Shown: one piece after another, positions 1 to 41,359 of the stretch
Layout: each line of letters starts with the position of its first letter
Numbering within the stretch: the stretch's first letter is position 1
Source: Minisyncoccota bacterium
Lineage (GTDB): Bacteria > Patescibacteriota > Minisyncoccia > JAHIHE01 > JAGLIN01
Assembly (NCBI GenBank): GCA_028690055.1
Contig: JAQVBZ010000016.1
Coordinates: forward strand, 1-41,359
Length of the DNA: 41,359 nt
Direction of reading: 5' to 3'
Notes under the pieces: generated by a model
The model's database searches: none
What the model saw: the letters and a program-made list of their open reading frames with translations, nothing else
Told to the model about the DNA's origin: nothing
Translations under genes and position numbers: made by a program

Positions 1-3
1 CGA

Positions 4-1548
4 ATGAGAAGTTGTTCGATAGTGTTTCATATGCCAACATTCTACATCTTATCCATAAGGTGTCAAACTGAAGTCTTCGCCTTAAAGGCGAGGGATTTTC
101 TCCCATTCCCCGAGGAGGACATTAAAAGGTTGAAAAAGGGCGAGATAGATTGCGTGGCGTGCTGGAAGCTGGACCGGCTTGCTAGAAACCCTATAGACGA
201 CGGAATGATAAGCTGGCTATTGCAAAGAGGCATTATTAAGAAAATCATAACTTCTGACCGTGTATATTATCCGCACGACAACATTATGATGATGTCGTTT
301 GAATTTGTGATGGCTAATCAGTACGTAAACGACCTATCAAGGAACGTAAAGCGTGGGCAAAATTCAAAATTAGAAAAAGGAGTTTGGCCTGGTATTGCTC
401 CCATCGGATATCGTAACAATAAAAAAGAACATACGATTGTAATGGATCCGGTTAGAGCGCCCATTATCCGGAAAATATTTGAGCATATGCTAACAGGCGC
501 ATATACTCCTCCGCAAATACTGGATAAAGTAAACAATGACTGGGGGTTCCAGAGTCTCAAAAGGAAGAGGTCGGGGGGAAGAAAAATGAGCATGAGCACT
601 ATTTATAAGACCCTGCACAACCCTTTTTATATGGGCTGTATCCAGTATGGTAACAAAATCTATCCAGGCACCCATAAACCAATTGTAACTAAGACGGAAT
701 TCGAAAGAGTCCAGCAGATACTTGGTGGAAATACGGAAGTATTGAAGCATAAGAAGGAATTCTATTTCAATGGGATAATCAAATGCGATATTTGTGGACA
801 TCGGGTTACCGCCGAGCATAAAATCAACCGCTTCGGAAGCGAGTATGTTTATTACCACTGCAGCCACCGTCATCGCCGTGGCAATTGTGTGCAGCCTAGC
901 GTGGAAGAAAAGAATCTAGTGGAACAAGTTGATGACCTACTAAAACAGGTTCACCTGCCGGAAAATTATCTGAACTGGGCATTAGATGAGGTAGAAAGAC
1001 AAAGTGAACTGAAAGGAAGTGACAATAAGATAATTGCAAAATCTATAACAGAATGCATCGAGGAAAATAAAAAGAAGCTGGAAAGGCTCATGGACATGAA
1101 ACTGAATGACATGATAAATGACGATGAATATTGGGAAAAGAAAAATAATATTATACAGGAAAACAAAGACTTACAAAACAGGTTTGCACATAAAACCAAT
1201 GATTCCAACGAATGGATTGAGCTTACCAAAGATACCTTTAGGTTTGTAACTTATGCGCGTGCCTGGCTTAAAAATGGAGGCAAAGAGGAAAGAAAAAAGA
1301 TCCTTTTGGGCCTGTGTTCGAACCCTATGATCAGAGACAAAAAATTGCTTGTTTTACAGGAAAGACACATCGAAATCGTCAAAGTTAAAATGAATCTTCT
1401 TCGAGGCCTTAAAGGGGTGTTCGAACCCCTCAGTATTACCTATACTAAGCGAAAAACAACGCCCGAAGACGTTGCCTTTTCCACGATGCAGGAGCTGAGG
1501 GAATCGAACCCCCGCCGTCGGTTTTGGAGACCGAAGTTCTACCTCTAA
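4..1548 (+). CDS. Serine recombinase, 5'-truncated, integrase of an element
   Basis: The frame is open to the window edge. From about residue 37 the protein matches large serine recombinases: the end of the resolvase catalytic domain with WKLDRLARNP (the conserved DRLxR arginines), a 'recombinase' domain at about 130-235 (GYRNNKK, then YKTLHNPFYMG), a zinc ribbon (CDICG, then HCSHRHRRGNC) at about 255-300, and a C-terminal coiled coil. The catalytic serine and the first ~60 residues of a normal catalytic domain are absent, and residues 1-36 look unrelated, so the gene is broken or its true 5' end lies elsewhere. The C-terminus (from about QELRESNPRRR) is simply the antisense of the tRNA-Trp gene. 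The family cuts and rejoins DNA at att sites. Its place directly beside a tRNA 3' end fits an element integrase. Activity is unlikely as it stands. Confidence 0.85.
   Translation: MRSCSIVFHMPTFYILSIRCQTEVFALKARDFLPFPEEDIKRLKKGEIDCVACWKLDRLARNPIDDGMISWLLQRGIIKKIITSDRVYYPHDNIMMMSFEFVMANQYVNDLSRNVKRGQNSKLEKGVWPGIAPIGYRNNKKEHTIVMDPVRAPIIRKIFEHMLTGAYTPPQILDKVNNDWGFQSLKRKRSGGRKMSMSTIYKTLHNPFYMGCIQYGNKIYPGTHKPIVTKTEFERVQQILGGNTEVLKHKKEFYFNGIIKCDICGHRVTAEHKINRFGSEYVYYHCSHRHRRGNCVQPSVEEKNLVEQVDDLLKQVHLPENYLNWALDEVERQSELKGSDNKIIAKSITECIEENKKKLERLMDMKLNDMINDDEYWEKKNNIIQENKDLQNRFAHKTNDSNEWIELTKDTFRFVTYARAWLKNGGKEERKKILLGLCSNPMIRDKKLLVLQERHIEIVKVKMNLLRGLKGVFEPLSITYTKRKTTPEDVAFSTMQELRESNPRRRFWRPKFYL
77..91. 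repeat. TTAAA-centred palindrome at recombinase junction
   Basis: TCGCCTTAAAGGCGA forms a 7-bp stem. It lies just before the point (about 105-120) where recombinase homology begins. The context GAAG, stem, GGGATTTTC resembles the 3' hairpin ends of IS200/IS605-type elements, which would explain the truncation, but no transposase is visible. A related palindrome occurs at 6064-6080. Confidence 0.35.
1489..1548. other. Probable attachment site (tRNA-Trp 3' half)
   Basis: The recombinase reading frame enters the 3' end of tRNA-Trp from the element side and stops inside the tRNA. Integrative elements that use tRNA genes keep the 3' part of the tRNA at the junction and place the integrase next to it. 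I infer that this is one end of an element extending left of the window. The matching second copy is not in view. Confidence 0.45.
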
Positions 1549-1559
1549 ACTAAGCTCCC
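1489..1559 (-). tRNA. tRNA-Trp (CCA anticodon)
   Basis: On the minus strand GGGAGCT pairs with AGCTCCT (first pair G-U) as the acceptor stem. The anticodon arm is TCGGT-CTCCAAA-ACCGA with anticodon CCA. The T arm carries GGTTCGATTCC-like sequence, and the discriminator base is G, as expected for bacterial tRNA-Trp. The D loop is short. The 3' CCA is not encoded (CAT follows the discriminator), so CCA must be added after transcription. The recombinase gene overlaps it antisense. Confidence 0.93.
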
Positions 1560-1628
1560 ATACTCTCAAATGCTTATTTATTGTAACTGAAAAGATTATA
1601 AAAGTAAATGATTTGCCGTCCTGGAATA

Positions 1629-1709
1629 GCGGGTTTTAACCCGCGTCGCTGTCCTATGCAGGATAAAACGAATGGTTTGCTTGGGATAGCCGCGCAGACT
1701 TAAGTCTGC
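1629..1709. repeat. Two short palindromes between tRNA-Trp and NUDIX gene
   Basis: Two hairpins lie 50 bp apart: GCGGGTTTTAACCCGC at 1629-1644 (7-bp stem) and the perfect 16-bp palindrome GCAGACTTAAGTCTGC at 1694-1709. Both are embedded in similar context (ATAGC before, a TCCT motif after). They look like two diverged copies of one dispersed palindromic repeat. Confidence 0.5.
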
Positions 1710-1730
1710 TACTCCTCAAATTTAACACTT

Positions 1731-2204
1731 TTATTTAACGCTGCCAGTTTCTAAATATCTTTCCACTCCCTCCAGAAATCCTCTGGTGAAATATTTCGAG
1801 GCAGGTTCTGACTTGAGGTCTAGCCATTTGTAGCCGATGTGCTCGTCTGAAATTTGGATATCTCCTCCCAAGTACTTTGCCTTGAATAAAATCATAAAAA
1901 TACAATTCTCCCTGTCCAGCGTCTCAGAAAAATAAACATTTTTGCAGATAGAAACCGGATGCAAGTCGACCTCATACTCCACCGCTCCCCCGACTTCTTC
2001 TGCCATCTCCCGAGCGATGATTTCCTCGTAAGCCAGTTCCAGTTCATCGGAGTTTATCCTTCCACCGGGAAAATCATAGAAACCCGCGAGATACCCCTCG
2101 TTGACACACTTAAGACCGAGGATTTCTCCCCATTCATTTTCCAAAATGAGCTTGAGGCTGATATGGAAAGAATGCGGTGTGCTTTTTGGTGTTTCGTCTT
2201 GCAT
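1731..2204 (-). CDS. NUDIX hydrolase
   Basis: A 157-residue protein of typical single-domain NUDIX length. The NUDIX box is clear: FPGGRINSDE at about 60, followed by AREMAEEVGG. These supply the metal-binding glutamates that coordinate Mg2+ for hydrolysis of a nucleoside-diphosphate-linked substrate. The loop between the GGRINSDE half and the REMAEE half is three residues longer than the canonical G-x5-E-x7-REUxEExGU spacing. The start at MQDETPKS precedes the first beta strand of the fold. The exact substrate (oxidised nucleotide, sugar nucleotide or other) cannot be read from the sequence. The gene stands alone, with L33 about 155 bp upstream. Confidence 0.88.
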   Translation of the reverse strand: MQDETPKSTPHSFHISLKLILENEWGEILGLKCVNEGYLAGFYDFPGGRINSDELELAYEEIIAREMAEEVGGAVEYEVDLHPVSICKNVYFSETLDRENCIFMILFKAKYLGGDIQISDEHIGYKWLDLKSEPASKYFTRGFLEGVERYLETGSVK

Positions 2205-2261
2205 AATTTTATCATAATGATAGACAGTCTTTTCTTAATATAATATTAAGTGAGATATGGC

Positions 2262-2300
2262 AACGGGATTGCCGCGTCGGAGCACCTCCTCGCAAAGACA
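2262..2300. repeat. Remnant of a dispersed intergenic repeat
   Basis: GGGATTGCCGCGTCGGAGCA followed by CCTCCTCGCAAAGACA resembles the right half of the widespread GTCATTGCGAGG-type bacterial intergenic repeats. No left half is recognisable. Confidence 0.3.
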
Positions 2301-2310
2301 AATACACATA

Positions 2311-2342
2311 CTAAAAACAAAAACGACGTATAAAAGTCGTTT
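2311..2342 (-). terminator. Rho-independent terminator of rpmG
   Basis: Read on the minus strand, AAACGAC and GTCGTTT form a 7-bp stem with an 8-base loop, followed by TTTGTTTTT. It lies about 18 bp after the L33 stop codon. Confidence 0.75.
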
Positions 2343-2359
2343 GTGTCCATACCAGACAA

Positions 2360-2521
2360 TTACTTGCCTTTCAACTCTACGTGCTTAGTATGCTTGCGAC
2401 AAAAAGCGCAGTGCTTCAAGAGTTCCAATTTTTCCTTAATCTTCTTCTTATTCTTAAAAGTATTGTAAATACCTTTCTTGCACTCGGTGCATTGCACTCT
2501 AACCAGATTATCCTGTGACAT
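2360..2521 (-). CDS. rpmG: 50S ribosomal protein L33
   Basis: A 53-residue gene, too short for most ORF cut-offs. The protein starts MSQDNLVRVQCTECKKG and ends KHVELKGK. Two CxxC pairs (CTEC and CAFC) form the zinc ribbon of the zinc-containing L33 type, and the basic middle region (FKNKKKIKEKLELLKH) matches the family. L33 binds 23S rRNA near the E site. It lies directly downstream of two tRNA-Thr genes on the same strand, an arrangement of tRNAs before rpmG that is common in bacteria. Its own terminator follows at 2311-2342. Confidence 0.93.
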   Translation of the reverse strand: MSQDNLVRVQCTECKKGIYNTFKNKKKIKEKLELLKHCAFCRKHTKHVELKGK

Positions 2522-2552
2522 ATTTCTTATAATTAAATAAATATACTCTCTC

Positions 2553-2628
2553 TGGAGCCGTTGAGCAGATTCGGACTGCTGACCTATTCCTTACCATGGA
2601 ATTGCTCTACCAACTGAGCTACAACGGC
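2553..2628 (-). tRNA. tRNA-Thr (GGT anticodon, CCA encoded)
   Basis: The acceptor stem GCCGTTG/CAACGGC, D arm GCTC-GAGC, anticodon arm ATTCC-ATGGTAA-GGAAT (anticodon GGT, reading ACC/ACU) and T arm with GTCCGAATC form a complete cloverleaf. The discriminator is T and the 3' CCA is encoded, unlike tRNA-Trp and tRNA-Gly in this window. Confidence 0.95.
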
Positions 2629-2656
2629 AAAATAGTTCATTGACACAGCTTATAGC

Positions 2657-2731
2657 TGGAGCCGGCTGTCAGATTCGGACTGACGACCTACTGTTTACAA
2701 AACAGTTGCTCTACCACTGAGCTAAGCCGGC
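2657..2731 (-). tRNA. tRNA-Thr (TGT anticodon, CCA encoded)
   Basis: The acceptor stem GCCGGCT/AGCCGGC, D arm GCTC-GAGC, anticodon arm ACTGT-TTTGTAA-ACAGT (anticodon TGT, reading ACA) and T arm with GTCCGAATC are all intact. The 3' CCA is encoded. It lies 28 bp from the other tRNA-Thr, so the pair and rpmG probably form one transcript. Confidence 0.95.
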
Positions 2732-2790
2732 TGAAACACTTAAACAGTATAAACTACTTTTTTTGATTTGCCAACCCTTTTTGCAAAATA

Positions 2791-3801
2791 TTACTTGCCC
2801 TTCTTTTTCATCTTTTCCATCAGCTCAATCACCTTCTGTTTGGCTTTGGTATAAGTCGGGTCAATCTTCACGATCTGACTAAAACAAGCCAGCGCATCCT
2901 CGTAATTGCGACGCTTGGAATAGATAAGTCCCAGTCTCCAGTAAGCCTTGATATCAGCGGGGTTATGCATCAATAGTTCGATACATTCTTGTTCTTTCTT
3001 GGTCCTTATCTTCTCCTCTTCGACGTTCTCCGTCGGTTTTACCTCCTTTTTGTCCTTCTTGGTTTCTTCGCTCTCTTCGACAATAACAGTCTCTTCCGGT
3101 TCCTCCATCCTTTCCGCCTCAACTTTTATCTCAATTTCTTCGGCCATAATATCCACTTCTTCCGTTACGATTGCTTCAGGTAAAATCTCAGCTGAAACAG
3201 TTTTTTCCTCAGTCTCAATAGATACGGTCTTATCACCAAGCAGCATTTTCTCTTTCGGCACAAAAGAATCGGCGTTTTCTGTATGTATATCCAAGGTCTT
3301 ATCCTTTTCCGCTTCCTTGTCTGTTGCCGCAGGCACCACTTCTTGTGCCTTGTTCTTTTTTCTGTATGCACCTTTACCGCTCAAAAATCCCGACAATCCT
3401 TTCACCTCTTTGCTACTAAGTACGTTCTTCTCCGTAATAGATGCCATATCTTTCAGATTCTCGATAGACTTCACATTCTTTTTTCGCAGCCGTTCCAACG
3501 TCGCCACCATTTTACCATCCAATTTCATAATGATAATCCGAACACGCCGCAAAAACTTTTCGAGCCATAACCAAAAATCCGCCATCTTCTTCTGATAGTT
3601 TTCTTTATTTATCCTGCGCACGGCTCTTCTGTACAAATACAAAAACTTCTCCTTTTCCTCCTTCTCCTTTGCGCTTTCTTCTAGAAAGATCTCTTCCCGA
3701 GCCGCCGCCTCTTTCACTTTTGAGAAATTCCTCCCTACAATAAAAAGGATTCCGGCGATCGAAAAAATTATAATCAGTTGAGGCAGTAAATCGAAATCCA
3801 T
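2791..3801 (-). CDS. Membrane-anchored TPR protein
   Basis: A 336-residue protein. An N-terminal hydrophobic helix (about residues 5-23, QLIIIFSIAGILFIVG) is followed by a basic, amphipathic stretch. The long central region (about 140-270) is very rich in Glu, Lys, Val and Thr and probably unstructured. One or two tetratricopeptide repeats close the protein (about 280-325; AYWRLGLIYSKRRNYEDALA then FSQIVKIDPTYTKA). TPRs mediate protein-protein contacts. The orientation (short N-terminal tail, basic residues after the helix) suggests the TPR faces the cytoplasm. It is the last gene of the rpsB operon, 19 bp after the PSP1 gene. Its specific role is unknown. Confidence 0.8.
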   Translation of the reverse strand: MDFDLLPQLIIIFSIAGILFIVGRNFSKVKEAAAREEIFLEESAKEKEEKEKFLYLYRRAVRRINKENYQKKMADFWLWLEKFLRRVRIIIMKLDGKMVATLERLRKKNVKSIENLKDMASITEKNVLSSKEVKGLSGFLSGKGAYRKKNKAQEVVPAATDKEAEKDKTLDIHTENADSFVPKEKMLLGDKTVSIETEEKTVSAEILPEAIVTEEVDIMAEEIEIKVEAERMEEPEETVIVEESEETKKDKKEVKPTENVEEEKIRTKKEQECIELLMHNPADIKAYWRLGLIYSKRRNYEDALACFSQIVKIDPTYTKAKQKVIELMEKMKKKGK

Positions 3802-3820
3802 AATTTTTTGTATTTATTTC

Positions 3821-4627
3821 TTAACTTTCTTTATCGAAGTTTATATCATCGAGAGAAAGTCTTTTCTTACTCTTGTCTTCGAATTCCACAGTAACTTGGC
3901 GCAACATAATATTCTTATCTGTGACGATACCTCGTTTATTGCCCCATTTCACCGCTTGTCGGTCATATGGAAAATTCTGCAGTTCTTTTCGATATTGCTC
4001 GGACTCAAAGCTCAGGCAGCAACGCAAACGGTCGCACAATCCTGAAAGCCGATCGCTCCCTCTCTGCCCCATCTGTTGTGTACGTGCGTCTTCTATGGTG
4101 ACACTTTGCAGCGCACCCGAAAAATTCATACAGCATAGCCTCCGTCCACATGCACCAAAGCCGCCCTTGCCCTTCGCTTCGTCACGAGACCCTATCTGCT
4201 GGAGACGGATCGAACGTTGGAATTGTTTGGAAAGATCCTTGACCAACTCACGGAAGTCCACTCTCTTTTCCGCGATGAAAGAAAAGGTCACCTTTCCTCC
4301 ATCGAAACTGAAATGCGCGTCCACGATTTTCATCGAGAGATTGCGCCTCTTTACCATGTCCCGGCAAGCCTTCACTGCAGCCGACTCTTTCTCTTTATTT
4401 CGTTCACATATTTCCAAATCCGAAGAATTTGCCTTACGGATGATATGGGCGGTTTCCTTGTCGTCCTGCGACTTCACGTTAATTTTCTGTACCAGGGCAC
4501 TGTCTATACCCGAATCGAAATTAACGATAACGATATCTCCCGCTTCGACTTTCCAGTTATTGGTATCAAACACACTCGCATCATCCCAGCTAAAAATTTT
4601 AGCACTAATATTCATAAGTGATCCCAT
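3821..4627 (-). CDS. PSP1-domain protein (RicT/YaaT-like)
   Basis: A 268-residue protein matching the PSP1 C-terminal domain family that includes Bacillus RicT (YaaT). The signature is strong: QIGSRDEAKGKGGFGACGRR with LCC close after it, then GLCDRLRCCLSFE. These conserved cysteines bind Fe-S clusters in the Ric proteins, where RicT takes part in an RNase Y-associated complex affecting mRNA maturation. Whether that holds here is inference, since no RicA or RicF partner is in the window. It sits between tsf (18 bp) and the TPR gene (19 bp), so it is co-transcribed with translation genes. An alternative start four codons in (4615, MNISAK) has GGGA upstream and may be the real one. Confidence 0.88.
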   Translation of the reverse strand: MGSLMNISAKIFSWDDASVFDTNNWKVEAGDIVIVNFDSGIDSALVQKINVKSQDDKETAHIIRKANSSDLEICERNKEKESAAVKACRDMVKRRNLSMKIVDAHFSFDGGKVTFSFIAEKRVDFRELVKDLSKQFQRSIRLQQIGSRDEAKGKGGFGACGRRLCCMNFSGALQSVTIEDARTQQMGQRGSDRLSGLCDRLRCCLSFESEQYRKELQNFPYDRQAVKWGNKRGIVTDKNIMLRQVTVEFEDKSKKRLSLDDINFDKES

Positions 4628-4645
4628 TATAAAGATATCTGCGAA

Positions 4646-5233
4646 TTATTGGATTTCCAATTTGACGAATTTCTTTATCTTTACGTTTTCCCCAAATTTG
4701 GCAATTTTCGAAGTCAAAAGTGCGCCAACAGTCATATCGGGATCCTTTACAAAGGGTTGAGTCAAAAGACAAAGCTCTTCGAAATGTTTCTTAAGTTTGC
4801 CTTCGATCATCTTTTCGATGATATCCGCAGGCTTATTCTCATCTTTAACGCTCTCGATAATCTCTTTTTTCTTAGCCTCAACTACAGCTGAATCGACATC
4901 TTCCATACTGACATAGACAGGATTCATCGCCAAAATGTGCATAGCGACATCGTGGGCAAAGTCCTTGAACTCGTCGCCACGCGCCACAAAATCTGTTTCA
5001 CAGTTGATTTCCACCAATACGCCTGATTTTCCGTCCGTGTGGATATATGAGCCGATAAAGCCCTCAGCAGTATCGCGACCGCATTTCTTGTCGGCAATCT
5101 TCGAACCGCTCTTCTTCATCACATTCTTTGCCTCATCGAAATTTCCCCCGGTTTCTTCCAGCGCTTTTTTGCACTGCATCATACTGGCCCCGGTCATCTC
5201 ACGAAGTTTTTTAACATCTTGGGCTGAAATCAT
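4646..5233 (-). CDS. tsf: Elongation factor Ts
   Basis: EF-Ts recharges EF-Tu by displacing GDP. The N-terminal UBA-like domain (ISAQDVKKLREMTGASMMQC) is intact, followed by the conserved core motif ETDFVARGDEF and a C-terminal dimerisation-type segment (HFEELCLLTQPFVKD). At 195 residues it is of the short type common outside proteobacteria, where the core has one subdomain reduced. It follows rpsB by 36 bp, the classic rpsB-tsf pair. Confidence 0.97.
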   Translation of the reverse strand: MISAQDVKKLREMTGASMMQCKKALEETGGNFDEAKNVMKKSGSKIADKKCGRDTAEGFIGSYIHTDGKSGVLVEINCETDFVARGDEFKDFAHDVAMHILAMNPVYVSMEDVDSAVVEAKKKEIIESVKDENKPADIIEKMIEGKLKKHFEELCLLTQPFVKDPDMTVGALLTSKIAKFGENVKIKKFVKLEIQ

Positions 5234-5269
5234 ATATTTAAATCTTATTTTGTTAAAATAATTTGCTAA

Positions 5270-5968
5270 CTATTTTTTCTTTCCTTCAATGATGGCGTTA
5301 GCTATCACGTTGGTGATGAGCTCGATCGAACGGATTGCGTCATCATTAGCAGGAATCGGATAATTGACGTGAATCGGATTGGTGTTGGTGTCGGTAATCG
5401 CGATAATCGGCACTTTTTTGGCAGCAGCTTCCAGAATCGCAGTCTCTTCTTCTATGATATCTACGACAAAAACCGCATCAGGAATCCGGTTAACTTTTCT
5501 GATTCCACCGAATTTGATTTCCAATCTTTTCATTTCACGTTCGATTTCACGAACTTCTTTCTTGGTATACTTTCTTTCCAGCTCGCCGCTTTCTTTCTGC
5601 TCAACCAGTGATTCCAAACGCTTCTTGCCGATCAGAATCTTGTCGAAATTAGTGAAAGTCCCGCCCAGCCATCTCTCGGAAACGTAAGGCATCTCACACT
5701 TCTTGGCCGCAGCTTCGATGATTTTGCTAGCCTGCCTCTTGGTACCGACAAAAAGGACAATACCGTCTTTCTCACTGATCTTTCTGGCAAAATCTGCCGC
5801 TTCCGCCAGTTTACCCTTGGTCTTGCTGAGATCAATGATACTGATACCGTTTCGCACGCCAAAAACATACTCATCCATCTTAGGATGTTTCTTGGATTTC
5901 TTGTGACCAAAGTGGACGCCGGCTTTCAGCATATCCATCATACTGATCTTAGTTTTCTCTTCTTCCAT
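5270..5968 (-). CDS. rpsB: 30S ribosomal protein S2
   Basis: A 232-residue protein with S2 family landmarks: LKAGVHFGHKKSKKHPKMDE near the N-terminus, FVGTKRQASKIIEAAAKKC, YVSERWLGGTFTNF and the C-terminal PIIAITDTNTNP with PIPANDDAIRSI. S2 joins the small subunit late and is needed for S1 or mRNA docking. The start at MEEEKTKISM has an upstream Shine-Dalgarno (AGAAAGG, 8-9 bp before ATG). It is the first gene of a four-gene operon with tsf, PSP1 and TPR genes, transcribed from the promoter at 6126-6153 through a roughly 150-nt leader. Confidence 0.97.
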   Translation of the reverse strand: MEEEKTKISMMDMLKAGVHFGHKKSKKHPKMDEYVFGVRNGISIIDLSKTKGKLAEAADFARKISEKDGIVLFVGTKRQASKIIEAAAKKCEMPYVSERWLGGTFTNFDKILIGKKRLESLVEQKESGELERKYTKKEVREIEREMKRLEIKFGGIRKVNRIPDAVFVVDIIEEETAILEAAAKKVPIIAITDTNTNPIHVNYPIPANDDAIRSIELITNVIANAIIEGKKK

Positions 5969-6119
5969 TTTAAAACCTTTCTAATGTGCCTGCTCACCAC
6001 CGCTTTTTATCTCTAAAAATTATAAGAGACAAGGACTGAAGCCTTTTCGGTGACTGCAAACGCTTTGCCTTAAAGGCAAAATTAACTGTTTAATTGATAA
6101 TCCTTGCGGACCTTTTCTA
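5969..6119 (-). promoter_or_regulatory. Structured 5' leader of rpsB operon
   Basis: About 150 nt separate the promoter from rpsB. On the RNA strand a TTTGCC...GGCAAA hairpin (6064-6080) comes first. Then CACCG (6048-6053 region) can pair with CGGTG (5998-6002), enclosing a TCTCT/AGAGA hairpin (6011-6028). Ribosomal-protein operons are often autoregulated by such leaders. This one matches no leader I recognise, so regulation is inference. Confidence 0.4.
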
Positions 6120-6125
6120 ATTGGC

Positions 6126-6153
6126 AGTATAACACAAGCTTATATAATTGCAA
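6126..6153 (-). promoter_or_regulatory. Promoter of rpsB-tsf operon
   Basis: On the minus strand TTGCAA (6148-6153), a 16-bp spacer and TATACT (6126-6131) fit a housekeeping sigma promoter. It lies back-to-back with a rightward promoter at 6177-6205. Confidence 0.65.
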
Positions 6154-6176
6154 GAACCTTGAGGATTGTCCTATAC

Positions 6177-6205
6177 TTGACATTTTGTCTTTTATATGAT
6201 ATAAA
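6177..6205 (+). promoter_or_regulatory. Near-consensus rightward promoter
   Basis: TTGACA (6177-6182), a 17-bp spacer and TATAAA (6200-6205) make the best promoter match in the window. It faces a stretch with no intact gene, only the amber-broken frame at 6266-6496. From 6497 to 6680 I see no gene or convincing structure. Confidence 0.65.
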
Positions 6206-6265
6206 TAGTTAGCGCCATAATATTGGCTGATCTTTAAAAATAACAAAGAGCAAGGAAGTGTAAAA

Positions 6266-6496
6266 GTGAGCAAAAATCCATATCTACCAGATTCTCTTGT
6301 TGAAGAATATTTTCTCGAAAAATAGGTTATCGCCGTTAGAAGGTTTTTGGAAAAACAAGAAGGAAAGACAGGAGGTCAGGCGAAGGATAAAGCCTTGCCA
6401 ATCAAGAAAAACACCGTGAAAATTCCAGAAGGCCTGTCGGAGAAAAGCGGTCTATGTCTCCTGCAAGAATTCCTTGCATCGTTGCCGCCTGGATAG
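6266..6496 (+). pseudogene. Short reading frame broken by one amber codon
   Basis: GTG at 6266, with AAGGAA about 10 bp upstream, opens a frame encoding MSKNPYLPDSLVEEYFLEK. It meets TAG at 6323-6325 and continues in the same frame for 56 codons (VIAVRRFLEKQEGK, later KNTVKIPEGLSEKSG) to a second TAG at 6494. The frame is also open upstream of GTG to 6221. Apart from the single TAG it reads like an ordinary soluble protein of about 76 residues, and a strong promoter lies just upstream. I do not recognise the family. It could be a recent pseudogene, a very short peptide gene, or a non-coding RNA with a chance frame. Confidence 0.35.
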
Positions 6497-6680
6497 GATC
6501 CGGCGCATCACCGTCAGTTTTGGACAAATATTAATCTTACCGCAGTTGCGCCAGCAAATCCTAGCGCTTATTTTTTGCTTATTTACTGTCGACGCACTGA
6601 CAAATACTTTTTTGTATTGAATTTACGAAGGCAAGGCTGCTTTGTGATTATATTTATTAGAAGGCCTTTTATAAAACCCC

Positions 6681-6709
6681 TTGCAAAATCCTAAAATCTC
6701 TGTTAGAAT
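6681..6709 (+). promoter_or_regulatory. Promoter of rpmE
   Basis: TTGCAA (6681-6686), a 17-bp spacer and TAGAAT (6704-6709) precede rpmE by about 60 bp. Confidence 0.65.
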
Positions 6710-6772
6710 GCATCTGCAAGTCAAGAAGGCAGTTTTTTTATTTTAATATAATCTAATTTTAGACGAAACAGT

Positions 6773-7048
6773 ATGAAAAAGGATATCCACCCAAAATATC
6801 AGGAATGTACCGTTAAATGTATCTGTGGCAATACTTTTGTAACCAAATCCACCCTCGACAGTGTCAATGTCGAAGTTTGTGGTGCCTGTCACCCCGTCTA
6901 CACCGGCAAGCAGAAGACTGTTGATTCCACCGGAAGAGTAGACCGCTTCAAGAAGCTTCTCGAAAGAAAGCAAGACGAAGTAGTATCCAAAAAAGACAAA
7001 AAAGAGAAGAAGGCTATCGCCAAGAAGGAAAAGAATTCTGAAAAATAG
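6773..7048 (+). CDS. rpmE: 50S ribosomal protein L31
   Basis: A 91-residue L31 of the zinc-binding type: [20 protein letters not shown] carries the first cysteine group and [14 protein letters not shown] the CxxC and the family signature HPxYTGKQ. L31 bridges the two ribosomal subunits. The C-terminal 20 or so residues ([19 protein letters not shown]) form an extra lysine-rich tail beyond the normal ~70-residue length. The gene has its own promoter and is followed by a terminator hairpin at 7071-7093, with prfA immediately beyond. Confidence 0.96.
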
Positions 7049-7070
7049 CTTTGTTTTAGCATATACCCAA

Positions 7071-7093
7071 GCCCCATTTTTGATGGGGTTTTA
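7071..7093 (+). terminator. Terminator hairpin between rpmE and prfA
   Basis: CCCCAT and ATGGGG form a 6-bp stem (with G extending it) around TTTTG, followed by TTTT. The T run merges into the first possible prfA ATG at 7093, so the hairpin can also act as an attenuator or mask a GGGG ribosome-binding stretch. Confidence 0.7.
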
Positions 7094-7110
7094 TGTATCT
7101 AAATATCAAC

Positions 7111-8175
7111 ATGAAAGAAAAATTAGAGCAGATCAAAAAAGAATTCCAAGGCGTTACGGCAGAACTCAGTAAGCCTGATGTCACAAGCGACGTCGAACGT
7201 TTTAAAAAAATCAGCAAAGAAGAAAGCAAGCTGCGCCAGATTGTCGAGAAATACGACGCTCTTTTGAAAGTGGAAAAAAGCATCAATGAAAATGAAGAAA
7301 TTCTCAAAGCGGAAACCGACGAGGAACTCCTGTCGATGACCAAAGAAGAAAACGAACAGCTGGAATCAAAAAAAGAGCTTCTGGAAAAGGAGCTGGAAGC
7401 GATGCTCATTCCCAAGGATCCGCGAGACGAGAAAGATGTTATCGTAGAAATCCGCGCCGGAGCCGGCGGGGACGAAGCGGGACTATTTGCGGCGGAGCTT
7501 TTCCGAATGTACGGATTCTATGCAGAGAGAAAAGGATGGAAAACTGTCATCTTGAATTCCAGCATCAATGACGTTGGCGGCTTCAAAGAAGTCATCTTCG
7601 AAATCAACGGGCAGGATGTATTCGGCAAGATGAAATACGAAAGCGGTGTCCACCGCGTACAGCGCGTGCCGGAAACGGAAAAGCAAGGACGAGTGCAGAC
7701 CTCGACAGCTACAGTAGTGGTACTTCCTGAGGCTGAAGAAGCTGACATCGAGATCCGCAACGAAGACATCAGGATAGATGTATTCCGTTCTTCTGGACCT
7801 GGAGGACAGAGTGTCAACACCACCGATTCGGCGGTCAGACTGACCCACACCCCCTCCGGATTGGTCATCTCCTGTCAGGACGAAAAGTCTCAGCTAAAGA
7901 ACAAAGCGAAGGCAATGCAAATCCTCAGATCGAGACTCTTACAATTCGAAGTGGAAAAACGCGAGAAAGAAGCGACAGACGTGCGCCGCACCCAAATCGG
8001 CACAGGAGATCGCAGCGAAAAAATTCGCACTTATAATTTTCCCCAGGATCGCATCACCGATCATCGCATCAAGGAAAGTTGGCACGAAATCGAGAGCGTC
8101 CTGCAAGGAGATCTTGATGACGTCATCGAAGCGCTGATTCAGGCGGATATTGCGAAGAAAAAAGAGATAAAATAA
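7111..8175 (+). CDS. prfA: Peptide chain release factor 1
   Basis: RF1 ends translation at UAA and UAG. Visible landmarks are the N-terminal coiled coil, [20 protein letters not shown], the codon-recognition motif PxT as RVPETE (proteobacteria usually have PAT or PVT), the catalytic GGQ in [20 protein letters not shown] that triggers peptide release, and the C-terminal [20 protein letters not shown]. Length fits (354 residues from here). An ATG at 7093 gives six more residues (MYLNIN) but sits on the terminator T run. The 7111 start fits the family better, though it has no clear Shine-Dalgarno. Transcription must read through the hairpin or start locally. A terminator follows at 8204. Confidence 0.96.
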
Positions 8176-8203
8176 GTTGCGATTTGAATATAAGGCAAAA
8201 AAA

Positions 8204-8227
8204 CAGGCTGTAAAAAGCCTGCTTTTT
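8204..8227 (+). terminator. Rho-independent terminator of prfA
   Basis: CAGGCT and AGCCTG form a 6-bp stem around a GTAAAA loop, followed by CTTTTT, about 28 bp after the prfA stop. Confidence 0.8.
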
Positions 8228-8254
8228 GTATTTATCTCTCTTAACTGTCGTACT

Positions 8255-8519
8255 TGTACAAGTTAGATAATTCGCTGACAAAACACAACATAAATTTCAT
8301 CTATATGATATTTTTCGTGTGTCATGCCGGGCTTGACCCGGTATCTTCGTTATCTTTCGCTTTGACTTTGCTATAGCACTTAATCGTTATACTCCGTAGA
8401 TTCCGGATATTTCGCAGTAACGAAATTCCGGAATGACAAATATCGTGGATTCGATAACTGAGAAGCCTTCTTCTAAATATTTTACATAAATACTGTCAGC
8501 GAATTGAGCAACTCGTACA
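8255..8519. repeat. 265-bp inverted-repeat (MITE-like) element with nested copy
   Basis: The ends are 26-bp imperfect inverted repeats (21 of 26 match): left TGTACAAGTTAG then ATAATTCGCTGACA, right (inverted) TGTACGAGTTGC then TCAATTCGCTGACA. Inside, at 8320-8438, lies a second element starting TGTCATGCCGGG and ending CGGAATGACA, the same class seen in at least six other gaps here. No reading frame is present. A 14-bp palindrome AACGAAATTTCGTT follows at 8523-8536. This fills the prfA-uvrA gap. Confidence 0.6.
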
Positions 8520-8590
8520 ATAACGAAATTTCGTTAATACGAAATATCCGAAACCCCTGTACCATGCAAAAATAAGCTAAAAGAAAATAA

Positions 8591-8625
8591 AAGACTGTCC
8601 TTACAGAATCAAAAGGATAGTCTTT
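8591..8625 (-). terminator. Terminator of uvrA
   Basis: AAGACTGTCCTT and AAGGATAGTCTT make a 12-bp stem with one G-U pair. On the minus strand it is followed by TTTTATTTT. It lies about 55 bp after the uvrA stop. Confidence 0.75.
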
Positions 8626-8677
8626 ACGATATTATTAAAACTAATGATTCGTTAGGAACGACTAAAAGGGCAGGCAT

Positions 8678-11488
8678 CTATTTCAAAACGCCCTTAATCG
8701 CCTTCCCCGTCAGCGAATTTCCGTTTTGCGCAATTTCTTCCGGTGTGCCAGTGGCAATGATTTCCCCTCCTCCGGTGCCACCACGAGGACCGAGGTCGAG
8801 GATGTAGTCGGCAGATTTGATGACATCGAGATTGTGTTCAATGATTAGCACGGTGTTTCCAGCATCCACGAGACGATTTATTATGTCCAAAAGTTTCTTG
8901 ATGTCGTCAAAATGAAGTCCGGTGGTCGGTTCGTCAAGGATATATATGGTTTTGCCAGTAGCGCGCTTGCTCAGTTCGGCAGCCAACTTGATACGCTGCG
9001 CCTCGCCTCCTGAAAGGGTAGTTGCGCTCTGCCCCAGATGAATATACCCCAAACCCACATCTTGCAATACGAATAGAGGATCGGCAATCTGCGGAATGTC
9101 CTTGAAAAATTCCACCGCCTCAGCTACCGTCATATTTAAAACCTCGGAAATATTCTTTCCCTTATATTTAATTCTCAATGTTTCTGAATTATATCGCCTG
9201 CCCTCGCAAGTCTCGCAAGGAAGATAGACATCCGGCAAGAATTGCATCTCAACCTGGATAAGCCCGTCGCCTTTGCAGACTTCGCAACGACCGCCTGAAA
9301 CATTGAAACTGAATCTGCCCGGCTGATAACCTTTTTCTTTGGCCTCCTTTGTCATTGCAAAAAGATCCCGTATGCGATTAAAAATCCCCGTGTAAGTGAC
9401 CGGGTTGCTACGCGGCGTGCGGCCGATAGGCGACTGGTCGATCTGTATCACTTTGTCGAGATATTCCATTCCTTCGATTTTCTCGCACTGTCCCGGCTTT
9501 TCCATCGAGCGATTCAGTTTTCGCGCCAGACTTTTATATAGGACTTCATTGACCAGTGTAGATTTCCCCGACCCGCTGACCCCCGTCACGCATGTAAAAA
9601 CTCCCAGTGGTATACTGGCACTTACATTTTTAAGATTATTTTCCTTGGCTTTCGTAACGGTCAGGAATCTCTTGCCGATTTTCCTGCGGAATTTCGGAAT
9701 ATCTATCTTCTTCCGACCGGAGAGATAATCTCCTGTCAATGATTTCTTGTCTTTCAAAATCTGGGCATAAGTCCCCGCGAAGACTACTTCCCCTCCGTGA
9801 CTGCCCGCACCTGGACCGATATCCACCAGATAGTCCGCCTCGCGCATCGTTTCTTCGTCGTGCTCGATGACAATAAGAGTGTTGCCCAAATCACGCAAGT
9901 GCTTCAGGGTATCGAGAAGTTTGCGATTATCGACCGCATGCAAACCGATAGATGGCTCATCCAAAATATATAGAACCCCCATCAGTGCCGTACCGATCTG
10001 CGAGGCCAGACGGATGCGCTGAGACTCCCCTCCCGCCAATGTGCGACCGGCACGATTAAGAGTAAGATAATTAAGGCCCACATCGTTCAAAAAACCCAGA
10101 CGATTCTTTATTTCGCTTACGATCTTTTCCGATAAAAGTTTTTCTCGCTTGGTCAAAACTACCTCCTGAAAAAAAGTAAGGGCATCGGTAACAGACATAT
10201 CAGAAATCTCCGCGATATTTTTGCCATTAATCTTTACCGCTAAAGCATTAGTATTCAGTCGCTGACCATCACAAAAACTACAAGGCGCATCGTTCATATA
10301 TTTCTCGATTTCCTCACGTACCTTGGGCGACTCCGATTTGAAATACCGCCGCTTCATATCGGGAATCACACCGGAAAAATTCAGATTAAAAACCTGTGTG
10401 CGGCCCTTCATCCCGAGACGCACTTCAATCTTTTCAATCTCTCCGCTTCCATACAGAATCTTGTCAATCTTATCCTGCGATATATCTTTGACGCGCGTCT
10501 TGAGCGGGATTCGATATTTCTCAGCCACAGCTCGAAGCAGAGCACCGTAATAATTGTTACTCTTATGACTCCAGGGCAAAATCGCCCCTTCTTCAATAGT
10601 TTTATTCTTATCGGGAATTACCAGAACAGGATCGATTTCTTTCTTACTGCCCAAGCCATTGCATTCCGGACAAGCGCCGAACGGACTGTTGAAAGAAAAA
10701 AGTCGCGGCTCAATTTCAGGAAAACTGAACTCACAGTTAGGACAAGAAAGCTGTTGATTCATAGTAATTTCTTTTTTCCCAACCCCTATTTTTACTAGTC
10801 CGTCAGAAAGACTTACCGACCTTTCGATATCTTCGAATATCCTTCCCAGATTGTCATTATTTATTACGATTTCGTCTATAAAAACATCGATATCGTGCAT
10901 CTGGTATCTCTCCATATCGATTTTCTCATCCAATCGCACCAGCTTACCGTCAATGCGAGCCTTGATATATCCACGCTTGTATAACTCGTTGAGTGTCTGC
11001 AAATACTCCCCTTTGCGCCCCCGCACTACCGGTGAAAAGATGGTGATTTTCTTCCCCTCGCCGATTTCCAAGACTTTCTCGGTCATCTGCTCGATAGTGA
11101 GCGCCATAATCGGTTTGCCGCATTTTACACAGTGAGGCACACCTACTTTGGCATAAAAAAGCCGCAGATAGTCATAGACCTCGGTAATGGTTCCCACCGT
11201 CGAGCGCGGATTGTGCGAGGCAGATTTTTGCGAGATGGAAATCGCCGGCGACAACCCCTCGATATAGTCCACGTCCGGCTTTTCCATCTGTCCCAAGAAT
11301 TGTCTGGCATAGCTAGACAGACTTTCCAGATAGCGCCGCTGCCCCTCGGCAAAAATAGTATCAAAAGCCAGAGTCGATTTTCCCGACCCCGAAATCCCCG
11401 TAAAAACGATGAATTTATCTCGCGGCAACTCCAAGTCTATGTTCTTCAGATTGTGTTCGCGCGCGCCCTTGATGATAATACTTTTCAT
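8678..11488 (-). CDS. uvrA: Excinuclease ABC subunit A
   Basis: UvrA is the damage-sensing ATPase of nucleotide excision repair and hands DNA to UvrB. At 936 residues it is full length. Both ABC modules are intact: Walker [10 protein letters not shown] near residue 31 and [19 protein letters not shown] in the second half, signatures [12 protein letters not shown] and [12 protein letters not shown], and Walker [12 protein letters not shown] and [11 protein letters not shown]. Zinc modules [14 protein letters not shown] with [10 protein letters not shown], and RCEVCKGDG with [11 protein letters not shown], are complete. The start [16 protein letters not shown] is canonical. The gene stands alone, with neither uvrB nor uvrC nearby, and is flanked by repeat elements on both sides. 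Confidence 0.98.
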
Positions 11489-11550
11489 AATGTATGTTTT
11501 ACCTGAAACTATATATTACCTTATTCTCTAAACTTGTACAAGGGGAGGCA

Positions 11551-11635
11551 CCCTGACCCACCTGCACTTCCTTTAGAATATTGTCTTGTGGATAATTACG
11601 GCAGATTCCCCTTTCGAAAGGGGAATCAAAATACA
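11551..11635. repeat. Dispersed repeat, copy 1, with 24-bp palindrome
   Basis: CTGACCCACCTGCACTTCCT opens a roughly 80-bp block that ends in a perfect palindrome (11606-11629; GATTCCCCTTTC and its complement). A diverged copy in the same orientation lies at 12740-12815, so the two copies flank the VIT gene pair. Confidence 0.5.
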
Positions 11636-11740
11636 TCGTATCGAAACTATTTTCCAAACCTGATCCGGGAATCCACCCTATAGCAAAAATCCGACCTGAA
11701 AGCCGAAATAACAATAAACCTTTTTAGCAAACGAATCATC

Positions 11741-12172
11741 CTACATATTCGTCCTAACTATGAGGTAGCAGGAAAGCATCAAAATGATCTGAATAATTAA
11801 AATATTCAAAGTCAAAATATATGATGCCAAGCGTTCAATCTTATAGAAAAACTGCCCGAGCAGGGAGTTGAGCAGGAACAGGATAGCGCCCACTGCTGGC
11901 AACGCGAACGCCATATAGTAGCCTCCCAAATAGTCCACACCGAAGAACAGATCATAATGCAAGATGACAGGATAATCACTCTCGATCCGATTAGTATAAA
12001 GATAAATCCACATAGTCAGATTTATAATCGCGCTCAAAAAAAGGGTTTGTGATATTTCCCTCTGTCGCCAATAAGGTTTCAGCGCAGTAATTTTTATACC
12101 AGAAAATAAAAACTTATTCAAAATAACAAGTCTTCTCAGAATAACTTTTACCAGGCTCTCTTTCTCTTGCAT
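11741..12172 (-). CDS. Unknown 3-helix membrane protein
   Basis: I do not recognise this 143-residue protein. It has a basic cytoplasmic N-terminal tail (about 40 residues) and three predicted membrane helices: about 47-58 extending through LFLSAIINLTMWIYLYT, about 85-108 (GGYYMAFALPAVGAILFLL) and about 118-140 (YILTLNILIIQIILMLSCYL). It starts 14 bp after the VIT-like gene and is surely co-transcribed with it, which hints at a shared role in the membrane. The pair is bracketed by related direct repeats. Confidence 0.7.
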   Translation of the reverse strand: MQEKESLVKVILRRLVILNKFLFSGIKITALKPYWRQREISQTLFLSAIINLTMWIYLYTNRIESDYPVILHYDLFFGVDYLGGYYMAFALPAVGAILFLLNSLLGQFFYKIERLASYILTLNILIIQIILMLSCYLIVRTNM

Positions 12173-12186
12173 CCGATTATCTTAAA

Positions 12187-12660
12187 CTAAAAAATATCAG
12201 AGATTATCAAACCGACTTCGTGCGTAATCAATACCACGATGATAGCAATCGAAACATGCTCAGCTATCATATGTCGAGCTTTCTCTCCTTGACTTCGCGC
12301 GATGGCAAAGCTGACCGCAGACAAAACAAATATCCCCCAGGCGATATTTACGATAACCGCCATATTCAAATCAAACAGTAATACCGGAATAACATAGGTC
12401 AGGGCATAAAAAAGCTTCGTGAAGAAAGTGGTAGCCGTCGCTTCCCAAACATGGTCTTTGGAATGTCCGTCTTTTGATTCTTCAGAAATATGTATTCCCA
12501 GCGCGTCGGACATCGCGTCCGCGATAGCAATCGTAATCAGCCCGCCAATCACTGCAGCTTTAGAAGATGTCCCGGCCGCCAGCCCCACCATAAGCCCCAA
12601 AGTCGTGATTGTTCCTGAAGTCAATCCGAAACATAAACCCGTTTTAATAGACTGTTTCAT
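12187..12660 (-). CDS. VIT1/CCC1-family membrane protein
   Basis: A 157-residue protein with about four to five membrane helices. The opening GLCFGLTSGTITTLGLMVGL followed by IADAMSDALGIHISEES matches the vacuolar iron transporter / CCC1 family, whose members move Fe2+ or Mn2+ with proton exchange. The acidic residues after the second helix (ADAMSD, EESKDGH) match the family's metal-binding region. The protein is short against typical bacterial members (about 220-240 residues), so transport may need dimerisation as in plant VIT1. It is the first gene of a two-gene unit with the 3-helix protein downstream. The metal is inference. Confidence 0.8.
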   Translation of the reverse strand: MKQSIKTGLCFGLTSGTITTLGLMVGLAAGTSSKAAVIGGLITIAIADAMSDALGIHISEESKDGHSKDHVWEATATTFFTKLFYALTYVIPVLLFDLNMAVIVNIAWGIFVLSAVSFAIARSQGEKARHMIAEHVSIAIIVVLITHEVGLIISDIF

Positions 12661-12739
12661 TCTGTTTGTTTATTACTATCTTGTAATACATTCTCATAAT
12701 TCTACACTATATCGATTTTTCTGGCAACCGGATAATATT

Positions 12740-12815
12740 TCTGATCCACCCGTACTTCCTATGGTATGTTTCATCCGGATAAGTCCGGTAAATTCCACTC
12801 TCGAGAGAGGGAAGA
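12740..12815. repeat. Dispersed repeat, copy 2
   Basis: CTGATCCACCCGTACTTCCT, later GGATAAGTCCGG and TTCCACTCTCGAGAGAGGGA, aligns along its length with 11551-11635 at roughly 70 percent. The terminal palindrome is present but imperfect. The rest of the 12661-12985 gap shows no gene. Confidence 0.5.
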
Positions 12816-12985
12816 GCTGTTATAGCGACAGCCATAATGTTACGATAGGCGTGTTGAATCGGCGAGTAGCTGACAATTTATATCCGATAAGCGTAATCGC
12901 TATGTAATCAGAGTTATGAGGAACAGGCTCCTACGCACACCGCACGCAACGCTCAGCCGATAAATATCTAGCCACTAAGAGATCT

Positions 12986-13963
12986 TTAGTCCAAAAATTC
13001 CTGCACAAAAATCTTACCATACGAGCCACCATCAATCACCCCGATACCGACGCGCCCAAAGAACGGATGCAGAATATTTTCCCTATGCCCCTTGCTATTC
13101 ATCAATCCCTGATGTGCCTCTTCCAATCCCGGTGCATATGCCAGATTTTCTCCCGCCATCACAAAAGTGATATCATAATTCTTCAATCTTTCCGCCGGAC
13201 CCTTCCCCTCCAGATCGATATGGGAGAATACGCCGTTTTCAAAAAGATATTTTCCGTAGTCACGAGCAGCCTGTCGAGCTTCTTCGTTCAGTGTAAGCAG
13301 CTTGAGGCCACGCGACTCTCTCTCCTTATTTACCATTACAAGCATCCGCTCTTCCTCTGCCGCATCTTCCGTTACTTCGAGCGATTTGAAACCCAAATCG
13401 ATTTTTTCTTCCGAACCGGTTTTGATGCTCATAAAGCTGAAGTCATTGAGCGCGGTTCTGAGTATCTGACCGAAGACTTCTTCAAATCTGCCATTGGCCT
13501 TGATCGGATCGCCCTTAACAAAATTTCCGAATGTCGACTTCTCGAGCTGAGCTGTCATCATTCCCGGCAAAGTCAACGCGGTAAAGATAGACAACATCAC
13601 AAAAACTGTCATCAGCCCATAGGATAAAGAAAGCATTACTCCCACAAGTCTTCGAAGAAAAAGATTATCACTTTCAAAATTCACACCTGACATCACGAAA
13701 AGAATACCGAAAAAATAGCCGAGTAGAAGTTTGAAAATGATAGTATTCAAGAAAAAACCGACAACGTTCGCGTAAGCGTTTGCGATTTGAAAATTATCAC
13801 CGATCAATCCTGATGTAAACCGAAAGGTAAGGAACGATAGCGCCAATCCCATCGAAACACTAAAAAGAGCCGGAATCAGATCCGAGTTTTTTCTTCTTAT
13901 TCCTCCCAATATCACTATGACTAGATAGAAGACAATGATCAGGTCGATAAAATTTCCTACCAT
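12986..13963 (-). CDS. CvpA-like membrane domain fused to a CAP domain
   Basis: A 325-residue two-part protein. Residues 1-135 hold about four membrane helices in CvpA style (FIDLIIVFYLVIVILGGIRR at the start). A linker follows. Residues about 205-325 form a CAP/SCP-like domain with its hallmark motifs: NKERESRGLKLL, FSHIDLEGKGPAERLKNY, AGENLAYA and HRENILHPFFGRVGIGV. The His and Glu of FSHID and AGEN line the CAP cavity. CAP domains are extracytoplasmic and work in wall or host interactions, so the fusion tethers a CAP domain to the membrane surface. It follows the Na/Pi-type gene by 20 bp and is probably co-transcribed with it. Confidence 0.85.
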   Translation of the reverse strand: MVGNFIDLIIVFYLVIVILGGIRRKNSDLIPALFSVSMGLALSFLTFRFTSGLIGDNFQIANAYANVVGFFLNTIIFKLLLGYFFGILFVMSGVNFESDNLFLRRLVGVMLSLSYGLMTVFVMLSIFTALTLPGMMTAQLEKSTFGNFVKGDPIKANGRFEEVFGQILRTALNDFSFMSIKTGSEEKIDLGFKSLEVTEDAAEEERMLVMVNKERESRGLKLLTLNEEARQAARDYGKYLFENGVFSHIDLEGKGPAERLKNYDITFVMAGENLAYAPGLEEAHQGLMNSKGHRENILHPFFGRVGIGVIDGGSYGKIFVQEFLD

Positions 13964-13983
13964 AAAGGTTAAAATTATTTATA

Positions 13984-15636
13984 TTACTCCCCATAACGCC
14001 GACTCTGTTCTCTTTCCTCGTGCCGAAACCTGTCGATAACCGCAAAGGCTACGTTATCATAGTGGTCCCCTACTCTTTCCAGATTGTGTAAGATATCCGT
14101 AAAATATTTTCCCGCTTCAGGAGAGCAAAGGCCTTCTTTAATACGCTCCTGATGATTTGCCGTTATCTTTTTTATAATTTCGTCTACCTTGTTCTCGTGC
14201 CTGATTATTTCATTGGCGAGTTTCGGATTGTTCTCGTCAAGAGCTTTGATTACCAAGTTCTGCATAATTTTCAGCTTGCCAAACACTCCCGACAACTCCA
14301 CTTTAGCCTTTTTGGAAAATTCGACCCTTTGATTAATTTGCATATCCACACATATTTCAGCGACCTTCAAAACGTGATCCGCCAGATGTTCTATGTCGGC
14401 AAGTACATGCATAAAGCTATACAATTTCAACTTGTCTCTTTGACTAAGATTCTGTTGGGAAATCCTAATAGTATATTCTGTAATCTTTTCCGTCATAACA
14501 TCTATTTTTTCTTCATCCCGTTTAACAGCCTCTAGATTTTCCGCCTTGCCCTCAAAAAGGATTTTTTTCGTAGACTCCAACATATCAAAAGAAATTTTCG
14601 CCATTTCCACCGCGCCTCGTTTTACCTGTGCGAGAGAAACCGAAGGAGTACAGATCAGTTTCTGATCGAGATAGAAAAGCTGATTCTTATTAAGAGGTTT
14701 CGATCTGGATGAAACCCTCTCGGAAATTTTCACCGCTAGTGGAACGAAAGGCATGAAAATCAAGGTACTTACGATATTGTAAAAAGTGTGCGCGTTGGCA
14801 ATCTGCCTGCCTGCATCCATCGCACTCATTTGTGCAAAACTAAAAAAATAGGGAAACAGCAAAATAAAAACAGCGAAACCCGTCAGACCGAAGAGTAGAC
14901 GTACGAAAGCAAGCTTCCCGGAAAAGTTTTCACCCCGCAATGCGAAATAAACGACTTTTAAACCCGACCCAAGATTTATACCCAAAACCAAAAAAAGTGC
15001 TGACCGCAAATCAATGATAGACGCTGCACCCAACGCAACTGCTAAAATAGAAGCCGCCATTGCGCTCTGCAACATAAGAGTTATGACAATTCCAGCGATT
15101 ATAGTCTTAAGAGCTGACATCGCAAGAAAATACTCCACGATTTTGACAAAGAGGACGTTATCCGCCAGAGCATCCGTTCCCAAAAAAACAAAACCTACTC
15201 CCAAAAAAAGTAAACTCAAACCTATGATGGCCTCACCCGCCATCTTCAGTATTTTCTTTTTCGTGGATAGATGAATAAAAACACCTACAGTCAAAAAGAC
15301 CAGGGCGTATCCTTCAATATGCATCGAGGCCAGCTGAGTAGCCAAAGTACTGCCGATACTGGCTCCGAGCATCACCGGCACCGCTTCTTTCAACGTCATA
15401 ATGCCCCCCGTAATGAGTCCGAAAAGCATCACGGTAGTCGTACCGCCACTATTGATAATACCGGTAATTGCCGCACCTGTCGTAACACCCCTGACAGGAT
15501 TCTTGCCGGCCTTTTTCAATATCTCCTCCAGATAAGAACCGAGCATCTTCTGTAAATTTACACCAGAGAGATGTGTTCCATAAAGTATCAGAGCAATTCC
15601 CCCTACTATATCAAAAAGAATTTTTATATTTGTCAT
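13984..15636 (-). CDS. Na/Pi-cotransporter-like protein with PhoU tail
   Basis: A 550-residue protein of the bacterial NptA/YjbB type: two inverted blocks of membrane helices (residues 1-310) and a cytoplasmic PhoU-like helical domain (about 340-540). The family imports or exports phosphate with sodium through paired QSSSATT motifs. Here the first is NSGGTTT (in TGIINSGGTTTVMLFGL) and the second QSAMAAS (in TLMLQSAMAASILAVALG). The companion GANIGTT motifs read GASIGST and GINLGSG. Both substrate motifs are thus altered, so phosphate as the substrate is doubtful. The order of helices and the PhoU tail leave little doubt about the family. It is the first gene of a unit with the CvpA-CAP gene. 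Confidence 0.85.
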   Translation of the reverse strand: MTNIKILFDIVGGIALILYGTHLSGVNLQKMLGSYLEEILKKAGKNPVRGVTTGAAITGIINSGGTTTVMLFGLITGGIMTLKEAVPVMLGASIGSTLATQLASMHIEGYALVFLTVGVFIHLSTKKKILKMAGEAIIGLSLLFLGVGFVFLGTDALADNVLFVKIVEYFLAMSALKTIIAGIVITLMLQSAMAASILAVALGAASIIDLRSALFLVLGINLGSGLKVVYFALRGENFSGKLAFVRLLFGLTGFAVFILLFPYFFSFAQMSAMDAGRQIANAHTFYNIVSTLIFMPFVPLAVKISERVSSRSKPLNKNQLFYLDQKLICTPSVSLAQVKRGAVEMAKISFDMLESTKKILFEGKAENLEAVKRDEEKIDVMTEKITEYTIRISQQNLSQRDKLKLYSFMHVLADIEHLADHVLKVAEICVDMQINQRVEFSKKAKVELSGVFGKLKIMQNLVIKALDENNPKLANEIIRHENKVDEIIKKITANHQERIKEGLCSPEAGKYFTDILHNLERVGDHYDNVAFAVIDRFRHEEREQSRRYGE

Positions 15637-15738
15637 ATTAAAGATTACACGAAATTCTAAAGAAAAATAAAAAACGTTTCTTAACCATTTTCCCAGGCGG
15701 ATAAGATGTATTACAGTACGCCAAGTTCATCAAGCCTC

Positions 15739-15880
15739 TGTCACTGCGAGGCACCCCGAAGAATCCCGTTTTATGGCGCGAAGAAGCATAATCCTTCATT
15801 GCTGTGAAGTTATTATAACAACGTTTCCCAATCTGATATATTTTCCAGAATCGCCACCCGGTACGACATTCGGAATGTCA
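15739..15880. repeat. TGTCAT-class intergenic repeat
   Basis: Begins TGTCACTGCGAGGCACCCCG then AAGAATCCCG and ends in ATTCGGAATGTCA. Same class as 24898, 32450 and 35560. It fills the gap between the surface protein and Na/Pi genes. Confidence 0.5.
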
Positions 15881-15893
15881 TACCCCTCAAAAT

Positions 15894-17930
15894 TTACGCC
15901 CCCTGCACGATTGCCTCTTCGGTACTGATACTGTAGTCATCGAATAATTCCGTTGAGACTTTTTTACCACTATTGGTGATATTTTGCTGCACGAAAGTAT
16001 CGTACCCCGTAGCTGTAATATTATCGATGATATCCATCGCCTTGCCGACATTTTCCACCTGTGGCTCAACCTCAATCTGGAAAACAATCTCTTTGGCCGA
16101 AGTCAGAATCCCGTCATTGGCTTTGAATTTCGGTATCTCCCAAACGACCATGTTCGAGTCAATATCATAGTATATCCTTTCTTCATTAATATTATTGATT
16201 TCTTGCACAGTATTGTCTGAAGAATCATCCTCGACTTGAATTTCCGTATTCGTCTCTGATTCCGCTTCCAAAGAGACGTTCACGCCTTCATCGCCGGTCA
16301 CAACCTTACCCTTGGAATCTATATATTTGCCCGTCCATTTAACCCCCTTAGGTAAAACAGATTTTATCCGTATATTCTCGACTTCATTGAAAAGATTCCG
16401 CACGCTCCAGTGAATGGTGTAATAAGTCTTCTCCCCGACCTTTGGAGGAATAGCGCCACCGTTGGCAATCCTACCGTCATCATTGAAATATCCTTTTGTC
16501 TCCAGATATAGGAATGCCCGCACTTTTGAGGATTTAGTAAGATTTATAATTTCCTGATCCGCCGTATTCACTGTCACCTTGTTTTCCAGAATAAAATTCT
16601 TATCATTTTCCTTCTCGATTGTGAAGAGATCACTGACCTTCACCTTGAAACTAACACTCCCTTTTTCTCCAGGCTTTAATTGCGCCAGCGCCGGTACTTT
16701 AGCGGCACTCCAAACGATTTCATTATTTTTTACCGTTCCTTTATCCGCCTTGAGCGTAGACAAGTTATAATTACCCGTAAGAACATTTCTAAGTGTCAAT
16801 CCGCGCAATTCTCCCGCGCTCTGATTCTCAAATTCTATCTTGTACTCCAGGTCTTCATTCTTGCCAGAAACATAATCTTCCGCCCCGTTGATAGTTTGCA
16901 CGATAGAGATGCCTGGCCGAGTAACCGCCGTCTCCTCTGACTTTTCAAGATATTTTATCCAATCACCTTCGCCCTCCTTCAGATAGATATCAGCCTTTAT
17001 ACTCTCTTTATCGTTTTCGCTATGAAAATTTCCCTTTACTACCACAGCCATCTCTTTTGTTGTTGTGAAATCACTGAATTCGAAAGTAAATTTGTTGTTT
17101 TTTTCGTCCTTCTCCACAGCCACAACATCCGAAGATACAAAAGTAAAACTTTCCGGGAACTGCATATCTACTTTAGCAAAAGTGAAATTGCGTATACTTT
17201 TGTTCTTGAGTGAAAAAGCAATGTCCGTGTCTACATCGTTTTTCACACCGCCTTCTGGAAATTTCGCCACAAAATCGACTGGCACTGAAGAAATCGCCAG
17301 TGGAACTTGACTCTCCGCCTGGAATTCAGAATTGAAATTAGACGGTTTGTATTTCAAAACTCCTTTGACATTGCCGACATCCCCTTCATTACCGATAAAT
17401 TTTCCGAAAACCCGGATTTTGTCAGTGGAGTTTTTTGCTATTTTATTGATTCTCCAGAAAGACACATTACCTTCTTTTTCAATAGCCTTGTCACTGGAAG
17501 AAACGATGAAATTATCAGGAAAAAATATTTCCATCCGAACATCTTTCAGATTGACAGGATTGTCGTTCTTGTATCCGATCGTAAGGCTCACCTCCGCGCC
17601 ACTCTCGATCTCCGACTCTGCCTCGACAAAAACCGTCACTTTTCCGTTCTCAAACGACTCCTGCCCTTTATTATACGAAAGATAAGCGACTACCGCCAGA
17701 ACAAGAACAACCACCGCACCGATAATGACGAACATTTTTTTCCTGCTTTTCTTAGGTTCAGCCGAAAAATCTTCCCCGCCGCCATCGTCGTCTTTTTTCT
17801 TTTCGAGATAACTTTTGATTTCGTCATCCTTTTTGTACGCGTTCGTCCCATCTACCGGACCACTTGCAGTCTCGGCTTCTTTTTTGTCTTGTTCTTGGTT
17901 AGTCCCTACTAATTCAGGTTCTTGTGTCAT
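15894..17930 (-). CDS. Surface-anchored DUF11-like repeat protein
   Basis: A 678-residue protein: a charged cytoplasmic tail (1-60, ending KKSRKK), one membrane helix (about 66-86, FVIIGAVVVLVLAVVAYL), then about 590 extracytoplasmic residues. The outer part is built of beta-sandwich modules with the rhythm of DUF11/Ig-like domains: ENGKVTVFVEAESEIESGAE, later YVSGKNEDLEYKIEFENQS and LKPGEKGSVSFKVKV, then a final module (KVGEKTYYTIHWSVRNLFNE). There is no LPXTG or other sorting signal, so the N-terminal helix is the anchor. Likely a structural or adhesive surface protein. It stands alone, with a repeat-filled gap downstream. Confidence 0.75.
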   Translation of the reverse strand: MTQEPELVGTNQEQDKKEAETASGPVDGTNAYKKDDEIKSYLEKKKDDDGGGEDFSAEPKKSRKKMFVIIGAVVVLVLAVVAYLSYNKGQESFENGKVTVFVEAESEIESGAEVSLTIGYKNDNPVNLKDVRMEIFFPDNFIVSSSDKAIEKEGNVSFWRINKIAKNSTDKIRVFGKFIGNEGDVGNVKGVLKYKPSNFNSEFQAESQVPLAISSVPVDFVAKFPEGGVKNDVDTDIAFSLKNKSIRNFTFAKVDMQFPESFTFVSSDVVAVEKDEKNNKFTFEFSDFTTTKEMAVVVKGNFHSENDKESIKADIYLKEGEGDWIKYLEKSEETAVTRPGISIVQTINGAEDYVSGKNEDLEYKIEFENQSAGELRGLTLRNVLTGNYNLSTLKADKGTVKNNEIVWSAAKVPALAQLKPGEKGSVSFKVKVSDLFTIEKENDKNFILENKVTVNTADQEIINLTKSSKVRAFLYLETKGYFNDDGRIANGGAIPPKVGEKTYYTIHWSVRNLFNEVENIRIKSVLPKGVKWTGKYIDSKGKVVTGDEGVNVSLEAESETNTEIQVEDDSSDNTVQEINNINEERIYYDIDSNMVVWEIPKFKANDGILTSAKEIVFQIEVEPQVENVGKAMDIIDNITATGYDTFVQQNITNSGKKVSTELFDDYSISTEEAIVQGA

Positions 17931-18102
17931 ATTTTTTGTATGATTATTTTGTTTAATTATACAACAAAATTATTATAAAATCAAAAATATCAGTTCCGAA
18001 TTCCCGCATGGTCGGTACTTGAGCTCCAGTAAGACATAAAACAATGCTTATAGCTTAATATCAAAAGACATCTTTTTAGTCCGTTATTTTCATTTTCCGA
18101 AA

Positions 18103-19185
18103 TTATTCCTGCAAAAGACTATCGATTGCCGCAACCTTTTTGTAATTTCCTCTCACGAAGACCAAGAGCGCTATCAAGACCACAGAAGCGCTGATAAGCA
18201 TTCCGACTGAGATTGAACTATGGTCTGCGGAAAAATTAACGATATTTATAAGAATAAGAGAAAATAACATATACATCTGGCTACGGATACTAAGTGTTGT
18301 CGCACGGTGTGAGGAAGGAACAATTTTATGGACTATACCACCGATATAGATATCGAATGAACCGGAAGCAAAAGTAAGAAGTGCAATAGAAAGAATAACC
18401 AAAACAGCGATCTGCGTGCCAAAAAATAGCGAAGAAACTAAGTCGATAAATAGATAGACCAGCATGATCCCCTTCCAATCGATTTTAGATTTCATTTTCT
18501 GATACAGACTCGCCCCCAAAAGACCAAATATGCTCACAAAAATATATACGACACTAAAATATGAGAGAGGAATTCCCGATGCTTGCATAACAGGCTGATA
18601 ATAATTGAAAAGCACATCCCAGATTGCGCCCACTACAGAGAAAACTATGACTGTGTTCCAAATCGTTTTATGTTTAAGAAGATAAAACAAGCCTTCTTTT
18701 ACCTGATCAAAAGACCTGCTGATGCTTTTTTCTCTGGTGGGCTCTTTGAAACTAAAGGCCCAGATCACGCAAGCAAAATTTGCCAAAGCGGATAATAGAA
18801 ACGGCATTTTCGGATTAATAGAATAAATATAAACACCGACGATGGCAGCAATAATCCTGCCTAAAAAGAAATATTTCAATAATTTTGCCTGGGTCTGCTC
18901 ATATTGTTTCTCTCTGCCGAGGGAAAGCAGGGTGTCGTAAACAAAAGCACTGAGTATTCCCGTCCAACACGCGGTTCCTATCCCGTTAAAACAAAACGCC
19001 AGAAAAAACATCTCGAAAGAATTGGACAGAAAGATGATAACATTAAGGAGCATAAAGGCTACGTTGCCCATGATCAAAAGTGACTTGCGCGAATATTTGT
19101 CCGCCCAGATGCTGGAAGGAATATCAAGAAGAAGCGACATGATATATGACGCTCCCAAAATCAGCCCGACTTGCGTCATGCTCAT
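18103..19185 (-). CDS. MFS transporter, apparently missing first helix
   Basis: A 360-residue major facilitator with about 11 membrane helices. The loop 2-3 signature is recognisable (DIPSSIWADKYSRKSLLIMG, a variant of the D-x-x-G-R-R/K motif). The product starts at MSMTQVGLILGASYIMSLLL, which in relatives follows the first helix. In frame upstream, codons for FNIFFLQSG still look like the end of that helix, then a TAG stop occurs next to a CCACCGAC...GTCGGTGG palindrome (19215-19233). The usual length is 390-420 residues. I infer 5' truncation by a repeat insertion, or a genuinely short form. The substrate is unknown; drug or sugar export are both possible. Confidence 0.75.
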   Translation of the reverse strand: MSMTQVGLILGASYIMSLLLDIPSSIWADKYSRKSLLIMGNVAFMLLNVIIFLSNSFEMFFLAFCFNGIGTACWTGILSAFVYDTLLSLGREKQYEQTQAKLLKYFFLGRIIAAIVGVYIYSINPKMPFLLSALANFACVIWAFSFKEPTREKSISRSFDQVKEGLFYLLKHKTIWNTVIVFSVVGAIWDVLFNYYQPVMQASGIPLSYFSVVYIFVSIFGLLGASLYQKMKSKIDWKGIMLVYLFIDLVSSLFFGTQIAVLVILSIALLTFASGSFDIYIGGIVHKIVPSSHRATTLSIRSQMYMLFSLILINIVNFSADHSSISVGMLISASVVLIALLVFVRGNYKKVAAIDSLLQE

Positions 19186-19678
19186 ACCACTTTGCAGAAA
19201 GAAAATATTAAACTACCACCGACCTTGTCGGTGGAATTCTGGGCTAACGGACTTTGTCCTTTCCGCCAGTACGCTTATCCGACTATTTATTTATATCTTT
19301 GCTGTCTGGTCCTATCTGTAAAAAGATACAAAATGCAACATTATCGCTTGCATCTTGAAATATATCTATCTGTGCCATTATTTTAAAATACAAACTGACT
19401 TCGTCCGCAATCGGAAACCGTGGACGACCGACTTCGTCGGTGGTTTTCTTAAAGCAATAAAGATGGGGAAAGGGAACCACATCCCATCCACGAGACTTAT
19501 CAAACATGTCTTTTTTATATTTCCTTCCAGATTTTTTTCATCCGTTTTGTTCATTTGTCCTAAGGCAGCCAATAAATCTCTTATCACTCTATCGCCCTCC
19601 CCTGCGATTATGACTCACTGGTTTTTTGTAACCAGTCTCCCAAAAACTCCCCACAAAGGAGGAGCCTTGGATTGCTTG
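19186..19678. other. 493-bp gap with small GACTTCGTC-type palindromes
   Basis: No convincing gene. Four related units occur: CCACCGACCTTGTCGGTGG (19215-19233), GGACTTTGTCC (about 19249), GACTTCGTCCG (about 19398) and ACCGACTTCGTCGGTGGT (about 19425-19443, followed by TTTTCTT). An unrelated hairpin ACTGGTT...AACCAGT lies at about 19617-19636. The region looks like decayed coding or repeat-invaded DNA in front of the MFS gene. Confidence 0.4.
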
Positions 19679-19751
19679 AGCGGGTGATGGGAATCGAACC
19701 CACATCCTCAGCTTGGAAGGCTGATATAATAAGCCACTATACGACACCCGC
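19679..19751 (-). tRNA. tRNA-Gly (TCC anticodon)
   Basis: The acceptor stem GCGGGTG/CACCCGC, anticodon arm TCAGC-CTTCCAA-GCTGA (anticodon TCC, reading GGA/GGG) and T arm with GGGTTCGATTCCC are intact. The discriminator is T. CCA is not encoded (CAA follows). Confidence 0.94.
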
Positions 19752-19863
19752 AGATTTGCCACATCTATTTTGCACCTCATTATTGTAACATACGAACTGA
19801 AAATGGCAAGTCTCCCGCGAATATAACATGCGATCTTGAAGTAGAAGTTCCTCCATCCATTTC

Positions 19864-19980
19864 TGTCATTCCGACGTTAGGAGGAATCCCTACCTTACGA
19901 TATAACGGTAATAATTAATGAAATATGATTACAAAGTATCACTGTTGCACAGGGATTCCTCGCATCCGTTCGGCATGACA
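19864..19980. repeat. TGTCAT...ATGACA repeat
   Basis: A 117-bp element starting TGTCATTCCGACG and ending TTCGGCATGACA, with AGGAATCCC near the left end and GGGATTCCT near the right, so the arms form an inverted repeat. It fills the gap between tRNA-Gly and the ATPase gene. Confidence 0.55.
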
Positions 19981-20006
19981 AGAAATCCGATAGGTGTCTA
20001 CTTTTT

Positions 20007-22478
20007 CTAAAAAATATTCGCCCGATTCAAAATCTCCCTTTCCACCACCTCACGATCACGCCCGTATTTAAGCATCGAGAGCTCTTTGATATTATCCGCC
20101 AATTCTTTATTACCCCTTACCGGCGGGTAAGTCTTCATATTGAACCCTTCGCTCCTGATTCCGTCGAGCATCAGTTTCAGATAAGCGTTGTAATTGTCGA
20201 TATTAATCAAGTCTTGCTCGTCGAATACCGGAGCATATTGCTTGGCCAGGAATTCCGCATCTTCCGGACCGACACGGAAAGAGCACAGAGTTCCCACATT
20301 TCCAAAAACGGATTTTTGGATCGGTTCCGGCAGCTGTCCGAGGAACTGATGCGCGAGAGTGAGACAGAGGCGATATTTTCTCGCCTCGGAAAGTATGGTG
20401 GAAATACTGTCGGTCGTAAAGTTCTGGAACTCGTCGATATAGAGATAGAAATCTTTCCTCTCTTCCTGCGGAATGTCAGTGCGACTCAAGGATGAGATAA
20501 GCAACTTACCGACCAAGACCAGCCCCAAAAGATAAGCATTTGTCTCACCGATTTTTCCTTTCGAAAGATTTACCAGCAAAATCTTGCGGTTATCCATAAT
20601 CTCACGGAAGTTTATCGAACTGCTCTGTTGGCCGATAATAGGACGCATCGTATCATTGGATATGAATTGTGTCAGTTTACTTGTGATATAAGGCACCATA
20701 TTCGCCAGTGCCGCTTCCCCTCCGGCTTTTTCCGCTTCTTTCTGCCAAAAATCACGCACAACCATATTCTTGCACTTGCTCAATTTGTATTTACGGAATT
20801 CGGCATCGGACATCACCTTGGAAATCTCGATGAGAGTAGAACCCGATTCCGGATCGTCCATAATGAGGAGCATCGCGTTGCGCATATATTGCTCGAACAT
20901 CGGCCCACCGGTCTTGCTCAAATCATACAATTTATCAAAAACCTTGATCATCTCATTGATGACAAAAGTCTTCTGTTCCGGATAATTTTGGTCATACTCC
21001 AACAGATTGAGTCCCATCGGCCTGTCTATGCGAGAAGGATCAAAAAGTACCACGTCTTCCGCGCGTTCTTTTGGCACCGCTTCCAACGCCTCCTCGATAA
21101 GGTCGCCATGCGGATCAATCACACATACCCCTTCGCCGTTCATAATATCCTGCCGGACCAACCCGCTCAAGAAGCCGGATTTTCCGGTTCCTGTCTGTCC
21201 GATGATATACATATGCCGTCGACGGTCTTCTTTACCCATTTTTATCACTCTATCGTCTCCACGGAAGAGGCTCTGCCCCAATGCCAATCCTTCGGCGGGC
21301 ATAACTGAAGGTGGTGGTGCCTGCTTAGATTTCTGCCACTTGATAGACGGCGAACCGGTGGTCGCAATCGGAAAGTGAAAAAGGCTGGTGAGCTCTTCGG
21401 TATTGAGTATGCATTTTCTGCTATTTTCAAAATTGCGGAAAATGAAATTATAAATCGTCCGGCTAACGAACTTGGATTTACTGCTCATAAAAGCCTCCAC
21501 GATTTTGAAACCGTTTCCGTTAGGCATGTTGTACTGGGCGAAAGAACTTTCCAAATCTTTAAGCAGAGTCTCCGCTCTTTCTTTGGTCGGAGCAGAAGTC
21601 ACCAGACGAATATTAACTTCAAATCCGACTTTCCCCGCCTTGCTCTCTACCGCCTTGATAGAATCTTCTTGCATCGGCGTAAGCATCATACTTTTTTCCG
21701 GCTCCGACTTCTTTACGGTTTGCACACCCATATCGAGCAGCCATCTGACGACTTTTAACCCGGTTGGATTATTGCCTATACGACCTTCGAAATTCTTGCC
21801 TTCCTGCATCATCTTGATTGCATTCTTACTCTCTTCCTGCCAAACCCCGCCCGCCGCCCTCATCACGACCTGAAAGGAGGCCCCTTCTCCTATTGGAACT
21901 TTTGAAAGTGCGCTAGTCAGCCCTGAGATAGGATCCGCCTCCATATTCTGATAGGTCCGAATCGGCAGCACAAAATCTTTCTTGAGGACCATATAAGAAC
22001 CCGCCGCGCCCCCATTGGGTACGAAAATATTATAATCGTTTATCCTCTCGATATTTGCATCCGGATAAAAACTATGGATTTGCTTTTCCACGATAGACGA
22101 AAATTTCTTCGGAGTTCCGACATAGAAAAAGATCTCATTACTATCAATCGGTGTCGCGATTTCAAAAGACATATAAAAAGGACCATAAAGCAGCCGGGTC
22201 TTCGTCTCCTCTCGGATATTACTTAGGTTGGCATAGAGCTGTTCCATCACGGAGATGCTCTGTCTCCGCTCTTCCGCGCCATCCTTCTCCCGCTGCTGCA
22301 GATTTTTAGAAACCGAAACCTGCAAAACCGCCATATTGAGTGAGCGCGTAATCTTGCCCGCATTCATCATCTTCATATACACTATCTTGATCACAACAAC
22401 AGCCGCCACAAGAATGACAGGAAAAATCAATTCCGTAAGTTTCATCTTAATTACTAGGCCGGCAATTTCAAGTGTCAT
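20007..22478 (-). CDS. TraG/VirD4-like type IV secretion ATPase
   Basis: An 823-residue protein. One N-terminal membrane helix (about 15-35, LIFPVILVAAVVVIKI) is followed by a roughly 380-residue domain without familiar motifs (IFFYVGTPKKFSSIVEKQIH within it), then a RecA-like hexameric ATPase: Walker A GQTGTGKSG at about 426, CVIDPHGDLIEE, Walker B YLYIDEFQNF at about 676, and the LAHQFLGQLPEPI sensor region. This order matches coupling-protein or VirB4-like ATPases that drive DNA or protein through type IV machines. No relaxase, pilin or VirB channel gene is in view. It is the last of seven co-directional genes. M12 (22445, MKLTELIF) is an equally good start. Co-transcription with the unknown proteins upstream suggests they are its partners or cargo. 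Confidence 0.85.
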   Translation of the reverse strand: MTLEIAGLVIKMKLTELIFPVILVAAVVVIKIVYMKMMNAGKITRSLNMAVLQVSVSKNLQQREKDGAEERRQSISVMEQLYANLSNIREETKTRLLYGPFYMSFEIATPIDSNEIFFYVGTPKKFSSIVEKQIHSFYPDANIERINDYNIFVPNGGAAGSYMVLKKDFVLPIRTYQNMEADPISGLTSALSKVPIGEGASFQVVMRAAGGVWQEESKNAIKMMQEGKNFEGRIGNNPTGLKVVRWLLDMGVQTVKKSEPEKSMMLTPMQEDSIKAVESKAGKVGFEVNIRLVTSAPTKERAETLLKDLESSFAQYNMPNGNGFKIVEAFMSSKSKFVSRTIYNFIFRNFENSRKCILNTEELTSLFHFPIATTGSPSIKWQKSKQAPPPSVMPAEGLALGQSLFRGDDRVIKMGKEDRRRHMYIIGQTGTGKSGFLSGLVRQDIMNGEGVCVIDPHGDLIEEALEAVPKERAEDVVLFDPSRIDRPMGLNLLEYDQNYPEQKTFVINEMIKVFDKLYDLSKTGGPMFEQYMRNAMLLIMDDPESGSTLIEISKVMSDAEFRKYKLSKCKNMVVRDFWQKEAEKAGGEAALANMVPYITSKLTQFISNDTMRPIIGQQSSSINFREIMDNRKILLVNLSKGKIGETNAYLLGLVLVGKLLISSLSRTDIPQEERKDFYLYIDEFQNFTTDSISTILSEARKYRLCLTLAHQFLGQLPEPIQKSVFGNVGTLCSFRVGPEDAEFLAKQYAPVFDEQDLINIDNYNAYLKLMLDGIRSEGFNMKTYPPVRGNKELADNIKELSMLKYGRDREVVEREILNRANIF

Positions 22479-22532
22479 ATGAATAAAGTCCTTATGATAA
22501 AAAATTCACTATCATTTCAACAAAAATATTTT

Positions 22533-23081
22533 CTACAAATCGTCCAATTTTTTGGCCGCAACCAATTCCTCGTGCAATTCCCCTGATAAGTGGGCGTGAA
22601 GCAAGTCCAAAACATAAGGATCATCAAGCTTACGAGCGACTTCAATACTGTAATTGATTCCTTTCTGCCAAGCGAGCGCCGATAACGTTTGGATTTTTCT
22701 TTCCTCATCCATGGTCATTATAGCTTTGACATCCCTCGTAATTTCCGCCGCCTTGTCTTCATCAACCTTTGCAAGCGAACCGCTAGTGACAGTTTTAACC
22801 GTAGAGACCATAGCTCCGAATCGGCTTTCCTTTTCAACCCGATTTTCAACGCGCGGCTCCTTTGTTGCCGCTCGTGCCGCCTCTTGAACATTTTGCGTCC
22901 ACCCGGGAGTATATTCCGCTCTCTGTACAGGCGACGGTTGCACCATCTCCACTGTCTCCGGCTCGTATTCTTTTACCCCCTCCGGATGATTCATACCCAA
23001 TGACGCCTTCTTTTTGGCAAGCTGTCTCTCCAACTCCCTGATTTCTCGAAGCTTCGAATCCTCTGGACTTATATCTGGCAT
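22533..23081 (-). CDS. Unknown soluble protein beside the ATPase
   Basis: I do not recognise this 182-residue protein. It has an N-terminal coiled-coil stretch (LREIRELERQLAKKKASLG), a Pro/Glu-rich linker (about 35-90), and a C-terminal helical domain (about 100-180; MTMDEERKIQTLSALAWQKG then INYSIEVARKLDDPYVLD) that resembles a small two- or three-helix module. No membrane segment or signal peptide. The gap to the ATPase gene is 54 bp and to the upstream 529-residue gene 32 bp, so it is probably expressed with both and may link them. Confidence 0.7.
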   Translation of the reverse strand: MPDISPEDSKLREIRELERQLAKKKASLGMNHPEGVKEYEPETVEMVQPSPVQRAEYTPGWTQNVQEAARAATKEPRVENRVEKESRFGAMVSTVKTVTSGSLAKVDEDKAAEITRDVKAIMTMDEERKIQTLSALAWQKGINYSIEVARKLDDPYVLDLLHAHLSGELHEELVAAKKLDDL

Positions 23082-23113
23082 ATTTTTTGATTTATACGAT
23101 TATTTCCCCTCTC

Positions 23114-24703
23114 CTACTTTTTAGCCGCCTCCGCTTTTGTCGGCGCCGTGAGAATTGCCGGTAATTTAAATTGAAACAACGCCTGTACAAAATCATCACG
23201 TTTTTTTTCTTTCCATACGGCTACAAAAGCTGCAATCCAAAACATTCCTTTGGCAGCCACGGTAGCGGGAATCACGGAAGCTGTAACTTTAGCCCCCGCA
23301 ACAAAACCGCTTTTCCTTACAACATTGGCTATAGTTGGATGCGCCACCGCAAACTGCGCAGAATATTGTGAAATTCTATAGAGAGCTCCACTCAATGCCG
23401 CTATAACTACCGCCGCCTTCTTCAAAGTATTTAGCAAGCTTGACATTTCCTTAATATCGGCATCACTCAATGATACGCCTTTCTCCTGTGCCTTCTCTGC
23501 CCTGCCTGCAAGCTCTTTCATAATTGCGGAGGTTTCTTTAAATTCCTGTATATTTGTCACGAGAGTAATATAGTCTTTTTTCAAGGATTCTTTCATTTCA
23601 GGATCCCCTTCCATTCTAGCATACATATATTGCATATGCTTAGCAGAATCATCAAAAGTTTCCGCTATATTTTCGAAATACGTTTTTACTTGTTCAGGGG
23701 TTCCTTCTCTAAGGAGACCTAGCCCCTCATCAATAATTGATGCGAGATTTATTTCCCCCTTCTCCATTCCCTTTATCAATTCAGCATCCATCAATTTCTT
23801 CTCCATTTCCTTCTCTGCTTTTACAATCTCCTTTTTTGCCTCCACATCATCTTTGTAATTCAGCGGCAGTTTCAATTCTTCCGCATATTTCTTACCGGTT
23901 TGCGCGATTACCTTATCCGTCTCTGGTGTCTCATTGTTTTCCAAGTCTTCGTTTTCTGCGTCTTCCTTTTTTGCTCTCTCAAATTCATCAATCAACGTTT
24001 GTGCATCTTCCGAATGCCCGCCTTCTCCGAAGAAATGTTTCTCTGTTTCTTCCATGGCATCTGCGGTTTCCACCGCCTCATCTTCCGTTAATATATCTTC
24101 ACCCTCTGCGCCCGCTTCCGCCCCTTCGGTTATAGACTCTCCCGTTGTTTGTTCGGCAGTATGAGTGTTATTTATATACTCCTGCGCTTTTTTTCGCTTA
24201 AGCTCAACATCGATTGCAGGTTTTTTTGTAGCCCCTTCCTCATCCTCGGACGGCTGAGCAACGTTTTCTTTATTACCCGGCTCAGAAGAAGGCTTTTGAG
24301 TACTTTCAACTCCCCCGAATACCTGCTCTGATGACTCGGCAGAAGGAACTTTCTCATCATCCACTTCTTCTTTTTGTTCAATGCCACGCCCCCCATCCGG
24401 ATCATCCCTCGTCTTTTGCTTAATCTCATCATCAAAGTCAATACAGGCACCTGCCACCTCCTTACCAAGAACTTTATTTTCTTCTTTTACCTCTTGTCCT
24501 TCAAAAGGATCTTTTATTTTTTTATCCACTTCGTCATCTATCTCCCCCTGTTCTTTTCTAAAATTTTCATAGTAAGCTTTCACTGCGTCTCGTGCGAGAG
24601 CCTCCTTTTTCGGATAATCCAAAGACTCACCTCTGCTCACTTCTTGCGTAGGTTCAAGTTCTGACTTTTTTTCAGGATTTTGATCGCTCATAGCATTAAA
24701 CAT
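23114..24703 (-). CDS. Large acidic protein with C-terminal membrane region
   Basis: A 529-residue protein of unknown family. Residues 1-280 are extremely rich in Glu, Lys, Asp and Ala and probably disordered. Residues 280-400 look helical (LINLGLLREGTPEQVK-like segments, then MKESLKKDYITLVTNIQEF). From about 425 come two or three hydrophobic stretches (LKKAAVVIAALSGALYRI and VAGAKVTASVIPATVAAKGM then FWIAAFVAVWKEKK) that could be membrane or hydrophobic helices. The first ATG (24703, MFNAMSDQN) overlaps the upstream 54-residue gene; a second ATG (24691) is possible. Its place in the ATPase cluster suggests an envelope-linked partner of the machine. Confidence 0.7.
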   Translation of the reverse strand: MFNAMSDQNPEKKSELEPTQEVSRGESLDYPKKEALARDAVKAYYENFRKEQGEIDDEVDKKIKDPFEGQEVKEENKVLGKEVAGACIDFDDEIKQKTRDDPDGGRGIEQKEEVDDEKVPSAESSEQVFGGVESTQKPSSEPGNKENVAQPSEDEEGATKKPAIDVELKRKKAQEYINNTHTAEQTTGESITEGAEAGAEGEDILTEDEAVETADAMEETEKHFFGEGGHSEDAQTLIDEFERAKKEDAENEDLENNETPETDKVIAQTGKKYAEELKLPLNYKDDVEAKKEIVKAEKEMEKKLMDAELIKGMEKGEINLASIIDEGLGLLREGTPEQVKTYFENIAETFDDSAKHMQYMYARMEGDPEMKESLKKDYITLVTNIQEFKETSAIMKELAGRAEKAQEKGVSLSDADIKEMSSLLNTLKKAAVVIAALSGALYRISQYSAQFAVAHPTIANVVRKSGFVAGAKVTASVIPATVAAKGMFWIAAFVAVWKEKKRDDFVQALFQFKLPAILTAPTKAEAAKK

Positions 24704-24860
24704 TATGGATTTTATCTCTTATATCGTCCGCTTTTTCTTTTGAAGAAATTTTATCTATCTTATCAAACAAAGCCAGTTGCCGCCTACGGATATCGGACAT
24801 CTTGTCTTTAAAAGCTATAAAGGCTTTTTTCAATATTGCATTTTTTTCTTCCTCTGTCAT
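24696..24860 (-). CDS. 54-residue charged small protein
   Basis: A short gene encoding MTEEEKNAILKKAFIAFKDK and ending KADDIRDKIHNV. The protein is fully helical in character, with no membrane segment. Its stop (TAA, 24696-24698) overlaps the ATG of the 529-residue gene by 8 bp, which implies translational coupling and supports a real gene. No family recognised. Confidence 0.55.
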   Translation of the reverse strand: MTEEEKNAILKKAFIAFKDKMSDIRRRQLALFDKIDKISSKEKADDIRDKIHNV

Positions 24861-24897
24861 TTTTAGTCCTTATATCTTTAATTATGGTTACAACCCC

Positions 24898-25050
24898 TGT
24901 CATCCTGAGGTACCCCGAAGAATCCCACTATATCCCACACAAATCAGAAATTTTTCATCCCAAAGTATCCGGGAAAAAACACAACCTAACAAATAAACGT
25001 CCTCAGCACGTCCCCTCTCCTTCCGGGAGAGGGCTAGGGTGAGGGGAGGG
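24898..25050. repeat. TGTCAT-class half element plus CCCTCTCC hairpin
   Basis: 24898-24945 opens TGTCATCCTGAGGTACCCCG then AAGAATCCCACTATATCCC, a copy of the class at 32450 and 35560, without a clear right end. 25011-25050 carries the hairpin CCCCTCTCCTTCCGGGAGAG followed by GGTGAGGGG, shared with 35750 and 38871. This 224-bp gap splits an otherwise tight gene run. Confidence 0.55.
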
Positions 25051-25084
25051 CAACAACGCAATAACCTTTTTCAGACACCTTTCA

Positions 25085-25384
25085 TTATCCCCTAATCCTT
25101 AATATATCTACCTTAGTCTTTTGTGCCTCATCCTCAAAAATCTCTTTGGCATCTGGATTTTTAGACAAGATATAATTCTCCATCTCCTCAAACATCTCGT
25201 CCGGAATCGCATTAAACTCTTTCGCCTCCTCCTCGCTGAATTCTTTCATAATCCGCAGCCCCGCGCGCGAGCTGATCAGCATTATGATTTCTTTCATCGT
25301 GCCAGCCTTCTCAAATTCATCAAGGACATCCAGCCCCAAAGACTCTTCAAGGTCCTGCAAAATTTTATCACTGATTAATTGCAT
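25085..25384 (-). CDS. Unknown 99-residue helical protein
   Basis: A small, acidic, soluble protein (MQLISDKILQDLEESLGL opening; KEFSEEEAKEFNAIPDEMFE in the middle; KKT-V-ILRIRG end). It reads as four or five helices. Short proteins with this LEESLGLD...LxxR layout recur in candidate-phyla genomes as domains of unknown function, a recollection I cannot check here. It sits 53 bp after the 1327-residue gene and before the 54-residue gene, inside the ATPase cluster. Confidence 0.65.
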   Translation of the reverse strand: MQLISDKILQDLEESLGLDVLDEFEKAGTMKEIIMLISSRAGLRIMKEFSEEEAKEFNAIPDEMFEEMENYILSKNPDAKEIFEDEAQKTKVDILRIRG

Positions 25385-25437
25385 ATTTTTTACTTAAACG
25401 TTGCTAATTTTTTTACTCCTTTCCTTATATACTAAGC

Positions 25438-28400
25438 TCATAGTCCTGTCTTAGTGGAGGTATTATTTTCTATTCCAAATATCTTTTCAATGCGTTCTTT
25501 TTCATCCACCCCCTTAAAAGAAACATGCTGATCAACTTTTTTCTTAATCCGTTCTTTAATTTTAGGCGATTGAAAATAATCTTCAGGAAAACCAAGTAGC
25601 TTCTTTATCTCTGCCGCTTCCTCAAAGTTATCACCATCAATCAATATCGGAATCCACTCCTCCCCTGCGACCTTAGCTTCGTCTGACTTTAAGAAATCCT
25701 CCGAAACATGAAAAGATTTAATAGCTCTAGCTATTTGAAAAACATTCCCCTTTATGATAGAATCAATAATAATTTTTTTCGCAGCCTCTTGAATCTCTTG
25801 ATCTTGCAAAAGTTCAGGTGAAAAAAGACTAGAATTCTCTACATCTCGAAAAGCAGTAGCATATTTATTTTGTTTTAATGTCTTTAAAACAGCTTCTTTC
25901 GCTGCTGACTCAAGCTCTTTTGCAGCATCTTTTTGCTCTTCAGCTTCCGTATCGCTCACAACAGTAGCCTCCTGCTTATTTTCGCCTGTATCTCTATTTA
26001 ACGGCAATTTATAGTCTCCGATATCTTTTCCATCCAATAAAGACCCAACGAATCCTCTAATAGCTGTTAAATCGCTTTTTGACATACCAGAGTTTCCCCA
26101 TTCTTCTACTGTAATATAATTTATATATTTGCGTTCTATATTACTATCACCAAAGCAAGTTCTATCTCTTTTAAATTCCAGCACACCATTTCTCCCGTCC
26201 AAATAATTTTTTATGTACTTTAATTCTCGATCGTCCAATAACTTAAAAAATTTATCTGGAATAAGACAATATCTCCCGCCTGAGCTAGCCTTATAAATAG
26301 ATTTCCGAAAATCCTTTAAGCTCGGATACTGCTTGATTAATTGTTCATTTTTCTTTCCCCATACCCCCTCATCGCTATTATCCGGCGTACCTACTACTCG
26401 GGTTGTTCCTTTTCTGTTTTTGTCTAAAATCGTATACCCCCTTTGGTTAGCTTCACCTTCTCGGTCTTGCCCATTTCCAGTTTCCGGCTTCCCTGCATCT
26501 TCCTTTTCACGCTTAGCAAAAGTCTTATCCCTGAGATCGTTCAATTCATCTTCCCCAATTTTTGAACCATTTAATTCCGCCTTAATAATCCACAATTTCT
26601 CTGTTTTCTTAAAAAGATAAGAATCTGGGAGTGCTTCATCCTCGTATTCCTGTTTGTACGTTTCTATCATTGAGTCAACTATTTTTTCCATAGGTTGCAT
26701 GTCACCTTTTCTCAAACCGTCTTTGGCAGCTTGTATCTGCTGCCTACTCTCATCTGTCATCATATGCCCCCGTCCCTCAAACTCCTCCAACAATTCAAAA
26801 GCTTTCGGATATTTCCTCCTCTCTTCTTCATAGTCCTCCGAGGCTTCCTGTTCCACAGTATCATACGGATATTTATTTCTGAAAAAACGAATCTTAGCAA
26901 TACCCTTATGTCCTACTGATATACCGACATCGCTACGAGTTTCAACTTTTTCGCCATAACCTGCATTCTCAGACTCCATTTGATAAAGTTTAAAACCATT
27001 TTTTACAAGCGCATATTGGCTACCATCCTTTCGGGTTACAAAAACCAAATCTCCTTCTTTGACGTCCAAAAGGTTTAACATACGAAGAGACTCTCCTGTC
27101 CCCCCTTCCTCTACGTCTTCCTCTTCATTCGATTCGCCAACCGCATCACGCGCAGAACAAGTTTTTTCTATCAGATTTTTCAACATATCTTCATCAAGCG
27201 TCATTCCTGATAATTCCCCCACAATAATCCATAATTCTTTAATTTGTCTAAAAATCTCTTCGTCTTTTCCTCTTTTATCCGCATAATTCTTTTTCTGCGT
27301 TTCCATCAATAAACCAATTAATTCTTTCATAGCGGTTGTATCATCTTTCTCCAGGCCGATTCTGGCCTTTTTCATCAGCTCATTAAATTCCTCCAACTGC
27401 AGACCCACTGTCGCCTCACGATCCTCCAATAGCTTAAAAGCTTTCGGATATTTCTTCTCCATAGCTTCTTTATTCGGTTCTACCTCTGCCCCATTTTTAA
27501 GGACCTCGATAACTTTGCCCCCAAAATGTTTCTCCGTCGCGTCCTTGCCTTCTTCGTCTTTATATCTCCTCTGATCAAAAGCATAATATCCTTCCTTCGG
27601 AACGAGAAAAACCTGGACCTTTTTTCTCTTACCATCGGTGTCCATCATAATCAGATACATCCTTTGATTTGCATTTTGAGTCTTTTGGGCCTCCTCGTTA
27701 GTGTTGATTCTTTTATTGTTTTGATCTACAGGATAAATGCGGTCACCCTCCACTTGCGCATAGTCTGAAAGTGCCTTTTCATAGGCCGCCTCATCTTTAT
27801 ACATAGGATCAGATAATTCATTGGCAGCTTTATTTTTTTTGATTGTCTCAAAATCCGGAATGTATATCAATAGCTCCTGTTCTTCGCTGGTATTCTCCTC
27901 TTCTATCCTTTTGGTTTTTCCATTAGGTAAATATTTATATACTGTATTATCCTCTGTTAACACACCCTCGATATCCTCGAATTTCAATTCCTCCTCTTGT
28001 TCCGGATTGGCATTATTTTCAACAGGTTTCGGCGCCTCTTCTTCCTTTTTCTTAGTTGTTTCCGTAGTTGTCACTTCGACAGGATAACTTTTTCTGCGAA
28101 AAGCGCTTCTTGCAAAATATCCAGGTCTACCTCCCTTTTCTCCATCAACCGCAAAATTTACATCAAAATCCAGCTTTTTATCATCACCATCCTTATTTTT
28201 CCAACTGACACTAAACTCTACCCCTTTCGAAGTCCTTTTTGAGAGGGTGTACTCGACGTTAGTATAATTTATTATTTCATTATAATACCCCTCTCTTCCC
28301 GTTAATTCAAGGAGCTTATTTAGCGCAAGCTGCTTATAAAATTTTTTATTTTCATCCTCCTCGGCAGTTCGCCATAGGATATCTTTGCCGTAGCCCGACA

Positions 28401-29421
28401 TCTCATATTTTTTCTTGCCACTATCAGGCTCTCTTGGTTCACTTTCTTGGATTTTATTCTTATTACGATAATTCTTATTGAATATACTATAATAATTAGA
28501 ACCCTCCCTTTCAGCCATTCTATAGGCTGCAGCTCTCTGATATCCAAGCAATTCAAGATTTATCATAATTTCACATCCATCTCGCAAAATACGCGCAGCA
28601 TCTACTGCTTCCTTTCCGACACCTTTATATTCTGCAGGTCCCGCGCCTTCTTGAATAAGGGCTTTTTGTTTACCCATTACTCTTGTCAACCCTGCCGATC
28701 CGAGCGCCGTAAGTCTCCTTCCTTCCAACGGCATGATTTTCGCTTGTACAGCTTTCTCATCTTCTCCCCCCTTAATCAAACGAGCATACTGCTCCTCTAC
28801 CTCCCCGGTTAATTTTTCAGCCACTTTTCTTGACGCAGAAATCTCCCGCGATCCCCAATCAAACTCTTTTTCAGCCGGCTTCCCTGCGCCGGTATTTTCA
28901 TTGCCACCTTTCTCTGCCTTTGATTTTACCGTCTTCTCTTTGTCCAGCTCTGAAGATAAGCCGCTTTTGAAACTATCTATATTGCTTCGTACAGACTTAA
29001 TATCCTTTGCGGTCTTCACCTTTTCCTCCTGTTTCCAATCTATATACCCTTTATTGTTATTTTTATCTTCCTCCTGCTGTTTCAATACCTTCTCTCTAAA
29101 CCCCTCGGCACCAGTTGTAAATGTTGAATTCCGCACAATAGGCAGATCTTTCTCTTCCAAGGGGTTCTCAAGCGCTTTTATCTTTTTTTCCAACTCTTTC
29201 GCCCTTTTAATCTTCAATACGTCAGTTATACTCGCGTTCTGCAGTGTCTCCAATTCAGCCCTCATCTCTTCACGAGTTTGCTCATTTTTCTCCGTCTCAC
29301 CCATATCCACAGAGCCTCCTTCTTTACCTCGACCCTTTTGCGCCTTTACTTCTGTTACTGTCTCTGGTGACGCAGCCTCCCCCTTATTGTCCTTAGTTTT
29401 AGGTGTCTCGAAAGAATTCAT
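25438..29421 (-). CDS. 1327-residue protein with duplicated domain and helical repeats
   Basis: The largest gene here; family unknown. The N-terminal 180 residues are charged and disordered-looking. A helical domain follows at about 195-310 (ISASRKVAEKLTGEVEEQYA). A segment of about 100 residues occurs twice, at about 656-756 and 869-970: both start KYPKAF-LLE, contain GL-K-D and ET-K--Y, then LWII--EL-G and KT---R. Short beta-rich modules precede each copy (VQVFLVPKEGYYAF; LVFVTRKDGSQYALVKNG). The last 130 residues hold about three 36-residue helical units (LFSPELLQDQEIQEAAKKI; SEDFLKSDEAKVA; PEDYFQSPKIKERI). No signal peptide, membrane helix or enzyme motif is visible. It ends in TGA. The size and repeats suggest a scaffold or secreted effector of the ATPase cluster, which is inference. 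Confidence 0.8.
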   Translation of the reverse strand: MNSFETPKTKDNKGEAASPETVTEVKAQKGRGKEGGSVDMGETEKNEQTREEMRAELETLQNASITDVLKIKRAKELEKKIKALENPLEEKDLPIVRNSTFTTGAEGFREKVLKQQEEDKNNNKGYIDWKQEEKVKTAKDIKSVRSNIDSFKSGLSSELDKEKTVKSKAEKGGNENTGAGKPAEKEFDWGSREISASRKVAEKLTGEVEEQYARLIKGGEDEKAVQAKIMPLEGRRLTALGSAGLTRVMGKQKALIQEGAGPAEYKGVGKEAVDAARILRDGCEIMINLELLGYQRAAAYRMAEREGSNYYSIFNKNYRNKNKIQESEPREPDSGKKKYEMSGYGKDILWRTAEEDENKKFYKQLALNKLLELTGREGYYNEIINYTNVEYTLSKRTSKGVEFSVSWKNKDGDDKKLDFDVNFAVDGEKGGRPGYFARSAFRRKSYPVEVTTTETTKKKEEEAPKPVENNANPEQEEELKFEDIEGVLTEDNTVYKYLPNGKTKRIEEENTSEEQELLIYIPDFETIKKNKAANELSDPMYKDEAAYEKALSDYAQVEGDRIYPVDQNNKRINTNEEAQKTQNANQRMYLIMMDTDGKRKKVQVFLVPKEGYYAFDQRRYKDEEGKDATEKHFGGKVIEVLKNGAEVEPNKEAMEKKYPKAFKLLEDREATVGLQLEEFNELMKKARIGLEKDDTTAMKELIGLLMETQKKNYADKRGKDEEIFRQIKELWIIVGELSGMTLDEDMLKNLIEKTCSARDAVGESNEEEDVEEGGTGESLRMLNLLDVKEGDLVFVTRKDGSQYALVKNGFKLYQMESENAGYGEKVETRSDVGISVGHKGIAKIRFFRNKYPYDTVEQEASEDYEEERRKYPKAFELLEEFEGRGHMMTDESRQQIQAAKDGLRKGDMQPMEKIVDSMIETYKQEYEDEALPDSYLFKKTEKLWIIKAELNGSKIGEDELNDLRDKTFAKREKEDAGKPETGNGQDREGEANQRGYTILDKNRKGTTRVVGTPDNSDEGVWGKKNEQLIKQYPSLKDFRKSIYKASSGGRYCLIPDKFFKLLDDRELKYIKNYLDGRNGVLEFKRDRTCFGDSNIERKYINYITVEEWGNSGMSKSDLTAIRGFVGSLLDGKDIGDYKLPLNRDTGENKQEATVVSDTEAEEQKDAAKELESAAKEAVLKTLKQNKYATAFRDVENSSLFSPELLQDQEIQEAAKKIIIDSIIKGNVFQIARAIKSFHVSEDFLKSDEAKVAGEEWIPILIDGDNFEEAAEIKKLLGFPEDYFQSPKIKERIKKKVDQHVSFKGVDEKERIEKIFGIENNTSTKTGL

Positions 29422-29453
29422 GTGTTTCTATATTAAATCTTGATAAAAGCATT

Positions 29454-30191
29454 CTACGGTCTTCTAGTTGAAGACGAGCCTCTGATATTACTATCATTAC
29501 TACGGCTGATACCCCCTCCCGAAAGAGGCCTCAGATTATCAGCCTTCCCAAATCTCGAAGGAGTTATATCATGATCATTGTTTCTTCGCATAAAAACCGA
29601 ACTAATTTTCCGCACTGTACCGCGATTCAGAATCTTTTTAAGGTCCCCTTTATCTTTTATAATCCCTTTCTCCTTCATCTCGTTAATAGCTTCCAGTGTC
29701 TCCTTATTCGTTCCAACGTTTCCTGTCCGGAGTACGCCATTCATCCTTCTCAGAGCATCCTTATGCAGAGTACCGTCACGTCTGTTTTTAAAACATTCCA
29801 GGGCTCCCAGATACGCCTTTCGATCCTTCGTCGACACCGTCGTATTGTCACGCAGATATCTTTCAGCCTTCGAACGCTTGGACGAGTCACTAAACATCTT
29901 AGATTTTCCACCAATGCCAAAAATCACATCATGAGGTTTAGCAAAAACTCGACGTGCATTCGTATTCTGCCCGCCCACTTCTCCTCTCGTTTTGTCTTCC
30001 TGCCAACTTTTCCTACTGTCCGAGTGTTCTCTTTCGTTCCTTAATCGTTCCAGCTCTTTGGTTCTTTCCTCCCTGCTCTTCGCATAGTTTTCTTCAGCTT
30101 TCTTTTCCAACTGTTCGAGATTCTCATCCGTTGTCAATCCATTTGAGTCGGCGTTTTGACTTGTAGACCAGGGATCTCTTTCATCTGACAT
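29454..30191 (-). CDS. Unknown basic, low-complexity protein
   Basis: A 245-residue hydrophilic protein, first of the seven-gene run. Residues 25-80 form a Glu/Arg/Lys coiled coil (NLEQLEKKAEENYAKSREER). A middle part at about 105-200 looks folded and helical (SKRSKAERYLRDNTTVSTKD; KKILNRGTVRKISSVFMRR). The tail is Ser/Arg/Gly-rich (ISRSNDSNIRGSSSTRRP). No membrane segment. The 32-bp gap to the 1327-residue gene points to co-expression. Function unknown. Confidence 0.65.
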   Translation of the reverse strand: MSDERDPWSTSQNADSNGLTTDENLEQLEKKAEENYAKSREERTKELERLRNEREHSDSRKSWQEDKTRGEVGGQNTNARRVFAKPHDVIFGIGGKSKMFSDSSKRSKAERYLRDNTTVSTKDRKAYLGALECFKNRRDGTLHKDALRRMNGVLRTGNVGTNKETLEAINEMKEKGIIKDKGDLKKILNRGTVRKISSVFMRRNNDHDITPSRFGKADNLRPLSGGGISRSNDSNIRGSSSTRRP

Positions 30192-30332
30192 ATAGATGTG
30201 TTAACTTTTATAAATTATAACACTTATTCTTCGAATTTCAAAACATCTATTTCGTGTTGTCGTTTACGCACATAACGAGATTCTTCATATTACCTCAGAA
30301 TGACAGGCCATCATGCAAGACTCGCTCATACC

Positions 30333-31367
30333 TTACTTATAAAAAACCCTATCTTCATTTTTTAAATAAATATATTGCAAAGTATCTATTTTCTCTTTGT
30401 CTATCGCCTCATTCAACAGGTAATCCAGATTTTTAGCCTGCTTCTCGGCACTTTTGGTGGTGTCAAAATACAGCTTCGTGTTCTTGTCGGTAAAACCGAT
30501 GAGCTCGCGAGTGCGGTAGCCTTTGGTCTTAAAATATTTTATCTTCAATCTCTGATTACGACCGACCAGGCCGCTGATTTCCACCGCAAAACTGACAAAA
30601 CTAACATCCGAAACCTTCTCATTCAATGTAATAGCAGGAAGAACAGAAAAGCCCTTCTGCACGGCAGTTTCGATATCTTCCACATTGGAACCATAATTTT
30701 CACCCTCCATCATATTTTTTTCCACATTATCAGCGTCTTCACCCACTTCCTTCTGCATCGACTGTCGTTCCGTTTCCGTCTCCTCGGCAATCTGAGCCTC
30801 CTCAATAATCTTTATAAAATGCTTTTGTTCTTTAATAAGCTCGCCTTCATCGGCCAAAAGAAAGGCCACTCCTTGGTCATTCACGAAATAGCACTGATCT
30901 CTGCACCAGATAAGTGCAGTATTTTTCTCTTGTACCTTCAAAATGATCTCATTCGGAAAGTTAACATTAACATCGATAGACTCGATTTCAGAGAAATTTT
31001 CCATGAGCTTATTCTTTATTTCTTCCCTATCGACAAGCAGGCAGTTGTCCCCGGGGATAAAGCCGAATTTTTTCGCCGATATCTCATCCCGCACTATCGA
31101 CTCCATCTTGTTCACAGCAACGTTCTCATTTCCCGACACACCTATAGTCTTGATGCGCAAGTTATCGGCATACAATGCGAAGTAAAAGAGCGCAATCACC
31201 GCCAAACCACCGATAAAGGAAGCGACTGCCCGCTTATTTATCGGCTTTCTCTTTTTATTCTTACTCGTATTTTTACTCCGACGTAAATCAAGCTTCAAAG
31301 AAATTTTCTTCTTTTTCTTCTTTTTCTGCCACGACCTTACAGTATTTTTATTTTTCAGCTGTTTCAT
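30333..31367 (-). CDS. ftsQ: Cell-division protein FtsQ/DivIB
   Basis: A 344-residue bitopic protein. A strongly basic cytoplasmic tail (KKKKKKK at about 16-22) leads to one membrane helix (about 47-67, SFIGGLAVIALFYFALYA). The POTRA domain follows at about 70-150 (RIKTIGVSGNENVAVNKMES; VNVNFPNEIILKVQEKN), then a beta domain (ALIWCRDQCYFVNDQGVAFLL). Within the beta domain an acidic insert of about 45 residues (EEAQIAEETETERQSM onward) is unusual. FtsQ links the FtsBL complex to septal wall synthesis. Its ATG overlaps the stop of the FemAB gene by one base (TAATG), so it is translationally coupled to a wall-modifying enzyme. Confidence 0.9.
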   Translation of the reverse strand: MKQLKNKNTVRSWQKKKKKKKISLKLDLRRSKNTSKNKKRKPINKRAVASFIGGLAVIALFYFALYADNLRIKTIGVSGNENVAVNKMESIVRDEISAKKFGFIPGDNCLLVDREEIKNKLMENFSEIESIDVNVNFPNEIILKVQEKNTALIWCRDQCYFVNDQGVAFLLADEGELIKEQKHFIKIIEEAQIAEETETERQSMQKEVGEDADNVEKNMMEGENYGSNVEDIETAVQKGFSVLPAITLNEKVSDVSFVSFAVEISGLVGRNQRLKIKYFKTKGYRTRELIGFTDKNTKLYFDTTKSAEKQAKNLDYLLNEAIDKEKIDTLQYIYLKNEDRVFYK

Positions 31368-32386
31368 TAATATCCCCTCTTAATTTTTCTGATTAATTCT
31401 ACGAGATACGTGATCTTGTATCTCATATCCAATGGCAAATCCTGGCAATGGACCAGATTCATCTCATATCCGCCAAACCCTTTTTTGAATTTAGAAAGTC
31501 CATACCACGGATGCTTGGGGTTGTCTTCCACTATACCATAAAAATTAAACTTGCCCACACCCCGACGTTTCGCCTCACGGATTGCTTCCCACAGGGCAAG
31601 GTACGAAGAAGGCACCTTCGCATGCTCCGAAGAAGAAGCGCCGTGATGATAGAATGCCTCATTGCCATAAAATACGATGATGGCGCTGGAAATGATTTTA
31701 CCCTCATATCTGGCATTAAAAATTTTTATCCGGTCATCCTCCCTAAAACTCTCTATTTCAGCCTTAATGTATTCATAAGAAAAGGGCACAAAATGATGTC
31801 TCTCGACCGTCTCCAAGTGAATATCATAGAAAATTTTTAAAAATTCTTCAGAATCTCCTTGTTCGATAGTTACACCATCCTTCTCCGCCCGCCGGATCAG
31901 ATTGCGATGATTTTTCTTCATCTCTCGCATAATAGTTTCCTCGTCCTTGCTGATATCCAATATCCAAGTAGTCTCAGGGTGCATCATGTGTAGCGGCGCG
32001 TCTTTGAAACCTAGATTGCGAAATATCTGAAAATTTTCCTCGCTTTTCAAAAACAACGGGCTTATTCTGATAAAAACGGCATTTTCTCCCCCCCCCAGTC
32101 CTATCAGATAAGTTTTAAGCTCCTTAATTACTCTTGTTTTATACGCCTCGCTTTTCACAATCGGACCATGGGGCACAAAGAGGAAAGTGCCTCGTCGCGC
32201 CTTGATTTTGATAACCAACGCCACCGCCTGTATTTCCCCTTCTTCAAAAAACCCCAACCGCCATATTTTTTCTCCGGTATTTTTGTTGAATTCTCCCCAA
32301 TTCCAAGAATGTAAAAAGGAATCAGGATCATTCTTGATAACAAAATCCTCCCATCTGTTCTTATCGGTTATCTCAGAGATATTCAT
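31367..32386 (-). CDS. FemAB/FemX-type peptidoglycan peptidyltransferase
   Basis: A 339-residue protein of the Fem family, which uses aminoacyl-tRNA to add amino acids to the lipid-II stem peptide. The paired GNAT-like folds show in FLHSWNWGEFNKNTGEKIWR and EALLV-type strands near the start, and REMKKNHRNLIRRAEKDGVT, YHHGASSSEHAKVPSSYLAL and FNFYGIVEDNPKHPWYGLSK in the second half; the last is a strong family signature. There is no long coiled-coil arm as in staphylococcal FemA. The gene overlaps ftsQ by one base and contains a run of nine G residues (coding strand) at 32088-32096. Confidence 0.9.
   Translation of the reverse strand: MNISEITDKNRWEDFVIKNDPDSFLHSWNWGEFNKNTGEKIWRLGFFEEGEIQAVALVIKIKARRGTFLFVPHGPIVKSEAYKTRVIKELKTYLIGLGGGENAVFIRISPLFLKSEENFQIFRNLGFKDAPLHMMHPETTWILDISKDEETIMREMKKNHRNLIRRAEKDGVTIEQGDSEEFLKIFYDIHLETVERHHFVPFSYEYIKAEIESFREDDRIKIFNARYEGKIISSAIIVFYGNEAFYHHGASSSEHAKVPSSYLALWEAIREAKRRGVGKFNFYGIVEDNPKHPWYGLSKFKKGFGGYEMNLVHCQDLPLDMRYKITYLVELIRKIKRGY
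32088..32096 (-). repeat. G9 homopolymer inside the FemAB gene
   Basis: Nine consecutive C residues on the plus strand read as G9 in the gene, encoding Leu-Gly-Gly-Gly at about residue 100. It is the longest G/C homopolymer I noticed and can slip to put the gene out of frame. Confidence 0.7.
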
Positions 32387-32449
32387 AAAAAATATTATTA
32401 AAAATTAGAACAAGCTTTATCTTTTTTAATTTTCCACCCCCAACGCTTC

Positions 32450-32600
32450 TGTCATCCTGAGGTACCCCGAAGAATCCCGTTATATATTGAAACAAACAAT
32501 GCCTTTTACCACACCCCTCCCCCATCATGTCATTCTGGAACTATGCAAATTATAGATAAGAGAAAGGAATTATCCTCGCATTCCGCATCCAACATCCGCA
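32450..32600. repeat. TGTCAT-class intergenic repeat
   Basis: Starts TGTCATCCTGAGGTACCCCG then AAGAATCCCGTTATAT at 32450, with a second TGTCATTCTGG start at about 32526. It fills the gap between the FemAB and aminotransferase genes. Confidence 0.5.
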
Positions 32601-32620
32601 AATAGATAAGATCTACCGAA

Positions 32621-33880
32621 TCACCCCTCAAAACTATTTATAAATCCTGCAACCTTCCAGGCCTCTTCTTCGTGTATATTGTGATGTGTCGGCAAGTTTA
32701 CGCATTGCAGGCTTATTTTCTCCGCTACCGGACAGCTGCCCTTTGCATATCCCGCCTTTTCCAAATCCACCTCGATAGGCCCGACCACTTGTGGGAACCA
32801 GTCCCCCAGAATAATATTCTTCTTAGCCGCAGCGGCGATGAGTTTTCTTTTATCCTTAACCATTATCGTATACCAAAGAAATATATTCTTATCTCCGATC
32901 AAAGTTTTTGTTAAAGCTGCTTTTTTCGGATTGATATTTTCTTTATATATTTTCGAAATCTCTGTCCTGTGTATATTAAATCTATCTACCTTTTCCAGTT
33001 GACGAAGTGCTATTGCCGCCAGAGCATTAGGCATCTTTTTGGCAAAATCTTTTTGTACTTCGCCTTTTTTCTCTTCCGCCGTATAGGCCTTATCGAGAAA
33101 ACGTAGCTTAAAAGCAACAAACATCATCACCTTCCCCAGCGAGAACAGATTGTAAATATGTAGCGCCTTGAAAGTCACGATAGGATGGAGGAGATTTTTC
33201 CTTATGGCTTTTGCAGAAGGAAACGACAGCCCCTCCTGAATATCCTCTATTTTTCTGACAACATCGGCATCTTTTGCGATAACCATTCCGCCCGCTACTG
33301 CAGAAATCACCTTGTCCCGTCCGAAGCTGAAAAAAGCAGCATCGGCAAATTTTCCGATTTTCTCCCCCCGATGTTCCGCCCCCAGAGAATGCGCGCAATC
33401 CTCGATAGTCTTTAGATTATGCTTTTTTGCAATAGCTAAGATACGGTCAACGTCTGCCGGATTACCAAAAGTGTGCTGGATGATAATTGCCTTAGTCTTG
33501 ACAGTCACTTTTTCTTCCAGCTTGTCAGGGTCCATATTGAGTGATCTTTCTTCAATATCGACATAGACCGGCTTCGCACCAAAAAGTTGGATAGTATTAG
33601 CCAACGCCACAGTAGTAAAAGCTTGAAGAATCACCTCGTCTCCTTCGCCGATTCCCAACGCTTGCAAAATCGCATAAAAACCGGATCTTCCGCTGTCAAA
33701 GCTTACCGCCTGCGATACGCCCATATATCTTCCAAAAGTTTTTTCCAGCTTTCCTATACTTTCTCCACCCCGAAGACTCTTTTCGCTTCCCAAAAAGAAA
33801 TATTTCGCGGCTACCAAAACATCCCCAAGAGTATAGTTGGGAGCAAAGGCGGCTGCTATCGGCATAAATGATCTAGGCAT
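32621..33880 (-). CDS. DegT/DnrJ/EryC1-type aminotransferase
   Basis: A 419-residue PLP-dependent enzyme of the sugar-aminotransferase class. Fold landmarks are AVSFDSGRSGFYAILQALGI, DEVILQAFTTVALANTIQLF, PVYVDIEERSLNMDPDKLEE, IEDCAHSLGAEHRGEKIGKF (PLP-stacking and Asp) and AAFFSFGRDKVISAVAGGMV, with Lys at about 189 as the Schiff-base lysine. The family makes amino sugars from nucleotide keto-sugars. The start overlaps the upstream membrane MurF gene by 8 bp, so the product is probably made together with it and could supply an unusual sugar or amino group for the envelope. Ends in TGA. Confidence 0.88.
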   Translation of the reverse strand: MPRSFMPIAAAFAPNYTLGDVLVAAKYFFLGSEKSLRGGESIGKLEKTFGRYMGVSQAVSFDSGRSGFYAILQALGIGEGDEVILQAFTTVALANTIQLFGAKPVYVDIEERSLNMDPDKLEEKVTVKTKAIIIQHTFGNPADVDRILAIAKKHNLKTIEDCAHSLGAEHRGEKIGKFADAAFFSFGRDKVISAVAGGMVIAKDADVVRKIEDIQEGLSFPSAKAIRKNLLHPIVTFKALHIYNLFSLGKVMMFVAFKLRFLDKAYTAEEKKGEVQKDFAKKMPNALAAIALRQLEKVDRFNIHRTEISKIYKENINPKKAALTKTLIGDKNIFLWYTIMVKDKRKLIAAAAKKNIILGDWFPQVVGPIEVDLEKAGYAKGSCPVAEKISLQCVNLPTHHNIHEEEAWKVAGFINSFEG

Positions 33881-35513
33881 CTTTGTTATCCTTATTTTCT
33901 AAAAGTTTCTTCATTACAACCCCTGCGCCACGGCTCTCAAAAAGCACGACGGAGTCTGCGCCCAATCTTTTTTCAACCTCTTTTTTCATTTTATCAAAAT
34001 CTTTCTCAAACACAAAATGACATTTCTGATATTTTTTTCTTATTTCCTTATCTTCCTGCTGTAAAATAAAAGCAAAATGACACACATCATCGGTTTTCTT
34101 CCAGATTTTCTGATGAATCTCCTTCGAATTCTTACCCAGTTCATCAATACCCGGAAAAACCAGAATTTTTTTATATTCAGGATAAGCGTCTTCCATATAT
34201 TCCAGTGCTGCGACCACGCCGGTGGGGTTGGCACTGTAATGATCGTCTATAAAGACGGCCCCCTTCACACCTTCCTGTTTTTGCATCAGATAGCTGCTCT
34301 TGATTGCGATCTTAGCCACCGCCTCACTTATTTGCTCAAGTGACATTCCAAGTTTCTCCGCAACGATGATAGCCGATAATAAATTCTCGATATAATGTTT
34401 ACCCAAAATGTTTACCCGGAACGCCGTGCCTTTATATTCAAACTCGACGGCGTCAGGCTCAACTTTTACATTTTCTGCCAAGTTTCCGGAAGAAATCGTT
34501 ATATCTTTTACATTATATCCGGATTTAGGCTTCATATTCTCCGCCTGTTCGCTGATGACCGCAAAACCGTCTTTGGGTAGACCGTGAATCAGCTCGAACT
34601 TAGCCCGTTTGGTATTCTCAATCGAACCGAAAAGGTCAAGGTGTTGCTCATTGAGTCCTGTGACAATACCGGCAAAAGGCAAAGCTAAACTGCAAGTTGC
34701 CTTGATTTCACCTATGCGATACGCCCCCATCTCGCAGATGAAATAGTCATAATCGTCATTAACATCTCTCAGAATAGTATTCGCCACGCCCATATCCGTA
34801 TTATTATTCCCCGAGGTTTTTACCACTTTAAATTTCTGCGACAAAATGGCATACAAAAATTCTTTCGTACTGGTCTTACCAAAACTTCCTGTGATTCCGA
34901 TTGTTTTCACCTTCTTCAACCCCGCCATCTTAAGCCTTGATTGAGCTTTAATCTTATTTTTCTGGTAATTGGATATCGGCGTAACTATCAAAATCGCCAA
35001 AAGGAGAAAAAAGGGAATCAGAATGCCAAGCATCAAAAGATAGAAAGCAAACAGGATAAAGAAATCCGCACTATAAATTATCTCGACCGATTGCAAAAGT
35101 TGAGAAATCGAAAAATACACAAAAACCGCAAAAAGCATAAAATATATCACTGTGATCAGGACAATCTTGCCAGTAGGCTTCGGTCTTATGAAAGAGCGAT
35201 GCTTGATACCGATTATGAGCTGAAAAAAAGAATAAAGAAAAACCAGGGGGGCGACGCCACCCAGAAGCAGGACGAAAAAAACCGCAATAAAGCGGGCTGT
35301 CGCGGGAAAAAGCAAGCCAAGCAAGATAAAAACACCCAATACCAAGCTAAGATCGGAAAAGTTCACTCTCGAATTCCCCCGCACGTGCGACTTCATCCTG
35401 TCCAAACGATATTCCTTTATCTGAAAAAACCACAAGAAAGACAAAGTATCTTTCAAAAATTTTACTCCGAAAAGTATCAGAGTTACTAGGATCAAGATTT
35501 GGATATTAGTCAT
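33873..35513 (-). CDS. murF: MurF-type ligase with N-terminal membrane domain
   Basis: MurF adds D-Ala-D-Ala to UDP-MurNAc-tripeptide. The Mur-ligase core starts near residue 200: P-loop GSFGKTSTKE at about 208, SGNNNTDMGVANTIL, FICEMGAYRIGEIKA, VTGLNEQHLDLFGSIENTKR, and VFIDDHYSANPTGVVAALEY, the last diagnostic for MurF. The C-terminal domain has VFPGIDELGKNSKEIHQKIW. The first ~195 residues contain five or six membrane helices (for example LVLGVFILLGLLFPATARFI and VLITVIYFMLFAVFVYFSIS), whereas classical MurF is wholly cytoplasmic at about 450 residues. The 8-bp overlap with the aminotransferase gene ties them together. The symbol rests on the catalytic core only. Confidence 0.85.
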   Translation of the reverse strand: MTNIQILILVTLILFGVKFLKDTLSFLWFFQIKEYRLDRMKSHVRGNSRVNFSDLSLVLGVFILLGLLFPATARFIAVFFVLLLGGVAPLVFLYSFFQLIIGIKHRSFIRPKPTGKIVLITVIYFMLFAVFVYFSISQLLQSVEIIYSADFFILFAFYLLMLGILIPFFLLLAILIVTPISNYQKNKIKAQSRLKMAGLKKVKTIGITGSFGKTSTKEFLYAILSQKFKVVKTSGNNNTDMGVANTILRDVNDDYDYFICEMGAYRIGEIKATCSLALPFAGIVTGLNEQHLDLFGSIENTKRAKFELIHGLPKDGFAVISEQAENMKPKSGYNVKDITISSGNLAENVKVEPDAVEFEYKGTAFRVNILGKHYIENLLSAIIVAEKLGMSLEQISEAVAKIAIKSSYLMQKQEGVKGAVFIDDHYSANPTGVVAALEYMEDAYPEYKKILVFPGIDELGKNSKEIHQKIWKKTDDVCHFAFILQQEDKEIRKKYQKCHFVFEKDFDKMKKEVEKRLGADSVVLFESRGAGVVMKKLLENKDNKDA

Positions 35514-35559
35514 TTTCTTGTCTCAAATTTAATAATTTCATATTACCCCCCCAACTCTA

Positions 35560-35788
35560 TGTCATACTGAGGTACTCCGAAGAACCCCGTTATATCCCAC
35601 ACAGAAATATTATTATTCTAAATATGGCAACTATAGAATCTGCCATATTTCCCAGATCCCTCATCCGAGTACGGCTTTCGGGATGACAAAGGGGTATATC
35701 GTACTGTTGTATTATATTGTATTGTATCGTATTGTATAGTATTGTTTTTCTCCCTCTCCCACCGGGAGAGGGTCGGAGTGAGGGGGAA
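35560..35788. repeat. TGTCAT...ATGACA repeat, ATTGT tract and CCCTCTCC hairpin
   Basis: 35560-35688 (129 bp) opens TGTCATACTGAGGTACTCCG and ends TTTCGGGATGACA. A low-complexity tract of ATTGT/ATCGT/ATAGT units follows at 35703-35745. 35750-35788 is CCCTCTCCCACCGGGAGAGG and GGTCGGAGTGAGGGGG. Together they fill most of the 408-bp gap; no gene seen. Confidence 0.6.
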
Positions 35789-35921
35789 TCAATAATTCCC
35801 GTCCATTGTGCGTCGCATATGATTCTGCATTTTGCCTTTCTCTCTCCTACCGAAAGAAAAATAAGATAAGGGAGAATAATAAATATTCATTATCAAACAC
35901 CGCATTAATTGTAATACATCA

Positions 35922-36788
35922 CTAAATATCTTTACAATTTTCCAAAAATATCTTAGCAAACTCTTCCGCATTATTATACACAACCGAATGATTTGCTTCT
36001 TTGATGATAAAAAGATCCGAGCCCTCAATCATATCGCGCATCAACTCCCCGTCCGCCAGCGGAGTGGAATTATCGTTTTCCCCCCAAACCAAAAGTGCGG
36101 CTATGTGTATCTTTTCTAAGAAAGGAGTTAAATCTTCGGCAAGCGCATTTTTCATGACCTCTTTCATTCGAGGACTCGCACCGTCATAATCTTTCTCTCG
36201 AACCATCACATATAAAAATTTCTTGGCATATTTTTCCAAACCTTTCAAAAGAAGTACGCGAAAGACATTTTTACCAATCTTCGACAGACAGAAAAGGATC
36301 TGCTGCTTTTGTGTAAGCGGATGTTTTATTCCCGCCGCCCCGGTCAGTACGAGTTTCTCGATATCTTCAGGATATCTTACTGCATATTTAATCGCTATCC
36401 TGCCACCGAATGAATGTCCGAGTAAAACGATTCTCTTGTTATTCTTGCTAAAAGCTTGTCCATTATTCTGAATAGCCCCCTCAATTATATTTTTAACCAA
36501 CTGAAATCCCGTTTCTCTCTGTGCAACATTTTTCACGAACTCTCTGGCAAACTCGACATAATCATCGATATTCCAATCTTCTTGTGGTTCCTCGCTTTTC
36601 CCAAATCCGGGAAGATCGGGGATATAAAATTTGAAATCACTGTCACCTTTCAAAATTTCTTCCGCAGTCGCAACATATTTATCCGAAGAGACCCCCCATC
36701 CATGCAACAAAACCACCGGAGTTTTACCGCTCCCAATTATTTTGTAGTTTACCGCAAGCTCTTTGATTTTTGTCTGTTTTTCTTGCAT
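35922..36788 (-). CDS. Alpha/beta hydrolase
   Basis: A 288-residue soluble hydrolase of usual length for the fold. The oxyanion motif VVLLHGWGVSSDKY is near residue 25, the nucleophile elbow GHSFGG (Ser) at about 125, the acid in VWGENDNSTPL at about 238 and the catalytic His in EANHSVVYNN at about 270, so the triad is complete. IPDLPGFGKSEEP fits the lip of the fold. A cap of about 60 helical residues lies between. Substrates could be esters, lactones or similar; no sequence feature decides. It is a single gene flanked by repeats on both sides. Confidence 0.9.
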   Translation of the reverse strand: MQEKQTKIKELAVNYKIIGSGKTPVVLLHGWGVSSDKYVATAEEILKGDSDFKFYIPDLPGFGKSEEPQEDWNIDDYVEFAREFVKNVAQRETGFQLVKNIIEGAIQNNGQAFSKNNKRIVLLGHSFGGRIAIKYAVRYPEDIEKLVLTGAAGIKHPLTQKQQILFCLSKIGKNVFRVLLLKGLEKYAKKFLYVMVREKDYDGASPRMKEVMKNALAEDLTPFLEKIHIAALLVWGENDNSTPLADGELMRDMIEGSDLFIIKEANHSVVYNNAEEFAKIFLENCKDI

Positions 36789-36801
36789 ATTTTTTCTAAT
36801 A

Positions 36802-36844
36802 TGTCATCTCGAAAGTCGTACTCGACCTGAGAGATCTATGAACT
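36802..36844 (+). repeat. Direct repeat left of GIY-YIG gene
   Basis: TGTCATCTCGAAAGTCGTAC then TCGACCTGAGAGATCTAT. About 85 percent identical to 37238-37276 in the same orientation. The GIY-YIG stop codon follows at once. Confidence 0.7.
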
Positions 36845-37222
36845 TTATTTATCTTCTCGCCCTTTATAATTAGCCCTAAACTCTTGAATAATTCCTTGAA
36901 TTTCCCTTTCGCCAACCCCCGAATCTTTAAATAACTTGATACTCAAATCATCGGAATTGGAATTTAAATTCCTTACCAACTCCATCTTCTTTTTCCTACT
37001 CCATTTCTTGATTTCTTTTTCTCTTTCCAGAGCACTATATACATTATCAGTTTGTTCAAAGTAAATAAGATATTTTAGTTGATATCTTGTCGTAAATTTA
37101 CAACCTAGACCATTTTTATACTCTATCATCCTTCTAAGAAGATTATTCGTAAATCCCACATAATAAACGGTTTTGAGATAATTGGTCAAGATATAAGCAT
37201 GGAAATGATATTCTTTCTGCAA
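36845..37222 (-). CDS. GIY-YIG nuclease, single domain
   Basis: A 125-residue protein of the UPF0213-type GIY-YIG group. The domain fills most of the chain: AYILTNYLKTVYYVGFTNNL (the GIY/YIG equivalents AYI and YVG), RRMIEYKNG (catalytic Arg region), LIYFEQTDNVYSALEREKEI with KKWSRKKKMELV (catalytic Glu region). The C-terminal ~25 residues (DSGVGEREIQGIIQEF) are extra. It lies exactly between two related 40-bp direct repeats (36802 and 37238), and a TGTCAT...ATGACA element is next door. Relatives include homing endonucleases and repair nucleases. The layout suggests a small mobile unit. Confidence 0.88.
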   Translation of the reverse strand: MQKEYHFHAYILTNYLKTVYYVGFTNNLLRRMIEYKNGLGCKFTTRYQLKYLIYFEQTDNVYSALEREKEIKKWSRKKKMELVRNLNSNSDDLSIKLFKDSGVGEREIQGIIQEFRANYKGREDK

Positions 37223-37237
37223 AGGGTTACCTTATTT

Positions 37238-37276
37238 TGTCATCTCGAAGAAGTACTCGACTGAGAGATCTATAGA
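37238..37276 (+). repeat. Direct repeat right of GIY-YIG gene
   Basis: TGTCATCTCGAAGAAGTACT then CGACTGAGAGATCTATAGAC. Pairs with 36802-36844. A third, weaker copy (CGAAGCTCGTACTCGACTG) is at about 38706. Confidence 0.7.
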
Positions 37277-37295
37277 CTGTCTAAACATCCTAAAA

Positions 37296-37376
37296 TGTCA
37301 TGCTAAGGTATATTATATCCCCCAGTAATAATATTCACAGATTTCTCTCTCCGCTATCGCTACATTCGAAATGACA
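37296..37376. repeat. Short TGTCAT...ATGACA repeat
   Basis: An 81-bp element beginning TGTCATGCTAAGG and ending ATTCGAAATGACA. It fills the gap between the GIY-YIG gene and serS. Confidence 0.55.
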
Positions 37377-37396
37377 ATAAAAAATGTTTTTCAACT

Positions 37397-38647
37397 TTAC
37401 CCAATTCTATCTTTCCCAAAAATAGGCCTCAACACTTCCGGAATGATCACACTGCCGTCTTCTTGCTGATAGTTTTCCAAAATAGCGATCAGCGGCCTGT
37501 CTGAAGTTCCGGTGTTATTTATCGTATGTACGAATTGCTTCTTGCCTTGATCATCCGTATAACGGCAATTGAGCCTTCTTGCCTGAAAATCCGTATCGTT
37601 ACTGCAAGAATTGGTCTCACGGAATCTGTCCTGTCCCGGCAACCAAGCTTCGATGTCATATTTCTTGGCATTCGGTGCGCCGATATCCCCCGAACACATA
37701 TTGAGCACCTGGTAGCAAAGCCCCAGCGACTGCAAAAATTCCTCTGCGTATGCCAGAAGTTTCTCGTGCCATTGCCAAGATTCCTCCGATTTGCAGAAAA
37801 CAAACATCTCAATCTTATTGAATTGATGTCCACGGAGAATTCCTTTCATATCTTTTCCATAAGTCCCCGCCTCACGCCTGAAACAGCTGGAATACCCCAT
37901 ATATTTTTTCGGTCCATCGCTAAAATCCAGATTTTCATTCATGTGATATGCCGCCAAGGCTACTTCTGCAGTCCCCACCAAAAACAAATTATCGTCGTCG
38001 GGATTGACCCGATAAATCTCGTTTTCGTCCGCCGGGAAAAATCCCGTGCCGTACATCGCCTCTTCGCGCACCAGCATCGGCACAATCATCGGAACCAAAC
38101 CCTTATTCGCATAAAAATTAAAAGCATATTGCATCAGCGCGAATTCCAGTCTTGCCAAATCGCCCCTCAGGTACCAGAATCTCGACCCCGAAACCTTGGC
38201 TCCTCGTTCGCTGTCGATCAAATCTTTCACACTCTCGATATCGAAATGTTCTTTCGGTTGAAAATCAAATTTCGGTTTTTCCCCGACAGTTCTTACTACC
38301 ACATTGCCCGACTCATCCGGACCGATCGGCACACTCTCATGTGTGATATTGGGGAGCGCCAAAAGTATCGCTTTGGTTTTTTCTTCCAAATCCTTAAGTT
38401 CCGGTTCCATTTCACCGATAGCAGCTTTTATCTTCTGCATTTCTGCAATCAATTCCTCGTTCCTGCCGGTTTTCATTTTATCGCTGGCTTCATTTTGTTG
38501 CTGGCGCAAAGCTTCGACTTTCTGCGTCAATCCTCGCTTTTTCTCATCCAAAGACAAAAAGGAATCCAAATCGATTTTCATATTCCGTCTTTTGATTTCC
38601 TCCTTAACCCTCTCAGGGTTTTCTCTTATGAATTTTGTATCCAACAT
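37397..38647 (-). CDS. serS: Seryl-tRNA synthetase
   Basis: A class II synthetase that charges tRNA-Ser. At 416 residues it is full length. The N-terminal tRNA-binding coiled coil spans about 30-105 (EKKRGLTQKVEALRQQQNEA). Motif 2 is CFRREAGTYGKDMKGILRGH (ATP-binding Arg in FRRE), followed by QFNKIEMFVF. Motif 3 is NNTGTSDRPLIAILENYQQE, with its Arg at PEVLRPI downstream. TAEVALAAYH and the serine-pocket FRETNSCSNDTDFQARR are present. The start MLDTKFIRENPERVKEEIKR is canonical. Single gene between repeat-filled gaps. Confidence 0.98.
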   Translation of the reverse strand: MLDTKFIRENPERVKEEIKRRNMKIDLDSFLSLDEKKRGLTQKVEALRQQQNEASDKMKTGRNEELIAEMQKIKAAIGEMEPELKDLEEKTKAILLALPNITHESVPIGPDESGNVVVRTVGEKPKFDFQPKEHFDIESVKDLIDSERGAKVSGSRFWYLRGDLARLEFALMQYAFNFYANKGLVPMIVPMLVREEAMYGTGFFPADENEIYRVNPDDDNLFLVGTAEVALAAYHMNENLDFSDGPKKYMGYSSCFRREAGTYGKDMKGILRGHQFNKIEMFVFCKSEESWQWHEKLLAYAEEFLQSLGLCYQVLNMCSGDIGAPNAKKYDIEAWLPGQDRFRETNSCSNDTDFQARRLNCRYTDDQGKKQFVHTINNTGTSDRPLIAILENYQQEDGSVIIPEVLRPIFGKDRIG

Positions 38648-38696
38648 ATTTGATTATTATGCTTATTATATTACTTAAGAAAAATACTCACTGATT

Positions 38697-38910
38697 TGTT
38701 ATTACGAAGCTCGTACTCGACTGCAAAATCTGTAAAATGCCCGAAACTCTGCAACGGTTATCCCTAAAAAACTTTATTGCTGTGTGTTATTTTCCCCAGA
38801 TTCCTCAATCGCAGTAGCTCATTTCGGAATGACAAATAAATAGTTTTTTACGATAATCGTGCACAATCTCGTCCCCTCTCCCATCCAGAGAGGGTCAGGG
38901 TGAGGGGGAA
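38697..38910. repeat. TGTCAT-class repeat plus CCCTCTCC hairpin
   Basis: 38697-38834 begins TTATTACGAAGCTCGTACTC (left end diverged) and ends CATTTCGGAATGACA, with CCAGATTCCTC before the end. 38871-38910 is CCCCTCTCCCATCCAGAGAG and GGTCAGGGTGAGGGGG. Together they fill the serS-lysS gap. Confidence 0.55.
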
Positions 38911-38941
38911 CGATGGCAATCTCTATTTTGTTATTTAATTC

Positions 38942-40438
38942 TTATTCCGCTACTTTATTCCCTTCATTCTTCTCCTCCACCGTCTTCGGCTTCATCATCG
39001 GGAAGAAAACAACATCGCGGATATTCTCCTGATCAGTCAAAATCATCAGCAATCGGTCTATTCCCACCCCGAATCCCGCTGTAGGCGGCATACCATATTC
39101 TAATGCTTCCACAAAGTCCTCATCAATCATCTGTGCCTCCTTGTCTCCTGCTTGCCTCAGCTCTTCCTGTTTCAAGAATCTATTCCGCTGATCAATCGGA
39201 TCATTAAGCTCTGAAAAACCGTTTCCCACTTCCGCGCCTGCAATCAGAACTTGCAATCTTTCCACCTTATTAGCGTCATCCTCCTTACTCTTAGCAAGCG
39301 GAGAAATATCTAGCGGATGATTTATAAGGAAGCAGGGCTGGAAAAGATTAGGTCGTACCAATTTCTTATAGAGCTGATCGATGAGTCTGCCCCTGCCCGC
39401 CGCAGGATCGGGCTTTATACCTTTTTCTTTTACTAATTCCTGCATAGTTTCTTTGGTAGGATAAAGATCGATATCTACCCCGGATTCCTTCAAGATGACT
39501 TCACGATAATCCACGCGCGGCCAAGGAGCCTGAAAATGCAGAACCTGCCCCTGGTACGGAATATCCAATGTACCGAAAGTCTTCTCGATAATCGTCGTGT
39601 AAAATTTTTCCACAAAATCCATCAGTTCCTCATAATCGGCATAGGCCCAATAGAATTCCAGCATCGTGAATTCCTGCAAATGCTGAGTTGAGATACCTTC
39701 GTTGCGAAACACACGTCCCAGTTCGTATATTTTCTCAAACCCTCCGACCATAAGCCGCTTGAGGTGCAATTCCAAAGAAATGCGCAAGAAAAAATCAATA
39801 TCCAGTTTATTGTGATGAGTGACGAAAGGCTCCGCTTCCGCTCCTCCCGGCACGCTCTCCAAAACCGGTGTCTCCACTTCCATAAAACCATCCACATTCA
39901 AAAACTCACGGATATTATTGATAAAAGCGGTGCGAGTAACAAAAAGCTTGCGCACGTCCTCATTCATTATCAGGTCCAGATGACGCTTACGATAACGAGT
40001 CTCCTCATCGGTAAGCCCGTGCCATTTCTCCGGCAGAGGCAGAAGCGACTTGGTCAGTATCTTGTAGTCATTGATATGTAAAGTCTTCTGCCCTTTGTTG
40101 GTCGTAAAGAGAAATCCGCTCGCCTCAATAAAATCTCCCATATCAAAATTCTTGATAAAGTCATACTTCTCATCACCCAGAGTGTCCTTGTGAAAAAACA
40201 GCTGCAACCTCCCGCTCTGATCCTCGATGTCAGCAAAGGACAAAGCCCCATGTGTACGAAACGTACGCAATCTGCCTGTGACGGCGATAGGCTCCTTACT
40301 CTCGGATAAAGTATCAAAATCTTTCAAAGCGTCGCTGATAGTCTTGGTTCTCTTGGATTTGGAAGGATAGGGATTAATTCCCGCACTTTTGATCCGCTCA
40401 AGCTTCTCCAGACGAGCCTGTTTCAATTCATCTAGCAT
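38942..40438 (-). CDS. lysS: Lysyl-tRNA synthetase (class II)
   Basis: Charges tRNA-Lys. At 498 residues it is full length. The N-terminal OB fold lies at about 50-140 (VTGRLRTFRTHGALSFADIE). Motif 1 is GFMEVETPVLESVPGGAEAE, motif 2 is LGRVFRNEGISTQHLQEFTM and motif 3 is GFGVGIDRLLMIL near the C-terminus. AGAEVGNGFSELNDPIDQRN is the lysine-pocket region. The start MLDELKQARLEKLERIKSAG is the family's. The gene follows a terminator for the orphan gene upstream, so it has its own promoter, which I could not identify with confidence. Confidence 0.98.
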   Translation of the reverse strand: MLDELKQARLEKLERIKSAGINPYPSKSKRTKTISDALKDFDTLSESKEPIAVTGRLRTFRTHGALSFADIEDQSGRLQLFFHKDTLGDEKYDFIKNFDMGDFIEASGFLFTTNKGQKTLHINDYKILTKSLLPLPEKWHGLTDEETRYRKRHLDLIMNEDVRKLFVTRTAFINNIREFLNVDGFMEVETPVLESVPGGAEAEPFVTHHNKLDIDFFLRISLELHLKRLMVGGFEKIYELGRVFRNEGISTQHLQEFTMLEFYWAYADYEELMDFVEKFYTTIIEKTFGTLDIPYQGQVLHFQAPWPRVDYREVILKESGVDIDLYPTKETMQELVKEKGIKPDPAAGRGRLIDQLYKKLVRPNLFQPCFLINHPLDISPLAKSKEDDANKVERLQVLIAGAEVGNGFSELNDPIDQRNRFLKQEELRQAGDKEAQMIDEDFVEALEYGMPPTAGFGVGIDRLLMILTDQENIRDVVFFPMMKPKTVEEKNEGNKVAE

Positions 40439-40513
40439 AATATTCAGGTTATTATAATACTTAATTATCTTACTATTTTACGCGGCATAAGTCAAAAATA
40501 AGCGCATCGGTTC

Positions 40514-40551
40514 AAAAAAAATGGGAGAAGTTTTTATACAAAATCTTCCCC
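40514..40551 (-). terminator. Terminator of the 189-residue gene
   Basis: On the minus strand GGGGAAG pairs with CTTCTCCC (one bulged T) across a 14-base loop and is followed by ATTTTTTTT. It lies about 25 bp after the stop at 40575. Confidence 0.65.
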
Positions 40552-40574
40552 TCGCCCATAAGGCCCTTAAAAGC

Positions 40575-41144
40575 TTAACATAAAATATTTGTTTGAAAGG
40601 ACATCCTTCCGGAAGAGATTGCTTCAACCAAAAAAATTTCTTTCCCACCGTTTAAGAAGATATCTTCTCTAAATGCTTTCAAGAAAGATCTTGCCTCTAC
40701 TTCTTTCAAAAAGTAAAGCTGCCTTTCGAAAGAGCTATGGGAGCTAAGGACACAGAGACAAGAATAAAAGCTCCCATTAGGATTTTCCCGGCAGACCCAA
40801 AAGACTTTACCTCCTTTAAAAAAATCAAAGGTCAGTTCTCCGATCGCCTCCAATGCCCCAAGAACGGCGTTAATAAGTTCAACTGTTATAAAAACCTCCT
40901 GATTTTCACCCTCTATTCTTACAATTTCGCTTTGGTCATACTTTGCAAAGGCTCTTTTTAATAGCCTTAAAAAGAAGTTCCAATTCAGCCCCTCTTCTTC
41001 ATTGAAAAGAGGTCGCAAAAGCTCTCTCATAGTTTCTTTGGGATACGGCCCTTTGTATGTCTTGGTGAATAAATCAACATACATTTTAACCAATAATCCT
41101 TCTAATTTGGCAGAAGTTCCAGGTATGACACAATTTTGTTTCAT
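40575..41144 (-). CDS. Orphan protein of unknown function
   Basis: A 189-residue soluble protein that I do not recognise. The first half is helical (LEGLLVKMYVDLFTKTYKG, WNFFLRLLKRAFAKYDQSE); the second half is mixed alpha/beta (VFWVCRENPNGSFYSCLCVL, KEVEARSFLKAFREDIFLNG). No membrane helix or motif. A good ribosome-binding site AAAGGA precedes the ATG by about 10 bases, and a terminator follows the stop, so it is a stand-alone expressed gene. It lies between lysS and an IS end, so it could be cargo of an accessory region. Confidence 0.65.
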   Translation of the reverse strand: MKQNCVIPGTSAKLEGLLVKMYVDLFTKTYKGPYPKETMRELLRPLFNEEEGLNWNFFLRLLKRAFAKYDQSEIVRIEGENQEVFITVELINAVLGALEAIGELTFDFFKGGKVFWVCRENPNGSFYSCLCVLSSHSSFERQLYFLKEVEARSFLKAFREDIFLNGGKEIFLVEAISSGRMSFQTNILC

Positions 41145-41242
41145 TTTATCAGAATCCTTTCATTTGTTTTTATTGACTTCCTTTATTCTTTTCACCAGTT
41201 TCGACTATTTTCGTTATTTTGTCAACTGAAAAACCTTAAATT

Positions 41243-41333
41243 CTATTCTGAAGTGCAATTCCCTTTTAAACAAAAGACATCTCGTTTGAGGTATAATAGT
41301 TACGTAGAATAACTAATCATTAACCCTAACGAA
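41243..41333 (+). mobile_element. Left end of an IS30-like element
   Basis: ATTCTGAAGTGCAATTCCC at about 41243 resembles an IS30-family terminal repeat (TGAAGTGCAA core). A TATAAT -10 box lies at 41292-41297, without a good -35, followed by the transposase start at 41334. The rest of the element is beyond the window. Confidence 0.45.
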
Positions 41334-41359
41334 ATGTCTTACCAACATCTTACCTTAAA
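41334..41359 (+). CDS. IS30-family transposase, first codons only
   Basis: ATG TCT TAC CAA CAT CTT ACC TTA reads MSYQHLTL, the typical opening of IS30 transposases (MSYxHLTxEER). Only eight codons and two bases are in the window, so the call rests on this short match, the preceding -10 box and the terminal-repeat-like sequence. Confidence 0.5.

Follow-up and report, generated by a model that had tools for sequence, protein, structure and literature searches.

Why should a small nuclease gene lie exactly between copies of an intergenic repeat, and has the enzyme a part in the spread of that repeat? The question arises from a GIY-YIG gene in the window analysed here (the whole 41,359-nt stretch, contig JAQVBZ010000016.1 of a Minisyncoccota bacterium, assembly GCA_028690055.1). 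An earlier note on this DNA had described two direct repeats, about 85% identical, starting at 36802 and 37238, the first ending at the gene's stop codon. Both statements are borne out: the pairwise alignment of 36802-36844 with 37238-37278 has 37 identical columns of 43 (86%) and two 1-nt gaps, the first repeat abuts the stop codon (36845-36847, minus strand), and the second sits 16 nt from the TTG start at 37222. The two repeats are hairpin ends of a family of inverted-repeat elements of about 140 bp (REPIN/MITE-like). An inverted arm at 37376-37339 (minus strand) completes the 139-bp element that begins at 37238, one of 13 strict inverted pairs in the genome. Read along the GIY-YIG gene, the order is complete element, gene, lone left end, and the repeats are direct here only because the gene has a complete element upstream and a single end downstream. 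Bracketing by direct repeats is therefore true of the window copy but not of the general unit, which has inverted ends (hairpin> gene <hairpin) and short gene-less relatives. The third partial copy placed near 38706 does exist; it belongs to a complete 138-bp element, whose left end, starting at 38697, has decayed. A second intergenic repeat class, CCCTCTCCC...GAGAGGGTC.G.GTGAGGGGGAA, has copies 86% identical at 35752-35788 and 38874-38910 that flank the region.

Table 1. Features of the window around the GIY-YIG gene
Feature	Position	Strand	Evidence or remark
TGTCAT hairpin end of another subtype (CTGAGG..GAAG), like the ends beside the GIY-YIG gene at G000:C17	30278..30305	-	pattern match
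Further left-type hairpin end, on the far side of the hydrolase gene	35654..35688	-	pattern match, DNA fold
Alpha/beta hydrolase gene, one neighbour of the insertion	35922..36788	-	adjoins serS without the unit in six relatives
Lone left-type hairpin end, right after the GIY-YIG stop codon	36802..36844	+	sequence, alignment with 37238, DNA fold stem, pattern match
Free-standing Ssn-type GIY-YIG nuclease gene, 125 aa, TTG start	36845..37222	-	Pfam PF01541, E 6e-11
Complete 139-bp inverted-repeat element, upstream of the GIY-YIG gene	37238..37376	.	left end 37238-37278 (+), right end 37376-37339 (-); pattern matches
serS, other neighbour of the insertion	37397..38647	-	
138-bp element upstream of serS, complete but with its left end decayed	38697..38834	.	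sequence, pattern matches, pairing

The repeat ends are not a product of chance, since a strict end pattern has 60 matches in the 1.46-Mb genome, 30 per strand, and none when the same pattern is read backwards, and since the subtype of the window, with 33 ends in this genome, is nearly absent from relatives (two ends in the nearest, G014, the remaining 16 genomes of the order being without any). All 13 pairs in which both ends are strict measure 138-143 bp. A short, uniform length and terminal inverted repeats that a gene-bearing element has too (the 13 pairs here; G058 against G190 at site Z, below) are the make-up of a MITE, and the inverted doublets of hairpin-forming repeats, intergenic and in many copies, are that of a REPIN. 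Among 19 distinct left ends, 95% of stem cells are paired, with a covariation score of 0.33 against 0.14 when shuffled and at most 0.11 when slid; stems hold 19 double changes where shuffles give 5.8, and sliding the partner abolishes the covariation. No variation occurs in these ends at TGTCAT, the inner GA steps or ATCT. Folding energies of the single hairpins of the window copies (DNA fold) are not distinctive, so the hairpin structure rests on covariation.

The gene belongs to a small free-standing GIY-YIG type that we take to be Ssn (site-specific single-stranded nucleases). Its protein retains every residue that does not vary in alignment A3, including Y10, Y21, G23, R31, E68 and N87, has Y in place of the nearly invariant H35, and carries a C-terminal extension of two helices. 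The AlphaFold model has a mean pLDDT of 92.8, and its best Foldseek matches are UPF0213 (1zg2), Slx1 and the UvrC N-domain, the best E-value being only 1.7e-3. The Pfam hit, the alignment, the model and Foldseek agree on a GIY-YIG domain with the conserved Y, Y, R and E, apart from the change of H35 to Y; as in Ssn, the protein is small and free-standing and has a cognate repeat in its genome. Nuclease activity is possible, if not assured, because the A3-invariant residues are kept and UvrC also has Y at the H35 position. Judged by its TTG start, H35Y and degenerate left hairpin the window copy may be decaying; a dN/dS of about 0.15 against its truncated paralogue L007 (52 codons only) speaks against decay.

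Seven genes with PF01541 are found in the genome: one uvrC, one YhbQ-like gene and five of the Ssn type, including the window gene and L007. All five sit amid TGTCAT hairpins, each with a different subtype, and neither uvrC nor the YhbQ-like gene is bracketed by hairpins. Bracketing as a generic GIY-YIG trait was rejected, none of the few uvrC, three YhbQ-like and eight GS-type genes examined being bracketed.

The pairing of gene and hairpin is far more general than the window locus and extends over many bacterial phyla. Homologues were gathered by protein alone from the same order, the same phylum and 80 loci of a public genome collection (Patescibacteria, Acidobacteria, Chloroflexi, Bacteroidetes, Proteobacteria, Firmicutes, Nitrospirae and others), which gave 138 Ssn-type genes with two usable flanks. 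Because the repeats are intergenic, 261 other genes from the same loci served as controls. A TGTCAT-type hairpin lies within 150 bp of 119 of the 138 Ssn-type genes and of 50 of the 261 others (p 4e-40), and the 'hairpin> gene <hairpin' layout is found at 67 and 4, respectively (p 6e-32); both p-values treat genes as independent and overstate the number of events, since related genes are not. The effect is still large and spans phyla, and hairpin orientation is biased on both sides of the 138 genes. Some 14% of Ssn-type genes have no such hairpin nearby. Hairpin density is 7-9 per kb less than 100 bp from the gene and 0.26 per kb beyond 1 kb, and TGTCAT/CGTCAT sites have a complementary partner in 69% of cases near the gene against 18% far off. 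Where other open reading frames stand between hairpins, they are ordinary genes, and in most cases the ends do not match. Chance or mere intergenic enrichment was rejected, as hairpins are much scarcer beside control genes from these loci, and the inverted layout is hardly ever seen there.

Protein type and hairpin type are matched. Protein similarity predicts hairpin similarity with a rho of 0.21 (permutation sd 0.046, maximum of 500 permutations 0.128), and similarity is also high between the two hairpins of a single gene (0.54 against 0.20). At the level of genomes, counted regardless of phylogeny, the CTTG-subtype repeat occurs in 50 of 287 Patescibacteria; 40 of these 50 have an Ssn-type gene, compared with 37 of the 237 without the repeat (odds ratio 22). 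Two outcomes named beforehand as damaging to the idea, homologues in relatives lacking the flanks and repeats occurring irrespective of the gene, thus did not come about: most homologues carry the flanks, and the repeats go with the gene. As with RAYTs, multi-copy transposition of the gene-bearing unit is rare, most genomes having just one or a few Ssn genes of each subtype. Two identical Ssn-type proteins are encoded 4.4 kb apart on one contig at L183 (G190:C21), a recent duplication or an assembly effect. At L075 (G134:C3) the Ssn-type reading frame extends into the downstream hairpins, which adds a repeat-encoded tail to the protein.

The earlier note had advised a search for empty sites, and these were found in comparisons of orthologous sites in draft genomes. 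At the window site serS and the hydrolase gene adjoin in six relatives (G014, G012, G013, G001, G003 and G015), and the space between the two holds neither a GIY-YIG gene nor a hairpin pair; G014 shows degenerate GTCAT bits there and nothing more. Site W holds the inverted unit ('> gene <') in G190 and G230 and, at the same place, a different Ssn gene with different hairpins in G058; it is clean in G201, G090 and G221, where there is no repeat. Several relatives have no hairpin pair at site X. At site Z the unit is present in G190, the same hairpins without the gene are in G058, G133 has a pair of another type, and G201 is clean. At a further site, on contig C40 of G190, the congener G230 has other hairpins and no gene in place of the unit, between flanks 91-94% identical. 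At the comEC site G090 has the unit, and G190 a gene-less hairpin pair whose left hairpin is homologous.

Orthologous sites are thus filled, gene-less or empty, and the gene with its brackets is gained and lost like a single unit. Hairpin-gene-hairpin is accordingly a mobile unit, of which the elements of about 140 bp appear to be gene-less relatives. Some of this turnover could be due to homologous recombination alone, since what occupies a given intergenic site is exchanged between congeners. At the compared sites we saw neither a target-site duplication nor an excision product, and divergence of the flanks kept exact junctions from being placed. Stretches of G190 and G230 (91% identity), compared pairwise, showed presence and absence, again without target duplication. 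Two observations stand beside these comparisons. In L223 (G133:C40, about 570-1090) site W holds a different small open reading frame between inverted CCTACCAAT..GTACCAATC / GATTGGTAC..ATTGGTAGG ends; its product resembles GxxExxY/PDDEXK-type proteins, and it may be a further nuclease gene with terminal hairpins of its own. The unit of G090 lies directly upstream of the apparent comEC, a DNA-uptake channel gene (L191, about 3980-4400, G090:C2), an adjacency that may be due to chance or may bear on a role in transformation.

Association, hairpin structure, the matching of protein type to hairpin type, and the gain or loss of whole units at orthologous sites are direct results. The object recognised would be the covarying hairpin, which forms best in single strands and stands inverted at both ends of the gene; the simplest reading is therefore that the unit is mobile and that its nuclease works on the unit's ends. 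We put at roughly 60% the probability that the locus is a somewhat rearranged hairpin-ended mobile element, that the 140-bp pairs are its gene-less relatives, and that the Ssn-type nuclease moves the unit through hairpins of its own subtype. The full element would consist of a TGTCAT hairpin, an Ssn-type GIY-YIG gene and the same hairpin inverted, and the scattered pairs would be MITE/REPIN-like derivatives without the gene. Most likely the nuclease would recognise its own-subtype hairpin as folded single-stranded DNA, on the lagging strand or in DNA from transformation, and would cut at or beside the TGTCAT foot; the cut would free the unit or prime its copying, and the unit would enter new intergenic places by replication or recombination. 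Single-strand cutting, the position of the cut and cutting as the cause of movement are steps that we infer. The mode may resemble that of IS200/RAYT and REPINs (PMC3116915), with another chemistry.

How the repeats and the nuclease came together can be read in other ways. Ssn of Neisseria reportedly cuts incoming single-stranded DNA at the NTS repeat and has a role in natural transformation. The present enzymes could likewise be cellular, shaping transformation by cutting incoming DNA at the repeat, with the repeats as recognition marks spread by recombination and no transposon involved. The matching of proteins to hairpins fits this equally well, and the unit upstream of the apparent comEC in G090 points the same way; by itself, however, it leaves unexplained the inverted cognate hairpins around the gene (67 of 138), the joint arrival of gene and hairpins at otherwise clean sites, and the uniform length of the gene-less elements, and we consider it rather unlikely. 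A transformation role is compatible with a mobile unit, and may even be a route of units between cells. The homing-like system proposed in the earlier note, in which the nuclease cuts existing repeats and repair copies the gene into them, is partly right, and a candidate recognition repeat does stand at the empty allele of site Z, where G058 has the hairpins of G190 without the gene, and at the comEC site, where the gene-less pair of G190 has a left hairpin homologous to that of the unit in G090. Loss of the gene from a full unit explains site Z equally well, and no prior repeat was needed for landing at the window site and sites W and X, where several relatives have no hairpin pair. Empty sites without a repeat (serS-hydrolase; G201, G090 and G221 at site W) fit insertion of a whole unit better than homing into an existing repeat, and we hold homing to be improbable.

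The repeats might also be moved by RAYT-type (Y1) transposases, the GIY-YIG genes being passengers or chance neighbours. Inverted hairpin doublets, intergenic and in many copies, are the REPIN layout (PMC3116915), and the genome has three Y1_Tnp genes. None of the three is bracketed by hairpin pairs of the TGTCAT class, whereas the association with GIY-YIG genes is far above that with other genes, and the gene adjacent to the repeats is a GIY-YIG gene and not a Y1 (HUH) transposase. RAYTs were accordingly rejected as mobilisers of the TGTCAT repeats, the Y1_Tnp genes here carrying other repeats; we hold this reading to be very improbable. Two Y1_Tnp genes lie amid repeats of their own (GGTTTTAACCTGCGCGGTTGTCC arrays; AAGGACAGTCCTT hairpins), and an IS200-like hairpin accompanies the third (L040 G000:C24, L039 G000:C29, L038 G000:C25), so the genome holds several independent repeat-enzyme systems.

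Returning to the mobile unit with its own nuclease, gene and repeats come and go as one unit across many phyla, which suggests the Ssn-type enzyme as the driver of the spread of common, poorly understood hairpin repeats. TGTCAT-type hairpins recur in intergenic DNA of many phyla, and one nuclease family of matched specificity is a testable cause. Should the unit be moved by its nuclease, GIY-YIG would join the short list of DNA transposon chemistries, and a flanking hairpin would predict the specificity of its nuclease, a help in picking single-strand cutters. More tentatively, and at less than even odds, hairpin-ended DNA elements mobilised by Ssn-type nucleases could form a new class that parallels IS200/RAYT with GIY-YIG enzymes, and the very common TGTCAT/dRS3-type intergenic repeats found across bacteria could stem from these nucleases.

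The locus had been singled out as possibly something undescribed, which holds in part. A 2025 report (Nature Communications, Veyrier group) is said to describe Ssn nucleases of the GIY-YIG superfamily that recognise genomic repeats, among them Neisseria Ssn with the NTS repeat, and Ssn homologues are reportedly many, with different specificities. Our literature searches, whose scope did not include that paper, returned no description of GIY-YIG genes paired with REP, MITE, dRS3 or the present repeat sequences. Like Ssn, the present protein is small, free-standing and of the GIY-YIG superfamily, and is associated with a sequence repeated in its own genome; what is shown here is a gene enclosed by inverted cognate hairpins and gained or lost together with them. 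Should the Ssn paper already report both the bracketing and the empty sites, their novelty falls.

NIMEs of Neisseria, with dRS3, are short inverted repeats and 30-160 bp units, intergenic and in many copies, with the terminal repeat pattern ATTCCC(N8)GGGAAT (PMC3898611). This pattern fits the stem of the GTCATTCCCGCG..CGGGAATCC hairpins that flank Ssn-type genes in other phyla (e.g. L129, L177); the window subtype departs from it, with a stem ATCTCGAA..GAGAT and a loop GTACTC. Free-standing GIY-YIG homing endonucleases are alike in fold, and possibly in being selfish genes at intergenic sites, but the target here is apparently the gene's own terminal hairpins, which several empty sites lack. 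UPF0213 (1zg2, 1ywl), the UvrC N-domain and Slx1 share the fold and catalytic residues of the window protein; the UvrC and YhbQ-like genes of this genome, unlike the Ssn-type genes, are without matched hairpins around them. REPINs are inverted hairpin doublets, non-autonomous and tied to a nearby low-copy RAYT gene, gene and repeat co-diverging (PMC3116915), and the window system is like them in each of these respects, with a GIY-YIG nuclease in the place of the Y1 HUH transposase.
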